A stretch of 64,000 nt of DNA from Sinorhizobium sojae CCBAU 05684 (GTDB taxonomy: Bacteria > Pseudomonadota > Alphaproteobacteria > Rhizobiales > Rhizobiaceae). A program made the translations under genes and the position numbers. This document shows, in pieces, positions 1 through 64,000 of this stretch. Position 1 is the stretch's first letter. Each line of letters starts with the position of its first letter. Under the pieces are notes generated by a model, which saw nothing but the letters and a program-made list of their open reading frames with translations, did no database searches and had not been told where the DNA came from. The stretch is from NCBI RefSeq assembly GCF_002288525.1, contig NZ_CP023067.1:1116001-1180000 (forward strand), in the 5' to 3' direction.

Positions 1-120
1 GCGTCATTTGCCGAGGGCGGAACGCTTCATCCCATGCTGATGGCGGAATGGCGTCAGGCGCTTGCCGAAGAGCGTGCCGAAAGTCTTCAAGAATTCATCG
101 AAAGTCGTGAGGGCCACTGA
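1..120 (+). CDS. C-terminal end of an unidentified protein (partial)
   Basis: Frame 1 is open from the first base to a TGA at 118-120 and encodes 39 residues ending in ESREGH. The composition is plausible for a real, mostly helical C terminus (EWRQALAEERAESLQEF). The gene enters from the left and its start is outside the window. I do not recognise the family. A 39-codon open stretch can occur by chance in GC-rich DNA, so confidence is limited. Confidence 0.3.
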   Translation, partial: ASFAEGGTLHPMLMAEWRQALAEERAESLQEFIESREGH

Positions 121-414
121 CGCGGGAGCGTATCCAGGTTTCTTGGTGGGGATTCCGGCCCCACTCGTCGCTTCTCGATAGAGATGGAGCCAGCTTGGGG
201 CCTCTGGCCCGAGCACCGCAGGATGATGCTTCAGAGGAACGCTTGGCTTCGGCGTCGGCAACCATTTCCGCGCAGACCTCATCGGGATGCGTTTCCTCCA
301 GACGAGCGTGTTGGGCGCCCCGTCCCGGGCGGACGTGACGTGCCGATCGCGTGCATTCTGCACAGGTCCACGAGGGGGCGATACTGCATGACGGAAAATG
401 AAGAACGACTTGGC
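121..414. other. Gap with no recognisable gene
   Basis: Open frames here on both strands are short and arginine/proline-rich, as expected for shadows in GC-rich DNA. I see no RNA gene, terminator or clear promoter. It lies between the incoming plus-strand gene and the decayed ATPase gene and may include remnants of the latter. Confidence 0.3.
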
Positions 415-1210
415 CTAGGCGGCTCTGACCTCCTCAAGAAGATCCGGATGCTTGTCCAATATCCGCCTCCAGGCCCTTGAGAAGGAGAGGGCTCCCGGCA
501 GCTCGCGGTGGAACCCGTCTTCCGATCATCCGGCTCTGCTCGCGAATGCGGATCGCCGCATCAAGGAAAGCGTTCGGGACACCAGGCGCACACGATCGAA
601 GGATCGAAGCGCCTGTACTGCTCCGAGGATTTCGGGCCGCCTCCCGGGCCGCCGCAAGCAGGGCGGTCGAAGCGTCGGCGGATTCGTCGGTCAGGCGATT
701 GAGGATCGATCCACGTCTCCAGAGAGATTGTGAATCCGATAGGGCTCCGATCCTCACGTGTCGTTCCCGATCAGCCCAGGAGAGGTTTCGCGCATGACCT
801 GTCGCCTGCGCGCGATCGGACATCAGGGGCCATGTCGGCTCCGGATCGCTTTCCACCTTGAGGTTCAGGCACAGAACGGTCTCCGATCCGCTGCCCGGCT
901 CATCCTCGACTTTGCGCGCCGCTTCATCGAAACTTCGCAGGTACATGCCGTAGACGTCGATCGACTTGAGTTCGTGCCCCAAGCTGAAGAGGATGATCGT
1001 GATGCTGATGGCGTTTCGATATCCAGCTTATGGAGATCCGCATCGGTGAACTGCACCGTCCATGGCGCCCCGAGACACAGGTCGATCGCATCCAGGATCG
1101 TGGATTTGCCGCTGTCACCTGATCAGGCAATTCAATCCGAGTGTGGGATACCACACCAAGTGCTTGATGCTGCGGAAGTTCTCAATCTCGATCATCCGGA
1201 TAGTAGCCAT
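415..1210 (-). pseudogene. Decayed AAA ATPase, OLD-endonuclease-like
   Basis: Reading the minus strand from ATG at 1210, the protein starts like a DNA-repair ATPase (IEIENFRSIKHL, then GLNCLI). The frame then breaks at the Walker A site: the next part, GDSGKSTILDAIDLCLG, is in another frame. A further shift follows before LKSIDVYGMYLRSFDEAARK and LNLKVESDPEPTWPLMSD. A third frame carries a plausible C terminus (WRRILDKHPDLLEEVRAA) ending at TAG 415-417. At least three frame changes and a length near 265 codons, far below the usual 500 or more, indicate an inactivated and internally deleted gene. The OLD-like assignment rests on the ENFRSI N terminus and P-loop. Confidence 0.6.
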
Positions 1211-1525
1211 GGGCCCGCCTGAAGAATCACTGATTTGGGAAGGTAGTAGTCCACGGCCCAACGGCGGCGGCAAGAAAGCTTCGACCGAGTTGTTCGACAG
1301 GCCAGAGAGCGGGGTGTATCGGAGGGAGCCGTACTCGTTTCATGTCATGCGTAGACCAAATGGTGGACGCCTCGACCTGCCCTGACGGACCTGTGTGCAG
1401 CGACGATAGCAACCCCGTCTCGTATGCCCGATATCTACTGCGATCCGCGTGATCCCGAGTTCGATGTCGATGATCGTGGACGGTGTGATCAGGACTTCGT
1501 CGAAATACGCACTATGGATTCTCAC
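1211..1525. other. Gap with no confident gene
   Basis: The minus strand keeps the same frame as the upstream nuclease-NTPase gene for 61 codons past its stop (a GTG directly follows the TGA at 1526-1528; translation includes AYFDEVLITPSTIIDIELG). This could be a former C-terminal extension, a small protein, or chance. No RNA gene, terminator or repeat is apparent. Confidence 0.3.
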
Positions 1526-3934
1526 TCAAGAACCGCTTGAAGACGCGGCCGAGGAGGCTTCGGGGTGAAGGGTTGGAAACCTTTTCATCGCTTCGATCAC
1601 AGGTCCGTCCAGCATTTCCGTTGCGAACGCAGCGTGATCCTCCGGGCCGGACTCGACAAGAAACTGGAGTGCGATCATGGACCGGTGAACAAGCGGCAGG
1701 GATCCGCGCCTGCATGCTTCCTCGAGCCAGGCGGACGCGTTCCGCCCTTCTCTTCTCAGGTAGCGGAACATCGCATAGGTGACTGCCTCGACTATCCCGG
1801 CCTGATGGCAGACGATTGAACCCGCACCCGGCACGTCGTGGCTCAGGACCGAATTGAACTGCATTTCGGGGCCGGGCTGCCGCAGGACTATGTCGGCGGA
1901 TCCAACTTCGAGCAGAATAATCGGATCGATCCTCTCCACCTCGCCGTCAATGTCTAATCCCGAAGGAATGCTCGCCAGGTGCGACAGGATCAGCCAGCTA
2001 TGGAAGTTCGAGTAGGTCGTGTCCAGGTCCTCGCCGTCCTCCCTGGCGATGAGGGTCTCGCGACCGCCCGCCCTCGCGACAATTGATCCGTCTTCTCGGA
2101 CATCCAGGTCGACACGGCCAGTCTCCTCCGAAAACATAGCAAGCTTCGCTCCGGGACTGAGGCTGTCGCGGGCGGGACGGTCCTCCAGCAGTGCGACGAC
2201 AAGTTCCCACGGCAGCCCCAAATCGTCCCGCATGGCTGCGTCGAACACTGCCTGCGCGCAGATCACGTCTCCCATCGGGATGTTGCTTGCCGCGCCCGCG
2301 AGCCATTCCGCGGCGTCCGAAGGGTTCGTCCGGCTTCTCCGCGAAAGCTCGACCGCGACTCGATCAGCCAGCTCGCTCGCCAGGAGTTCCGGCAGCCTGA
2401 CGGCAACGACGGCTTCACCGCTCTCATGGATTGTCGCTCGGAGATAACCACGCGCTATGAGGTCTGCGATCTGCGTGGCTCCCAGGCGACTGGCGAGCTT
2501 CTTCCTCCTGATCAGAAAGACGCCAAGCGACTCGAGTATGAGGGGGGAGGGGCGCTTTCTGTCCCAGGCTTCGTCCATGAAGGCTTCCGCGAGCTCCTTG
2601 AAGAGATACCGCAGCTCGGTGTCGCGGAACCTCATCCGCGCTTGTCCGATGAGGCCGAGGCTCAGCAAGGGGGGAAGGACGGCCATGAACTCGGGATTAT
2701 TATAGCTCGGACTTGCCAATATGTCTGACATCATGGAGCGGAGGAGCCACGGGAACCTCAGTTCACGCGCTAAATTTGCGCCGCGCATAAAATAGATGCG
2801 GCGGTTGCCGAGATTTTGTACCGCTGCGCGGAATTCGTCGTCGTCCAGATGACCCAGGGGGACGCGCTTCGCACGCCTGCCCAAGGGAGATGACGAGCGT
2901 CCGTTTGCCCCGCCCGTCAGCAGATCCGTCGCCGAGTCGTCGACGCTGACTACGACTCGAACCTTGCTTCCGAAGGAAGACGAGGTGAGATCCGTAAGTT
3001 CCTTCCGGAGATCCGACATTCCCGGATCGAACCCATCTACGGCGATCACAAGCGCAGGGGCGCTCTCTGAGTTCGATTGCTGAATGAGCCAGTGACGGGC
3101 TTCCGCTGTCGTGACAGGCCATGCGAGCTCGCGGCCAAAAGCGTCTGCGAGAGACTGGATTACGCCGCTTCCGCCAGCTTCGAGGAAGAGGGTGACGAAG
3201 TTCTCGTCGTCTCTGGTCTTCTCCACCAGCTCCCGCAGGACACTACTCTTTCCGATTAGCGGCGGGCCCTCCACGAGGACGAGACGATCACCGGCTGCGA
3301 GGTGAGCGAGCACCGCGATCGTGCTTTTCCTCTTCAGGAGGAAATTCGACTCGAACGGCAGGGAGTGGTCGCTTCCGGTCGAAGTTAGCTCCCCGATGAC
3401 TGATGCACTGACCTGCTCGACGGCCTGCCGCCAGATTGTCGGGTTTGTGCCCATCAACGTTTCTATCGCCCGAGCCACATCAGCTCTCGCAACGCGCGCT
3501 GCAGCCGTGACGATCCCGGTGAACTGGCTCTCGGACAGGGTTGCCCCATCGAGCGAACCGCCGTCATGGGTCCTGATGATCCGCACGTCGTGTCCGTTCG
3601 AGACGACCACCAGTGGCGCCATCGGATTCAGGACTCGGGCGTATGACAGCCCCTGGGCTTCATCGTCCGCGGTTAGAGGCAGTCCCGGACGCTTGAGTTC
3701 GAGCACGGCCAGGGGCGAGTTGCCATCGTAGAGAACGATGTCAGCGCGCCCTTCCTTGCGGTAGTCCGCGACGCCGTCCACCTCGATGTTGGCCCTGCCG
3801 AAATTGAAAGCGAACTTGATCTGGTGACGGACGCTGCCAGACGGCAGCCACGGGAATGCCCTAGCGATGGTCGCGTTCATGTTCCCTTCGTAGTCGGCTT
3901 CGGTAGGCGAGGTGGTGAGCTGCTTCGCGACCAT
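1526..3934 (-). CDS. HsdR_N-like nuclease fused to P-loop NTPase (possible defence protein)
   Basis: 802 residues. Residues about 30-125 resemble the N-terminal nuclease domain of type I restriction R subunits: RADIVLYD then LAVLELKRPG gives a PD-(D/E)XK pattern with D65, E79 and K81. A P-loop NTPase follows, Walker A GPPLIGKSS at 223-231 and a hydrophobic strand ending in Asp (ALVIAVDGFD, D300) as Walker B. The C-terminal half (about 450-800) is leucine/alanine-rich and probably helical repeats, with no helicase motifs, so it is not HsdR itself. The layout resembles STAND-type anti-phage sensors with a nuclease effector. ATG at 3934 has AAGGGA upstream. The C terminus (SSAASSSGS) is odd: an alternative frame gives RSLLGRVFKRFLSENP, so a recent frameshift is possible. 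Target and activation signal are unknown. Confidence 0.6.
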   Translation of the reverse strand: MVAKQLTTSPTEADYEGNMNATIARAFPWLPSGSVRHQIKFAFNFGRANIEVDGVADYRKEGRADIVLYDGNSPLAVLELKRPGLPLTADDEAQGLSYARVLNPMAPLVVVSNGHDVRIIRTHDGGSLDGATLSESQFTGIVTAAARVARADVARAIETLMGTNPTIWRQAVEQVSASVIGELTSTGSDHSLPFESNFLLKRKSTIAVLAHLAAGDRLVLVEGPPLIGKSSVLRELVEKTRDDENFVTLFLEAGGSGVIQSLADAFGRELAWPVTTAEARHWLIQQSNSESAPALVIAVDGFDPGMSDLRKELTDLTSSSFGSKVRVVVSVDDSATDLLTGGANGRSSSPLGRRAKRVPLGHLDDDEFRAAVQNLGNRRIYFMRGANLARELRFPWLLRSMMSDILASPSYNNPEFMAVLPPLLSLGLIGQARMRFRDTELRYLFKELAEAFMDEAWDRKRPSPLILESLGVFLIRRKKLASRLGATQIADLIARGYLRATIHESGEAVVAVRLPELLASELADRVAVELSRRSRTNPSDAAEWLAGAASNIPMGDVICAQAVFDAAMRDDLGLPWELVVALLEDRPARDSLSPGAKLAMFSEETGRVDLDVREDGSIVARAGGRETLIAREDGEDLDTTYSNFHSWLILSHLASIPSGLDIDGEVERIDPIILLEVGSADIVLRQPGPEMQFNSVLSHDVPGAGSIVCHQAGIVEAVTYAMFRYLRREGRNASAWLEEACRRGSLPLVHRSMIALQFLVESGPEDHAAFATEMLDGPVIEAMKRFPTLHPEASSAASSSGS

Positions 3935-4409
3935 GACAATGTTCCCTTAAGCCTGAGTTGCGTCCCAGGCGTTCTTGGCGACGGCTTGGATCCGTCTGAA
4001 AATCCGAGCGTGCATGTCGGTATTGGAGGAGCGTTCCGCAAGGCACGGCCGTCCGGCGTTCAGCGACCATTTCGTTCGATTTTTCACTTTTACACAGAGT
4101 AGCCGCCAAGGGCATCCTGAACGGTCAGGCCCATCTCTACGGCGGAGAGACTGCAAGACCTAGGCTCTCAGGCGCAAACCTCCGCGGCCTAACTATGTGC
4201 TTGAGATTATGGAGCAGCACCGCGGGAGCCTTGTCCGGCACCCGAAGGCTTCGAACCTGCGAACTTTGGAATCGGAGCCGAGCATGCCGGTTGCTGAGCC
4301 ATGGGAGCAACTGTCCCGGATCAGAGCCTGTCCGACCGTCAGGGATATGCAATCGAATCCTTGCGCACAATTGTTGACAACGGCGTCAGGTTGTCGCCTT
4401 TTCGAATCC
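3935..4409. other. Divergent intergenic region between nuclease-NTPase gene and XRE gene
   Basis: No coding sequence is convincing here. It must hold the promoters of the minus-strand gene starting at 3934 and of the plus-strand regulator at 4410. The only clear element is the GTTGACAACGGC site at 4373-4384. A stretch near 4250 resembles a tRNA T arm but does not fold into a tRNA. Confidence 0.5.
4373..4384 (+). promoter_or_regulatory. Site A: GTTGACAACGGC, candidate operator/-35 of the XRE gene
   Basis: The 12-mer GTTGACAACGGC contains the odd palindrome GTTG-A-CAAC and a perfect TTGACA -35 hexamer at 4374-4379. The identical 12-mer is found in the same orientation relative to transcription upstream of the FtsH-like operon (8172-8183). 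It lies only 25 bases before the ATG at 4410, so a transcript from it would have almost no leader. A role as autoregulatory operator of the XRE protein is inferred. Confidence 0.45.
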
Positions 4410-4697
4410 ATGGATTCGATCTCTGAAATCATGCGCGCGCTGAGGGGCGGACGCGCGCTGCTGGGCCTCAGCCAGGAGGAACTCGCGGAGCTTGCGGGCG
4501 TCAGCCGGCAGATCGTCGTGAGGATCGAAAAGGGCGAGAGCAACGTCCTGGTGGAGGCCGTCGAGAAGGTGCGCACGGCGCTCGAGGCCTCGGGCGTGGC
4601 GTTCATCGACGCCACGCGGGAGCACGGTCCGGGCGTCGCCATGGCGCGCCGCCCGTCCGCTGAGGACATGGTTCCTCAAGGATTCGGGGAAGGCTAG
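4410..4697 (+). CDS. Small XRE-family transcriptional regulator
   Basis: 95 residues from ATG at 4410; the frame is open further upstream but that part has no regulator-like sequence. A helix-turn-helix of the XRE type covers about residues 9-60 (LSQEELAELAGVSRQIVVRI, then EKGESN), followed by helices resembling those in small phage-type and HipB-like regulators. No ribosome-binding site is visible before the ATG, and the TTGACA at 4374-4379 is so close that the message may be leaderless. It is convergent with the FtsH-like gene and overlaps its end by 4 bases. It is the best candidate to bind the GACAACGG sites upstream of other island genes; this is inference. Confidence 0.75.
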   Translation: MDSISEIMRALRGGRALLGLSQEELAELAGVSRQIVVRIEKGESNVLVEAVEKVRTALEASGVAFIDATREHGPGVAMARRPSAEDMVPQGFGEG

Positions 4698-6643
4698 CTG
4701 GCGATCCCTTTCCCCAATCGGTTCGGCGCATGTCGCCGGACAATCGCCTGCACGTCCTCCGACTGAAGAAGCTCCCGGTCCAGCAGTTGCCCTGCCAGGG
4801 CCTCGACCGCAGCGAGATGACCCCTCACGATGGCCTTGGCCCGCGACAACTGCTCTGCAAGAATGCCGTCGATCTCTCTTCTCGCAGTCGCGGGAACTCC
4901 GCTGAGCCAGTTCATGCCGGGATAGTCGTCTTCCATCAAGAATGAGAGACTCCGCCCCATGCCGTAGCTGCAAACCATCCGCGTGGCGATCGAGGTCGCC
5001 CTGTGAAGATCGCTGCCGCGGCCTCCGCCCGCGCCGGCAGATCGCGTGCCGAGCAGGACCTCCTCCGCCGCAGCTCCTCCGAGCATCCTGCATATGTGCG
5101 CTTCCATCGAAGCCCGGGTTTCCATGTCTCCTGGCACGTCCAGATACCGCGTCATTCCCTGCACGGGCGCATCGGATGAGAACGTCCTGAACTGCTTGCG
5201 CATCGAGACGCTTGCCCTGCAGCCCGGCTGGAGCGCAAGTGCAACGACGGCATGCCCGCTCTCGTGGACCGCCACGCGGTGTGCGATTTGCGCAGGAAGT
5301 GTCTGAAGCGGTGGCAGCGCCTCGGCGACGTGGGCGGGTCCGGCCGGCTGCCGAGCCGCCCTGGCAAGTCGTCTTGCCTCCCTGGCCAGCTTCTCGAGAT
5401 CGGAACCGCTCCATGCCTTGAGGTCGGCGGCGATCCTCCGAAGCTCCTGGTCGTCGCCCGTGGCGCCCAGGTGGAAACGCAGTATCTCCGCGCGCTCGTC
5501 CGCATCCGGCAGATCCATTCTGACATGTCGTTCGATCCTGCCGCTTCGCAGGAGGGCGCGGTCAACCGCTTCCGGGAAGTTGGTGGCTGCGACCACCACG
5601 ATCCCCTGCCTCCCGTCGACGCCGTCGATACATTCCAGGAGCGAGTTCACGACCTGGGTCTGATAGCCGACATGATGGCCCGAGAATTTCGTTCTATCGC
5701 CGATCGAATCCAGCTCGTCCAGGAACACGATCGCCGGCTGCAATTCCCTGGCCTTCTCGAAGGTCGACCTCATCGCCGCAAGGAGATCCCCGAGATGTCC
5801 CCTGGCCTGCCATTTCGCGACCGACTCCGCTATCAGCGGGATGCCGCACATCTTCGCGAGAGCGCGGGCAAAGAGGGTCTTGCCAGTTCCGGGGGGGCCG
5901 TGGAGAAGGATTCCGCGATCGAGATCGGCCCAGGTGATCTCGCCTGACCGCGCACGCTCCAAGTCCTTGGCGAAGGAACGCGCCCAGGCCTTCACGTCCC
6001 TGTATCCGGGCAGTTCTTCCAGGCTGGGTGCGTCGTCCGCTGCGGTGCCAGACGCGGAGGAGCGGAGGATCCGCGCATGATCCGATGTGAGGCTGAATTT
6101 CGTGACGACCGGAGCCAGCATCACGACGTCGTTGCCGGCGAGAAGTTCCGCCGTGTCGGGCCGGATCGGGTTTCGGCCGAGCAGCGACCGGGCCGCCACG
6201 ATGTGCGCGGCCGAGGGCCGCGGCAGGTCGATTACCGCGTCGGCCGCCGCCGCCAGTTCTATCGGTAGGTCCTTTCTGTGTCTGGCGAGGACGAGGATCG
6301 CAGGAAACTTCCCGTAGGATCGAAGAAGGTCACTCCCTCCCGGCGTCGGCATTTTGTTCCGTGGCTTGGACTCGATGGAATGGACCAGCGCCCTGGGAGG
6401 GCGCGTCTCGGTCCAGTCCGGGAAGCGGCCGTTCACGAAAAGCTCGGTCGCCGCCTCGTAGATCCCCAGGTTGATCGCCGATTCCGCGATCAGCACGACG
6501 ATGGTCGGGCGCCCCCGCCTAAGTAGGTGCTGTGACCGCAACGCCCTGCCTACGCAGCAGTATGCCAGGAAAAGCACCGGCGACTGGCGGATCTTTCGAA
6601 ACTGGTCGGCGTCAAGCCTTCCCACTGAAGAGCTCTTCCCCAT
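4694..6643 (-). CDS. FtsH-like AAA+ ATPase / M41-type zinc protease without obvious membrane anchor
   Basis: 649 residues. An N-terminal region of about 235 residues shows no pair of transmembrane helices, unlike classical FtsH. The AAA+ module has Walker A GPPGTGKT (249-256), Walker B IVFLDELDSI (about 305-314) and an Arg-finger region RSGRIERHVRMDLPD. The peptidase has the zinc motif HESGH (460-464) and the usual third-ligand segment GRGSDLHRAT (D545). All catalytic residues are present. It should be an ATP-driven protease acting in the cytoplasm on unknown substrates. Its N terminus (FLAYCCVGRALR, then LRRGRPTIVVLIAES) resembles that of the preceding gene product (FLAYYGMRNALR, then IRRGPVIFVAP). 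GGAGAG precedes the ATG, inside the end of that gene: third gene of a tight operon. Confidence 0.8.
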   Translation of the reverse strand: MGKSSSVGRLDADQFRKIRQSPVLFLAYCCVGRALRSQHLLRRGRPTIVVLIAESAINLGIYEAATELFVNGRFPDWTETRPPRALVHSIESKPRNKMPTPGGSDLLRSYGKFPAILVLARHRKDLPIELAAAADAVIDLPRPSAAHIVAARSLLGRNPIRPDTAELLAGNDVVMLAPVVTKFSLTSDHARILRSSASGTAADDAPSLEELPGYRDVKAWARSFAKDLERARSGEITWADLDRGILLHGPPGTGKTLFARALAKMCGIPLIAESVAKWQARGHLGDLLAAMRSTFEKARELQPAIVFLDELDSIGDRTKFSGHHVGYQTQVVNSLLECIDGVDGRQGIVVVAATNFPEAVDRALLRSGRIERHVRMDLPDADERAEILRFHLGATGDDQELRRIAADLKAWSGSDLEKLAREARRLARAARQPAGPAHVAEALPPLQTLPAQIAHRVAVHESGHAVVALALQPGCRASVSMRKQFRTFSSDAPVQGMTRYLDVPGDMETRASMEAHICRMLGGAAAEEVLLGTRSAGAGGGRGSDLHRATSIATRMVCSYGMGRSLSFLMEDDYPGMNWLSGVPATARREIDGILAEQLSRAKAIVRGHLAAVEALAGQLLDRELLQSEDVQAIVRRHAPNRLGKGIAS

Positions 6644-6646
6644 CGT

Positions 6647-7414
6647 TCAGATCTCTCCGTCCACGCTCCATCGTCTCAGCGAGTCCTCGGCCACAGACGA
6701 TGGGCGGCCCAAGAGGTACCAGCGCTGCGACGAGCGGGCCATTCCTTGCTGAAGCGAGAAAAGGTGGAGGGGAGCGGTGAAGCTCATCGAGCTGCGCTGC
6801 CCGTGATCCTCGTCGCTGCCGCCGGGATATGAGATGAATCCCACCAGCGTCGGCACGATGAACTTCTCGATGAACCATTCCTCGACGACCGGCGTCTGGC
6901 TGGCGTCGAGGTTGGGGAGGGACCTGCTGTTGGTCACGCGTCGGAGGTCCCCCGCCAGATGCTCGACGGCATTGGCGTGGCGGGCGATCGACGCCCATGA
7001 AGAGTTCGCCCGTTTTTCACCGATTCTAAGCATTGTGCGCACACTCCCATCAGCGTGTCGGATCGCGGTTGAATTCCCAAGTTGTGATTTCGGATGATCG
7101 AGAGCTTGTCGCGATCGAAGGTGCAAGGATCTTCGTTCCGCGGCTTCGATGCTTTCCGGGCATCCGAAGGCATGGATGCGCTTACCGCCAGGGACCCTGT
7201 CATGGTCCCGGCCGTCCGCGGTGAGATGGTCGGCGGCGACGCGGCATTTTTGGCGTGGAGCGACGAAGATGACCGGTCCCCTCCGGATCTGCTCTCTGAG
7301 CAGCAGGGATGGCGAGCGGCGGAGTGCGTTTCGCATTCCGTAATACGCCAGGAACACGGCGGCGCGATACCGGGAAGGTTTGCGGAACTCCGAGTTGTGC
7401 AGCCGGGAACGCAT
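6647..7414 (-). CDS. Uncharacterised protein, second gene of FtsH-like operon
   Basis: 255 residues; I do not recognise a named family. The N terminus (FLAYYGMRNALRRSPSLL, then RRGPVIFVAP) matches the start of the downstream FtsH-like protein, suggesting a shared small domain. The C terminus (QQGMARSSQRWYLLGRP) matches the C terminus of the upstream 99-residue protein (AQGVARTLNRWYRLGRP). The protein thus links both operon partners by sequence. Its ATG follows the upstream TGA by one base (TGACATG) and its own stop lies 3 bases before the next start, so translation is coupled. The middle is arginine-rich and of lower complexity. It may be an adaptor or substrate-delivery factor for the protease; this is inference. 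Confidence 0.6.
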   Translation of the reverse strand: MRSRLHNSEFRKPSRYRAAVFLAYYGMRNALRRSPSLLLREQIRRGPVIFVAPRQKCRVAADHLTADGRDHDRVPGGKRIHAFGCPESIEAAERRSLHLRSRQALDHPKSQLGNSTAIRHADGSVRTMLRIGEKRANSSWASIARHANAVEHLAGDLRRVTNSRSLPNLDASQTPVVEEWFIEKFIVPTLVGFISYPGGSDEDHGQRSSMSFTAPLHLFSLQQGMARSSQRWYLLGRPSSVAEDSLRRWSVDGEI

Positions 7415-7415
7415 G

Positions 7416-7715
7416 TCAGTTCCTTTCCGACCCGTGGGGCCGGCCCAGGCGGTACCAGCGGTTCAGTGTGCGGGCCACGCCCTGCGCAGTATTGATATGG
7501 AACACCTGGGTCGAGAAGCAGCGATGCCCGTCGGCAATGCGCGGGTGTCCGGTGACGATGCCCGTCAGCCCCGCCGCGGGCTGCGGGACGAGAGCGTACT
7601 CGTCTAGGAATGGCGCGCCGGCCAGCATCCTGGGATCGAATCCTTCGGAAACAGCCTTTCGGATGTCATCTGTGAGGCGGGCGAAGGTCTCGGCGCCGGC
7701 GAATGTGTAGTGCAT
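7416..7715 (-). CDS. Small protein, first gene of FtsH-like operon (possibly DUF6634-like)
   Basis: 99 residues from ATG at 7715, chosen because AGGACA stands about 7 bases upstream; the frame stays open to 8078 but the added part is arginine/alanine-rich and unlike a protein. Begins MHYTFAGAETFARLTDDIRK and ends with the motif QGVARTLNRWYRLGRP, which recurs at the C terminus of the next protein. The pattern ARxxxRWYxLGRP reminds me of small proteins annotated as DUF6634 in alphaproteobacterial mobile elements, but I cannot verify this. No enzyme motif is visible. Confidence 0.65.
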   Translation of the reverse strand: MHYTFAGAETFARLTDDIRKAVSEGFDPRMLAGAPFLDEYALVPQPAAGLTGIVTGHPRIADGHRCFSTQVFHINTAQGVARTLNRWYRLGRPHGSERN

Positions 7716-8332
7716 GGGGTCTGTCCTGTTCGGTTGGGTTTTGGATGCTGTCTGTTGCCGGAGTGCGTCAGCGGACTCGCCGGCCTTGGCGGAACTTGCA
7801 AGAATCGTCGGTTGGGGACGGGCCGCGTGGAGCTTGCCAAGCCGACGGGTCCATTTCCGCCGCCCAGACGCGCCGTCCGCCGACGACGCAAGCTGGCTCG
7901 CGGCGGCGCGGCAGATCAACGCGCCTGGCCGGCGACCGCCTGGAAGGTGCACTGTCCGGCCAACGCCTGGGGCACGGCGCCTTTCCGATGCGAGCGGCGA
8001 CGCACGAGGGCGGATGCCTGGAGCCTTGGAAGAATTCGTTGCGGATGCGCCAAACCCGGTCATGTCGGCGGGCTCCATGGTGAAACGATCGAATCACGAT
8101 CAAAAAGATCACGTCATGAGCAAAATGCTTACCACGCGATCTATTGTCAACACAAGCCGCCTCGTTGACCTGCCGTTGTCAACACTTCTCCCGCCGGCGC
8201 GGCGGCCGCCCTAACACGCACGCCGCGGGTCTTCGCGGAGACAGTGACCAATCGCGGCCATGGGGTCGTGATGTAGCCCTGTCTGCCGGCCGCCGCCCTG
8301 CAAAGCGGCGGCCGATATGACGCGGCGAACGC
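7716..8332. other. Intergenic region with the FtsH-operon promoter
   Basis: About 600 bases without a convincing gene. The stretch 8144-8183 carries a cluster of GTTGAC/GTCAAC sequences, including the exact 12-mer shared with the XRE promoter. A transcript from there to the ATG at 7715 would have a leader over 400 nt, so either the leader is regulatory or another promoter lies closer. Open frames in 7716-8112 look like shadows. Confidence 0.5.
8144..8183 (-). promoter_or_regulatory. Site B: cluster of GTTGAC elements upstream of FtsH-like operon
   Basis: Read on the minus strand, GTTGACAACGGC (8172-8183) is identical to site A. Further along comes GGTCAAC in inverse orientation and then GTGTTGACAA at 8144-8153, a direct repeat of the GTGTTGACAA at 8176-8185 with a 32-base period, about three helical turns. 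Two copies contain TTGACA -35 hexamers; the -10 positions are weak (CATTTT 17 bases after the proximal one). The spacing suggests cooperative binding of a repressor over a promoter. Confidence 0.45.
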
Positions 8333-9334
8333 CTAGGCCGCGGAGTGGCTGGCGGAACCGCTGCCGCCGGGTCCCTTCCGCATGATTTCATCCAGGGCTG
8401 CCGCATGCCTGTCGAGCGCGTCGCGGATGGTCTTCGTATCGCAGCGTGGTGGTGCAACCCACCGCCATTTCGGCGCTCTCAGGTCTGGCGCGTTGGATCC
8501 CACGGCTCGCAATGCATCGTGAAACGGCAGGCTCCCGTCCTCCAACAGCATGTTTATGACGGTGCGGCGCAGATCCATCCATAGCCACGTGGGCGTCGGC
8601 GAATCCGGGGTATGTCCCAGGCTGCTGCTCATCCGCCGACCCAGCGCCGACCGCATCCGCTCCAGGTGAACAAGCGGCGTTCGCCCCTGGGTCGCGCTGA
8701 AGACGAAATCCCCCGCGTCGGCAGGCAGATTGGCGCGCATGTCAGCCAGCCTGCTGGCGAATACGTCCGAAAGGGCTATCACGACTGGGTGCGCCCCTTC
8801 TTTCGGAGCCCTCCATATCTTCCGGCCCAGATCCAGCTCCGTCCATCTCATTCGTCCGAGTTTGGAAGGAAGCTGCCCTGTCAGGGCCAGCGCTTCGGCC
8901 AACGCCCGTTGGGGCGGCTCGAGCGTTTCCGCGGCGGCGAGGTAGGCGTGCAGTTCCTCGTCGTCCAGGTGGCGATCGCGGGGCCGGATTGGGCCGGCGA
9001 TGTAACGGGGCAGTATGTAGAGGGCGGGGTTCGACCGGAGCCCGAATACCTCGCGCCGCTCGGGCTGCATCGCCCAGACGAAGAAGGCACGGATCTTCTG
9101 GGTGCACGATCGCGCCAAAGCAGGTCGGCCGCGCAGGGAGAACAGGAAACGCATGAGCTCGCCATCCGTGACGTCCGCGATCGGCTTCTCCAAAATGGGG
9201 TTGCTTGCAGGGTCGAGAAGATATCGTTCGTGAAATCTGGCGTCCTGGTCGGCGCTGCGGTTGTGCCGGCGTGTGGGGAACTGCTCAATATAGATCCTGA
9301 CGGTTGCTGCGAAGGTGTATGTCTTCACGGTCAT
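8333..9334 (-). CDS. Catalytically dead tyrosine-recombinase-like protein
   Basis: 333 residues from ATG at 9334, preceded by GGAAAGGAAGCGAT; the longer upstream frame is noncoding leader. It aligns by eye with the island integrase from the core-binding domain on (TFAATVRIYIEQF against TFASVMEDYLAYI). The integrase's N-terminal arm-binding domain is absent. Box I reads TGQLPSKLGRMRW instead of TGQRRGVVAGMRW, losing the catalytic Arg. Box II reads WMDLRRT instead of WHDVRRT, losing the His. There is no Tyr after box II, so no nucleophile. Strand-exchange activity is therefore not expected. The fold and DNA contacts may persist, suggesting a regulator, a decoy or an accessory factor in excision. 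The gene is intact and keeps its leader, so it is probably expressed rather than a pseudogene. Confidence 0.75.
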   Translation of the reverse strand: MTVKTYTFAATVRIYIEQFPTRRHNRSADQDARFHERYLLDPASNPILEKPIADVTDGELMRFLFSLRGRPALARSCTQKIRAFFVWAMQPERREVFGLRSNPALYILPRYIAGPIRPRDRHLDDEELHAYLAAAETLEPPQRALAEALALTGQLPSKLGRMRWTELDLGRKIWRAPKEGAHPVVIALSDVFASRLADMRANLPADAGDFVFSATQGRTPLVHLERMRSALGRRMSSSLGHTPDSPTPTWLWMDLRRTVINMLLEDGSLPFHDALRAVGSNAPDLRAPKWRWVAPPRCDTKTIRDALDRHAAALDEIMRKGPGGSGSASHSAA

Positions 9335-9405
9335 ATCGCTTCCTTTCCTGTGTGATGGATGGACTTCGAAATCGGGAATCCTGCACGATCGAGCTAGACA
9401 ACGGG
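9335..9405 (-). promoter_or_regulatory. Leader of the integrase-like gene with site C
   Basis: The 70 bases before the ATG match the leader of the active integrase block by block: CCGTTGTC, then TCCCGATTTCGAAGTCCA (integrase: TCCCGATTCCGCAGTCCA), then AGGAAAGGAAGCGA. Site C (9394-9405, plus strand CTAGACAACGGG) overlaps the stop codon of the upstream 311-residue gene. Read toward the gene, TTGTCT and a TTCCCG 17 bases on are possible -35/-10 positions. Confidence 0.5.
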
Positions 9406-10329
9406 GCCGCCGCCTGGCCTTCGGAGGAAGTAGCCGGCATGCGGCAGTGTCGGCGCTTCGGCTTCGAGTTCGCCGACGATCGCCTGCGCCATCCGGCCGA
9501 GCGAATTCCGGCGCGCCTCTATCCATTCCCGCCGCCACGGCGCAGGATGGTGCGGGGAGTAGGCCACGAGCTTCAGCCGGCCGGCGGGAGCGCGCTGCCA
9601 TTCCGTCCAGGTGATCCCATCGACCAGTCTAGTGGACGAGGCGCGGTCGAACTTGCCATTGCCCATGTAGCGCATCTCGACCTCCTTGCTGATCTCGAGG
9701 ATGGCGAGTCCGACCGGAACTCCCGAGATGGTCGCGATCGTCGGCGCAACGGGTGACCACAGAGCAAGAGGGATGTGGCTGGTCCTGTCGGGCGGCCGGC
9801 TCCAGTTCTCCAGCGCCGGCCGGATGAAGCCGCTTCTCGGCTCTATGCGCACCGTATGGCCGCGGGCCTCGAACGCGTTGAACAGGCCGTTCGCGAACGA
9901 CAGGGCGCTTTCCAGCATCTCCGCAGAGATCGTTAGATCGATCGCGTTGAGGCTCCGCGTCGACAGATGTTTCCGGTCACGGCCGTCGCCTGCCCGCCCG
10001 AAGATAACCCGCGCAATGTGCACGAGAGGGTGGCTCCCGTCGCGTGGTGGAAAGGACCAGATGTCGCGACGATAGAACGGCTTGATGGGGGGCAGGCCCT
10101 GTCCCCCTTTCCTCCAGTGGGACGGAAGGCCCGGACGGGCGGGAGGCAGCGGCGGCGGGGGAGGAGCTGTTCCAGCCGCCCGCAGCACCCACCATCCCCT
10201 GCCAGGCCGGGGGACATCAAGAGCCGTGCAGACCCGGCACAGATAGCTATCCGAGACCCCGAGGTGCGCGGCGGCAGCCTTGCCCGGCCCGGCCCAGACC
10301 AGCGTGTAGAGTTCCTCGCGCGATATCAT
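9394..10329 (-). CDS. Uncharacterised protein translationally coupled to the integrase
   Basis: 311 residues. The N terminus (SREELYTLVWAGPGKAAAAH, then LGVSDSYLCRVCTALDVPRP, then GRGWW) is a conserved module I know from hypothetical proteins of mobile elements (pattern SREELYxLVW...GxSDxxLxxxCxxxxxPxPxxGxW), which looks like a helix-turn-helix fold. A proline stretch (about 52-66) links it to a C-terminal domain of unknown type with several Trp residues. Its ATG overlaps the integrase stop (ATGA) and uses GAAGGGAG within the integrase end. The coupling suggests it helps control integration or excision, for instance as a directionality factor, but the size is large for that. No catalytic motif is seen. 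Confidence 0.65.
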   Translation of the reverse strand: MISREELYTLVWAGPGKAAAAHLGVSDSYLCRVCTALDVPRPGRGWWVLRAAGTAPPPPPLPPARPGLPSHWRKGGQGLPPIKPFYRRDIWSFPPRDGSHPLVHIARVIFGRAGDGRDRKHLSTRSLNAIDLTISAEMLESALSFANGLFNAFEARGHTVRIEPRSGFIRPALENWSRPPDRTSHIPLALWSPVAPTIATISGVPVGLAILEISKEVEMRYMGNGKFDRASSTRLVDGITWTEWQRAPAGRLKLVAYSPHHPAPWRREWIEARRNSLGRMAQAIVGELEAEAPTLPHAGYFLRRPGGGPVV

Positions 10330-11720
10330 GGCGCGCTCCCTTCATCGAAAGCCTCGTCGTCGTGCTCCCAGTCTGCGACCGTGCAGGTTCCTTCCTCCAC
10401 CTTCCGCAGCATCTCGGACCACTTGTTGAAGCCCCGGCGGATCTCCGCTCTATACTTGTGAAGATTGTAGACGCGGACGATGCCGGTCTGGCCGTGCCCG
10501 ATCGCCGTCTCCGCCACTTCTGTCCGGCCCGTGATAGGCTCGAGGTGGGTCCGGACCGTCCGCCTGACGTCGTGCCAGATCCAGCCCTCCATACATGCCA
10601 CGCCGAGCGTTGCGAGGATCTCAAGCATCAGGCGCTCGAACCTGCCGGTCGCGATCTCGCTTTCGTTCTGCTCGTTGTTCTTCTTCGCGATTCTCAGATC
10701 GCTGAAATGGTCGATCGGCCTCTGGCCATTGGTCGTGCTGAACACGAAGTCCCCGTGGCCCTCCGGCTGGCTCTCCTTGATGGCAAGGAGCAGTTCGACC
10801 ACCCGGTTGGAGAGCGGCACCTTGTGTGAGTTGTCCACCTTGGAGGTGCGGCCGGGCCGCGCGCCGGGCGCCTTGGTGCCCGGTATGATCCATAGCCTGC
10901 GCGCCAGGTTGATCTGCGACCAGCGCATTCCCGCGACAACGCCCCTGCGCTGGCCGGTCTCGATCAGGACCCTGAGGCAGGGTCCGTAGGGATAGGGCGT
11001 GGCGGTGGATGCCATCAGAAAGGCGCGCGCCTCCTCGTATTCGAAGACCCGCTGGCGGGGATCGATCCGGAGCCCCAGCCGCTTGGCCTTGAGGTACTCG
11101 ATCGGGTTCCGGTCGAGCCCGATGGCCGCGCTTATGTCCGGATGCATCGTCCAGCCAAAGAACGTCTTGAGCTGCACGAAGCAATGGAAAGCGGTTGTCG
11201 GGAATTTCAGATTGATCTCCTTGACCAGGGAGACCACGTCCGCGGCAGTGACCTCCGAGATTGGCTTCTTCAGCCACCTGTTTTTCTTGGGGTCCAGGAT
11301 GTTCCTTCTGATGAAGGCGATGTCCTGCGCCGCGTTGAGGTTCTTCTCGCGTCCGGGAATGTATGCGAGATAGTCTTCCATGACCGAGGCGAAGGTGCTC
11401 CGGAGGCGGAGCGCCTCCAGCCTCCTTGCCTCCGCCACCTCGATCGCGGGGTCGACTCCATTCCCGACCTTCTTGTTCCACTTGTCCGCCTCGACGCGCG
11501 CGGCTTCGGTTGTCATTTCCGAAAACTCGCCGAGCTTGCGGCGGGAGGGCTGGCTGGCCGGACCGCCGAAGCGGGCGACCAGCATGAAGACCTTCTTCTT
11601 CGATCCGATCCTGACGATCAGGTTCTCCACGGAGGAGTCGTAGATGTCATACCGCCCGCTCGAATTGGGGGGAGGCTCCTGGGCTGCGATGAGGGCGTCC
11701 GTCAGATGCTGCCTGTTCAT
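10326..11720 (-). CDS. int: Tyrosine-type site-specific integrase, P4 family
   Basis: 464 residues from ATG at 11720 (GGAAAGGAAG just upstream; an ATG at 11771 is part of the leader). N-terminal arm-binding domain of the DUF4102 type (about 1-90), SAM-like core-binding domain (about 95-200), and catalytic domain with R in TGQRRGVVAGMRW, HDVRR, IGHGQTG and the nucleophile Tyr in RVYNLHKY. All catalytic residues are present. It lies about 230 bases from the tRNA-Trp fragment and is oriented into the island, the normal arrangement for integrases that target a tRNA 3' end. It should catalyse recombination between the island ends for integration and, with a directionality factor, excision. Confidence 0.92.
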   Translation of the reverse strand: MNRQHLTDALIAAQEPPPNSSGRYDIYDSSVENLIVRIGSKKKVFMLVARFGGPASQPSRRKLGEFSEMTTEAARVEADKWNKKVGNGVDPAIEVAEARRLEALRLRSTFASVMEDYLAYIPGREKNLNAAQDIAFIRRNILDPKKNRWLKKPISEVTAADVVSLVKEINLKFPTTAFHCFVQLKTFFGWTMHPDISAAIGLDRNPIEYLKAKRLGLRIDPRQRVFEYEEARAFLMASTATPYPYGPCLRVLIETGQRRGVVAGMRWSQINLARRLWIIPGTKAPGARPGRTSKVDNSHKVPLSNRVVELLLAIKESQPEGHGDFVFSTTNGQRPIDHFSDLRIAKKNNEQNESEIATGRFERLMLEILATLGVACMEGWIWHDVRRTVRTHLEPITGRTEVAETAIGHGQTGIVRVYNLHKYRAEIRRGFNKWSEMLRKVEEGTCTVADWEHDDEAFDEGSAP

Positions 11721-11790
11721 TTCGCTTCCTTTCCTTGGTGTTGGACTGCGGAATCGGGAAATTCTGGGCAACGGAACTGGACAACGGCTT
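11721..11790 (-). promoter_or_regulatory. Integrase leader with site D
   Basis: Contains CTGGACAACGGC on the plus strand at 11777-11788 (site D), then, toward the gene, TCCCGATTCCGCAGTCCA and AGGAAAGGAAGCGA before the ATG. The same three blocks in the same order precede the dead integrase paralogue. A TTGTCC hexamer within site D has TTTCCC 17 bases further on as a weak promoter candidate. Confidence 0.5.
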
Positions 11791-11946
11791 CGCTGGCGGC
11801 GGCATCCCGTTGTTCGGTCAGTGAAATCCGGAAATGAAAATAAGTCAATGATACCAATGACTTAGGGAACTGAATGAAACCGCTTGAAACACGCGCGAAC
11901 ATGATGCTACAAGCCGGTTCACAGGTGCAGGCGGGAGCGGAGGTGA

Positions 11947-11991
11947 CTCCAAAACCGCAGGTCGGGGGTTCGAGCCCCTCTGCCCCTGCCA
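11947..11991 (+). other. Right attachment site: 3' half of tRNA-Trp
   Basis: The 45 bases run from the anticodon loop (CTCCAAAA, anticodon CCA) through the 3' anticodon strand ACCGC, the T arm (GGGGG, TTCGAGC, CCCTC) to the acceptor strand TGCCCCT, discriminator G and CCA. No matching 5' half exists upstream: the expected GCGGT anticodon strand is replaced by AGGTGA, and no acceptor strand or D arm is present. It is therefore an att repeat, not a working tRNA. The full gene should be reconstituted at the other island end, left of the window. The crossover is probably in or near the anticodon loop. Confidence 0.85.
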
Positions 11992-12085
11992 GCCACTCCA
12001 TTCTTGCCTCATTGTTCCAATTGGTCAGAATGTCGGGGCGGGCGGCTTGGCCGTCTTAGATATTCACAAAAAAGACTGATTGGCT

Positions 12086-12114
12086 CTTGTGGTTTTCAGA
12101 ATCGGTCTTTATGT
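12086..12114 (+). promoter_or_regulatory. Candidate secE promoter
   Basis: CTTGTG (12086-12091), a 17-base spacer and TTATGT (12109-12114), about 70 bases before the secE start. The -35 is identical to that of the tRNA-Leu promoter candidate in this window. It matters because the island has separated secE from any promoter upstream of tRNA-Trp. Confidence 0.4.
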
Positions 12115-12186
12115 AGGGTCCAAACAGACACGCGGTGCGTGGGGCTGAAAGATCGGCTTTACGCGCCGTAATGGCGTGAGCATTCA

Positions 12187-12387
12187 ATGGCATCCAAAAC
12201 GAATCCGTTTACGTTTCTGCAGCAGGTACGCTCCGAAACGTCGAAAGTGACTTGGCCTTCGCGGCGCGAGACGACGATCTCGACGCTGATGGTCTTCGTC
12301 ATGGTCTCTCTTGCCGCCGCCTTCTTCTTTGGTGCGGACCAGCTGTTGGGCTGGCTGATGAGCCTCATCCTAAACGTTGGCGCTTGA
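12187..12387 (+). CDS. secE: Preprotein translocase subunit SecE
   Basis: 66 residues, the short single-span form usual in alphaproteobacteria. The amphipathic N-terminal part (QQVRSETSKVTWPSRRET) carries the conserved basic TWPSRRE motif, and one transmembrane helix follows (about residues 32-60). It stabilises SecY in the SecYEG channel of the inner membrane. It heads the secE-nusG-rplK run, with nusG starting 17 bases after its stop, and is the first core gene beyond the island. Confidence 0.95.
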   Translation: MASKTNPFTFLQQVRSETSKVTWPSRRETTISTLMVFVMVSLAAAFFFGADQLLGWLMSLILNVGA

Positions 12388-12404
12388 TTTGGGTGGAGAG
12401 TAGC

Positions 12405-12935
12405 ATGGCTGCGCGCTGGTATATCGTTCACGCCTATTCGAATTTCGAGAAGAAGGTGGCCGAATCCATCGAGGAGAAGGCCAGGCAGAAGGGTCTGACG
12501 CATCTGTTCGAGAAGATTCTCGTGCCGACCGAGAAGGTCGTAGAGATACGTCGCGGGCGCAAGGTTGATTCTGAGCGCAAGTTTTTCCCCGGCTATGTTC
12601 TCGTTCGCGCCGATCTGACGGATGAGGCCTATCACCTCATCAAGAACACGCCGAAGGTCACCGGTTTCCTAGGGACGGACAGCAAGCCTGTGCCGATTCC
12701 GGATCATGAGGCGGATCGCATTCTCGGTCAGGTCCAGGATGGCGTCGAGCGTCCGAAGCCGTCCGTGTCCTTCGAGATCGGGGAACAGGTTCGCGTTTCG
12801 GATGGCCCGTTCGCCTCCTTCAACGGCATCGTTCAGGATGTCGATGAGGAGCGGTCGCGCTTGAAGGTCGAAGTGTCGATCTTCGGCCGCGCGACCCCTG
12901 TCGAGCTGGAATACGGCCAGGTCGAAAAGGTCTGA
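12405..12935 (+). CDS. nusG: Transcription termination/antitermination protein NusG
   Basis: 176 residues from ATG at 12405, with GTGGAGAG upstream; the frame is open earlier but overlaps secE. The NGN domain (RWYIVHAYSNFEKKVAESIE) binds the RNA polymerase clamp helices. The C-terminal KOW domain (FEIGEQVRVSDGPFASFNG) binds Rho or ribosomal S10. It links transcription elongation with translation and Rho termination, fitting its place next to ribosomal and polymerase genes. Confidence 0.97.
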   Translation: MAARWYIVHAYSNFEKKVAESIEEKARQKGLTHLFEKILVPTEKVVEIRRGRKVDSERKFFPGYVLVRADLTDEAYHLIKNTPKVTGFLGTDSKPVPIPDHEADRILGQVQDGVERPKPSVSFEIGEQVRVSDGPFASFNGIVQDVDEERSRLKVEVSIFGRATPVELEYGQVEKV

Positions 12936-13142
12936 AGAAGCAGATTTTAGAATGGGTGGGCGTCAGCTTGCTCGGCGGAGCGATCCGCATGCGCGTGGGA
13001 GATGTCCGGTCTTAGCCGGGCCGGATTGTCGCTACCACGCAACCGCAGCCGCCGATCATTCGATCGGCAAAGGGCCGGGCAGCCGGCTTAACAGTTCCCG
13101 CCACGAACGCGTTCGGGGAGGGGCAATGAGAGGCAGAGAGAA

Positions 13143-13571
13143 ATGGCTAAGAAAGTTGCAGGCCAGCTCAAGCTGCAGGTGAAGGCCGGCTCGGCAAATC
13201 CGTCGCCGCCGATCGGTCCTGCGCTTGGTCAGCGTGGCATTAACATCATGGAATTCTGCAAGGCGTTCAACGCCGCCACGCAGGAAATGGAAAAGGGTAT
13301 GCCGATCCCGGTCGTCATCACCTATTACCAGGACAAGTCCTTCACCTTCGTCATGAAGCAGCCGCCGGTCAGCTACTTCCTGAAGCGTGAAGCGAAGATC
13401 CAGTCTGGCTCGAAGACACCGGGCAAGGCCAAGGCGGGCTCGATCTCCAAGGCTCAGATCCGCACGATCGCAGAGGCCAAGATGAAGGACCTCAACGCGG
13501 CCGATATCGAAGGCGCAATGGCAATGGTCGAGGGTTCCGCCCGCTCCATGGGCCTGGAAGTGACGGGCTAA
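13143..13571 (+). CDS. rplK: 50S ribosomal protein L11
   Basis: 142 residues. The N-terminal domain has the conserved proline-rich segment ([16 protein letters not shown]) that binds thiostrepton-class antibiotics; the C-terminal domain binds the 23S rRNA GTPase centre. It forms the base of the L7/L12 stalk where EF-G and EF-Tu act. A 207-base spacer follows nusG and may hold an autoregulatory leader; GTCCGG and CCGGAT repeats near 13015 can pair. rplA follows after 4 bases. Confidence 0.97.
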
Positions 13572-13575
13572 GACG

Positions 13576-14274
13576 ATGGCGAAGATTGCAAAGCGTGTAC
13601 AGAAGGCCCGTGAGGGTGTCGATCCGGCGAAGCTCTACGGCCTTGCCGAAGCCGTTACGCTGATCAAGGAGCGTGCAACGGCGAAATTCGACGAGACGAT
13701 CGAAGTCGCCATGAATCTCGGCGTCGATCCGCGCCACGCAGACCAGATGGTCCGCGGCGTCGTAAATCTGCCGAACGGCACCGGCCGCTCGGTTCGCGTT
13801 GCCGTTTTTGCCCGTGGTGCCAAGGCTGACGAAGCCAAGGCCGCCGGCGCTGACGTCATCGGCGCGGAAGACCTGGTCGAGATCGTTCAGGGCGGCAAGA
13901 TCGACTTCGATCGTTGCATCGCCACCCCGGACATGATGCCGCTCGTCGGCCGTCTCGGTAAGGTCCTCGGCCCGCGCGGCATGATGCCGAACCCGAAGGT
14001 CGGCACCGTCACCATGGACGTCGCTGGCGCGGTCAAGGCTTCCAAAGGCGGCGCGGTCGAGTTCCGCGTCGAAAAGGCCGGTATCGTTCACGCCGGCGTA
14101 GGCAAGGCATCGTTCGATGCCAAGGCGCTGGAAGAGAACATCCGTGCTTTTGCCGACGCAGTCGTCAAGGCGAAGCCGACCGGCGCCAAGGGCAACTATG
14201 TCAAGCGCGTCGCCATTACGTCGACCATGGGGCCCGGCCTGAAGATCGATCCGGCAACGCTCAGCGTCGCCTGA
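13576..14274 (+). CDS. rplA: 50S ribosomal protein L1
   Basis: 232 residues, normal length. The conserved second-domain signature is present ([20 protein letters not shown]). L1 forms the mobile stalk at the E site that moves deacylated tRNA, and in many bacteria represses its own rplK-rplA message by binding an rRNA-like leader. It is 4 bases after rplK, so the two are co-translated. Confidence 0.97.
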
Positions 14275-14602
14275 TAATTGCGGGCCTTGGCCCGGCACTG
14301 AATTCCCGGCCCTTCGGGGTCGGGAATGTCCGGACGTCAAGTCCGGAATTCCTGTCCGAGATTGCGGGTGGTTTTACCTTAATCACCGTTGCCCGCATGA
14401 GACGGGTAAGATCTGAATTTTGAGACGCCGGAGGCGTCGGAATTCGGTTCGAACCTTCGCTTGCCTTGTGTCTGACCCGGGACCTCCGGGGACGCCAGGG
14501 GACAGGATCCTTAAGCGTTGCTTGGGATCGTCGTTTGATCCCGGGTGACAAGGCAAACCCGGCAGGGCTGCGAAACGCAACCCTGTCAACTGGAGACAGA
14601 CA
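14275..14602 (+). other. rplA-rplJ intergenic leader (probable L10 leader) with UUCG hairpin
   Basis: 328 bases with no gene. At 14302-14327 an 11-bp stem (ATTCCCGGCCC with GGGTCGGGAAT, one G-U pair) closes a TTCG tetraloop; no T run follows, so it is a processing or attenuation hairpin rather than a strong terminator. The rest has several self-complementary GC segments, consistent with an autoregulatory L10 leader as known upstream of rplJ in many bacteria. I could not fold it in full. Confidence 0.5.
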
Positions 14603-15121
14603 GTGGAAAGAGCGGAAAAGCGCGAATTCGTCACGGAGCTGAACGAAGTCTTCAAGGCTTCCGGTTCGGTTGTCGTGGCCCACTATGCTGGTGTCACAGT
14701 AGCGCAGATGAACGACTTCCGTTCGAGAATGCGCGCTGCTGGCGGCACCGTCAGAGTCGCGAAAAACCGCCTGGCCAAGATCGCTCTTCAGGGTACGGAG
14801 TCTGAAGGGATGATCGATCTCTTCAAGGGTCAGACGCTGATCGCATTCAGCGAAGACCCGATAACGGCTCCGAAGGTCGTCATGGACTTCGCCAAGACCA
14901 ACGACAAGCTCGTTGTTCTCGGTGGCGCCATGGGGGCAACCACGCTCAACGCCGAAGGTGTCAAGTCGCTTGCGACTCTGCCTTCGCTCGACGAGCTGCG
15001 CGCGAAGCTGCTGGGCCTCCTCAACGCCCCGGCAACCCGCGTCGCGACGGTTGTCGCAGCACCGGCAAGCCAGCTTGCCCGCGTGTTCTCGGCCTACGCC
15101 AAGAAGGACGAAGCCGCCTGA
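14603..15121 (+). CDS. rplJ: 50S ribosomal protein L10
   Basis: 172 residues with a GTG start at 14603; AACTGGAGACAG upstream supplies the ribosome-binding site. Conserved pattern [20 protein letters not shown] and [12 protein letters not shown]10 anchors the L7/L12 dimers and with them represses its own message in other bacteria. The C-terminal helix ([20 protein letters not shown]) is the L7/L12 binding part. rplL follows 58 bases on. Confidence 0.96.
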
Positions 15122-15179
15122 GGCGGAATTTCGCTGTTGTAGATAAAACCAGTTCGAACCGAACAAAAGGAAAAGTAAA

Positions 15180-15560
15180 ATGGCTGATCTCGCAAAGATC
15201 GTTGAAGACCTGTCCTCGCTGACCGTCCTGGAAGCTGCTGAGCTTTCCAAGCTGCTCGAAGAAAAGTGGGGCGTTTCTGCCGCTGCTCCGGTAGCCGTTG
15301 CTGCTGCTGGGGGTGCTGCAGGTGCTGCTGCTCCGGCTGAAGAGGAAAAGACCGAGTTCGACGTCATCCTCGTTGACGCTGGCGCCAACAAGATCAACGT
15401 CATCAAGGAAGTTCGCGGCATCACCGGTCTCGGCCTCAAGGAAGCCAAGGACCTGGTCGAAGGCGCTCCGAAGGCGGTCAAGGAAGCAGTTTCCAAGGCA
15501 GAAGCTGCCGACCTCAAGAAGAAGCTCGAAGACGCTGGCGCCAAGGTCGACGTCAAGTAA
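15180..15560 (+). CDS. rplL: 50S ribosomal protein L7/L12
   Basis: 126 residues. The N-terminal dimerisation domain ([20 protein letters not shown]), an alanine-rich flexible hinge (about 36-55) and the C-terminal factor-binding domain ([20 protein letters not shown], then [15 protein letters not shown]) are complete. It recruits and activates translational GTPases as multiple dimers on the stalk. AAAGGAAAAG precedes the start. Codon use is strongly biased, as for a very highly expressed gene. Confidence 0.97.
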
Positions 15561-15623
15561 TTCGACGAAATGCGAAGGGAGGGGGCCATTGCGGCCGCCT
15601 CTCTTTGAACGTTTTTGGAACAT

Positions 15624-15660
15624 ATTACCCAAAAGCCTGTCGAAACGGCTTTTGGGTAAT
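15624..15660 (+). terminator. rplL-rpoB intergenic hairpin (attenuator or RNase III site)
   Basis: A perfect 14-bp inverted repeat (ATTACCCAAAAGCC at 15624-15637 with GGCTTTTGGGTAAT at 15647-15660) closes a 9-base loop. No T run follows, so full termination is unlikely. In other bacteria the rplL-rpoB space holds a partial terminator and an RNase III cleavage site that set the ratio of ribosomal to polymerase message; a similar role is inferred. Confidence 0.6.
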
Positions 15661-15823
15661 GGGTTCTTCAAGAGGATGGTCTCGATCGGGAGAGAGCACA
15701 GCAATCCGCGCTGTCGTCTTCCGGAAGCTGGACGAGATTGAACTACTCATTGATTGACGGGATCGACTGGCCATCGGTTCCCGTCCGTTGCAGGCCCGGA
15801 TGCAAGATTGACAAGGAGCGACG

Positions 15824-19966
<4,143 letters not shown>

Positions 19967-20151
19967 AGCGACATCAGGTGCGTGCCGCGAGCGCGGCGCG
20001 CACCGTCTCCGCCGTCGGGCGCCGATAGCCCGCGGACGGAACGGGGCCGCACGCGATGCGGTTTTAGCTGTTTATGGGGCAGGGGCCGGCGCCCGGGATT
20101 TGCCGGCACCCTCGCCAAGCTCAGGGCGTAACGCCCGCAAAGGAGACAGGC

Positions 20152-24357
<4,206 letters not shown>

Positions 24358-24396
24358 TTTAAGGGGAGGGCAGCCAACGCCCTCTGTCAAGAACTG

Positions 24397-24434
24397 AAGA
24401 GGCCGCCCGGTTTGCGCCGGGCGGCCTCTTTATC
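24397..24434 (+). terminator. Rho-independent terminator after rpoC
   Basis: AAGAGGCCGCCCGG and CCGGGCGGCCTCTT pair perfectly over 14 bp around TTTGCG, followed by a short T run (TTTAT). It also lies just beyond the end of the minus-strand gene at 24461 and may serve it, since the inverse complement starts with an A/T-rich edge. Confidence 0.85.
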
Positions 24435-24460
24435 TTCCGTCTGCCGCATGGTGGCTGGGA

Positions 24461-24754
24461 TCAGTTGAAGCGAATGATCGAGACCTCTCCTTCGAGGGCG
24501 CCCTGATAGGCTGAGGCGTGCGGTTCCTCGTCGGGTACGTCGGTCAGGGTGCCGATCTGGTCGAGATCTGCCTGGAAAAATCCTTCCTCCGCAAGCGCAT
24601 TGAGCGCCTCCCGCACGGCCGTGTCGTCGTCCGGCGCCTGCAGCATCACGTGAATCTCGACGCCATTGGCGTCGCCGGTCTCGTAAGCCCGGCCGATGAT
24701 GATGAAGATCAGCGGCTCTTCGGGCAAATTGTCGTTGTCGGGAGTGAAAGTCAT
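24461..24754 (-). CDS. Conserved hypothetical protein
   Basis: 97 residues, acidic (TDVPDEEPHASAYQGALEGE), beginning MTFTPDNDNLPEEP. It alternates strand-like hydrophobic stretches (PLIFIIIGRAY, VEIHVMLQAP) with a helix (TAVREALNALAEEGFF), suggesting a small alpha/beta fold. No enzyme motif, signal peptide or membrane segment. I recognise it only as a type of small protein found next to rpoC in rhizobia. AGGAAGGACCTCCC precedes the ATG. It is convergent with rpoC. Function unknown. Confidence 0.75.
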   Translation of the reverse strand: MTFTPDNDNLPEEPLIFIIIGRAYETGDANGVEIHVMLQAPDDDTAVREALNALAEEGFFQADLDQIGTLTDVPDEEPHASAYQGALEGEVSIIRFN

Positions 24755-24783
24755 GGGAGGTCCTTCCTGAAGTGACGATCAGC

Positions 24784-24900
24784 TTAGAGCCTTCCTGGTT
24801 AAATGGAAACATTCTGCCGGAGCAGGTTTTGGTCAGGGCAGAGGCGATTGCCCCGGAGGTACGGCGGAGGCGATCGCCTCTGAGCCTGGCGGAAAGATGC
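24784..24900 (+). repeat. Partial RIME-like intergenic repeat
   Basis: Begins TTAGAGCC and shares TCCTGGTTAAATGGAAACAT with both arms of the complete element at 52488-52615. Its inner part is in the opposite orientation to that copy (GGAGCAGGTTTTGGTCAGGG, then GGAGGCGATCGCCTCTG), and the closing arm is missing. Rhizobial intergenic mosaic elements of about 110-130 bp with large palindromes are known in this family of bacteria. Confidence 0.7.
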
Positions 24901-25097
24901 CCGGCCTAGGCGACGCCGAGGGAAAGCGCCGAATCGACGCGGGGGACAGAGGTGGAGGGGTTGCCGATTCCCTTGGTCATGGCAGAGATTGGCACCGTCC
25001 TGGGCGTCGGCGCGCCCGCCGCGGCGCGTTCGGCGTCGCAAAGCCTTGTTTTTCAGGCATATCAGGGCTGCAGCGGCGAGATTAGTTGTTAATTGCC

Positions 25098-25126
25098 CTT
25101 GACGGATCGCCCTGAAATCATTACAC
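25098..25126 (+). promoter_or_regulatory. Candidate str-operon promoter
   Basis: CTTGAC (25098-25103), 17-base spacer, TTACAC (25121-25126). The -35 equals the rhizobial consensus CTTGAC; the -10 is moderate (consensus CTATAT). It would give a leader of about 260 nt before rpsL. Confidence 0.4.
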
Positions 25127-25394
25127 CCCGCCGCATCAGAGCCCATGTGAGGCTGGCTGGTTCGGAACGTCGCGTTCTGGAGTTCGCCTCAAACAAGGTT
25201 CAAAACGCACGCTGAAGACAAAAATGCTGCACGCAAGACGCTCGAGATAGTGCGTCCTCTGCATTTGATGGGGTCATCCGCGAAACGGCGGATCGGCCCT
25301 CGTTTTGCGCATTTCATAGGCGTTCGATACTGCCGGCGACGGCAACGATCCGCCCGAAAGGGTAACGTGACAAGTTTTTGCAAGGGATGGTTAC

Positions 25395-25766
25395 ATGCCT
25401 ACCGTAAACCAGCTGATCCGCAAGCCGCGTCAGGCACAGGTAAAGCGCAACAAGGTTCCTGCTCTGCAGGAGAACCCGCAGAAGCGTGGCGTTTGCACTC
25501 GCGTCTACACGACGACCCCGAAGAAGCCGAACTCGGCTCTGCGTAAGGTTGCAAAGATCCGCCTGACGAACGGCTTCGAAGTGATCGGCTACATTCCCGG
25601 TGAAGGCCACAACCTTCAGGAGCACTCCGTCGTCATGATCCGCGGCGGTCGTGTGAAGGACCTTCCGGGTGTTCGTTACCACATCATCCGTGGCGTTCTC
25701 GATACGCAGGGTGTGAAGAACCGTAAGCAGCGTCGTTCGAAGTACGGCGCGAAGCGTCCGAAATAA
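25395..25766 (+). CDS. rpsL: 30S ribosomal protein S12
   Basis: 123 residues, starting [13 protein letters not shown]. The streptomycin-sensitive residues are wild type: Lys43 in [11 protein letters not shown] and Lys88 in [10 protein letters not shown]12 sits at the decoding centre and controls accuracy. First gene of the str cluster; rpsG follows after 57 bases. Sensitivity of the strain to streptomycin at this locus is inferred. Confidence 0.98.
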
Positions 25767-25811
25767 CATCGCAACCGGCGCCATTTCGCTGGTCACAAGA
25801 TAAAAAGTTGA

Positions 25812-26294
<483 letters not shown>

Positions 26295-26323
26295 TCGAAT
26301 TACGTTTCGGAAGGCAGTCACCC

Positions 26324-28423
<2,100 letters not shown>

Positions 28424-28495
28424 CCGGAATACCCCCGCGCTGAAACAGAATGAAAAGATTTCCCCTCTAAGGGATCAGGAAACGGAGAGCCGAAG

Positions 28496-29671
<1,176 letters not shown>

Positions 29672-29695
29672 GAAGAAAACGGCTTGGCCGTTTCG

Positions 29696-29730
29696 GCAGG
29701 GACATGGTCGCCCATGTCCCTGCGATTTTT
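29696..29730 (+). terminator. Terminator after tuf
   Basis: GCAGGGACATGG (29696-29707) pairs with CCATGTCCCTGC (29712-29723) around a 4-base loop, followed by GATTTTTG. It closes the str cluster and separates it from rpsJ. Confidence 0.85.
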
Positions 29731-29774
29731 GAAAAGAAGCGGCTTAAGCGAAACGAATTTCAGAAGTTTTGAAC

Positions 29775-29793
29775 GTGTGCCCTGAGGGCACAC
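29775..29793 (+). promoter_or_regulatory. Hairpin in the rpsJ leader
   Basis: GTGTGCCC and GGGCACAC form an 8-bp stem with a 3-base loop, 27 bases before the rpsJ start. No T run. It may protect the new 5' end or take part in control of the S10 cluster; role unknown. Confidence 0.4.
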
Positions 29794-29819
29794 CGGAAAC
29801 ACGAGCAAGGACAAGTCGA

Positions 29820-30128
29820 ATGAACGGCCAGAATATCCGCATCCGCCTCAAGGCGTTTGATCACCGGATCCTCGATGCCTCCACGCGCGAAATCGTGTCG
29901 ACGGCCAAGCGCACCGGTGCGAGTGTGCGCGGGCCCGTGCCGCTTCCGACCCGGATTGAAAAATTCACGGTCAACCGGTCGCCGCATATCGACAAGAAGA
30001 GCCGCGAACAATTTGAGATGCGCACCCACAAGCGTCTTCTCGATATCGTTGATCCGACCCCGCAGACGGTTGATGCGCTGATGAAGCTGGATCTGGCCGC
30101 CGGCGTCGACGTCGAGATCAAGCTCTAA
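29820..30128 (+). CDS. rpsJ: 30S ribosomal protein S10 (NusE)
   Basis: 102 residues from ATG at 29820 (GAGCAAGGACAAG upstream); an earlier in-frame start is inside the leader. Starts [20 protein letters not shown]10 is a head protein of the 30S subunit and also binds NusB and NusG in antitermination complexes. It opens the S10 cluster. 123 bases separate it from rplC. Confidence 0.97.
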
Positions 30129-30251
30129 GGGTCCGGCGCAAGCCGAAATAACAAGGAAGGTACGTGGGGCTTCTCCAACGGCTTCCAGAAACAGGAAACC
30201 GGAAGGTGCTCAAGGCGCCGGACGGGAACCCTAAACAAGAGGCGTGAACCG

Positions 30252-30938
30252 ATGCGTTCAGGTGTGATTGCACAGAAAGTGGGAATGACCCGCGTCTACA
30301 ACGACGCCGGGGAGCATATCCCGGTAACAGTATTGCGGCTGGAAAACTGCCAGGTCGTGGCCCACCGCACGGAAGAGAAGAACGGCTATACCGCAGTTCA
30401 GCTGGGGTCCGGCCGTTCGAAGGTCAAGAATACGACGAAGGCTCTGCGCGGCCATTTTGCCGCTGCGAGCGTTGAGCCGAAGGCGAAGCTTGTCGAGTTC
30501 CGCGTCAGCGCCGACAACATGATCGAAATCGGCGCCGAACTTACGGCCAGCCATTTCGTTGCCGGCCAACTGGTGGACGTGACCGGCACCACGATCGGTA
30601 AGGGCTTTGCTGGCGCCATCAAGCGCCATAACTTCGGCGGCCTTCGCGCCACGCACGGCGTTTCCGTTTCGCACCGCTCGCATGGTTCGACCGGCTCCAA
30701 CCAGGATCCGGGCCGCGTCTGGAAGGGCAAGCGCATGGCTGGCCACATGGGCCAGACGCGCGTGACGACGCAGAATCTGGAAGTCGTATCGACCGACGAA
30801 GACCGTGGCCTGATCCTGGTCAAGGGCGCCGTCCCGGGCTCCAAGGGTGCCTGGATCGTCGTCCGCGACGCAATTAAGTCGGGCACTCCGGATGGCGCTC
30901 CGCGCCCGGCCGGTATGCGCGCTGCAGCATCGAAGTAA
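30252..30938 (+). CDS. rplC: 50S ribosomal protein L3
   Basis: 228 residues. The N terminus [20 protein letters not shown] and the internal [19 protein letters not shown] segment, whose loop reaches the peptidyl transferase centre, are conserved. The C-terminal tail is extended ([14 protein letters not shown]) relative to E. coli, common in alphaproteobacteria. L3 is an early 50S assembly protein. rplD starts 12 bases on. Confidence 0.97.
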
Positions 30939-30950
30939 GGGAGCCGAATA

Positions 30951-31571
30951 ATGGATCTCACCGTCAAAACCCTCGAGGGCAAGGACGCGGGAAAGGTTTC
31001 CCTTTCTGACGCCATTTTCGGCCTCGAACCCCGTGAAGACATCATCGCCCGCGTTGTTCGCTGGCAACTCGCCAAGCGCCAGCAGGGCACGCACAAGGCC
31101 AAGGGTCGCGCGGAAATCGCACGCACCGGCGCCAAGATGTACAAGCAGAAGGGCACGGGCCGCGCTCGTCACCATTCCGCTCGCGCTCCGCAGTTCCGCG
31201 GCGGTGGCAAGGCCCATGGGCCGGTCGTCCGCAGCCACGCGCACGACCTGCCGAAGAAGATTCGCGCACTCGGCCTGCGCCACGCGCTGTCGGCCAAGCT
31301 GAGGGCTGAGGAGATCATCGTCCTCGACGATCTCGTCGCCAACGAAGCAAAGACGAAGGCGCTCGCCGGCGCATTCGCTTCGCTCGGCCTCACCAACGCC
31401 CTGATCATCGGCGGCGCCGAGATCGAGAGCAACTTCAAGCTCGCAGCCCAGAACATCCCGAACGTGGACGTTCTGCCGGTTCAGGGCATCAATGTTTACG
31501 ACATTCTGCGCCGTGGCAAGCTCGTGCTTTCCAAGGCCGCCGTGGAAGCTCTGGAGGAGCGGTTCAAATGA
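30951..31571 (+). CDS. rplD: 50S ribosomal protein L4
   Basis: 206 residues. The long loop that lines the peptide exit tunnel is present ([20 protein letters not shown]). In enterobacteria L4 also represses the S10 operon; no matching leader is evident here. Its end overlaps the start of rplW by 4 bases (ATGA), so the two are coupled. Confidence 0.97.
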
Positions 31572-31861
31572 CGGATCTTCGCCACTATGACGTGATCGTC
31601 TCTCCCTCGATCACTGAAAAGTCGACGCTGGTTTCCGAGCAGAACCAGGTCGTCTTCAATGTCGCCAAGGGCGCGTCGAAGCCTGAGATCAAGGCTGCCG
31701 TCGAAGCTCTGTTCGGTGTGAAGGTCACGGCCGTGAATACGCTCGTCCGCAAGGGCAAGCTGAAGCGCTTCCGCGGCTTCGCCGGAAAGCAGAAGGACGT
31801 GAAGAAGGCGATCGTAACGCTCGCCGAGGGTCAGTCCATCGACGTTTCGACCGGTCTCTAA
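31568..31861 (+). CDS. rplW: 50S ribosomal protein L23
   Basis: 97 residues, beginning [21 protein letters not shown]23 sits at the tunnel exit and docks trigger factor, SRP and SecYEG. The ATG overlaps the rplD stop. The sequence is complete, including the tunnel-lining loop ([17 protein letters not shown]). Confidence 0.97.
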
Positions 31862-31904
31862 CGGATAGGCCCATTAGGGTAAAAACCCAAAAGGGAACAA
31901 GAAA

Positions 31905-32741
31905 ATGGCATTGAAAAGCTTCAATCCGACGACGCCGAGCCAGCGTCAACTGGTCATCGTCAACCGGGCGGGCCTCTACAAGGGCAAGCCGGTCAAGACG
32001 CTGACCGAGGGCCTGTCCTCCAAGGGCGGCCGCAACAACCTGGGCCGCATCACCGTCCGCTTCCAGGGCGGCGGTCACAAGCGAACCTACCGTCTGGTCG
32101 ATTTCAAGCGTCGCAAGTTCGACGTCGAAGGCACGGTCGAGCGTCTGGAATACGACCCGAACCGCACCGCCTTCATCGCGCTCGTCAACTATGCCGACGG
32201 TGAACAGGCGTATATCCTGGCGCCGCAGCGTCTGGCCGCCGGCGACAAGGTCATCGCCTCTGACAAGGCCGTCGACGTCAAGCCCGGCAACGCGATGCCG
32301 CTGCAGTACATCCCGGTCGGCTCCATCATCCACAACGTGGAAATGAAGCCGGGCAAGGGCGGTCAGATCGCTCGCTCCGCCGGTACCTATGCGCAGCTCG
32401 TCGGCCGCGACCAGGGCATGGCGATCCTTCGCCTGAACTCCGGCGAACAGCGCCTCGTGCACGGCTCTTGCCTCGCATCGATCGGTGCTGTATCGAACCC
32501 CGATCACGGCAACATCAATGACGGTAAGGCCGGCCGTTCGCGTTGGCGCGGCAAGCGCCCGCACGTACGCGGTGTCGTCATGAACCCGGTTGACCATCCG
32601 CACGGTGGTGGTGAAGGCCGCACTTCCGGTGGCCGCCACCCGGTCACCCCGTGGGGCAAGCCGACGAAGGGCAAGCGCACGCGCTCCAACAAGTCGACCG
32701 ACAAGTTCATCATGCGTTCGCGTCATCAGCGCAAGAAGTAA
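31905..32741 (+). CDS. rplB: 50S ribosomal protein L2
   Basis: 278 residues. The conserved C-terminal segment [18 protein letters not shown], with the His near the peptidyl transferase centre, is intact. L2 is needed for subunit joining and peptidyl transferase assembly. AAAGGGAACAAG precedes the ATG. rpsS follows after 15 bases. Confidence 0.98.
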
Positions 32742-32756
32742 GAGAGGAAGTCTCAA

Positions 32757-33035
32757 GTGGCTCGTTCAGTTTGGAAAGGTCCGTTTGTTGACGGCTATCT
32801 TCTCAAGAAGGCTGAGAAGGTTCGCGAAGGCGGCCGCAACGAAGTGATCAAGATGTGGAGCCGCCGCTCCACGATCCTTCCGCAGTTCGTCGGTCTGACC
32901 TTCGGCGTCTACAACGGCAACAAGCATGTTCCCGTCTCGGTGTCCGAGGAAATGGTCGGTCACAAGTTCGGTGAATTCGCTCCGACCCGGACCTATTACG
33001 GTCATGGCGCGGACAAGAAAGCGAAGAGGAAGTAA
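32757..33035 (+). CDS. rpsS: 30S ribosomal protein S19
   Basis: 92 residues with a GTG start at 32757 (AGAGAGGAAG upstream). Conserved [17 protein letters not shown] and [21 protein letters not shown]19 binds S13 and 16S rRNA in the head of the 30S subunit and contacts the A-site finger. rplV starts 2 bases after its stop. Confidence 0.97.
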
Positions 33036-33037
33036 CA

Positions 33038-33426
33038 ATGGGCAAGGCAAAAGCCGAACGCCGGCTGAAGGATAATGAGGCGCAGGCCGTTGCGCGCACG
33101 ATCCGCGTCAGCCCCCAGAAGCTCAACCTGGTTGCCGCGCTGATCCGCGGCAAGAAGGTCGACCGCGCTCTGGCCGAACTCGAGTTCTCCCGCAAGCGCA
33201 TCGCAGGCACGGTCAAGAAGACGCTTGAATCCGCGATCGCAAATGCCGAGAACAACCACGATCTGGACGTTGATTCGCTCATCGTCGCAGAAGCTTATGT
33301 TGGCAAGTCGATCGTGATGAAGCGCTTCCACGCCCGTGGTCGCGGCCGTGCATCGCGCATTGAAAAGCCGTTTTCGCACTTGACGATCGTTGTTCGTGAA
33401 GTGGAAGCCACAGGGGAGGCCGCATA

Positions 33427-33427
<1 letters not shown>
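33038..33427 (+). CDS. rplV: 50S ribosomal protein L22
   Basis: 129 residues; an N-terminal extension relative to E. coli ([20 protein letters not shown]) is common in this group. The tunnel hairpin ([20 protein letters not shown]), site of macrolide resistance changes, is wild type in form. The stop TAA shares its last base with the rpsC ATG, so translation is coupled. Confidence 0.97.
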
Positions 33428-34140
<713 letters not shown>

Positions 34141-34178
34141 CATTCGCGCGTGGCAGCCAATATCGGAGAAGTAAAAAA

Positions 34179-34592
34179 ATGTTGCAGCCAAAGCGTACGA
34201 AGTATCGCAAGCAGTTCAAGGGGCGCATCAAGGGCATCGCCAAGGGCGGTTCCTCGCTTGCTTTCGGAGAATTCGGCCTGAAGGCTCAGGAGCCGAACCG
34301 CGTCAACGCACGTGAGATCGAGGCGGCTCGCCGCGCGATCACCCGCTATATGAAGCGCGCCGGCCGCGTTTGGATCCGAGTGTTCCCGGATGTTCCGGTC
34401 ACCGCCAAGCCGACGGAAGTTCGCATGGGTAAGGGTAAGGGCTCGGTCGAATACTGGGCATGCAAGGTCAAGCCCGGCCGTATGATGTTCGAGATCGATG
34501 GTGTCAGCGAAGAGATCGCCCGTGAGGCACTTCGTCTTGGCGCTGCCAAGCTCTCTGTCAAGACGCGCTTCGTGCAGCGTATCGCAGAGTAA
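34179..34592 (+). CDS. rplP: 50S ribosomal protein L16
   Basis: 137 residues, standard. Starts [20 protein letters not shown]; contains [21 protein letters not shown]16 organises the A-site tRNA region of the 50S subunit. A 38-base spacer follows rpsC, with GGAGAAG before the ATG. Confidence 0.97.
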
Positions 34593-34604
34593 GGAGTGAA
34601 GCTC

Positions 34605-34805
34605 ATGAAAGCCGCAGATGTTCGCGCTCTGAGCGCCGACCAACTCAAGGAAGAGCTTGCCAAGCTGAAGAAGGAGCAGTTCAACCTGCGCTTCCAGAAG
34701 GCAACTGGCCAGCTCGAGAAGTCTTCGCGTGTCAACGAAGTCCGCAAGGACATCGCACGCATCAAAACCATCGCCCGCCAGAAGGCGGCAGAAGCCAAGG
34801 CCTAA
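34605..34805 (+). CDS. rpmC: 50S ribosomal protein L29
   Basis: 66 residues from ATG at 34605, about 10 bases after TAAGGAG. A GTG nine bases earlier (34596) is in frame but lies too close to that site. Helical hairpin [20 protein letters not shown] then RFQKATGQL is typical. L29 lies at the tunnel exit beside L23 and contributes to trigger factor and SRP docking. Confidence 0.95.
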
Positions 34806-34818
34806 GGACCAGAAGAAT

Positions 34819-35055
34819 ATGCCGAAACGCATTCTGCAGGGCACCGTCGTCAGCGACAAGAACGACAAGACCGTCGTCGTCAAGGTCGAGCGCCGCTTTG
34901 CGCACCCGATCCTTCAGAAGACCGTACGTCGTTCCAAGAAGTACAAGGCTCACGACGAGAACAATCAGTTCAAGGTCGGCGACGTCGTTTCCATCCAGGA
35001 ATGCGCGCCGATTTCAAAGGACAAGCGCTGGACGGTGGTTTCCGCCCAGGCTTGA
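34819..35055 (+). CDS. rpsQ: 30S ribosomal protein S17
   Basis: 78 residues from ATG at 34819. OB-fold protein with conserved [20 protein letters not shown]. Primary 16S rRNA binder at the body of the 30S subunit. It closes the S10 cluster; a terminator-like hairpin lies at 35130, matching the S10/spc boundary found in E. coli. Confidence 0.97.
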
Positions 35056-35129
35056 TTTCTGCAGGATTTGCCTTTCTGACCCTTGCGTCTTGGGCAAATA
35101 TCTGTATGAAGCACGCAATTAAAGCCGAG

Positions 35130-35160
35130 GAACGCTCGAGTCCGAGCGTTCTTTTGCTTT
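35130..35160 (+). terminator. Terminator or attenuator at the S10/spc boundary
   Basis: GAACGCTCG (35130-35138) pairs with CGAGCGTTC (35143-35151) over 9 bp around AGTC, followed by TTTTGCTTT. It lies between rpsQ and rplN. About 40 bases upstream, CTTGCG-N17-TATGAA (from about 35085) may be a promoter, which would make the hairpin part of the spc leader. Confidence 0.65.
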
Positions 35161-35233
35161 GAGATGAGCAAAATAAGCCGGGCAAGGGGGTTTCGGCCCA
35201 ACCGGCCTGGTCACAACAAGAAGGCGACCTGAC

Positions 35234-35602
35234 ATGATTCAGATGCAAACAAACCTCGACGTGGCGGATAATTCCGGCGCACGTCGTGTCATGTGCATCA
35301 AGGTGCTGGGCGGCTCCAAGCGCAAATACGCGTCGATCGGCGACATCATCGTCGTCTCGATCAAGGAAGCCATTCCGCGCGGCCGCGTGAAGAAGGGTGA
35401 CGTCATGAAGGCTGTTGTCGTTCGCACCGCGAAGGACATCCGCCGTCCGGATGGCAGCGTCATCCGTTTCGACACCAACGCAGCCGTTCTCATCGACAAC
35501 AAGAGAGAGCCGATCGGCACCCGCATCTTCGGACCGGTTCCGCGCGAACTTCGCGCCAAGAACCACATGAAGATCATCTCGCTGGCTCCGGAAGTACTCT
35601 AA
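35234..35602 (+). CDS. rplN: 50S ribosomal protein L14
   Basis: 122 residues. [20 protein letters not shown] and the C-terminal [17 protein letters not shown] are highly conserved. L14 forms inter-subunit bridges and binds RsfS when present. First gene of the spc cluster, preceded by a 178-base spacer with the hairpin at 35130. rplX follows after 14 bases. Confidence 0.97.
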
Positions 35603-35616
35603 GGGAGCGTTCAGAG

Positions 35617-35928
35617 ATGCAAAAGATTCGCAAAGGCGACAAGGTCGTCATTCTCACCGGCAAGGACAAGGGCCGTACCGGCGAAGTCATCCAGGTCATG
35701 CCTAAGGAAGACCGGGCAGTGGTTCGCGGCGTCAACATGGTGAAGCGTCACCAGCGCCAGACCCAGAACCAGGAAGCCGGCATCATTACCAAGGAAGCCC
35801 CGATCCACCTGTCGAACATCGCGATCGCCGATCCGAAGGACGGCAAGCCGACCCGCGTCGGTTTCAAGGTCGATGGTGACAAGAAGGTCCGCGTGGCCAA
35901 GCGTTCGGGAGAAGTGATCGATGGCTAA
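35617..35928 (+). CDS. rplX: 50S ribosomal protein L24
   Basis: 103 residues. KOW motif near the start ([20 protein letters not shown]). L24 is an assembly initiator of the 50S subunit near the tunnel exit. It overlaps rplE by 8 bases, so translation is coupled. Confidence 0.97.
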
Positions 35929-36478
35929 GACCGCTTATGAGCCGCGGCTCAAGAAGGAATATGTAGAGCGCATCCGCAAGGCGATGCAGGAGCAGTTCTC
36001 CTACGCCAATGAAATGCAGATTCCGCGCCTCGAAAAGATCGTCATCAACATGGGTGTTGGCGAAGCGACCGGCGACTCCAAGAAGCCGTCCGTTGCTGCC
36101 GCCGACCTCGCTGCGATTGCCGGCCAGAAGCCGGTAATCACCCGCGCACGCAACTCCATCGCTGGCTTCAAGCTTCGCGAAGGCATGCCGATTGGTGCCA
36201 AGGTTACCCTGCGCGGCGTTCGGATGTATGAGTTCCTGGATCGTCTCGTGAACATCGCCCTGCCGCGCGTTCGCGACTTCCGTGGCCTCAATCCGAAATC
36301 CTTCGATGGTCGTGGCAATTTCGCCATGGGCGTCAAGGAGCACATTGTGTTCCCTGAGATCAACTACGACAAGGTTGATCAGATGTGGGGCATGGACATC
36401 ATCGTTTGCACGACGGCCAAGACCGACGACGAAGCTCGCGCTCTGCTTAAAGAGTTCAACTTCCCGTTCCGTCAGTAA
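35921..36478 (+). CDS. rplE: 50S ribosomal protein L5
   Basis: 185 residues, slightly longer than E. coli at the N terminus ([20 protein letters not shown]). The conserved [12 protein letters not shown] and [18 protein letters not shown] stretches are present. L5 binds 5S rRNA with L18 and contacts the P-site tRNA. Its ATG lies in the end of rplX. Confidence 0.97.
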
Positions 36479-36512
36479 TCCGTAACGACAAGCGTAAAGA
36501 AGGATACCTGTT

Positions 36513-36818
36513 ATGGCGAAAACGAGCGCAGTTGAAAAGAACAAGCGCCGCCGCAAACTGGTTGCCAACCACGCCGCCAAGCGCGCGGCCCTCAAGGCAA
36601 TCATCATGAACCAGTCGTTGCCGATCGAAGAGCGGTTCAAGGCAACCCTCAAGCTGTCCGAGTTGCCGCGCGACGGGTCTAAGACCCGCATCCGCAATCG
36701 CTGCGAAGTCACCGGCCGTCCGCGCGCCTACTATCGCAAGCTGCGCATGTCGCGTATTGCGCTTCGCGAACTGGGCAATCTCGGCAAGGTGCCGGGCGTG
36801 GTCAAGTCGAGCTGGTAA
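36513..36818 (+). CDS. rpsN: 30S ribosomal protein S14 (zinc-free type)
   Basis: 101 residues, the long form with a single Cys in place of the CxxC pairs of the zinc-binding short form. [20 protein letters not shown] marks the conserved C-terminal half. S14 sits in the head of the 30S subunit. Lacking zinc ligands, it is independent of zinc supply. rpsH follows after 12 bases. Confidence 0.97.
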
Positions 36819-36830
36819 GGAGACGGGCAC

Positions 36831-37229
36831 ATGGCAATGACTGATCCTTTGGGCGATATGCTCACCCGTATCCGCAACGGCGCTGCACGCCGCAAGTCGA
36901 GCGTCAGCACGCCGGCTTCCAAGCTCCGCGCGCGCGTTCTGGATGTCCTTCAGGCTGAAGGCTACATCCGCGGATACTCCGAGGTCGAATTCGGCAACGG
37001 CAAGGCCGAGCTGAACATCGAGCTGAAGTACTATGAAGGCGCGTCCGTGATCCGCGAGATCGCACGCGTTTCCAAGCCGGGCCGCCGGGTTTATGTCTCG
37101 GTCAAGTCCATTCCGCAGGTCGCGAACGGCCTCGGCATCACCATCCTTTCGACCCCGAAGGGCGTGATGGCCGATCATCAGGCACGCGAACAGAATGTTG
37201 GTGGCGAGATTCTTTGCTCGGTCTTCTAA
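36831..37229 (+). CDS. rpsH: 30S ribosomal protein S8
   Basis: 132 residues, begins [18 protein letters not shown] and ends with the conserved [20 protein letters not shown]8 is a central 16S rRNA binder and, in E. coli, the repressor of the spc operon. CAAGGAGACGGGC region upstream provides the ribosome-binding site. Confidence 0.97.
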
Positions 37230-37268
37230 GGCCGGGCAGATCTCCATAGCGAACAGACAGGTATAAAA

Positions 37269-37802
37269 ATGTCTCGTATCGGTAAAAAACCCGTTCCGGT
37301 TCCGGCAGGCGTCACGGCTAGCGTCGATGGCCAGAAGGTAACGGCGAAGGGTCCGAAGGGCGAACTGTTCTTCGTCGCAAACGACGAAGTCTCGGTAAAG
37401 CTCGAAGAAAATACGGTAGTCGTTCAGCCGGTCAACCAGACCAAGGATGCTCGCTCGAAGTGGGGCATGTCCCGCACGATGATCGAGAACATCTTCAAGG
37501 GCGTCAAGGATGGCTACGAGCGCAAGCTCGAGATCAACGGCGTGGGTTACCGCGCGTCCATGCAGGGCAAGAACCTGCAGTTGGCGCTCGGTTTCAGCCA
37601 CGACGTCGTCTACCAGACGCCGGAAGGCATCACGATCGCTGTGCCGAAGCCGACGGAAATCGTCGTCTCCGGTATCAACAAGCAGCAGGTCGGCCAGGTT
37701 GCCGCGGAAATCCGCGAATACCGCGGCCCCGAGCCCTACAAGGGCAAGGGTGTCAAGTATGCCGAAGAGCGGATCGTCCGCAAAGAAGGCAAGAAGAAGT
37801 AA
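37269..37802 (+). CDS. rplF: 50S ribosomal protein L6
   Basis: 177 residues, starts [19 protein letters not shown] and ends in the basic [18 protein letters not shown] segment. L6 lies near the factor-binding site and the sarcin-ricin loop. rplR follows after 12 bases. Confidence 0.97.
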
Positions 37803-37814
37803 GGATCACGCGAT

Positions 37815-38177
37815 ATGGCTAGCAGGAAAGATACTCTTGTGCGTCGCGCCAGCCGCGTGCGCCGTCAAATCAAGGCGGTGGCCAACGGCCGGCCGCGGCT
37901 GTCGGTTCATCGCTCGTCGAAGAACATCTACGCGCAGATCATCGATGACGTTGCCGGCAAGACCCTTGCCTCCGCTTCGACCCTCGAAACGGATCTGAAG
38001 TCTTCGCTGAAGACGGGCGCCGACACGGCCGCTGCTGCAGCCGTCGGTAAGCTCATTGCCGAGCGCGCTTCCAAGGCGGGCGTCAAGGACGTTGTCTTTG
38101 ATCGCGGCGCCTTCATCTACCACGGCCGCGTCAAGGCGCTGGCCGAGGCAGCCCGCGAAGGTGGCCTGAACTTCTAA
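37815..38177 (+). CDS. rplR: 50S ribosomal protein L18
   Basis: 120 residues; basic N terminus ([20 protein letters not shown]) followed by [17 protein letters not shown]18 carries 5S rRNA into the central protuberance with L5. A 134-base spacer precedes rpsE. Confidence 0.97.
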
Positions 38178-38311
38178 GGTTCGCCGCCCGGACAGACACG
38201 TCCGGGCGCAGCCGACTTTCGCATCAACACGGTCGCTTCGATTTCTAAGGAAGCGAGGCGGCCTTTCTTCAATCTGCCGATTGCACCCGGAAAAGAAAAA
38301 GGAAGAGGACA

Positions 38312-38881
38312 ATGGCACAAGAAAGAAGAGGCTCTCGCGAAGATCGCCAGAGCCGCGAAGAGCGCGACAGCGAATTTGTCGACAAGCTCGTTGCTATCAA
38401 CCGCGTCGCCAAAGTGGTGAAGGGCGGTCGCCGTTTCGGTTTCGCCGCCCTCGTCGTCGTTGGCGACCAGAAGGGCCGTGTTGGCTTCGGCCATGGCAAG
38501 GCACGCGAAGTGCCGGAAGCCATCCGCAAGGCAACGGAAGCCGCTAAGCGCGACCTGATCTTCGTGCCGCTGCGTGGCGGTCGCACGCTGCATCACGACG
38601 TCAACGGCCGTCACGGCGCCGGTAAGGTGCTGCTGCGCGCGGCCAAGCCCGGCACCGGTATCATCGCGGGCGGCCCGATGCGTGCCGTCTTCGAAACGCT
38701 CGGCGTTCACGACGTCGTCGCCAAGTCGACCGGATCGTCGAACCCCTACAACATGGTTCGTGCGACCTTCGACGCCCTGAAGAACCAGATGCACCCGAAG
38801 GACATCGCGGCACAGCGCGGCATGAAGTACGCCACGCTCCAGGCCCGTCGCGTTGCCGCCGGCGCTGCTTCCGAAGAATAA
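38312..38881 (+). CDS. rpsE: 30S ribosomal protein S5
   Basis: 189 residues. The double-stranded RNA-binding S5 domain is clear ([20 protein letters not shown], then [13 protein letters not shown]). S5 affects accuracy and mRNA unwinding at the entry channel. GGAAGAGGAC precedes the ATG. An N-terminal extension rich in Arg/Glu ([20 protein letters not shown]) is typical of the group. Confidence 0.97.
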
Positions 38882-38893
38882 GGGAGCTGACAG

Positions 38894-39097
38894 ATGGCTA
38901 AGAAAGAAGTTGCCAAAAAGACGGTTACCGTCGAGCAGATTGGTAGCCCCATCCGCCGTCCGGCCGTACAGCGTCAGACGCTCGTCGGCCTGGGCCTCAA
39001 CAAGATGCACCGGGTTCGCACGCTGGAGGATACTCCGGCCGTTCGCGGCATGATCCGGGCCGTCCAGCACCTCGTTCGCGTCGTCGACGAGAAGTGA
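38894..39097 (+). CDS. rpmD: 50S ribosomal protein L30
   Basis: 67 residues, with the compact L30 fold signature [20 protein letters not shown]. Found between rpsE and rplO as in most proteobacteria, 12 bases after the former. Non-essential in some species. Confidence 0.96.
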
Positions 39098-39110
39098 GGG
39101 GGATCCAGAA

Positions 39111-39587
39111 ATGAAACTGAACGAAATCAAGGACAACGAAGGCGCGACCAAGAGCCGCAAGCGTGTCGGTCGCGGTATCGGTTCCGGATCCGGCAAAACC
39201 GGCGGCCGCGGCGTGAAGGGCCAGAAGGCTCGTTCGGGCGTCTCGATCAACGGCTTCGAAGGCGGTCAGATGCCCATCTACCGTCGTCTTCCGAAGCGCG
39301 GCTTCAACAACATCTTCGCCTCGGAATATGTTGTCGTGTCGCTTGGTCGGATCCAGGCTGCCGTCGACGCCAACAAGCTCGATGCGTCGAAGACGGTCGA
39401 TGCGGCCGCCCTCAAGGCTGCGGGCGTCATCCGGCGCGCCAAGGACGGCGTCCGCGTTCTGGGCGATGGTGAACTGAAGTCGAAGGTCTCGCTCGAGGTT
39501 GCCGGCGCTTCCAAGTCTGCGGTCGAGAAGATCGAAAAGGCCGGCGGGTCGATCAAGCTGCTCGCAGCAGCAGCCGCCGCTGAATAA
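39111..39587 (+). CDS. rplO: 50S ribosomal protein L15
   Basis: 158 residues. The Gly/Lys-rich N terminus ([20 protein letters not shown]) penetrates the 23S rRNA. L15 is a late assembly protein near domain II and V. The terminator at 39597 follows at once, so secY is partly separated from the ribosomal genes. Confidence 0.97.
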
Positions 39588-39596
39588 TATTACGAC

Positions 39597-39632
39597 AAAC
39601 CGCCCGGGGTGCTTCACGCCGGGCGGTTTTGC
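39597..39632 (+). terminator. Terminator between rplO and secY
   Basis: AAACCGCCCGG (39597-39607) pairs with CCGGGCGGTTT (39619-39629) around an 11-base loop, followed by TTGC. The stem is strong but the T run short. A 189-base spacer then leads to secY, which probably has its own promoter. Confidence 0.75.
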
Positions 39633-39818
39633 TCCCATATGTGAGCCTCACGTCCGAGCGCGGCGAATCGCCTGCCGCGACGCGACACAACGGAAACCGC
39701 GGTGAGGCATCCGATTGCAGCGACAATCGCCTCGCGTCAGGTTTTCGGCAAAGAAGACTTATTCGATCCGGAACCGGGCTGTCCCGCCGCTTCCGGAATT
39801 CGGCACGCGGAGAATTGC

Positions 39819-41159
39819 ATGGCTTCTGCAGCGGAACAGCTCGCCTCGAACCTGAATTTTTCGACTTTCGCCAAAGCGGAAGATCTGAAGAAACGGCTCT
39901 GGTTCACACTCGGTGCGCTCCTGGTTTACCGTCTAGGCACCTATATCCCTCTGCCCGGTCTCAATCCGGAAGCCTTCGCTCAGGCCTTTCAGGGGCAGTC
40001 CGGCGGCATTCTCGGCCTGTTCAACATGTTTGCGGGCGGCGCAGTCGAGCGTATGGCGATCTTCGCACTCGGCATCATGCCCTATATCTCCGCCTCGATC
40101 ATCGTTCAGCTGATGACGTCGGTCGTTCCGACGCTCGAGCAGCTGAAGAAGGAAGGCGAGCAGGGGCGAAAGGTCATCAACCAGTATACCCGCTACGGCA
40201 CCGTGCTGCTGGGCACGATGCAGGCCTACGGCATTGCCGTCGGCCTTGAAAGCGGCAGCGGTCTCGTCAACGATCCGGGCTGGTTCTTCCGCATTTCCAC
40301 CGTCATTTCGCTCCTCGGCGGCACGATGTTCCTGATGTGGCTTGGCGAGCAGATCACGTCGCGCGGTATCGGCAACGGCATCTCGCTCATCATCTTTGCC
40401 GGCATTGTCGCGGCCCTGCCGTCGGCGCTGGCCGGTACGCTGGAACTCGGCCGGACCGGCGCGCTGTCGACGCCGCTGATCCTTGCTATCATCGTTATGG
40501 TGGTTGCCGTGATCGCGCTGATCGTTTTCGTCGAGCGTGCGCAGCGCCGTCTGCTGATTCAGTATCCGAAGCGACAGGTGGGCAACCGCATGTTCCAGGG
40601 CGACACTTCGCATCTGCCGCTCAAGCTCAACACTTCGGGCGTGATCCCGGCGATCTTTGCATCGTCGCTCCTGTTGCTGCCGGCGACGGCTGCCGGCTTC
40701 GCCAATACCGCGACACTGCCCGACTGGGCAACGGCGGTTGTCGGCGCGCTGTCCCACGGTCAGCCGCTCTATATGGTGCTCTATGGTGCGATGATTGCTT
40801 TCTTCGCCTTCTTCTATACGGCGATCGTCTTCAATCCGAAGGACACCGCCGACAATCTGAAGAAGCACGGCGGCTTCATCCCGGGGATCCGTCCGGGCGA
40901 GCGCACCGCCGAATATATCGACTACGTGCTGACGCGCATCACCGTCGTCGGCGCGCTCTACCTGGTTTTCGTCTGTATTCTGCCTGAAATCCTTATCTCG
41001 CAGACCGGCGTGCCGTTCTACCTTGGTGGTACGTCGCTTTTGATTGTTGTCAGCGTCACCCTTGATACGGTAGCACAGGTTCAGGGTCATCTCATTGCCC
41101 AGCAATATGAGGGGCTGATCAAGAAGTCGAAGCTGCGCGGAGGAAAGAGGGGACGATGA
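39819..41159 (+). CDS. secY: Preprotein translocase subunit SecY
   Basis: 446 residues from ATG at 39819 (GCGGAGAAT upstream); earlier in-frame starts lie in the terminator-distal leader. Ten transmembrane segments can be placed, with conserved [14 protein letters not shown] in the first and [20 protein letters not shown] in the middle. SecY is the protein-conducting channel of the inner membrane. Its end overlaps adk by 4 bases (ATGA). Confidence 0.97.
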
Positions 41160-41734
41160 GACTTATTTTTTTGGGACCGCCGGGTGCTGGCAAGGGAACG
41201 CAGGCCAAGCTTCTGACGGAGAGATACGGCATTCCTCAGCTTTCTACTGGAGACATGCTCCGCTCCGCCGTCGCCCAAGGGAGTGAAGTCGGTAAGCGCG
41301 CGAAAGCGGTGATGGATGCGGGGCAACTCGTCTCCGACGAGATCGTCAATGAAATCGTTTCCGACCGCATCGAAGCTCCGGATTGCGCGAAGGGCTTCAT
41401 CCTCGATGGTTATCCGCGGACGGTTCCGCAGGCGATTGCGCTCGACCGGATGCTCGAGCAGAAGGGCATGAAGCTCGACGCCGTCATCGAACTCAAAGTC
41501 GACGAGGGCGCTCTTGTGCGGCGCATGGAGAATCGCGTAGCGGAAACCGTGGCGGCGGGAGGAAACGTCCGTTCCGACGACAACCCTGAAGCCTTCCGGC
41601 GCCGGCTGGAGGAGTACCGGGCGAAGACCGCTCCGCTTTCGGCGCATTATGCAGGCACCGGCCAATTGAAGACGGTGGACGGCATGGCTGATGTCGACAC
41701 GGTCAGCGCCGAAATCGAGAAGATTCTGGCCTAG
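41156..41734 (+). CDS. adk: Adenylate kinase, short-LID form
   Basis: 192 residues. P-loop [15 protein letters not shown] at the N terminus; AMP-binding [10 protein letters not shown] and [10 protein letters not shown]. The zinc or long LID domain of E. coli is missing, giving the short type common in alphaproteobacteria. It interconverts ATP, AMP and ADP. Position secY-adk-rpsM, without rpmJ or infA, is typical of this class. Confidence 0.97.
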
Positions 41735-41965
41735 GCTGTTGCCTTTGCCAAAATGGAAACGCCGGGAGTTGACTTTTCCGGGCGATTCCTCCAAAGACAG
41801 CGTCAACTCGCGATATGAGAAGCGATCGGCGCGGTCTTCAAACAAACGAAGTCCGGGTACGGTCGTTTTTGACATGTCTCGAACCTCAATCAACGAGCGG
41901 CTCTTCGAGGCCGCGTAACGAAGCACCTATTGCCGGATGGCAACTGGAACGCAAGGAGAATAGAC

Positions 41966-42334
41966 GTGGCACGTATCGCTGGCGTCAACATCCCGACGGC
42001 AAAGCGCGTCGTCATCGCGCTGACCTATATCCACGGGATCGGCCCGAAATTCGCGCGGGAAATCATCGAGAAGGTCGGTATTCCGGCTGAGCGTCGTGTG
42101 CACCAGCTGACGGACGCAGAAGTCCTTCAGATCCGTGAAGCGATCGACCGCGACTACCAGGTCGAAGGTGACCTGCGCCGCGAGACGGCGATGAACATCA
42201 AGCGTCTGATGGACCTCGGCTGCTACCGCGGCCTGCGTCATCGTCGCGGCCTGCCGGTGCGTGGTCAGCGTACCCACACCAATGCCCGCACCCGCAAAGG
42301 TCCGGCAAAGGCGATCGCCGGCAAGAAGAAGTAA
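41966..42334 (+). CDS. rpsM: 30S ribosomal protein S13
   Basis: 122 residues with a GTG start at 41966, 6 bases after AAGGAGAA. An ATG at 41930 is in frame but lacks a site and would add a non-conserved tail. Conserved [20 protein letters not shown] and [21 protein letters not shown]13 forms head-to-50S bridges. A terminator follows, unlike in E. coli where rpsM and rpsK are close. Confidence 0.96.
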
Positions 42335-42354
42335 TTTCCCGAAAAGGGAAAACG

Positions 42355-42384
42355 GGAGGCTGGCGTTCGCGCCGGCCTCCTTTT
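42355..42384 (+). terminator. Terminator between rpsM and rpsK
   Basis: GGAGGCTGGCG (42355-42365) pairs with CGCCGGCCTCC (42370-42380), one U-G pair, around a TTCG tetraloop, then TTTT. This is a canonical Rho-independent terminator inside the alpha cluster. rpsK then lies 175 bases further on and probably has its own promoter. Confidence 0.85.
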
Positions 42385-42559
42385 GCAGTTTGGGAAGGCG
42401 ACAGCCTGACCTTCGCGGGGCCTTGAGGGGCTCGGCGAAATGACCGCGGAGCCGGTTGTCGGCTTCGCATTTCGAAGATGCAGGGCAGGGGACGAACAAT
42501 CCTTTTCCCGGTGGAGCCGCTGGAATTACGGCGGTGCAGAGATCTAAGAAAGGGATCCA

Positions 42560-42949
42560 ATGGCCAAGGAAGCCACCCGCGTTCGCCGCCGCGAGCGCAA
42601 GAACATCACGTCTGGCGTCGCGCACGTCAATTCGTCGTTCAACAACACGATGATCACCATCACCGACGCGCAGGGCAATGCAATTGCCTGGTCGTCCGCC
42701 GGCGCCAAGGGCTTCAAGGGTTCGCGCAAGTCGACCCCGTTTGCGGCTCAGATCGCCGCTGAGGACTGCGCCAAGAAGGCCCAGGAACACGGCATGAAGT
42801 CGCTCGAAGTCGAAGTCTGCGGTCCGGGTTCGGGTCGTGAATCCGCGCTTCGCGCGCTGCAGGCGGCGGGCTTCATGATCACGTCGATCCGCGACGTGAC
42901 ACCGATCCCGCACAACGGCTGCCGTCCGCGCAAGAAGCGCCGCGTCTGA
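42560..42949 (+). CDS. rpsK: 30S ribosomal protein S11
   Basis: 129 residues. Conserved [20 protein letters not shown] and [18 protein letters not shown] at the C terminus. S11 shapes the platform where the Shine-Dalgarno helix lies. GAAAGGGATCCA precedes the ATG. rpoA begins 104 bases after its stop. Confidence 0.97.
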
Positions 42950-43053
42950 TCATATGGATTCCACATTCCGGTGGGGGCGCCTGAGGCGTTCTCCCGGACT
43001 TCGGGGCTCGGTTGCCACGATTGGATGGTGGCAACGAACGGAAGGCAGAAAAC

Positions 43054-44064
43054 ATGATCCAGAAAAATTGGCAGGAATTGATCAAGCCGAACAAGGTAGA
43101 GTTCACCTCTTCCGGCCGCACCAAGGTGGCGTTGGTTGCGGAACCGCTCGAACGCGGCTTCGGTCTGACGCTCGGCAATGCGCTTCGCCGCGTGCTTCTT
43201 TCGTCGCTGCGCGGTGCTGCCGTGACGGCAGTGCAGATCGACGGCGTGTTGCACGAGTTCTCCTCGATCCCGGGTGTACGGGAAGATGTGACGGACATCG
43301 TGCTCAACATCAAGGAAATCGCCATCAAGATGGATGGCGACGACGCAAAGCGCATGGTCGTGCGCAAGCAGGGTCCTGGCGTTGTAACCGCCGGTGATAT
43401 CCAGACGGTTGGCGACATCGAGATCCTCAACCCGAACCACGTGATCTGCACCCTCGACGAGGGCGCGGAAATCCGCATGGAATTCACCGTCAACAACGGC
43501 AAAGGCTATGTGCCGGCAGACCGCAACCGTTCCGAAGACGCTCCGATCGGTCTCATCCCGGTCGACAGTCTGTATTCGCCGGTCAAGAAGGTCTCCTACA
43601 AGGTCGAGAACACCCGTGAAGGCCAGGTCCTCGACTACGACAAGCTGACCATGTCGATCGAGACCGACGGCTCCGTCACGGGCGAAGACGCGATCGCCTT
43701 TGCGGCCCGCATTCTTCAGGACCAGCTCTCGGTCTTCGTCAATTTCGAAGAGCCGCAGAAGGAAGCCGAGGAAGAGGCCGTCACCGAACTCGCCTTCAAC
43801 CCGGCGCTGCTCAAGAAGGTCGACGAACTGGAGCTTTCCGTCCGTTCGGCCAACTGCCTGAAGAACGACAACATCGTCTATATCGGCGACCTCATTCAGA
43901 AGACGGAAGCAGAGATGCTCCGTACGCCGAATTTTGGTCGCAAGTCGCTCAACGAGATCAAGGAAGTTCTCGCTTCCATGGGCCTGCATCTCGGCATGGA
44001 AGTGCCGTCCTGGCCGCCGGAGAACATCGAAGATCTCGCCAAGCGCTACGAAGACCAATACTAG
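43054..44064 (+). CDS. rpoA: RNA polymerase alpha subunit
   Basis: 336 residues from ATG at 43054 (GGAAGGCAG upstream). The N-terminal assembly domain ([20 protein letters not shown]) and the C-terminal DNA- and activator-binding domain ([20 protein letters not shown], then [16 protein letters not shown]) are joined by an acidic linker. It nucleates polymerase assembly and contacts UP elements. An earlier in-frame ATG at 43012 lacks a binding site. Confidence 0.98.
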
Positions 44065-44069
44065 GGCCG

Positions 44070-44091
44070 CACGCGTTCGAAAGAACGCGTG
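44070..44091 (+). promoter_or_regulatory. Hairpin after rpoA
   Basis: CACGCGTTC and GAACGCGTG pair perfectly over 9 bp around a GAAA tetraloop, 5 bases after the rpoA stop. No T run follows, so it is more likely an RNA-processing or stabilising element than a terminator. Confidence 0.5.
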
Positions 44092-44211
44092 AAGCTGGCC
44101 TTAGAACCTTGAACTGCGTATATGTCTAGTCGCTTCAAGCCATCGGCTCTCAGCGGAATATACGCCCCCGTTAGACTGCGGGCGGATGCCTGCAAGTAAA
44201 GGAGAATAGCC

Positions 44212-44634
44212 ATGCGCCACGCTAAAGCCGGTCGCAAGCTGAACAGAACCGCCAGCCACCGAAAGGCGATGTTTGCCAACATGGCAGCTTCGCTGATCGA
44301 ACACGAACAGATCGTGACGACCCTGCCGAAGGCAAAGGAAATCCGTCCGATCGTCGAAAAGCTCGTCACGCTCGGAAAGCGCGGCGACCTGCATGCTCGC
44401 CGCCAGGCGATCTCGCAGATTCGCGACGTTGCCGTGGTCTCGAAGCTGTTCGACGCGATTGCATCGCGCTACGCCACCCGCAACGGTGGCTATCTGCGCA
44501 TCATGAAGGCTGGATTCCGCCACGGCGACAATGCGCCGCTCGCTGTCATCGAATTCGTCGATCGCGACGTCGACGCCAAGGGCGCAAAGGATCGCGCTCG
44601 CGTCGCCGAAGCGGAAGAAGCCGAAGCAGCCTGA
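44212..44634 (+). CDS. rplQ: 50S ribosomal protein L17
   Basis: 140 residues, starting [20 protein letters not shown]. Conserved region [20 protein letters not shown]. The C terminus has an acidic alanine-rich tail (AEAEEAEAA). L17 lies at the tunnel exit side of the 50S subunit. AAAGGAGAA precedes the ATG. Last gene of the alpha cluster. Confidence 0.97.
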
Positions 44635-44642
44635 TCCCGCTT

Positions 44643-44741
44643 GCGCATCGGTCCGCAAATCGGACCCGATTTTCGGAAAGACGATGCGCAGGTTCAAGGA
44701 GTTACAGCGTCCTTTGTGCGTCTGATAGGACGTGCGTCGCT
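44643..44741 (+). repeat. Palindromic intergenic repeat, copy 1
   Basis: Starts GCGCATCGGTCCGCAAATCG, has a palindrome (AAATCGG, ACCC, GATTTTCGG), then TTACAGCGTCCTTTGTGCGT and a GGACG half. It matches copy 2 at 46518-46615 in the same orientation over nearly 100 bases. This family of mosaic repeats is widespread in rhizobial intergenic DNA. It lies just after rplQ. Confidence 0.75.
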
Positions 44742-44760
44742 GTTGAGGGCAGGATGAATT

Positions 44761-44797
44761 AAAGCGGCCGGGTGATGCCTTCACCCGGCCGCTTTTT
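44761..44797. terminator. Bidirectional terminator between rplQ and msrQ
   Basis: AAAGCGGCCGGGTGA pairs with TCACCCGGCCGCTTT over 15 bp around a 5-base loop; the strand ends in TTTTT one way and starts with A residues the other way, so it can stop both converging transcripts. It overlaps the end of msrQ. Confidence 0.88.
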
Positions 44798-45446
44798 CCG
44801 TTGCTGGGCTCGGCCTTGCAACGCCGCTGCGCTGTCGTCTCCAGCGCAGGAAGGGCGTCCTGATTGGCCGCCATGCCAGAAGCAGTGCGACAAGGGCGAT
44901 ATAGAGCATCTGCTCCGGCCCTACGACCTTGACCGACATGGCGAAATGCAGGGCACCCGCCGCGGCGATCAGATAGACGAGCCGGTGGAGTTTGTTCCAG
45001 CGCTGCCCGAGCTTGCGGATCGACCAGTTGTTGGACGTCAGCGCGAGAGGAATGAGAAGCAGGAAGGCCGCCATGCCGATGGTGATGAAGGGGCGGCGGG
45101 CAATGTCGGCGACGATCGACGGAAATCGCAGCATCTGGTCGAGCAGCATATAGGCGAGGAAGTGCATCAGCACGTAATAGAAGGCGAGCAGGCCTAGTGC
45201 GCGGCGGTATCGCAGCCAGTTCAGGCCGAACAGATCGCGGACTGGCGTGATGGCGAGCGTTGCCACCAGAAAGCGCAGCGCCCAAAGGCCAAGCAGGTGC
45301 TCGAATTCCTTGACTGCGTTTCCGGGCAGTTGACCGGTGGCGCCGAGATAGAAGGCGGATGCCGCCGGGACGAAGCCGATGGCATAAAGTGCCCAGACCG
45401 ACGGACCGTGCAGGCGCTTGGGCAGGGCGGGAAGGAAGGAGGCCAT
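44781..45446 (-). CDS. msrQ: MsrQ heme-binding membrane subunit
   Basis: 221 residues from ATG at 45446, adjacent to the msrP stop; longer in-frame starts would overlap msrP. Six transmembrane helices can be placed, with His residues in FEHLLGLWALRFLVATLAIT, YYVLMHFLAYMLLD and KLHRLVYLIAAAGALHFAMS that are candidate b-heme ligands. MsrQ passes electrons from the quinone pool or flavin reductase to MsrP. Confidence 0.93.
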   Translation of the reverse strand: MASFLPALPKRLHGPSVWALYAIGFVPAASAFYLGATGQLPGNAVKEFEHLLGLWALRFLVATLAITPVRDLFGLNWLRYRRALGLLAFYYVLMHFLAYMLLDQMLRFPSIVADIARRPFITIGMAAFLLLIPLALTSNNWSIRKLGQRWNKLHRLVYLIAAAGALHFAMSVKVVGPEQMLYIALVALLLAWRPIRTPFLRWRRQRSGVARPSPATEKAAG

Positions 45447-45448
45447 CC

Positions 45449-46387
45449 TCAGAAATGCACCGTCAGGTCCATGCCGGTATAGAGGCTCGCGACCTCGTCG
45501 GCGTAGCCGTTGAAGGGGAGCGTATCGCGGCGGTTGGAGCCGAAAAAGCCGCCTTCGCCGATGCGGTTCTCCGTGGCCTGGCTCCAGCGGGGGTGGTCGA
45601 CGGCCGGATTCACATTGGCGTAGAAGCCGTATTCGTTCGGTGCCGCGAGGTTCCAGGTGCAGGGAGGCGTGGTTTCGGTGAGCGAGATGCGGACGATCGA
45701 TTTGATACCCTTGAAGCCGTATTTCCACGGCACGACCAGACGGATCGGAGCGCCATTCTGGTTCGGCAAGGTCTTGCCATAGAGACCGACGGCAAGGATC
45801 GTCAGCGGGTGTCGGGCTTCGTCGAGCCGAAGGCCCTCGCGATAGGGCCAGGGCAGGGGCTGGAACAGGCCGGATTGACCTGGCATTTCCTCCGGCCGAA
45901 CGACGGTTTCGAAGGCGACATATTTGGCGCTGCCAAGCGGCTCTACTTTGTCCAGGAGCGAGGCCAGCGGAAAGCCGATCCAGGGGATCACCATCGACCA
46001 CGCCTCGACGCAGCGCATGCGGTAGACACGCTCCTCGAGCGGGAAGCGGAGAAGTTCCTGGAGACCGAACTCTCGCGGCTTCCCGACGAGGCCATCGACC
46101 TTGACCGTCCACGGCGTGGGTTTGAACCCGCCCGACCGGGCGGCGGGATCGGCCTTGCCCGTGCCGAATTCGTAGAAGTTGTTGTAGCTCGTGACGTCCT
46201 CTTCCGGCGTCAGGGCCTCGTCCACCTTATAGGAGCTTGAGACCGCCTCCAGCGCCGCTGCATCCGCGGCCCGCGTGCCGAGCGCCAGGCTACCGGCGGC
46301 GGCCGCGAGGAAGGTGCGCCGACCGAGGAAAAAGCGTTCCGGTGTGATCTCGGAGGCGGCGATCCGCGGTGGGCGGTAATAGGACAT
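45449..46387 (-). CDS. msrP: MsrP, periplasmic methionine sulfoxide reductase (molybdenum)
   Basis: 312 residues from ATG at 46387 (GAGGAACCGAA upstream); the frame extends further but that part is repeat DNA. A Tat signal, [16 protein letters not shown], is at about residues 24-39. The molybdopterin Cys lies in [20 protein letters not shown]. It repairs oxidised Met in envelope proteins using electrons from MsrQ. The stop and the msrQ start are 2 bases apart: a two-gene operon. Both genes lie between two copies of the same repeat. Confidence 0.93.
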
Positions 46388-46811
46388 TTCGGTTCCTCTG
46401 CGTCGAATGATGGTGCAGTCAGATGACCAAAGTTTAACGCACTCGGAAAGAGGCGCCAGACCACGTTTTCGTGCATGTTGCGTGAGCAGCGCGGCTGTGG
46501 AGGCGACAGGTTTCCTGGCGCATCGGCCCAAAATCGGACCCGATTTTGGGAAAGCACGATGCGTGCTTCAAAGAATTACAGCGTCCTTTGTGCATCCCGA
46601 AGGGCGCACGGCGCTGAACGAGGTTTGCCCTTAAGTGGTCGGTGGATGCACGGGCCGCGCGTTTGCCTTTTTTCTCGCGAAATCCTATCTGAACTCGTGC
46701 ACGCCGCCGGAACTCTTTTGGGGCAGCGTTCATGAAAAGACCAGCATCCGGGGCGCGCCCTCGAAATTCGAACGCGGCGCGCTTCCGCGGCAGTGAAAGG
46801 GAGAATGCTTT
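46388..46811. other. Divergent intergenic region msrP / HtrA-type protease
   Basis: Contains repeat copy 2 (46518-46615) and the promoters of both flanking genes, which I cannot place with confidence. Short open frames here are within the repeat and are not genes. Confidence 0.5.
46518..46615 (+). repeat. Palindromic intergenic repeat, copy 2
   Basis: GCGCATCGGCCCAAAATCGG, then ACCCGATTTTGGG closing the first palindrome, then TTACAGCGTCCTTTGTGC and a second palindrome made of AGCG and CGCT ends. Same orientation as copy 1 at 44643. Confidence 0.75.
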
Positions 46812-48209
46812 ATGATATTTGGCGGTCGGGTTCTGTCGTCTCTTGTCCTTGCTATCGCCATGTCGAGCTCCGCCGGAGCGCAGGATGCCAAGGTCGTTCC
46901 CCAATCCCGCGTCGAAATGCAACTCTCCTTCGCGCCCCTGGTCAAACAGACAGCGAATGCCGTGGTCAACGTTTACGCCGAGCGGGTCGTCGAGCGGCGC
47001 TCGATATTTTCCGGAGATCCCTTCTTCGAGGAATTCTTCGGCCAGCGCATGCCGAATCGCAGCGAGAAGCAATCGTCGCTCGGATCGGGCGTGATCGTCG
47101 GCCGCAACGGCGTCGTCGTGACCAACAACCACGTCATCGAAGGCGCTGACGACATCAAGGTGGCACTTGTGGATGGACGCGAATTTCCCTGCAAGATCGT
47201 GCTCAAGGACGACCGCCTCGATCTTGCGGTATTGAAGATTCAGGCGGGCGGCCCGTTCGATATCGTTCCGATCGGCGACTCGGATGCGGTCGAGGTGGGT
47301 GACCTGGTCCTGGCGATGGGGAATCCGTTCGGGGTCGGGCAGACGGTGACGAGCGGCATCGTATCCGCGCTCGCCCGCAATCAGATTTCCAATGGCGATT
47401 TCGGCTTCTTCATCCAGACCGATGCGGCCATCAACCCCGGAAACTCGGGCGGCGCCCTGATCAACATGAACGGCGAGCTGATCGGTATCAACACGGCCAT
47501 CTTCTCGCGCGGTGGCGGCTCCAATGGTGTCGGCTTTGCGATTCCCGCCAATCTGGTCAAGGTCTTCGTCGCCTCGGCGGAAGGTGGGGGCGGTTCCTTC
47601 ATCCGTCCCTTCGTCGGTGCGAGCTTCGAGCCGGTCACTTCGGATATCGCGGAAGCGCTCGGGCTCCATCGTGCCCGCGGCGCGCTGGTCACGGCGGTGT
47701 TCCCCAATGGTCCGGCCGCACATGCCGGCCTGAAGCCCGGCCAGGTCGTGACGGCGATCAACGGTATCGCCGTCGAACATCCCGATGCTCTCGGCTACCG
47801 CCTGACGACCGTCGGCATCGGCCATGAGGCGCGCGTGACGATTTCGGAAAATGGGAAGGCGTACGACATCACCATGAAGCTGGAGCGGGCGCCGGAAACC
47901 GAGCCGCGTGACGAAAGGCTGATCGAGGGCAGGAATCCTTTCGCCGGCGCGATCGTGGCCAATCTGTCGCCGCGGCTGGCGGAGGAACTGCGCATGCCGA
48001 CCTCCTCGCAGGGTGTCGTCGTCGCGGCGGTCAATCGCGGTTCGCCGGCGGCGCGGATCGGGCTCGAGCCGAAGGACATCGTGCGATCCGTGAATGGCGT
48101 GACCATCGACAGTTCGAAGACGCTGGAGAGCGTCGTTGCCGAAGAAGCCTCTTTCTGGCGCGTCGAGATCGAGCGCAACGGCCAGATCATTCGTCAGTTT
48201 TTCCGATGA
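46812..48209 (+). CDS. HtrA/DegP-type periplasmic serine protease with two PDZ domains
   Basis: 465 residues. Signal peptide about 1-23 (GGRVLSSLVLAIAMSSSAGA, cleaved before QD). Trypsin-like domain with His in TNNHVIEG, Asp in DRLDLAVLKI and Ser in INPGNSGGALIN. Two PDZ domains follow (about 260-350 and 370-460; GLHRARGALVTAVFPNGPAA, PTSSQGVVVAAVNRGSPAA). It degrades or refolds damaged envelope proteins. AAAGGGAGAATGC precedes the ATG. Its end overlaps rarA by 4 bases. Which of the several rhizobial DegP paralogues it is cannot be told here. Confidence 0.92.
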   Translation: MIFGGRVLSSLVLAIAMSSSAGAQDAKVVPQSRVEMQLSFAPLVKQTANAVVNVYAERVVERRSIFSGDPFFEEFFGQRMPNRSEKQSSLGSGVIVGRNGVVVTNNHVIEGADDIKVALVDGREFPCKIVLKDDRLDLAVLKIQAGGPFDIVPIGDSDAVEVGDLVLAMGNPFGVGQTVTSGIVSALARNQISNGDFGFFIQTDAAINPGNSGGALINMNGELIGINTAIFSRGGGSNGVGFAIPANLVKVFVASAEGGGGSFIRPFVGASFEPVTSDIAEALGLHRARGALVTAVFPNGPAAHAGLKPGQVVTAINGIAVEHPDALGYRLTTVGIGHEARVTISENGKAYDITMKLERAPETEPRDERLIEGRNPFAGAIVANLSPRLAEELRMPTSSQGVVVAAVNRGSPAARIGLEPKDIVRSVNGVTIDSSKTLESVVAEEASFWRVEIERNGQIIRQFFR

Positions 48210-49516
48210 GCGATCTCTTTTCCCCACAGGAACCACCGGACATGGCCTCGGCAAGACCGCTTGCCGATCGGCTGAGGCCGAAGACGCTAGCCGAAGTCAC
48301 CGGACAGGAGCACCTGACCGGCGCCGACGGTACGCTCACGCGGATGATCGCCTCCGGCTCGCTCGGCTCGATGATTTTCTGGGGCCCGCCCGGCACGGGC
48401 AAGACGACGGTGGCGCGCCTGCTCTCAGGCGAGGCGGGGCTCGCCTTCGAGCAGATCTCGGCGATCTTCTCCGGCGTGGCCGATTTGAAGAAGGTTTTCG
48501 AATCGGCCCGGGCCCGGCGCATGTCCGGGCGCCAGACGCTGCTGTTCGTCGACGAGATCCATCGCTTCAACCGTGCCCAGCAGGACAGCTTCCTGCCGGT
48601 CATAGAAGATGGGACGGTTATTCTCGTCGGCGCCACCACGGAGAACCCGTCCTTCGAGCTCAACGCCGCGCTTTTGTCGCGCGCGCGGGTGCTGACCTTC
48701 AAGCCGCATGCCGAGGCGAGCCTGGAGGAATTGCTGACTCGCGCGGAGGCGGCCGAAAACAGGCCGTTGCCGCTCGACGCGGACGCGCGCGCAAGCCTGA
48801 TCCGCATGGCCGACGGCGACGGCCGGGCCGTGCTCACCCTGGCCGAGGAGGTCTGGCGAGCAGCCCGCAAGGGCGAGATCTTCGATGCCGCGGCACTCCA
48901 GGACATCGTCCAGCGGCGCGCTCCCGTCTACGACAAGAGCCAGGACGGCCACTACAATCTGATCTCGGCGCTGCATAAGTCCGTGCGCGGCTCCGATCCG
49001 GATGCCGCACTCTATTATCTCTGCCGCATGCTCGATGCCGGCGAGGATCCGCTTTATCTCGGCCGTCGACTTGTGCGCATGGCGGTCGAGGATATCGGCC
49101 TTGCCGACCCGCAGGCATTGATGATCTGCAATGCGGCCAAGGACGCCTATGATTACCTCGGCTCGCCGGAGGGGGAATTGGCGCTGGCGCAGGCTTGCGT
49201 CTATCTCGCGACCGCGCCGAAGTCGAATGCCGTCTATACCGCCTACAAGGCGGCGATGCGGGCGGCGAAGGAAAACGGTTCGCTGCTGCCGCCGAAACAT
49301 ATCCTCAATGCCCCGACGAAGCTCATGAAGGGGGAGGGTTACGGCGAGGGCTACCGCTACGATCACGACGAACCGGACGCCTTTTCCGGGCAGGACTATT
49401 TCCCGGAAAAAATGGGACGAAGGACATTTTACGATCCGCCGGAACGCGGTTTCGAGCGTGAGCTTCGCAAGCGGATCGACTGGTGGACGAAGCTCCGGCG
49501 CGAGCGGAGCTCCTGA
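48206..49516 (+). CDS. rarA: Replication-associated recombination protein A
   Basis: 436 residues. AAA+ clamp-loader-like ATPase: Walker A GPPGTGKTTVARLL, Walker B LLFVDEIHRFNRAQQDSFLP, sensor GATTENPSFELN, and the C-terminal tetramerisation part (GYRYDHDEPDAFSGQDYFPE). Acts at stalled replication forks with SSB. It overlaps the protease gene (ATGA), so they are co-transcribed. Confidence 0.96.
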   Translation: MSDLFSPQEPPDMASARPLADRLRPKTLAEVTGQEHLTGADGTLTRMIASGSLGSMIFWGPPGTGKTTVARLLSGEAGLAFEQISAIFSGVADLKKVFESARARRMSGRQTLLFVDEIHRFNRAQQDSFLPVIEDGTVILVGATTENPSFELNAALLSRARVLTFKPHAEASLEELLTRAEAAENRPLPLDADARASLIRMADGDGRAVLTLAEEVWRAARKGEIFDAAALQDIVQRRAPVYDKSQDGHYNLISALHKSVRGSDPDAALYYLCRMLDAGEDPLYLGRRLVRMAVEDIGLADPQALMICNAAKDAYDYLGSPEGELALAQACVYLATAPKSNAVYTAYKAAMRAAKENGSLLPPKHILNAPTKLMKGEGYGEGYRYDHDEPDAFSGQDYFPEKMGRRTFYDPPERGFERELRKRIDWWTKLRRERSS

Positions 49517-49597
49517 CGCAAGGTCAGCGGGTGGCGCAGGGCAGGCTTGCCGGGCCGATCTTGCCGTCCACGAGCGCATGGACTAAATGAGGGCGGA

Positions 49598-49661
49598 TGC
49601 AGACGGCTGCACGGGTTTCGCCCGACTTCCGCGGGGACGGCCTCGCTCCTGATGGAGGAGC
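49598..49661 (+). promoter_or_regulatory. Probable guanidine-II (mini-ykkC) riboswitch with SD-sequestering hairpin
   Basis: Two stems each close an ACGG tetraloop: TGCAG-ACGG-CTGCA (49598-49611) and GCGGGG-ACGG-CCTCGC with one G-U pair (49631-49646), separated by 19 bases. Paired GC-rich hairpins with ACGR loops are the hallmark of mini-ykkC. Overlapping the 3' strand of the second stem, GCTCCT (49645-49650) can pair with AGGAGC (49656-49661), which holds the Shine-Dalgarno of the SMR gene at 49667. Folding of the aptamer would free the Shine-Dalgarno. The downstream gene type fits exactly. Confidence 0.82.
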
Positions 49662-49666
49662 CTCAC

Positions 49667-49981
49667 ATGGCCTGGTTCACGCTGCTTCTCGCCGGACTTC
49701 TCGAAATCGGATGGGCTGTCGGCCTCAAATATACGAATGGGTTCACACGGCTGACGCCAAGCCTGCTGAGCGCAGGGGCGATGATCCTGAGCGTACTGTT
49801 GCTCGGCCATGCCGTGCGCTCGCTACCGCTCGGCACGGCCTATGCTGTATGGACCGGCATAGGCACGATCGGCTCGGTCGTGCTCGGCATACTGCTGTTT
49901 GCCGAGCCGGTCAGCGCCATGCGCCTCGGCTGTGTTGGCCTGATCGTGGCCGGTGTCGCCGGGCTTAAGATCATCGGATGA
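49667..49981 (+). CDS. sugE: SMR-family exporter, guanidinium exporter (Gdx/SugE) type
   Basis: 104 residues from ATG at 49667, 6 bases after GGAGGAGC. Four transmembrane helices. Glu in the first helix ([20 protein letters not shown]) is the proton/substrate site, and the [15 protein letters not shown] pattern is that of the Gdx subgroup rather than EmrE. It should exchange guanidinium for protons. The preceding guanidine-II type leader supports this. It is convergent with the ATP12-type gene at 50018; CCTGCCG-CTG-CGGCAGG between them is a small hairpin. Confidence 0.9.
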
Positions 49982-50017
49982 CGTCCGGTAATCCACCTGC
50001 CGCTGCGGCAGGCGTCA

Positions 50018-50800
50018 CTACTTCAAGGCATCGAGCGCGGCGGCGGCGGCCCGCATCTCCTGCCAGCGGTTCTCACGCCGTTGAAAGGCCTCCTCGTCGG
50101 TGCCCCAATGTTCGATCTGCCAATCCTCGTCGACATGGGCGGCCGCCCAGGCGTCCTGCGCCGACAGACGGCCGCTTGCAAAGGCAAGCGCCAGCAATGC
50201 GGATCCGGTCAAAGCGGTGATCGTGTGCAGGCAGGCGAGGCCGAGCGGGGTCGCGAAGGCGCGCAGTCCCACGGAAAATGCAGAGATCGCCTCCGGCGGC
50301 TGCTCCTGATGGATCACGCCTTCTGCCAGGATGAAGCGGGCGCCGAGCGATTGGGCGGCCCAGTCGAGCACGGGGTTCCAACTATCATTCTGCCGCCGCA
50401 CCAGCCCTTCGGGACTGTCGGCGCGGTAGCAGAGGAGATCGCTGCCGGCGAAGCGCAGAATGTCATCGAAGACCGCGCGCTGGTCGAGCGCCACGCCGTC
50501 GATCGCCGTGTTGACCAGGCGGGTCAGCGGCATGGCGGCCGGATTGATGACCTCGCCTTGCGCATCCCATTCGGCCGCCAGAAGCTCCGCTAGCTTGCGC
50601 GTCGGTACCGCCAATGGCTGCCTGGCCGGCGTCCGCACAGTCCTTCCGTCCAGAAGCACCGCATGGCCGCCATCCGCTGCGGCGACGCTGACCTTCACGT
50701 AGAAACGTTTTGCCAGAGGCTTGTGCATCTGGATCTGGGCGCGACGCACCGGGTCCTCATGGGTGAGGGCGCTTTGCAATTCGTCGCGTATATCAGGCAT
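50018..50800 (-). CDS. ATP12-family F1-ATPase assembly chaperone
   Basis: 260 residues from ATG at 50800. ATP12 signature AKRFYVKVSVAAADGGHAVL then LDGRTVRTPARQPLAVPT, and C-terminal SAQDAWAAAHVDEDWQIEHW. In mitochondria ATP12 chaperones the F1 alpha subunit; the alphaproteobacterial homologues are thought to do the same. It overlaps the end of the HAD gene by 8 bases and is last in a three-gene operon. Confidence 0.92.
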   Translation of the reverse strand: MPDIRDELQSALTHEDPVRRAQIQMHKPLAKRFYVKVSVAAADGGHAVLLDGRTVRTPARQPLAVPTRKLAELLAAEWDAQGEVINPAAMPLTRLVNTAIDGVALDQRAVFDDILRFAGSDLLCYRADSPEGLVRRQNDSWNPVLDWAAQSLGARFILAEGVIHQEQPPEAISAFSVGLRAFATPLGLACLHTITALTGSALLALAFASGRLSAQDAWAAAHVDEDWQIEHWGTDEEAFQRRENRWQEMRAAAAALDALK

Positions 50801-51458
50801 GGCTTGCCTCCATCCATTCGATAATATCCGGCGGTACATGGGCGATGTGGTCGGCGCCGGCCTCGATCAGCGCCGGCACGCTGGCATAGCCCCAGGATAC
50901 CCCGAGGGCGCCGGCGCCGGCCGCCTTGGCCATCTGCATATCATAGATCGCATCGCCGATGACGATGGTGTTCTTCGGGTCGACGCCCGCTTCCGCGCAG
51001 CACTCCATCACCATGGCCGGGTGCGGTTTCGAAGGGCAGTCGTCGGCAGTGCGAGAGACGAAGAAGAGCTTGTCGAAACCGTGCGCTTCGGCGATGTGGC
51101 TAAGCCCGCGCCTCGATTTTCCGGTGACGGCGCCGATCAACAGCCCGTCGCGGCCTGCCAAGCTTTGCACCATGTCGGCAATGCCCGGAAACAGCGCTTC
51201 CTGAAGGTGTCCTTCGCTGCGCACCGAAGTGAAGATCGCTTTGTAGTGCGTCGTCATCGCCGCGATGCGGCTGTCGATCCGGCTCTGCTCCATGAGACGG
51301 GCGATCGCGGTGTCGAGCGTCAGGCCGATGACCCCGCGCGTCGCCTCAGCCTGCGGACGCGGAAGATCGAAGGCCTCGAAGGTGCGGCCCATCACTTCAT
51401 GGATCAGACCGGCGCTGTCGACCAGCGTTCCGTCGCAATCGAAAAGGACGAGTTTCAT
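50793..51458 (-). CDS. HAD-superfamily phosphatase (phosphoglycolate-phosphatase-like)
   Basis: 221 residues from ATG at 51458. Motif I DCDGTLVDS with nucleophile Asp and general acid Asp, motif II GAVTGKSRRG, and motif III/IV CPSKPHPAMVME with GDAIYDMQMAKAAGA. Complete catalytic set. Substrate uncertain; the family includes Gph and 5'-nucleotidase-like enzymes. Its ATG overlaps the stop of the pseudouridine synthase gene (ATGA). Confidence 0.88.
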   Translation of the reverse strand: MKLVLFDCDGTLVDSAGLIHEVMGRTFEAFDLPRPQAEATRGVIGLTLDTAIARLMEQSRIDSRIAAMTTHYKAIFTSVRSEGHLQEALFPGIADMVQSLAGRDGLLIGAVTGKSRRGLSHIAEAHGFDKLFFVSRTADDCPSKPHPAMVMECCAEAGVDPKNTIVIGDAIYDMQMAKAAGAGALGVSWGYASVPALIEAGADHIAHVPPDIIEWMEASHA

Positions 51459-52450
51459 CAATCCTCCTCGCGGGCGGTATTCTCGTCGAAGCCAAGAAGG
51501 TTCCAACTCTGCACCATGTGCGGCGGCAGCGGCGCGGTGACCTTGAGCCGGCCACCGTTCGGATGCGGAATGTCGATATGTCGGGCATGCAAGTGCAGCC
51601 GGTTCTGAATGCCGCCGGGGAAGGCCCAGTTTATGTCGGCTTCGAAATATTTCGGATCGCCGATGATCGGATGGCCGATATGGGCGGCGTGCACGCGCAG
51701 CTGATGCGTGCGACCGGTATAGGGTTCCATCTCCAACCACGCGAGGTTCTGGCCCGCCTGTTCGACGATCCGATAATAGGAGATCGCGTGGTCGGCGCCT
51801 TCTTCGCCGTGCTTGGCGATCCGCATGCGATCGCCGTCGGGCGTCTGCTCCTTGACGAGCCAAGTGGAAATCCGATCCTCGCGTTTGCGCGGAACGCCCT
51901 TGACGAGCGACCAGTAGGTCTTCTTCGTATCGCGTTCGCGGAAGGCGGCGGTCAGTTGCTGTGCGGCGCCGCGCGTGCGGGCGATGACGAGCACGCCGGA
52001 GGTGTCGCGGTCGAGCCGATGCACGAGCCGCGGCTTTTCGCCTTTCTGGTTCGTCCAGGCCTCGAGCATCTTGTCGATGTGGCGATTGACCCCTGAGCCG
52101 CCCTGGACCGCCAGCCCCGCAGGCTTGTTGAGAACGATCACCTTGGCGTCCTCATGCAGCACCATGCGTGACAGCAGTTCGGCGTCGGAGGAGTTGCGCA
52201 GGTCGCGGCCGGCAATCGGTCCGGATTTGCTTTCCTTGGGATCGACGCCGAGCGGAGGAATGCGGATCGTCTGTCCCGGCTGGACGCGCGTGTCGGATTT
52301 AGCACGTGCGCCGTCGACGCGAATCTGGCCGGAGCGCAGGAGCTTCTGCAGCGGCCCGAAGCCCAGCCCCGGGAAGTGTACCTTGAACCAACGGTCAAGG
52401 CGCATGCCCGCCTCGTCGCTGTCCACCTGCCTGTGTTCAATGCCTGCCAT
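51458..52450 (-). CDS. RluC/RluD-type ribosomal large-subunit pseudouridine synthase
   Basis: 330 residues from ATG at 52450; a TTG 27 bases upstream is possible. S4 RNA-binding domain (MRLDRWFKVHFPGLGF, then LLRSGQIRVDGARA). Catalytic Asp in the RluA-family motif HRLDRDTSGVLVIART. C-terminal GRTHQLRVHAAHIGHPIIGD. It isomerises uridines in 23S rRNA; RluC is more likely than RluD from the N terminus but not certain. First gene of the operon with the HAD and ATP12 genes; the RIME element lies just upstream. Confidence 0.9.
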   Translation of the reverse strand: MAGIEHRQVDSDEAGMRLDRWFKVHFPGLGFGPLQKLLRSGQIRVDGARAKSDTRVQPGQTIRIPPLGVDPKESKSGPIAGRDLRNSSDAELLSRMVLHEDAKVIVLNKPAGLAVQGGSGVNRHIDKMLEAWTNQKGEKPRLVHRLDRDTSGVLVIARTRGAAQQLTAAFRERDTKKTYWSLVKGVPRKREDRISTWLVKEQTPDGDRMRIAKHGEEGADHAISYYRIVEQAGQNLAWLEMEPYTGRTHQLRVHAAHIGHPIIGDPKYFEADINWAFPGGIQNRLHLHARHIDIPHPNGGRLKVTAPLPPHMVQSWNLLGFDENTAREED

Positions 52451-52487
52451 CTGCGCGATCCGCTTCCAGTTCTTCAAGGGCTGGCTT

Positions 52488-52615
52488 TAGAGCCTTTCCT
52501 GGTTAAATGGAAACATTCTGCCGAGCGTCTTTCCGCCAGGGTCGGAGGCGATCGCCTCTGCCCTGACGAAAACCTGCTCCGGCAGAATGTTTCCATTTAA
52601 CCAGGAAAGGCTCTA
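52488..52615 (+). repeat. Complete RIME-like element with 36-bp terminal inverted repeats
   Basis: The arms at 52488-52523 and 52580-52615 are perfect inverted repeats of 36 bases starting TAGAGCCTTTCCTGG. Between them are GGAGGCGATCGCCTC, itself palindromic, and flanking blocks also seen at 24784-24900. The element can form a long hairpin in DNA or RNA. It lies upstream of the pseudouridine synthase gene (minus) and of the DUF1883 gene (plus). Confidence 0.85.
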
Positions 52616-52744
52616 GCCCATTGCGACCGCCAGAGCCAGCCCGCATGGCCCCGGCGCATGCGAATGGTCAAAACCATTCGTTAAGCGACGGCCGCTACGA
52701 TCGTGAGAATTCCCTTATATATGCAAGAAGTCCAGTATTTGCCC

Positions 52745-53056
52745 ATGGCGAAGCAAGCTTTGAACTTTACCCATTACGACCTGAACACCCAAAGGGCCGG
52801 TACGCGCATCGAGATCACGCTCTCTGCAGTCGCCAATGTTCGCCTGATGACCGACGTCAACTTCACGCGTTTCAAGGAAACGCTGAAGCACCAGTTTTTC
52901 GGCGGTGTCGCGCGGAAGTCGCCGCTCAGGATGACCATCCCCGAGACGGCGCATTGGCATCTGGTCATCGATACGGAAGGCCTTCACGGCCTTGCCGAAT
53001 CGAGCGTGCGCGTCCTTGAAACGGCCGGCCAGCCGCGCATCCAGCCGGCCCGTTGA
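52745..53056 (+). CDS. DUF1883-domain protein
   Basis: 103 residues from ATG at 52745; upstream in-frame starts (52703) are less likely. The core NFTHYDLNTQRAGTRIEITL then SAVANVRLMTDVNFTRFKE is the DUF1883 pattern, a small beta-rich domain of unknown function, sometimes fused to TIR domains; none is fused here. HWHLVIDTEGL near the end suggests a compact fold. Convergent with fghA. Function unknown. Confidence 0.8.
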   Translation: MAKQALNFTHYDLNTQRAGTRIEITLSAVANVRLMTDVNFTRFKETLKHQFFGGVARKSPLRMTIPETAHWHLVIDTEGLHGLAESSVRVLETAGQPRIQPAR

Positions 53057-53075
53057 CAACAGTGACCCCGGGTGT

Positions 53076-53909
53076 TCAGCCGAGTCGCTCCGCGTGCCAC
53101 TTCAGGTGATCGTCCATGAAGGTTGAGATGAAGTAATAGGAATGGTCGTAGCGCTCGTGCATGCGGAGCGTCAGCCCGATGCCGGTGCCCTCGACCGCCG
53201 CTTCGAACAGCCACGGACGCAGTCCGTTTTCCAGGAAGCTGTCGGCCTTGCCCTGATCGATCAGGAATTCCGGGAAACGCGCGCCGTCTTCGACGAGGGC
53301 GCAGGCGTCGTATTTCCGCCAGACGGCCTTGTCGGATCCGAGATATTTTTCGAAAGCGCCGACCGACCAGTCGGCCGAAGAGGGCGCGACGATCGGCGCG
53401 AAGGCGGAGCAGCTCTTGAACCGGTCAGGATTCTTCAGTGCGATAGTCATGGCGCCATGGCCGCCCATCGAGTGCCCGAATATGCCTTGGCGGCTCGGGT
53501 CGATGCGGAAATGCTCGCCGACAAGGGCGGGCAGTTCCTCGGTGATGTAAGTGTACATCTGGTAGTGTTCGGCCCAGGGCATTTCCGTTGCGTCGAGGTA
53601 GAAGCCTGCGCCCTTGCCCATCTGCCAGTTTGTAAGCTCGTCCGCCACATCGGCGCCGCGCGGGCTCGTGTCCGGGCAAACGACGATGAGGCCGAGTTCC
53701 GAAGCCATCCGGCGATACTCACCCTTTTCCATGACGTTTGCATGGGTGCAGGTGAGGCCGGAGAGATACCAGAGCACCGGGCGGGGTTCGTTGACCGCCT
53801 GCGGCGGCACATAGACGGCGAAGGTCATTTCGCCCTTGCAGGCTTTGGAATCATGGGCGAACACGCCCTGCATGCCGCCGAAAGCAGTGTTCTGTGAGAC
53901 GATTTTCAT
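53076..53909 (-). CDS. fghA: S-formylglutathione hydrolase
   Basis: 277 residues from ATG at 53909 (AGGAGAGCCCC upstream). Esterase D family: nucleophile Ser in FGHSMGGHGAM, acid and His in the C-terminal part (DQGKADSFLENGLRP, RYDHSYYFISTFMDDH). It hydrolyses S-formylglutathione to formate and glutathione, the second step after AdhC, which lies 1.2 kb upstream on the same strand. Confidence 0.96.
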   Translation of the reverse strand: MKIVSQNTAFGGMQGVFAHDSKACKGEMTFAVYVPPQAVNEPRPVLWYLSGLTCTHANVMEKGEYRRMASELGLIVVCPDTSPRGADVADELTNWQMGKGAGFYLDATEMPWAEHYQMYTYITEELPALVGEHFRIDPSRQGIFGHSMGGHGAMTIALKNPDRFKSCSAFAPIVAPSSADWSVGAFEKYLGSDKAVWRKYDACALVEDGARFPEFLIDQGKADSFLENGLRPWLFEAAVEGTGIGLTLRMHERYDHSYYFISTFMDDHLKWHAERLG

Positions 53910-53925
53910 GGGGCTCTCCTGGAGA

Positions 53926-54576
53926 TCAGGTGCTGCCGGCAAGCTGAACCGCGGCATTGACCGCGGCTGCGACGAGCACCGTGTTGAAGAAGAAGGAAAC
54001 GATCGAATGCAGGAGCGTCACGCGCCGCATCGCTGTTGTCGTGACGGCGACGTCCGAGGTCTGCGCAGTCATGCCGACGACGAAGGCGAAATAGAGGAAG
54101 TCGTAGCCTCCAGGCATGTCCGTCTCCGGAAAGTCGAGGCCGCGCGCGGCCGCGTCATCCCGACGCCGGCCGGCGAGCCAGTAGAGGTGGGCATAATGCA
54201 GCGACGCCATCGTATGCACAGTCGCCCAGCCGAGGGTGACCGAGGCGAAGGCGAGGATCAGTTCGACGGCGCTGCCGCCGTCCTTGCTGTTGAGCGCAAG
54301 AAACAGTGCCGCAAGTGAAACGGCCGCGGCCGCAAGCGTCACGAGAAAGATGATCGGCTCCGGCTCACCGGTGTCCCGCGCATTCGCCTTCAAATAACTT
54401 CCGCTGAGTTTCGGAAGCCGGAAGGCAGTGATCGAAAGGTAGGTGCAGAAGAAGGTGATTGCGGCGATCTCGATTGCCTGGTTGCGGAAAATCGGGACGC
54501 TGACCGCAACGCTGCCGAGAGCGCCGGCAAGCGCAAGATAGAAGGGCCAATGTCTGAGACCAGTAAGGGGATTCAT
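53926..54576 (-). CDS. DUF1345 membrane protein
   Basis: 216 residues from ATG at 54576 (GGGAGACGCGG upstream). Five or six membrane helices can be placed (FYLALAGALGSVAVSVPIF, IAAITFFCTYLSITAF, PIIFLVTLAAAAVSLAALFL). The stretch VTLGWATVHTMASLHYAHLY with DMPGGYDFLYFAFVVGMTAQ matches the DUF1345 family. Function unknown. 16 bases upstream of fghA, so likely co-transcribed with it. Confidence 0.82.
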   Translation of the reverse strand: MNPLTGLRHWPFYLALAGALGSVAVSVPIFRNQAIEIAAITFFCTYLSITAFRLPKLSGSYLKANARDTGEPEPIIFLVTLAAAAVSLAALFLALNSKDGGSAVELILAFASVTLGWATVHTMASLHYAHLYWLAGRRRDDAAARGLDFPETDMPGGYDFLYFAFVVGMTAQTSDVAVTTTAMRRVTLLHSIVSFFFNTVLVAAAVNAAVQLAGST

Positions 54577-54595
54577 CCGCGTCTCCCGCTTACCG

Positions 54596-55036
54596 TCACT
54601 TTCCAACCTGGCGGCAGAGCCGGTCAAGCGTTTCCAGAAAAGCGGACCGGTCCTTAGCAGTGAAGGCGGCGTTGTAGCCCTTGCTTTCGCCAGTCTCCCT
54701 CAGATGTGCACCGAGATCGCGCATGGCAGATGCCAGTCCGATATTGGTTCGGTCGAATATGCGGCCGGTGGGGCCGGTGGCGAGCGCCCCTGCGGCCACG
54801 CAGCGCACGGCGAGCGGTACGTCCGCTGTGACCACGACATCGCCCTTGCCCGCACGTTCGGCGATCCAATCGTCTGCGGCGTCGAAGCCCGCCGACACGA
54901 TGACGTTCCGCACCATAGGGTCGCGCGAAGGGCGCAGTCCCGAATTGGCGACGAAGGTCACCTCCAAGCCGTGGCGCTCGGCCACTTTCAGGATCTCTGC
55001 CTTTACCGGACAAGCATCGGCGTCGACGTAAATCAT
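54596..55036 (-). CDS. YaiI/YqxD-family (DUF188) protein
   Basis: 146 residues. PIN-like fold protein with the family start IYVDADACPVKAEILKVAER and later VVTADVPLAVRCVAAGALA and FDRTNIG. The family is predicted to be nuclease-like but has no proven function. Its stop is 19 bases before the DUF1345 start, in the same direction. Confidence 0.88.
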   Translation of the reverse strand: MIYVDADACPVKAEILKVAERHGLEVTFVANSGLRPSRDPMVRNVIVSAGFDAADDWIAERAGKGDVVVTADVPLAVRCVAAGALATGPTGRIFDRTNIGLASAMRDLGAHLRETGESKGYNAAFTAKDRSAFLETLDRLCRQVGK

Positions 55037-55110
55037 CGGGGAAAGTCTCTTTGGAACTGCGAAGCGCCGGAACCCAGAAGGTTCCGACGCTTATCGGATG
55101 CAGTCGCAGA

Positions 55111-56238
55111 TTAATAGACGACGACGCTGCGTATGCTTTCACCGGAATGCATCAGCTCGAAGCCCTTGTTGATGTCATCGAGCGGCATGGTGTGGGTGAT
55201 CATCGGATCGATCTGGATCTTGCCCTCCATGTACCAGTCGACGATCTTCGGCACGTCGGTGCGCCCGCGCGCGCCGCCGAAGGCGGTGCCCATCCAGGTG
55301 CGGCCGGTGACCAGCTGGAACGGCCGCGTCGCGATCTCCTGGCCGGCACCGGCGACCCCGATGATCACCGACTTGCCCCAGCCGCGATGCGAGGCCTCCA
55401 GCGCCTGGCGCATCACCTTCACGTTGCCGGTGCAGTCGAAGGTGTAGTCGGCGCCGCCGATCTGGTCGGCGCCGCGCTTCGTCAGGTTGACGAGATAGGG
55501 CACGATGTCGTCGCCCACCTCCGTCGGATTGACGAAGTGGGTCATGCCGAACTTCTCGCCCCATTCCTTCTTGTCATTGTTCAAATCGACGCCGATGATC
55601 ACGTCGGCGCCGGCGAGCTTCAGCCCCTGGATGACGTTCAAACCGATGCCGCCCAGGCCGAAGACGATCGCCGTTGCGCCGATCTCGACCTTCGCGGTGT
55701 TGATGACGGCGCCGATGCCGGTGGTGACGCCGCAGCCGATATAGCAGATCTTGTCGAAGGGGGCGTCCGGATTGACCTTGGCGACGGCGATCTCCGGCAG
55801 CACGGTGAAATTGGCGAAAGTCGAGCAGCCCATGTAATGGTGCAGCTTCTCGCCGTTGAGCGAGAAGCGCGAGGTGCCGTCCGGCATCACGCCCTGGCCC
55901 TGGGTGGCGCGAATGGCGGTGCAGAGATTGGTCTTGCGCGACAGACACGAGGGGCAGGACCGGCATTCCGGCGTATAGAGCGGAATGACGTGGTCGCCCT
56001 TCTTGACGCTCGTGACGCCAGGGCCGACATCGACGACGATGCCAGCGCCTTCATGGCCGAGGATTGCCGGAAACAGCCCTTCCGGATCGGCGCCGGAGAG
56101 GGTGAAATCGTCGGTGTGGCAGATTCCGGTCGCCTTCACCTCGACGAGCACCTCGCCGGCCCGCGGGCCTTCGAGCTGCACCGTCATCACTTCCAGCGGC
56201 TTGCCGGCCTGAACGGCAACGGCGGCGCGTACGTCCAT
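55111..56238 (-). CDS. adhC: S-(hydroxymethyl)glutathione dehydrogenase / class III alcohol dehydrogenase
   Basis: 375 residues from ATG at 56238 (AGGGAGATAAAG upstream). Catalytic zinc Cys in ATGICHTDDF and GHEGAGIV, structural zinc Cys in ECRSCPSCLSRKTNLC, NAD-binding VFGLGGIGLNVIQG. Oxidises the formaldehyde-glutathione adduct to S-formylglutathione, feeding FghA; also reduces S-nitrosoglutathione. A 24-bp imperfect palindrome lies at 56267-56290 in its promoter. Confidence 0.96.
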   Translation of the reverse strand: MDVRAAVAVQAGKPLEVMTVQLEGPRAGEVLVEVKATGICHTDDFTLSGADPEGLFPAILGHEGAGIVVDVGPGVTSVKKGDHVIPLYTPECRSCPSCLSRKTNLCTAIRATQGQGVMPDGTSRFSLNGEKLHHYMGCSTFANFTVLPEIAVAKVNPDAPFDKICYIGCGVTTGIGAVINTAKVEIGATAIVFGLGGIGLNVIQGLKLAGADVIIGVDLNNDKKEWGEKFGMTHFVNPTEVGDDIVPYLVNLTKRGADQIGGADYTFDCTGNVKVMRQALEASHRGWGKSVIIGVAGAGQEIATRPFQLVTGRTWMGTAFGGARGRTDVPKIVDWYMEGKIQIDPMITHTMPLDDINKGFELMHSGESIRSVVVY

Positions 56239-56266
56239 CTTTATCTCCCTGGATTCGCAAATACAT

Positions 56267-56290
56267 TTGACGGTATGATTCAATCGTCAA
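56267..56290. promoter_or_regulatory. Palindromic element upstream of adhC
   Basis: TTGACGGTATGATTCAATCGTCAA is symmetric in its outer arms (TTGACG and CGTCAA) and in much of its centre. On the minus strand TTGACG at 56285-56290 is a good -35, with ATGTAT about 18 bases on. It may be an operator for adhC; the XRE gene next door is one candidate regulator. Coordinates are given for the whole palindrome. Confidence 0.4.
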
Positions 56291-56324
56291 TACAACGGCG
56301 CGCGTAAGCTGAAATTACATTGGC

Positions 56325-56726
56325 TTAGAATTCTTCATTCTGCTCGACACGCCCGATTTCCATCTCGAGCGCCGTAATGGCTTCTCCAGTCTGAGCGTGC
56401 AGCTTCTTGATGACGGCGAGTTGCTTGCGCAGTTGGTTCCCCGGTAGCTCCGCCGTCTCTTCATCCGGCCCGCGTCCGATCCCGGCAATCAGCCAAACGG
56501 GCGCGACGCCGAGCACGCCTGCGAGCATGAAAAGCCGATTGGCTCGAGGTTCGGCGCGGTCGCGCTCCCAGGAAGAGATGGTTTCGCTACGAACGCCGAG
56601 CTTGGTTGCCAGATCCTTCGTCGTGAGCTTCGCCGCGTCCCGTGCTCTCCAGATGCGGCCGCCCAGGGTATCGCCGTCTCCTGTCTGGTGCAGACGCGCA
56701 ATCGCGGATTCGGTGGATACGTGCAT
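56325..56726 (-). CDS. XRE-family transcriptional regulator
   Basis: 133 residues. Helix-turn-helix at about residues 22-77 (RIWRARDAAKLTTKDLATKL, then GVRSETISSWERDRAEPRAN). The C-terminal part is a helix (LRKQLAVIKKLHAQTGEAIT) that could dimerise. AAAGGAGCTACC precedes the ATG. It sits between adhC and lipB on the same strand. Target unknown. Confidence 0.85.
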   Translation of the reverse strand: MHVSTESAIARLHQTGDGDTLGGRIWRARDAAKLTTKDLATKLGVRSETISSWERDRAEPRANRLFMLAGVLGVAPVWLIAGIGRGPDEETAELPGNQLRKQLAVIKKLHAQTGEAITALEMEIGRVEQNEEF

Positions 56727-56943
56727 GGTAGCTCCTTTCGCCTGATTGTCGTTGTCGGGACGCCGGAAGCGCCTTTGACTGCCCGCTGTGGGGCGAAGGT
56801 GAGATGAGCTTATAGGCCTTTAAGTGCGGGCGGGGCAATCCGCAGCGGCAAAAAGTCGACCAAATGCGCCCCCGATCGCCGCGTCGGTCTCCAATCTTCC
56901 GGCGCGAGCGATGCGGCATGCGGCAGATTGTGGTTGCGTGATT

Positions 56944-57675
56944 CTAACCGTTATCCGCCCGCGTGGGGCCGAAGACCATTTCGAATGCTTCCCTGAGCCG
57001 TGTATCGACATCGGCCATCATGACCGGCAGACCGAGATCGACGAGGCTTGTCACGCCATAGCCGCGGATGCCGCAGGGCACGATGCCGTTGAAGTGATCA
57101 AGATCCGGGTCGACATTGAGCGAGAAGCCGTGGAAGCTCACCCATCTTCGCAGGCGGATACCAATGGCGGCGACCTTGTCCTCGGCCATGGATCCATCCA
57201 TCAGCGGCGCCTTCTCCGGCCGGCGCACCCAGACGCCGACGCGGTCTTCGCGTCGCTCGCCTTTGATGTTCATCGAATCGAGCGTGGCGATGATGACGCT
57301 TTCGAGCGCCGCGACGAAGGCGCGGACATCCTGCCGGCGCCGCTTCAGGTCGAGCATGACGTAGACGACCCGCTGCCCGGGACCGTGATAGGTATACTCG
57401 CCGCCGCGGCCGGTCGCAAAGACCGGAAAGCGGTCCGGCATCACGAGGTCGGCGGCATGGGCGCTCGTGCCGGCCGTGTAAAGCGGCGGATGCTCGACCA
57501 GCCAGACCAACTCGTCGGCGGTGCCGGCCGCGATTGCCGCCGCCTCTCGCTCCATCGTTTCGACCGCCTGTGGATAACCGACGAGGGCAGGGGCGATGCG
57601 CCAGCGCACCGGCGGCGTTTCCGGCGGAGCAAACATCTCCTTGCTGAGGTTTTCACGCTGCATGGGGGCCCACAT
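56944..57675 (-). CDS. lipB: Lipoyl(octanoyl) transferase
   Basis: 243 residues from ATG at 57675, preferred because GGAAAAG lies about 8 bases upstream; ATG at 57663 is the alternative. LipB motifs: [35 protein letters not shown], catalytic Lys in [10 protein letters not shown] and catalytic Cys in [15 protein letters not shown]. It moves octanoyl from acyl carrier protein to lipoyl domains of 2-oxoacid dehydrogenases. Confidence 0.95.
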
Positions 57676-57794
57676 TTACCGACTTTTCCGACTTGTACAT
57701 GGGACGGACGGCGCCAAGAGTCCAGCGTTTCCAGCGCTTTCAGCGAGGTCCGTCGAAATTGTTCGGTTTCCCGTCAAATTTCTGTCACGGCGCC

Positions 57795-57823
57795 CTTGTG
57801 CACCCCCAATGCTTTTGCTACAT
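57795..57823 (+). promoter_or_regulatory. tRNA-Leu promoter
   Basis: CTTGTG (57795-57800), 17-base spacer, CTACAT (57818-57823), close to the rhizobial sigma-70 consensus CTTGAC-N17-CTATAT. The start of transcription would be near 57830, about 30 bases before the tRNA. Confidence 0.65.
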
Positions 57824-57859
57824 GCAGCCCCGCCGACGCAAATCGGCACCTACCACGAT

Positions 57860-57944
57860 GCGGTCGTGGCGGAATTGGTAGACGCGCAGCGTTGAGGTCG
57901 CTGTGGGGCAACCCGTGGAAGTTCGAGTCTTCTCGACCGCACCA
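57860..57944 (+). tRNA. tRNA-Leu (GAG)
   Basis: 85 bases including an encoded CCA. Acceptor GCGGTCG pairs with CGACCGC; D arm GGCGGAATTGGTAGACGC; anticodon stem CAGCG with CGCTG around loop TTGAGGT (anticodon GAG); long variable arm (GTGGGGCAACCCGT); T arm with GTTCGAGTC. All features of a class II leucine tRNA are present. Confidence 0.95.
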
Positions 57945-58205
57945 AAACTATCCGGCAGGCGAGCTGGATACGCAAATCTCCTCCATCGTATTCTTTGGCA
58001 AGACGCCGGAAATTTGACCACCGGGTCCTGCTGCATTCGGCCGCGTGTGCACCAACGATTCGCATCTCGCTGCCGTTGTTTAGCCAAGCGACGCTTGAAT
58101 CGGCTCTGTTCATTCGTCCGGAACGGGCACCGTCACTTCGTCCTTCAGATCGCGGAACTCGACCCGGCGATCCGGTGCCAGCGGCCTTTGCTCGATGCTG
58201 ATGCG

Positions 58206-58649
58206 CTATTGATTGATCTCAGGCTCGACAAGCCTTGCCAGGTTTCGCAGCGACTCCTGCCAACCGAGATAGCAAGCCTCGGGTGGTATGACGTCCGGCA
58301 CGCCTGCCTGCTCGATATCCAGCTCGGTGCCGACCGATACTTTCTTCAATGTCACAGTCACTTGCATGTCACCGGGCAGGTTGGGATCGTCGAAAGTGTC
58401 CGTGTAGCGCAAGCGTTCGCCTGGGACGAGTTCGACATATTCGCCGCCAAACGCGTGGCTTGTACCCGTTGTGAAGTTCCGGAAGGACATTTTGAACGTG
58501 CCGCCGACTTTGGGATCCAGGTGATGCACAGTGCAGGCGAAGCCGTTTGGCGGAAGCCACTTCGCGAGCGCGTCTGCCTCGATGAACGCGCGATAGACTT
58601 TTTCTGGGTTGGTTGCCAGAACGCGATGCAAGCGTATGATGCTGGGCAT
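58206..58649 (-). CDS. SRPBCC-superfamily (AHSA1-like) protein
   Basis: 147 residues from ATG at 58649 (AAGGAGAAACG upstream); the longer frame upstream is not protein-like. START-like fold: RVLATNPEKVYRAFIEADAL, KWLPPNGF, GGTFKMSF and GWQESLRNLARLVEPEI at the end. Proteins of this type bind hydrophobic ligands or act as co-chaperones; specific role unknown. The frame stays open for 31 codons past the TAG, ending VTVPVPDE, possibly chance. Confidence 0.85.
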   Translation of the reverse strand: MPSIIRLHRVLATNPEKVYRAFIEADALAKWLPPNGFACTVHHLDPKVGGTFKMSFRNFTTGTSHAFGGEYVELVPGERLRYTDTFDDPNLPGDMQVTVTLKKVSVGTELDIEQAGVPDVIPPEACYLGWQESLRNLARLVEPEINQ

Positions 58650-59224
58650 AATCGTTTCTCCTTGTGAATTGACAGTGCCGCCGATGAATAGCCGGTCCAC
58701 GCGCCGAGGACGAACGAGGCTCCGCCAATGCGACAGCGGATCCCAGATTTCTTGAAAGCGCCAGTTTAGACGTTGCCATCCCGGAGCCGGACGTTTCACC
58801 CATGCCCCGGACCGTGAGTTTGCCGACTGCCGCTTCTACGCCTATTGACCAAGCGCGCCACTCACGAAGCAACCGCCCTACACGATAATGTTGATGGCTA
58901 AATTCGCGGAATCGTAAAAAAAAAGTCGGCGAACGGGCAGGGATTAGTTATGCTTCATTTTGTCATGCGGATTCGCGTCAGCGGCCGCGATGATGGGGTG
59001 ACAGAGCGACGAGTCTTGCGGAGCGCGCCTCCGATTTCAAAAGAGGCGCCGATCGGTCGGTCCCGAACTGATGTGCGGATGTCGTCGTTAGCTGCTGCTT
59101 CGGCATCCGATTCCAGTGCCGGTTATAAAGAAGGAACTTTGAAGTCAGGAAACCGTTCACTTGAAGCAGAAGCCGACAGGCAGCTATCCCGTTTCAACCA
59201 AGCGGCCTGCCGCGGGAGAGCACG
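58650..59224. other. Divergent intergenic region SRPBCC gene / prkA
   Basis: About 575 bases with no convincing gene. Contains a poly-A run (9 A at about 58916-58924) and the EcfG-type prkA promoter at 59133-59157. Short frames near 58700-58870 look like shadows. Confidence 0.5.
59133..59157 (+). promoter_or_regulatory. EcfG/RpoE2-type promoter of the prkA operon
   Basis: GGAAC (59133-59137), 16-base spacer, CGTT (59154-59157), 67 bases before the prkA ATG. This matches the consensus for general-stress sigma factors of alphaproteobacteria (GGAAC-N16/17-CGTT). The stress role of the operon agrees with it. Confidence 0.75.
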
Positions 59225-61174
59225 ATGCAAAGGAGTGAATCTGACGTCTTCGACCTCTTTTCGGAGATCTATTCGAGTGCAGCGCAAGAAGAGATAAGCC
59301 TACAGGAATATCTTCTCGCATGTCGTGACGACAAGAGTATGTACGCCACCGCTCAGGAGCGGATGGTGGATGCCATTGGAGAACCGGTTCTCGTCGATAC
59401 CAGCGCCGACGAACGTCTGGGCCGGATCTTTGCCAACCGAACCATCAAGATCTATCCGGCTTTTTCCGACTTTTTCGGCATGGAAGACACGATCGAGCGG
59501 ATCGTCGGTTACTTCCGCTACGCTGCCCAGGGTCTCGAGGAACGCAAGCAGATTCTCTACCTCCTGGGACCGGTCGGCGGCGGCAAGTCCTCGCTCGCCG
59601 AGCGGCTAAAGAGGCTGATGGAGCAGCGGCCGGTATACACGCTGATGGTCAATGGACAGATCAGCCCGATCTTCGAGTCGCCCCTCGGCCTCTTTCATCC
59701 CGAGCGCATGGCCGATCTTCTCGAGGACAAATACGGCATCGCCCGACGAAGGTTGACCGGCCTGATCTCGCCCTGGGCGGCGAAAAGGCTCGACGAGGTC
59801 GGGGGCGACATTTCGAAGTTTAGCGTCGTCAAGCTGACGCCCTCGCGGCTGCGCCAGATCTGCATCGCCAAGACAGAGCCCGGCGACGAGAACAACCAGG
59901 ACGTCTCCTCGCTCGTCGGCAAGGTCGATATCCGGCAGCTCGAAAACTACAGCCAGGCGGATCCCGACGCCTATTCCTACAGCGGCGGGCTCAACCGCAC
60001 TTCGCAGGGGCTGCTCGAATTCGTCGAGATGTTCAAGGCTCCGATCAAGGTCCTGCATCCGCTGCTGACGGCGACGCAGGAGGGCAGCTACAACGGCACG
60101 GAGAATTTCGGCGCCTTCCCCTATCAGGGCACCATCCTTGCGCACTCCAACGAGTCGGAATGGCTGCAGTTCAAGAACAACCGCAACAACGAGGCGTTTC
60201 TGGACCGCATCCTGGTGGTCAAGGTGCCCTATTGCCTGCGCGTGACCGAAGAGAAGATGATCTATGAAAAGCTTCTTCGCGAAAGCGAACTGGTCAGCAA
60301 CCCGTGCGCTCCGGAAGTCCTGGAGATACTGAGCCGGTTTACGGTCTCGACCCGTCTCGTGCCGCACGAGAATTCTTCGCTCTATACCAAGATGCGCGTC
60401 TATGACGGCGAGAATCTCAAGGATGTCGATCCGAAGGCGCGCTCCGTCCAGGAATATCGCGATGCGGCCGGTGTCGACGAAGGAATGACCGGCGTCAGCA
60501 CGCGCTTTGCCTTCAAGGTCCTCTCCGAGACCTTCAACTACGACACCAAGGAGGTCGCCGCCGATCCGGTGCACCTCATGTATATCCTGGAGCAGGCGAT
60601 CAAGCGCGAACAGTTCCCGAAGGAATCCGAGGCGGCCTATCTCGATTTCATCAAGTCGGAACTTGCCACACGCTATGCGGAGTTCATCGGTCACGAGATC
60701 CAGAAGGCCTATCTGGAATCCTACAGCGAATACGGTCAGAATCTTTTCGACCGCTATATCGCCTATGCCGATGCCTGGCTCGAGGACCAGGACTTCAAGG
60801 ATCCGGACACGGGGCAGATCCTCAACCGCAAGATTCTCGACAGCGAGTTGTCGCAGATCGAAAAGCCGGCGGGCATCGCCAATCCGAAGGATTTCCGCAA
60901 CGAAGTCGTCAAGTTCACGCTCAGGGCGCGCGCCAAGAACCACGGGCGCAATCCGGCCTGGACCAGCTACGAGAAGCTGCGCGAAGTCATCGAGAAGCGC
61001 ATGTTCGGCCAGGTCGAGGACCTGCTGCCGGTGATCAGCTTCGGTTCCAAGAAGGACAGCGCCACCGAGAAGCAGCACGCCGAGTTCGTCCAACGGATGA
61101 AGGAGCGCGGATACACCGAACGGCAGGTGCGAAGGCTCGTCGATTGGTACATGCGGGTGAACAAGGCGGGTTGA
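59225..61174 (+). CDS. prkA: PrkA-family serine protein kinase
   Basis: 649 residues. N-terminal AAA domain with Walker A LLGPVGGGKSSLAERLKRLM (about residues 115-135) and SGGLNRTSQGLLEFVEMFKA; C-terminal PrkA kinase-like domain ends near LVDWYMRVNKAG. ATG at 59225 follows GGGAGAGCACG. In E. coli (YeaG) it is part of the general-stress and nitrogen-starvation response. It heads an operon with the YeaH- and YcgB-type genes. Confidence 0.94.
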   Translation: MQRSESDVFDLFSEIYSSAAQEEISLQEYLLACRDDKSMYATAQERMVDAIGEPVLVDTSADERLGRIFANRTIKIYPAFSDFFGMEDTIERIVGYFRYAAQGLEERKQILYLLGPVGGGKSSLAERLKRLMEQRPVYTLMVNGQISPIFESPLGLFHPERMADLLEDKYGIARRRLTGLISPWAAKRLDEVGGDISKFSVVKLTPSRLRQICIAKTEPGDENNQDVSSLVGKVDIRQLENYSQADPDAYSYSGGLNRTSQGLLEFVEMFKAPIKVLHPLLTATQEGSYNGTENFGAFPYQGTILAHSNESEWLQFKNNRNNEAFLDRILVVKVPYCLRVTEEKMIYEKLLRESELVSNPCAPEVLEILSRFTVSTRLVPHENSSLYTKMRVYDGENLKDVDPKARSVQEYRDAAGVDEGMTGVSTRFAFKVLSETFNYDTKEVAADPVHLMYILEQAIKREQFPKESEAAYLDFIKSELATRYAEFIGHEIQKAYLESYSEYGQNLFDRYIAYADAWLEDQDFKDPDTGQILNRKILDSELSQIEKPAGIANPKDFRNEVVKFTLRARAKNHGRNPAWTSYEKLREVIEKRMFGQVEDLLPVISFGSKKDSATEKQHAEFVQRMKERGYTERQVRRLVDWYMRVNKAG

Positions 61175-61199
61175 GGATGCGCGACGCAGGGGTCAGTCA

Positions 61200-62516
61200 A
61201 TGCCGAATTTCATCGACCGCCGCCTTAACCCGAAAGACAAGAGTCTCGGCAACAGGCAGCGTTTCCTGAAGCGCGCGCGTGAGGAACTGAAGCGCGTCAT
61301 CAAGGAGCGGGTAAAATCGGGCAAGATCGCCGACGTCGACGCCGAGCACAACGTGTCGATGCCCGCCCGCGGCGTCAGCGAGCCGAGCTTCCAGCCCGAC
61401 AGACATAGCGGTGAAAAGCAGTATGTTTTGCCCGGGAACCGCGAGTTCGCGCCCGGAGACCGTCTCCCGAAGAAGGGTTCCGGCAGAGGGGCAGCAGGCG
61501 CGGGCGCCGGGACCGGTAAAAGCGAGGACGATTTCCAGTTCGTCCTCTCCCGCGAAGAGGTGCTCGATCTGTTCTTCGAGGACCTGGAACTCCCGGATAT
61601 GGTGAAGCTCAATCTGAAGGAGTCCGTCGCCTTCAAGCGGCGCCGCGCCGGCTTCACGGCAAGCGGCTCTCCCATGAACATCAATGTGGGGCGCACGATG
61701 CGCAATAGCTTCGGGCGCCGCATTGCGCTCAGGCGTCCGTCGCGGCGGGAAGTCGAGGAGCTCGCAGAAGAGATTGCCAAGCTCGAGGCGGCGCCGGGTG
61801 CGCAGACGAAGCACAAACAGCATATCGAGGAGTTGCGCCAGACCCTCGACAAGTTGGAACGTCGGCGCCGGCGGATCGCCTATGTCGATCCGGTCGACAT
61901 CCGTTTCAATCGCTTCGAGCCGCAGCCGCTGCCGAATGCAAGCGCGGTGATGTTCTGTCTCATGGATGTTTCCGCCTCTATGGGCGAGCGTGAGAAGGAC
62001 CTCGCCAAGCGCTTCTTTGTGCTGCTGCACCTCTTCCTCAAGCGGCGCTACGAGCGCATCGACATCGTCTTCATCCGCCATACGGACGAGGCGGGCGAGG
62101 TCGACGAAAACACGTTCTTCTACAGCAAACAGAGCGGCGGCACGATCGTTTCGACGGCCCTCGAGGAAATGCTCCGCGTCATACGCGAGCGCTATCCGGC
62201 GCATGAATGGAACATCTACGCCGCGCAGGCCTCGGACGGAGAGAACATTTCCGGTGACTCGGAGCGTTGCGCTTCGCTGCTGCACGACGAGTTGATGCGG
62301 CTATGCCAGTACTACGCCTATGTCGAAATCATCGACGAGCGTGAGACGGAGATCTTCGGGACGACCGACAACGGGACGTCGCTCTGGCGCGCCTATCGCA
62401 CCGTCGACGACGAATGGCCCAACTTCCAGATGACCCGCATAGCGAAGCCGGCGGACATCTATCCGGTGTTCCGCAAGCTCTTCGGCAAGCAGCAGACCGT
62501 GCAGTTGCACAAGTGA
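61200..62516 (+). CDS. yeaH: YeaH-family protein (DUF444), VWA-like
   Basis: 438 residues. N terminus PNFIDRRLNPKDKSLGNRQR is the DUF444 start. A von Willebrand A-like fold with a MIDAS-type motif (MDVSASMGEREKDLAKRFF) occupies the C-terminal half. A Gly/Ala-rich linker (GSGRGAAGAGAGTG) is near residue 100. Usually found between prkA and ycgB/spoVR; acts with PrkA in stress responses by unknown means. Starts 25 bases after prkA. Confidence 0.93.
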   Translation: MPNFIDRRLNPKDKSLGNRQRFLKRAREELKRVIKERVKSGKIADVDAEHNVSMPARGVSEPSFQPDRHSGEKQYVLPGNREFAPGDRLPKKGSGRGAAGAGAGTGKSEDDFQFVLSREEVLDLFFEDLELPDMVKLNLKESVAFKRRRAGFTASGSPMNINVGRTMRNSFGRRIALRRPSRREVEELAEEIAKLEAAPGAQTKHKQHIEELRQTLDKLERRRRRIAYVDPVDIRFNRFEPQPLPNASAVMFCLMDVSASMGEREKDLAKRFFVLLHLFLKRRYERIDIVFIRHTDEAGEVDENTFFYSKQSGGTIVSTALEEMLRVIRERYPAHEWNIYAAQASDGENISGDSERCASLLHDELMRLCQYYAYVEIIDERETEIFGTTDNGTSLWRAYRTVDDEWPNFQMTRIAKPADIYPVFRKLFGKQQTVQLHK

Positions 62517-62522
62517 AAGGCG

Positions 62523-64000
62523 ATGATGATGCCACAGGGCGCGGCCTCAAACCTTTTGTTTCAGGGCTCCGACTGGAACTTCGAGACGCTCTCGCGCACC
62601 TATGACGCCATTGAGGCGATCGCGATCGATGAACTCGGGCTCGACGTCTATCCGAACCAGCTTGAGATCATTTCCTCCGAGCAGATGCTCGACGCCTATT
62701 CATCGGTCGGCATGCCGCTGATGTATCAGCACTGGTCCTTCGGCAAGCGCTTCGTTTTCGAGGATCACCTCTATCGCAAGGGTCGTCGTGGCCTGGCCTA
62801 CGAACTGGTCATCAACTCCAATCCCTGCATCACCTATCTGATGGAGGAAAACACCATGGCCATGCAGGCCCTGGTGACCGCTCACGCCGCCTTCGGCCAC
62901 AATCACTTCTTCAAAAACAACTACCTGTTCCGGCAATGGACCGATGCCAGTGCGATCCTGGACTATATGGAGTTTGCCAAGAAATACATCGCCAAATGCG
63001 AGGAGCGCCACGGCACGGCCGCAGTCGAGTCGATTCTCGATTCCGCCCATGCGCTCATGGACCAGGGCGTCTTCCGCTATCGGCGGCCTCCGAGACTTTC
63101 TTCGGAAAAGGAGCGGGAGCGCACCCGTGAGCGGCTGGAATACGAGGAGCAGACCTTTAGCGACCTGTGGCGGACGCTTCCGCCCACGAGCGAGAACAGC
63201 GACCCAAAGGCGGTCGAGCGTGACGTATCGGAGCGCAAGAAAGCGCTAAATCTGCCCGAGGAGAACCTTCTTTATTTTCTGGAGAAGACCAGCCTGATCC
63301 TGGAGCCCTGGCAGAGGGAAATCCTGCGCATCGTCCGTGTCATCGCGCAATATTTCTATCCGCAGCGGCAAACGAAGGTGATGAACGAGGGGTGTGCCAC
63401 CTATGTTCACTACACCATCATGAACCGGCTGTTCGATCGGGGTCAGATCACCGAAGGCGCCATGCTGGAGGTTCTCCAGAGCCATACCAACGTCGTTTTC
63501 CAGCCGCCCTTTGACGATCCCCGCTACCCCGGCATCAATCCATATGCCCTCGGATTCGCGATGATGCAGGAGATCGAGCGCATCTGCGTCGACCCGACGT
63601 CGGAGGATCGTGACTGGTTTCCGGAGATAGCGGGGACGGGGAACTGGCGCGAGACGCTGCTCGACGCCTGGGCAAACCACCGTGACGAGTCCTTCATCCT
63701 GCAATATCTGAGCCCGTCGCTCATACGGAAATTCAGGCTGTTTCTGCTGACCGACGAGGCAGACGACAATTATTGCGAAGTCGCTTCCATACACAACGAG
63801 CGCGGTTACGAGGCGATCCGCACGGCGCTTGCCCGCAGCTACGACGTCGGCGCGAACCAGCCGGATATCCAGGTGATGGATGTGGACCTATTGGGCGACC
63901 GCCATCTGCGCCTGCAGCACAACGTCAAGAATGGCGTTCTTCTCGAAGAGGACGGCCGGGACGACACGCTGCGTCACGTCCGCCATCTGTGGGGATATGA
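62523..64000 (+). CDS. SpoVR/YcgB-family protein (3' end outside window)
   Basis: 492 codons are visible from ATG at 62523 (three ATGs in a row; AAAGGCG upstream); the frame is still open at the window end. The family signature is clear: LFQGSDWNFETLSRTYDAIE, IISSEQMLDAYSSVGMPLMY, HAAFGHNHFFKNNYLFRQW and GFAMMQEIERICVDPTSED. Related to Bacillus SpoVR, but in non-sporulating bacteria part of the prkA-yeaH-ycgB stress operon. Molecular function unknown. Confidence 0.94.
   Translation, partial: MMMPQGAASNLLFQGSDWNFETLSRTYDAIEAIAIDELGLDVYPNQLEIISSEQMLDAYSSVGMPLMYQHWSFGKRFVFEDHLYRKGRRGLAYELVINSNPCITYLMEENTMAMQALVTAHAAFGHNHFFKNNYLFRQWTDASAILDYMEFAKKYIAKCEERHGTAAVESILDSAHALMDQGVFRYRRPPRLSSEKERERTRERLEYEEQTFSDLWRTLPPTSENSDPKAVERDVSERKKALNLPEENLLYFLEKTSLILEPWQREILRIVRVIAQYFYPQRQTKVMNEGCATYVHYTIMNRLFDRGQITEGAMLEVLQSHTNVVFQPPFDDPRYPGINPYALGFAMMQEIERICVDPTSEDRDWFPEIAGTGNWRETLLDAWANHRDESFILQYLSPSLIRKFRLFLLTDEADDNYCEVASIHNERGYEAIRTALARSYDVGANQPDIQVMDVDLLGDRHLRLQHNVKNGVLLEEDGRDDTLRHVRHLWGY

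Follow-up and report, generated by a model that had tools for sequence, protein, structure and literature searches.

Within the window, that is, the whole 64,000-nucleotide stretch of DNA analysed here, the locus under study reads as a mobile cassette in which an XRE regulator, two small DUF6634 proteins and a soluble protease are encoded inside a defence island. The first gene, D1 (7416..7715, minus strand), encodes a 99-residue DUF6634 protein (PF20339) whose own protease has been deleted. It is followed on the same strand by the relic of that first protease (7034..7414), a frameshifted stump of an L064-type N-domain that forms the N-terminal part of a 255-residue open reading frame (M), by the gene of a second DUF6634-type protein of 128 residues, D2 (6647..7033, minus strand; probable start ATG at 7033-7031), and by P (4694..6643, minus strand), a soluble AAA+/M41 zinc protease of 649 residues with a family-specific N-terminal domain at about residues 1-200. 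Convergent with P, and overlapping it at the stop codons, lies the gene of a 95-residue XRE-family HTH regulator (4410..4697, plus strand; HTH_3, E 1.2e-10). The open reading frames of a preliminary description of this DNA were present at the coordinates given there.

The cassette belongs to a 77-kb tRNA-Trp island that also carries Druantia II and a second cassette copy. The right end of the island is a 43-bp direct repeat of the tRNA-Trp 3′ end (11949..11991, plus strand), adjoined by a tyrosine integrase (10326..11771, minus strand; Phage_integrase E 6.7e-11, Arm-DNA-bind_3 E 6.3e-10), and the other repeat copy sits 76.9 kb away inside an intact tRNA-Trp gene, beyond the window (G000:C1:1051026-1051068). 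The segment 4343..7799, spanning the cassette, is common to E. adhaerens SD006 (locus L062) with 83.7% DNA identity by blastn, and a comparison of window positions 1-12500 with the 14.3-kb L062 locus gave no match beyond the cassette at E 1e-10. Moreover, in several pairs of loci the shared DNA ends at the cassette borders, and the cassette recurs across genera; the mobile unit measures about 2.5-3.5 kb.

The protease P combines an AAA domain (Pfam, E 6.7e-31) with a Peptidase_M41 domain (E 4.3e-22), and its Walker A (residue 249) and Walker B motifs, its HExxH motif (HESGH, residue 460) and Asp545 are intact. As judged from hydropathy alone rather than from a dedicated predictor, no segment is hydrophobic enough for a membrane anchor: the top 19-residue Kyte-Doolittle mean is 1.45, versus 2.4 in an FtsH-type protein of the same genome (L003), and the highest values in 22 aligned relatives lie between 1.1 and 1.9. 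Domains, motifs and hydropathy thus agree with the initial view of P as a complete AAA+ protease with a HESGH site and no membrane anchors. Against the FtsH_fam model (TIGR01241) P scores 211.9 bits, below the cut-off of 600, and in 151 genomes of the same family (inferred to be Rhizobiaceae) relatives of its N-domain were found at 22 places in 17 genomes, a sporadic occurrence unlike that of a universal housekeeping gene. The initial proposal of an island-borne, soluble FtsH-like protease with small partners and a role other than housekeeping was right. Elsewhere in the host genome, L003 and L004 are AAA-M41-like matches as well.

The 255-residue frame M had been proposed to act as a bridge between D1 and P, on account of the motifs that it shares with each. 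Such motifs are real, as ARxxxRWYxLGRP occurs exactly twice (in D1 and M) when the whole window is read in its six frames and FLAYxxxxxALR also exactly twice (in M and P), the motif RRGxxxxV being commoner with 5 occurrences. Their sharing reflects homology, because D2 fits a rhizobial DUF6634 profile built without the D2 rows (E 3e-9) and the N-terminal part of M fits the protease N-domain profile (E 2.3e-6; Z set to 1000 in both cases), whereas the whole 255-residue frame scores 13.1 against PF20339, under the cut-off of 27. M itself is a chance read-through that joins the frameshifted stump of a first protease (residues 1-127) to D2 (residues 128-255). A stretch of 636 bp covering D1 and about 107 initial codons of M is 71% identical in DNA to the DUF6634-protease operon of S. 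glycinis (L019/L064); this match reaches window position 7093, and a 2-nt gap shifts the frame inside M. The stump groups in the tree with the L064 protease (support 0.91 for the corresponding grouping of D1 with the L064 DUF6634 protein, 0.93 for the stump). It looks unconstrained, with dN/dS ratios of 1.01 (CI 0.59-1.81) against L062, 0.76 (0.39-1.46) against L063 and 0.61 for the third value among the three copies; comparison with the intact L064 gene gives 0.29-0.38, as would follow if the two had diverged for the most part before the stump began to decay.

A complex of three proteins, with the 255-residue one linking the small protein to the protease, could appeal to the exactly shared motifs and to the intact frame in the host genome, but we consider it extremely improbable: in L062 and L063, the two closest relatives found, the halves of M lie in different frames, with differing indels and stops, the N-terminal half evolves in an apparently neutral manner, the frame changes by 2 nt against the intact relative, and none of 40 relatives outside the own genome matches M as one whole. 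The functional bridge was therefore rejected. In this regard, the conserved association of three genes that had been anticipated fails for M as a single gene and holds for the DUF6634-protease pair. Because M fuses a stump with another DUF6634 gene, a pair of small proteins with a protease does not describe the conserved set in the sense first proposed; what recurs is XRE, DUF6634 and protease.

D1 exceeds the Pfam gathering cut-off of 27 for DUF6634 (PF20339) with 29.3 bits (E 9.1e-7). D2 is 60% identical to a DUF6634 protein of 129 residues that S. chiapasense encodes as a separate gene, and the modelled DUF6634 fold (pLDDT 90.6) is predicted to consist of one long helix followed by six strands; a sequence search for solved structures of DUF6634 or of the protease N-domain gave none at E up to 1, and a search of one literature library for DUF6634 found no paper with that name. 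Between the window and L062/L063, D1 is 89-90% and D2 81-84% identical, and P is 82% identical to the L062 protease. The dN/dS ratios of D1 are 0.23 (CI 0.10-0.50) and 0.17 (CI 0.07-0.34), an estimate from 99 codons and three sequences, whose differences may in part have accumulated before protease 1 was lost, and those of D2 are 0.23 and 0.25 (upper 95% bound 0.44), with 0.17 for P (upper bound 0.22). Altogether, values of 0.17-0.28 show purifying selection on D1, D2 and P. Decaying debris devoid of present function would account for the dead protease stump and for broken relatives, such as L183 with a stop and L063 with a shortened P, but is very unlikely in view of the selection on the three genes (upper 95% bound of 0.50 also for D1) and of the recurrence of the cassette across genera. 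Two DUF6634-protease operons of different lineages seem to have been joined, after which the first protease was nearly wholly deleted. The tandem stage is inferred, as no adjacent pair of protease N-domain matches, which would mark an intact D1-P1-D2-P2 ancestor, was found among 37 places in a larger draw of 394 genomes.

The linkage of both families was surveyed in the 151 genomes, where DUF6634 occurs at 59 places in 37 genomes, and in the larger draw. In the former, 11 proteases match with E<1e-29, and 10 of them are immediately preceded by a DUF6634 gene in the same orientation; in the latter this holds for 14 of 18 such places. The four best-clade places lacking DUF6634 comprise two incomplete ones (G661, where the start of the N-domain match is absent, and G001, with a stop) and two that look complete (G514 and G678). 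Among 15 weaker protease loci examined, 5 had DUF6634 and 10 did not, and at L053, L148, L150 and L151 intact-looking proteases have no DUF6634 in 11-18 kb of surrounding DNA. The tree of DUF6634 is mirrored by that of the protease (r 0.83, reached in 0 of 5000 permutations, 24 pairs), a pattern that co-travel in a cassette would yield by itself with no need of protein contact. On the other side of the pair, 15 of 58 DUF6634 loci have no intact AAA+ partner, at least L080 and L146 among them being cut by contig ends and L138 having a weaker AAA-like match.

An XRE gene was found within 2.5 kb of 42 of the 59 DUF6634 loci, versus 1 of 20 control regions, so that the co-occurrence survey yields XRE, DUF6634 and FtsH-like protease as the recurrent unit. 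The XRE protein of the window is 89%, 80% and 76% identical to its counterparts in L062, L015/L049 and L063, where the gene is convergent too, and scores 43.7 bits against TIGR03070, below the cut-off of 71.65. The earlier suggestion of a protease under an XRE-type operator thus stands as regards the linked regulator, but the gene is convergent at the 3′ end of P instead of upstream. No sigma-70-like promoter was matched in 4000-8400.

With these elements at hand, we consider it on balance probable that this mobile XRE-DUF6634-protease cassette, derived from tandem lineages and a deletion, serves in defence or as a toxin-antidote module, with DUF6634 restraining the protease or directing it. 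P would be a soluble, ATP-driven chamber protease whose family-specific N-domain docks DUF6634, and the docked protein would either restrain the enzyme or pick its substrate, while the XRE protein would repress the cassette. Phage infection or an arriving rival element might upset this balance, and P might then degrade a phage or host protein and halt replication, either as abortive infection or by removal of a substrate.

Restraint, as by an antidote, is slightly preferred over an adaptor role because D1 stays constrained after the loss of its protease and because DUF6634 recurs with no intact enzyme adjacent. Orphan DUF6634 proteins could nevertheless act in trans on a protease encoded elsewhere, as an adaptor might equally do, and the proteases lacking DUF6634 (G514, G678 and the weaker loci) indicate that it is dispensable for some relatives, against a strict antidote. 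A tentative and rather doubtful extension of restraint is that such cassettes form a family, so far undescribed, of defence or toxin-antidote systems built on a protease: DUF6634 would hold back a soluble FtsH-type protease, and orphans such as D1 would be kept as immunity against incoming sister cassettes. That DUF6634 proteins are instead substrate adaptors on the protease N-domain, delivering phage or plasmid proteins, with D1 kept for wider targets, is a real possibility, if not a probable one. Co-inheritance and mirrored trees are compatible with it, as are the varied architectures of the AAA+ enzymes beside which DUF6634 is found, some with ATPase and M41 encoded by separate genes, and the tandem DUF6634 genes that precede a single enzyme in L062, in L068 and in the window (the first L068 copy being weak, E 6.8e-6); proteases without DUF6634 are also easier to reconcile with an adaptor than with an antidote. 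It is at odds with the 8 of 58 DUF6634 loci that have no AAA+ match within 3.5 kb at the thresholds used, and hence no local partner, L146 among these being cut by a contig end and L138 having a weaker AAA-like match.

The association with defence comes from the neighbourhood of the cassettes, in islands, which are rich in cargo genes. At 22 loci, 120 flanking proteins matched 135 PADLOC families at 1e-10, versus 7 for 119 of 194 control proteins, the former count being inflated by proteins that match many families (46 for a single methyltransferase); among the 25 families listed of the 135 are MkoA (E 6e-243), RT_UG17, SduA, PtuA and BrxB. At L073 the cassette lies between PtuA and MkoA homologues, and the own island encodes DruE2 (E 0), a DruF2-like protein, a C5 methylase, PDC-S73 and a DpdF-like helicase. 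The role in defence or toxin control that had been envisaged is plausible in the light of such genes and of the XRE linkage. A known defence model was rejected, since PADLOC has none for either D1 or M and its matches to P (IetA, TRIP13, mad8) are generic AAA ones, and none of the papers listed by literature searches for soluble M41 defence systems appeared to describe such a cassette. A phage gene or superinfection system was likewise rejected: 50,697 phage records contained no DUF6634 relative, none of 113 pattern matches in viral_contigs was confirmed, and no PHROG was found for D1 or D2. The AAA-M41 part of P (residues 240-644) matches phage families (best phrog_30773, E 3.2e-55). Of 129 phage records matched by P, none aligns over 80% of the protein, and the 15 listed are 29.5-34.5% identical over 50-62%; neither viral_contigs nor the phage records contained a close homologue pointing to a trigger.

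An addiction module of the IetAS kind, with the protease as toxin and DUF6634 as antidote, would stabilize the tRNA-Trp island rather than fight phages. Such a role would suit a cassette whose island is mobile and has an integrase and direct repeats, and AAA-ATPase/subtilase pairs are described as functional toxin-antitoxin systems on SGI1, with Agrobacterium pTiC58 named as closest relative (PMC5006074), and in mycoplasmas (PMC8562856). It is nonetheless unlikely, since no subtilase was found among the Pfam-scanned proteins, ATPase and protease form a single AAA-M41 chain in place of separate genes, the cassettes are surrounded by defence genes and the likeness to IetA is limited to the generic AAA domain.

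DUF6634 gains from this analysis a firm context as a partner of AAA+ enzymes, mostly FtsH-like proteases, often XRE-linked, mobile and in defence islands, and the window offers a natural experiment in which the small partner D1 is still selected after deletion of its own protease. If the proposed function is true, a soluble mobile FtsH-type protease paired with its own small protein would bring ATP-dependent zinc proteolysis into the repertoire of defence or addiction. The small proteins belong, with D1 above the Pfam cut-off, to a family that carries no assigned function. FtsH-type proteases are known as membrane housekeeping enzymes; P shares with FtsH (TIGR01241) an AAA+ module followed by M41, with Walker A/B, HExGH and third-ligand Asp in the same order, but it has no transmembrane anchors by hydropathy, a different N-domain and a sporadic, island-borne distribution. 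XRE-regulated toxin-antitoxin modules (Y4mF/HipB-like, TIGR03070) resemble the cassette in placing a small XRE protein beside a small gene and an enzyme, whereas the XRE protein here falls below the TIGR03070 cut-off and no known toxin domain is present. IetAS, first described in Agrobacterium, a relative of the host, likewise brings AAA+ and protease together on mobile elements, and IetA models are the best PADLOC matches of the P ATPase domain; the protease is, however, a subtilase in IetAS and a zinc M41 enzyme in P, which is a single chain, and the cassette has the additional DUF6634 and XRE genes.

At 4694-7715 of the window, the minus strand encodes a 99-aa protein (D1, 7416-7715) that matches DUF6634 (PF20339, E 9.1e-7, above cut-off), a 255-aa open reading frame (M) and a 649-aa protein (P, 4694-6643) with AAA and Peptidase_M41 Pfam domains. 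A 95-aa XRE-type HTH regulator on the plus strand abuts the end of P, so that the stop codons overlap. As the preliminary description indicated, P is a complete AAA+/HESGH protease, with Walker A/B, HESGH and the third-ligand aspartate all retained in a motif check and no membrane anchor found by hydropathy. Pattern search also located the described motifs ARxxxRWYxLGRP, FLAYxxxxxALR and RRGxxxxV exactly in their ORFs, and a six-frame search of the window confined the two longer ones to these ORFs, RRGxxxxV occurring five times. Beside this cassette of XRE, DUF6634 and FtsH-like protease genes lies an 802-aa protein (1526-3934, minus) with HSDR_N and an AAA_22-like domain, a strong match to phrog_26510 (E 5.6e-103) and none to PADLOC models at 1e-6, which is possibly another defence gene.

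M was suspected to be composite from the two-gene layout of a second copy in the same genome (L051), where a 618-aa protease (37% to P) comes after a 99-aa DUF6634 protein (45% to D1). In S. glycinis (L019 and L064) a D1-like gene (69%) precedes an intact protease, and the N-domain of this enzyme matches the start of M at 53% identity, but P at only 26%. In S. chiapasense (L015 and L044) a free-standing DUF6634 protein resembles the C-terminal part of M (60% over 129 aa), and the protease after it was the nearest to P in that search (54%). The DNA alignment to L019 covers D1 and the first ~107 codons of M (636 bp, 71%) and contains a gap of 2 nt at which the frame changes. Moreover, E. adhaerens SD006 (L062) and S. 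shofinae (L063), the two nearest relatives identified (D1 at 89-90%), have the stump of the protease in one frame and the second DUF6634 gene in another, with different deletions in the stump. These frame differences, the 2-nt shift and the dN/dS of the stump contradict the earlier idea of M as a bridge between D1 and P; as judged from the sequences, M is a protease fossil (7034-7414) plus a genuine small DUF6634 gene (D2, 6647-7033). In S. shofinae (L063:2132-4404) P itself is shortened, a second instance of the same kind of truncation; behind it come a further DUF6634 gene, the third, and an ORF of 595 codons belonging to the 518-aa AAA type.

Nei-Gojobori dN/dS, with codon bootstrap for pairs involving the window, was 0.23 and 0.17 for D1 and 0.23 and 0.25 for D2 against L062 and L063, and 0.17 for P (window pair); the stump gave 1.01 (0.59-1.81) against L062 and 0.76 (0.39-1.46) against L063. 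Between L062 and L063 the values were 0.18 for D1, 0.28 for D2 and 0.61 for the stump. Against the intact L064 gene, a distance mostly older than the decay, the stump showed 0.29-0.38. In trees, D1 and the stump fell with the DUF6634 protein and the protease of L064 (support 0.91 and 0.93), and D2 and P with those of L015 (1.0 and 0.91). Altogether, groupings, frames and dN/dS indicate that cassettes of two lineages came to lie in tandem and that the first protease was mostly deleted before the window, L062 and L063 copies split. Another broken protease, in a same-genus genome (L183, G001:C1:2260627-2261049), has 93% DNA identity to the S. glycinis protease and an internal stop, with no DUF6634 within 1.5 kb.

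The protease N-domain turned up in 17 of 151 same-family genomes (presumably Rhizobiaceae), at 22 places, and DUF6634 in 37 of them, at 59 places; G532 and G556 had 7 and 5 DUF6634 matches. DUF6634 lies directly upstream of 10 of the 11 proteases at E<1e-29, genome G514 being the exception; among the 11 weaker ones, one has it at <~1 kb with a metallophosphoesterase gene intervening, and that of G049:C8 also has a weak DUF6634 (E 3.3e-5; 4e-6 in a second search). A wider survey of 394 genomes found the N-domain at 37 places in 31 genomes, the tandem ancestor itself not being among them. Within 1.5 kb, 16 of 30 loci examined had DUF6634 and 14 XRE. DUF6634 accompanied 14 of 18 places at E<1e-29, the others being G661 (match without the N-domain start), G001 (internal stop) and the complete-looking G514 and G678, and 5 of 15 weaker loci examined; four loci with the N-domain (L053, L148, L150, L151) lacked it across 11-18 kb. 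The co-occurrence first proposed for three genes thus holds for the DUF6634-protease pair, but not for M, given its frame-split halves in L062 and L063. The DUF6634 tree mirrors that of the protease across 24 pairs (r 0.83, reached by none of 5000 permutations), a pattern that shared travel by itself could produce too. DUF6634 is rare across the class (6/385 genomes, own included).

Of 58 DUF6634 loci, 43 have a full-length and 7 a partial AAA+ gene on the same strand within 3.5 kb, and none was found at the remaining 8 with the thresholds used; in this count L080 and L146 are truncated by the end of a contig, and a weaker match of AAA type exists in L138. One partner architecture is AAA-M41 as a single chain. 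Another is a split FtsH (L134, L135, L137, L144, L145), with an AAA ATPase of ~600-725 aa and an M41-type peptidase of ~260-400 aa by ORF length (Pfam check for L135, L137 and L144); DUF6634 sits between the two genes in all but L144, in which it is the first gene. L076, L078 and L144 carry a 515-521-aa AAA gene without M41. A calcineurin-like metallophosphoesterase gene lies between DUF6634 and protease in two loci (L029:621-1427, L149:4312-5136) and accompanies the cassette in L138 (by eye) and L045 (annotated). Of the 59 DUF6634 loci, which include at least one repeat (L054 = L082) and one with only ~1.5 kb of upstream DNA (L071), 42 have an XRE gene of one family within 2.5 kb, as do 29 of the 40 having a protease or ATPase match; 1 of 20 control regions had an XRE match, within a 572-aa ORF. 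The gene is mostly divergent and upstream of DUF6634, and convergent and downstream in the window lineage; L051 has none of that family within the 2.5-kb range.

Positions 1-12500 of the window share only 4343-7799 with L062 at E 1e-10 (83.7%). Other pairs sharing mainly the cassette are L073/L075 (2.6 kb, 91%), L065/L090, L069/L072 and, across Ferirhizobium and Neorhizobium, L076/L077 (91%); more surroundings are shared by L065/L070, L084/L088, L071/L051, and L076 with L081 or L085. The island that carries the window cassette, at its right end, is 76.9 kb long and bordered by a 43-bp tRNA-Trp repeat, with an intact tRNA-Trp on the left and an integrase on the right. The second DUF6634-protease copy lies at the left end of this island and, with its adjacent methylase region, is shared with Rhizobium sp. 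L43 (L071). Beside the tRNA-Trp repeat (8333-11771, minus), two tyrosine recombinase-like genes with overlapping ends flank a 311-aa protein of unknown family; the 422-aa recombinase-like protein has Pfam matches only below cut-offs.

For the neighbourhood, 154 ORFs taken by a simple rule at 22 DUF6634-protease loci, less 21 protease/DUF6634 and 13 redundant ones, left 120 to scan; controls came from 10 genomes, in 20 regions set at round coordinates, and gave 200 ORFs, 194 after the same filters, of which 119 (the first few per region) were scanned. The 120 target proteins matched 135 PADLOC families at E 1e-10, versus 7 for the 119 controls, family counts that exceed protein counts, a single methyltransferase representing 46. 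Among the matches listed (25 of the 135 families), MkoA, RT_UG17, SduA, PtuA and BrxB were strong, with one protein each; 5 of 10 larger flanking proteins scanned had no match. PtuA and MkoA homologues flank the L073 cassette. In the window's island, a Druantia type II-like set (DruE2 at E 0, DruF2-like, C5 methylase; L061:3469-9459, L061:17-1531, L051:13659-15521; G000:C1 ~1056658-1068959, outside the window) adjoins the second copy, and PDC-S73 (Mrr + nSTAND3), a DpdF-like HNH helicase and an SMC-type ATPase are also present. From this gene neighbourhood we infer that the cassette may serve in defence.

As AAA-M41 enzymes go, P would be expected to act as a soluble zinc protease driven by ATP. 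DUF6634 is its likely partner, because P has a private N-domain and the genes are linked, and might restrain P or act as antidote to P as a toxin. DUF6634 often occurs without an intact enzyme, and D1 stayed constrained after the loss of its protease, as a toxin-antidote or restraint relation predicts, although a strict antidote is at odds with two complete-looking best-clade proteases, and most weaker-clade ones, without neighbouring DUF6634. A close rival to restraint is that DUF6634 is an adaptor serving the remaining protease. A literature search found no paper naming DUF6634, and neither D1 nor M has a PADLOC model. AAA and protease toxin-antitoxin pairs (IetAS) occur on mobile elements, as described in the portions consulted of PMC5006074 and PMC8562856, a precedent that makes a defence role of the cassette plausible, although P is not a member of IetAS. 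Since its function is still putative, we do not call the cassette categorically new, and place it with AAA+ protease-based conflict modules, a kind already known.
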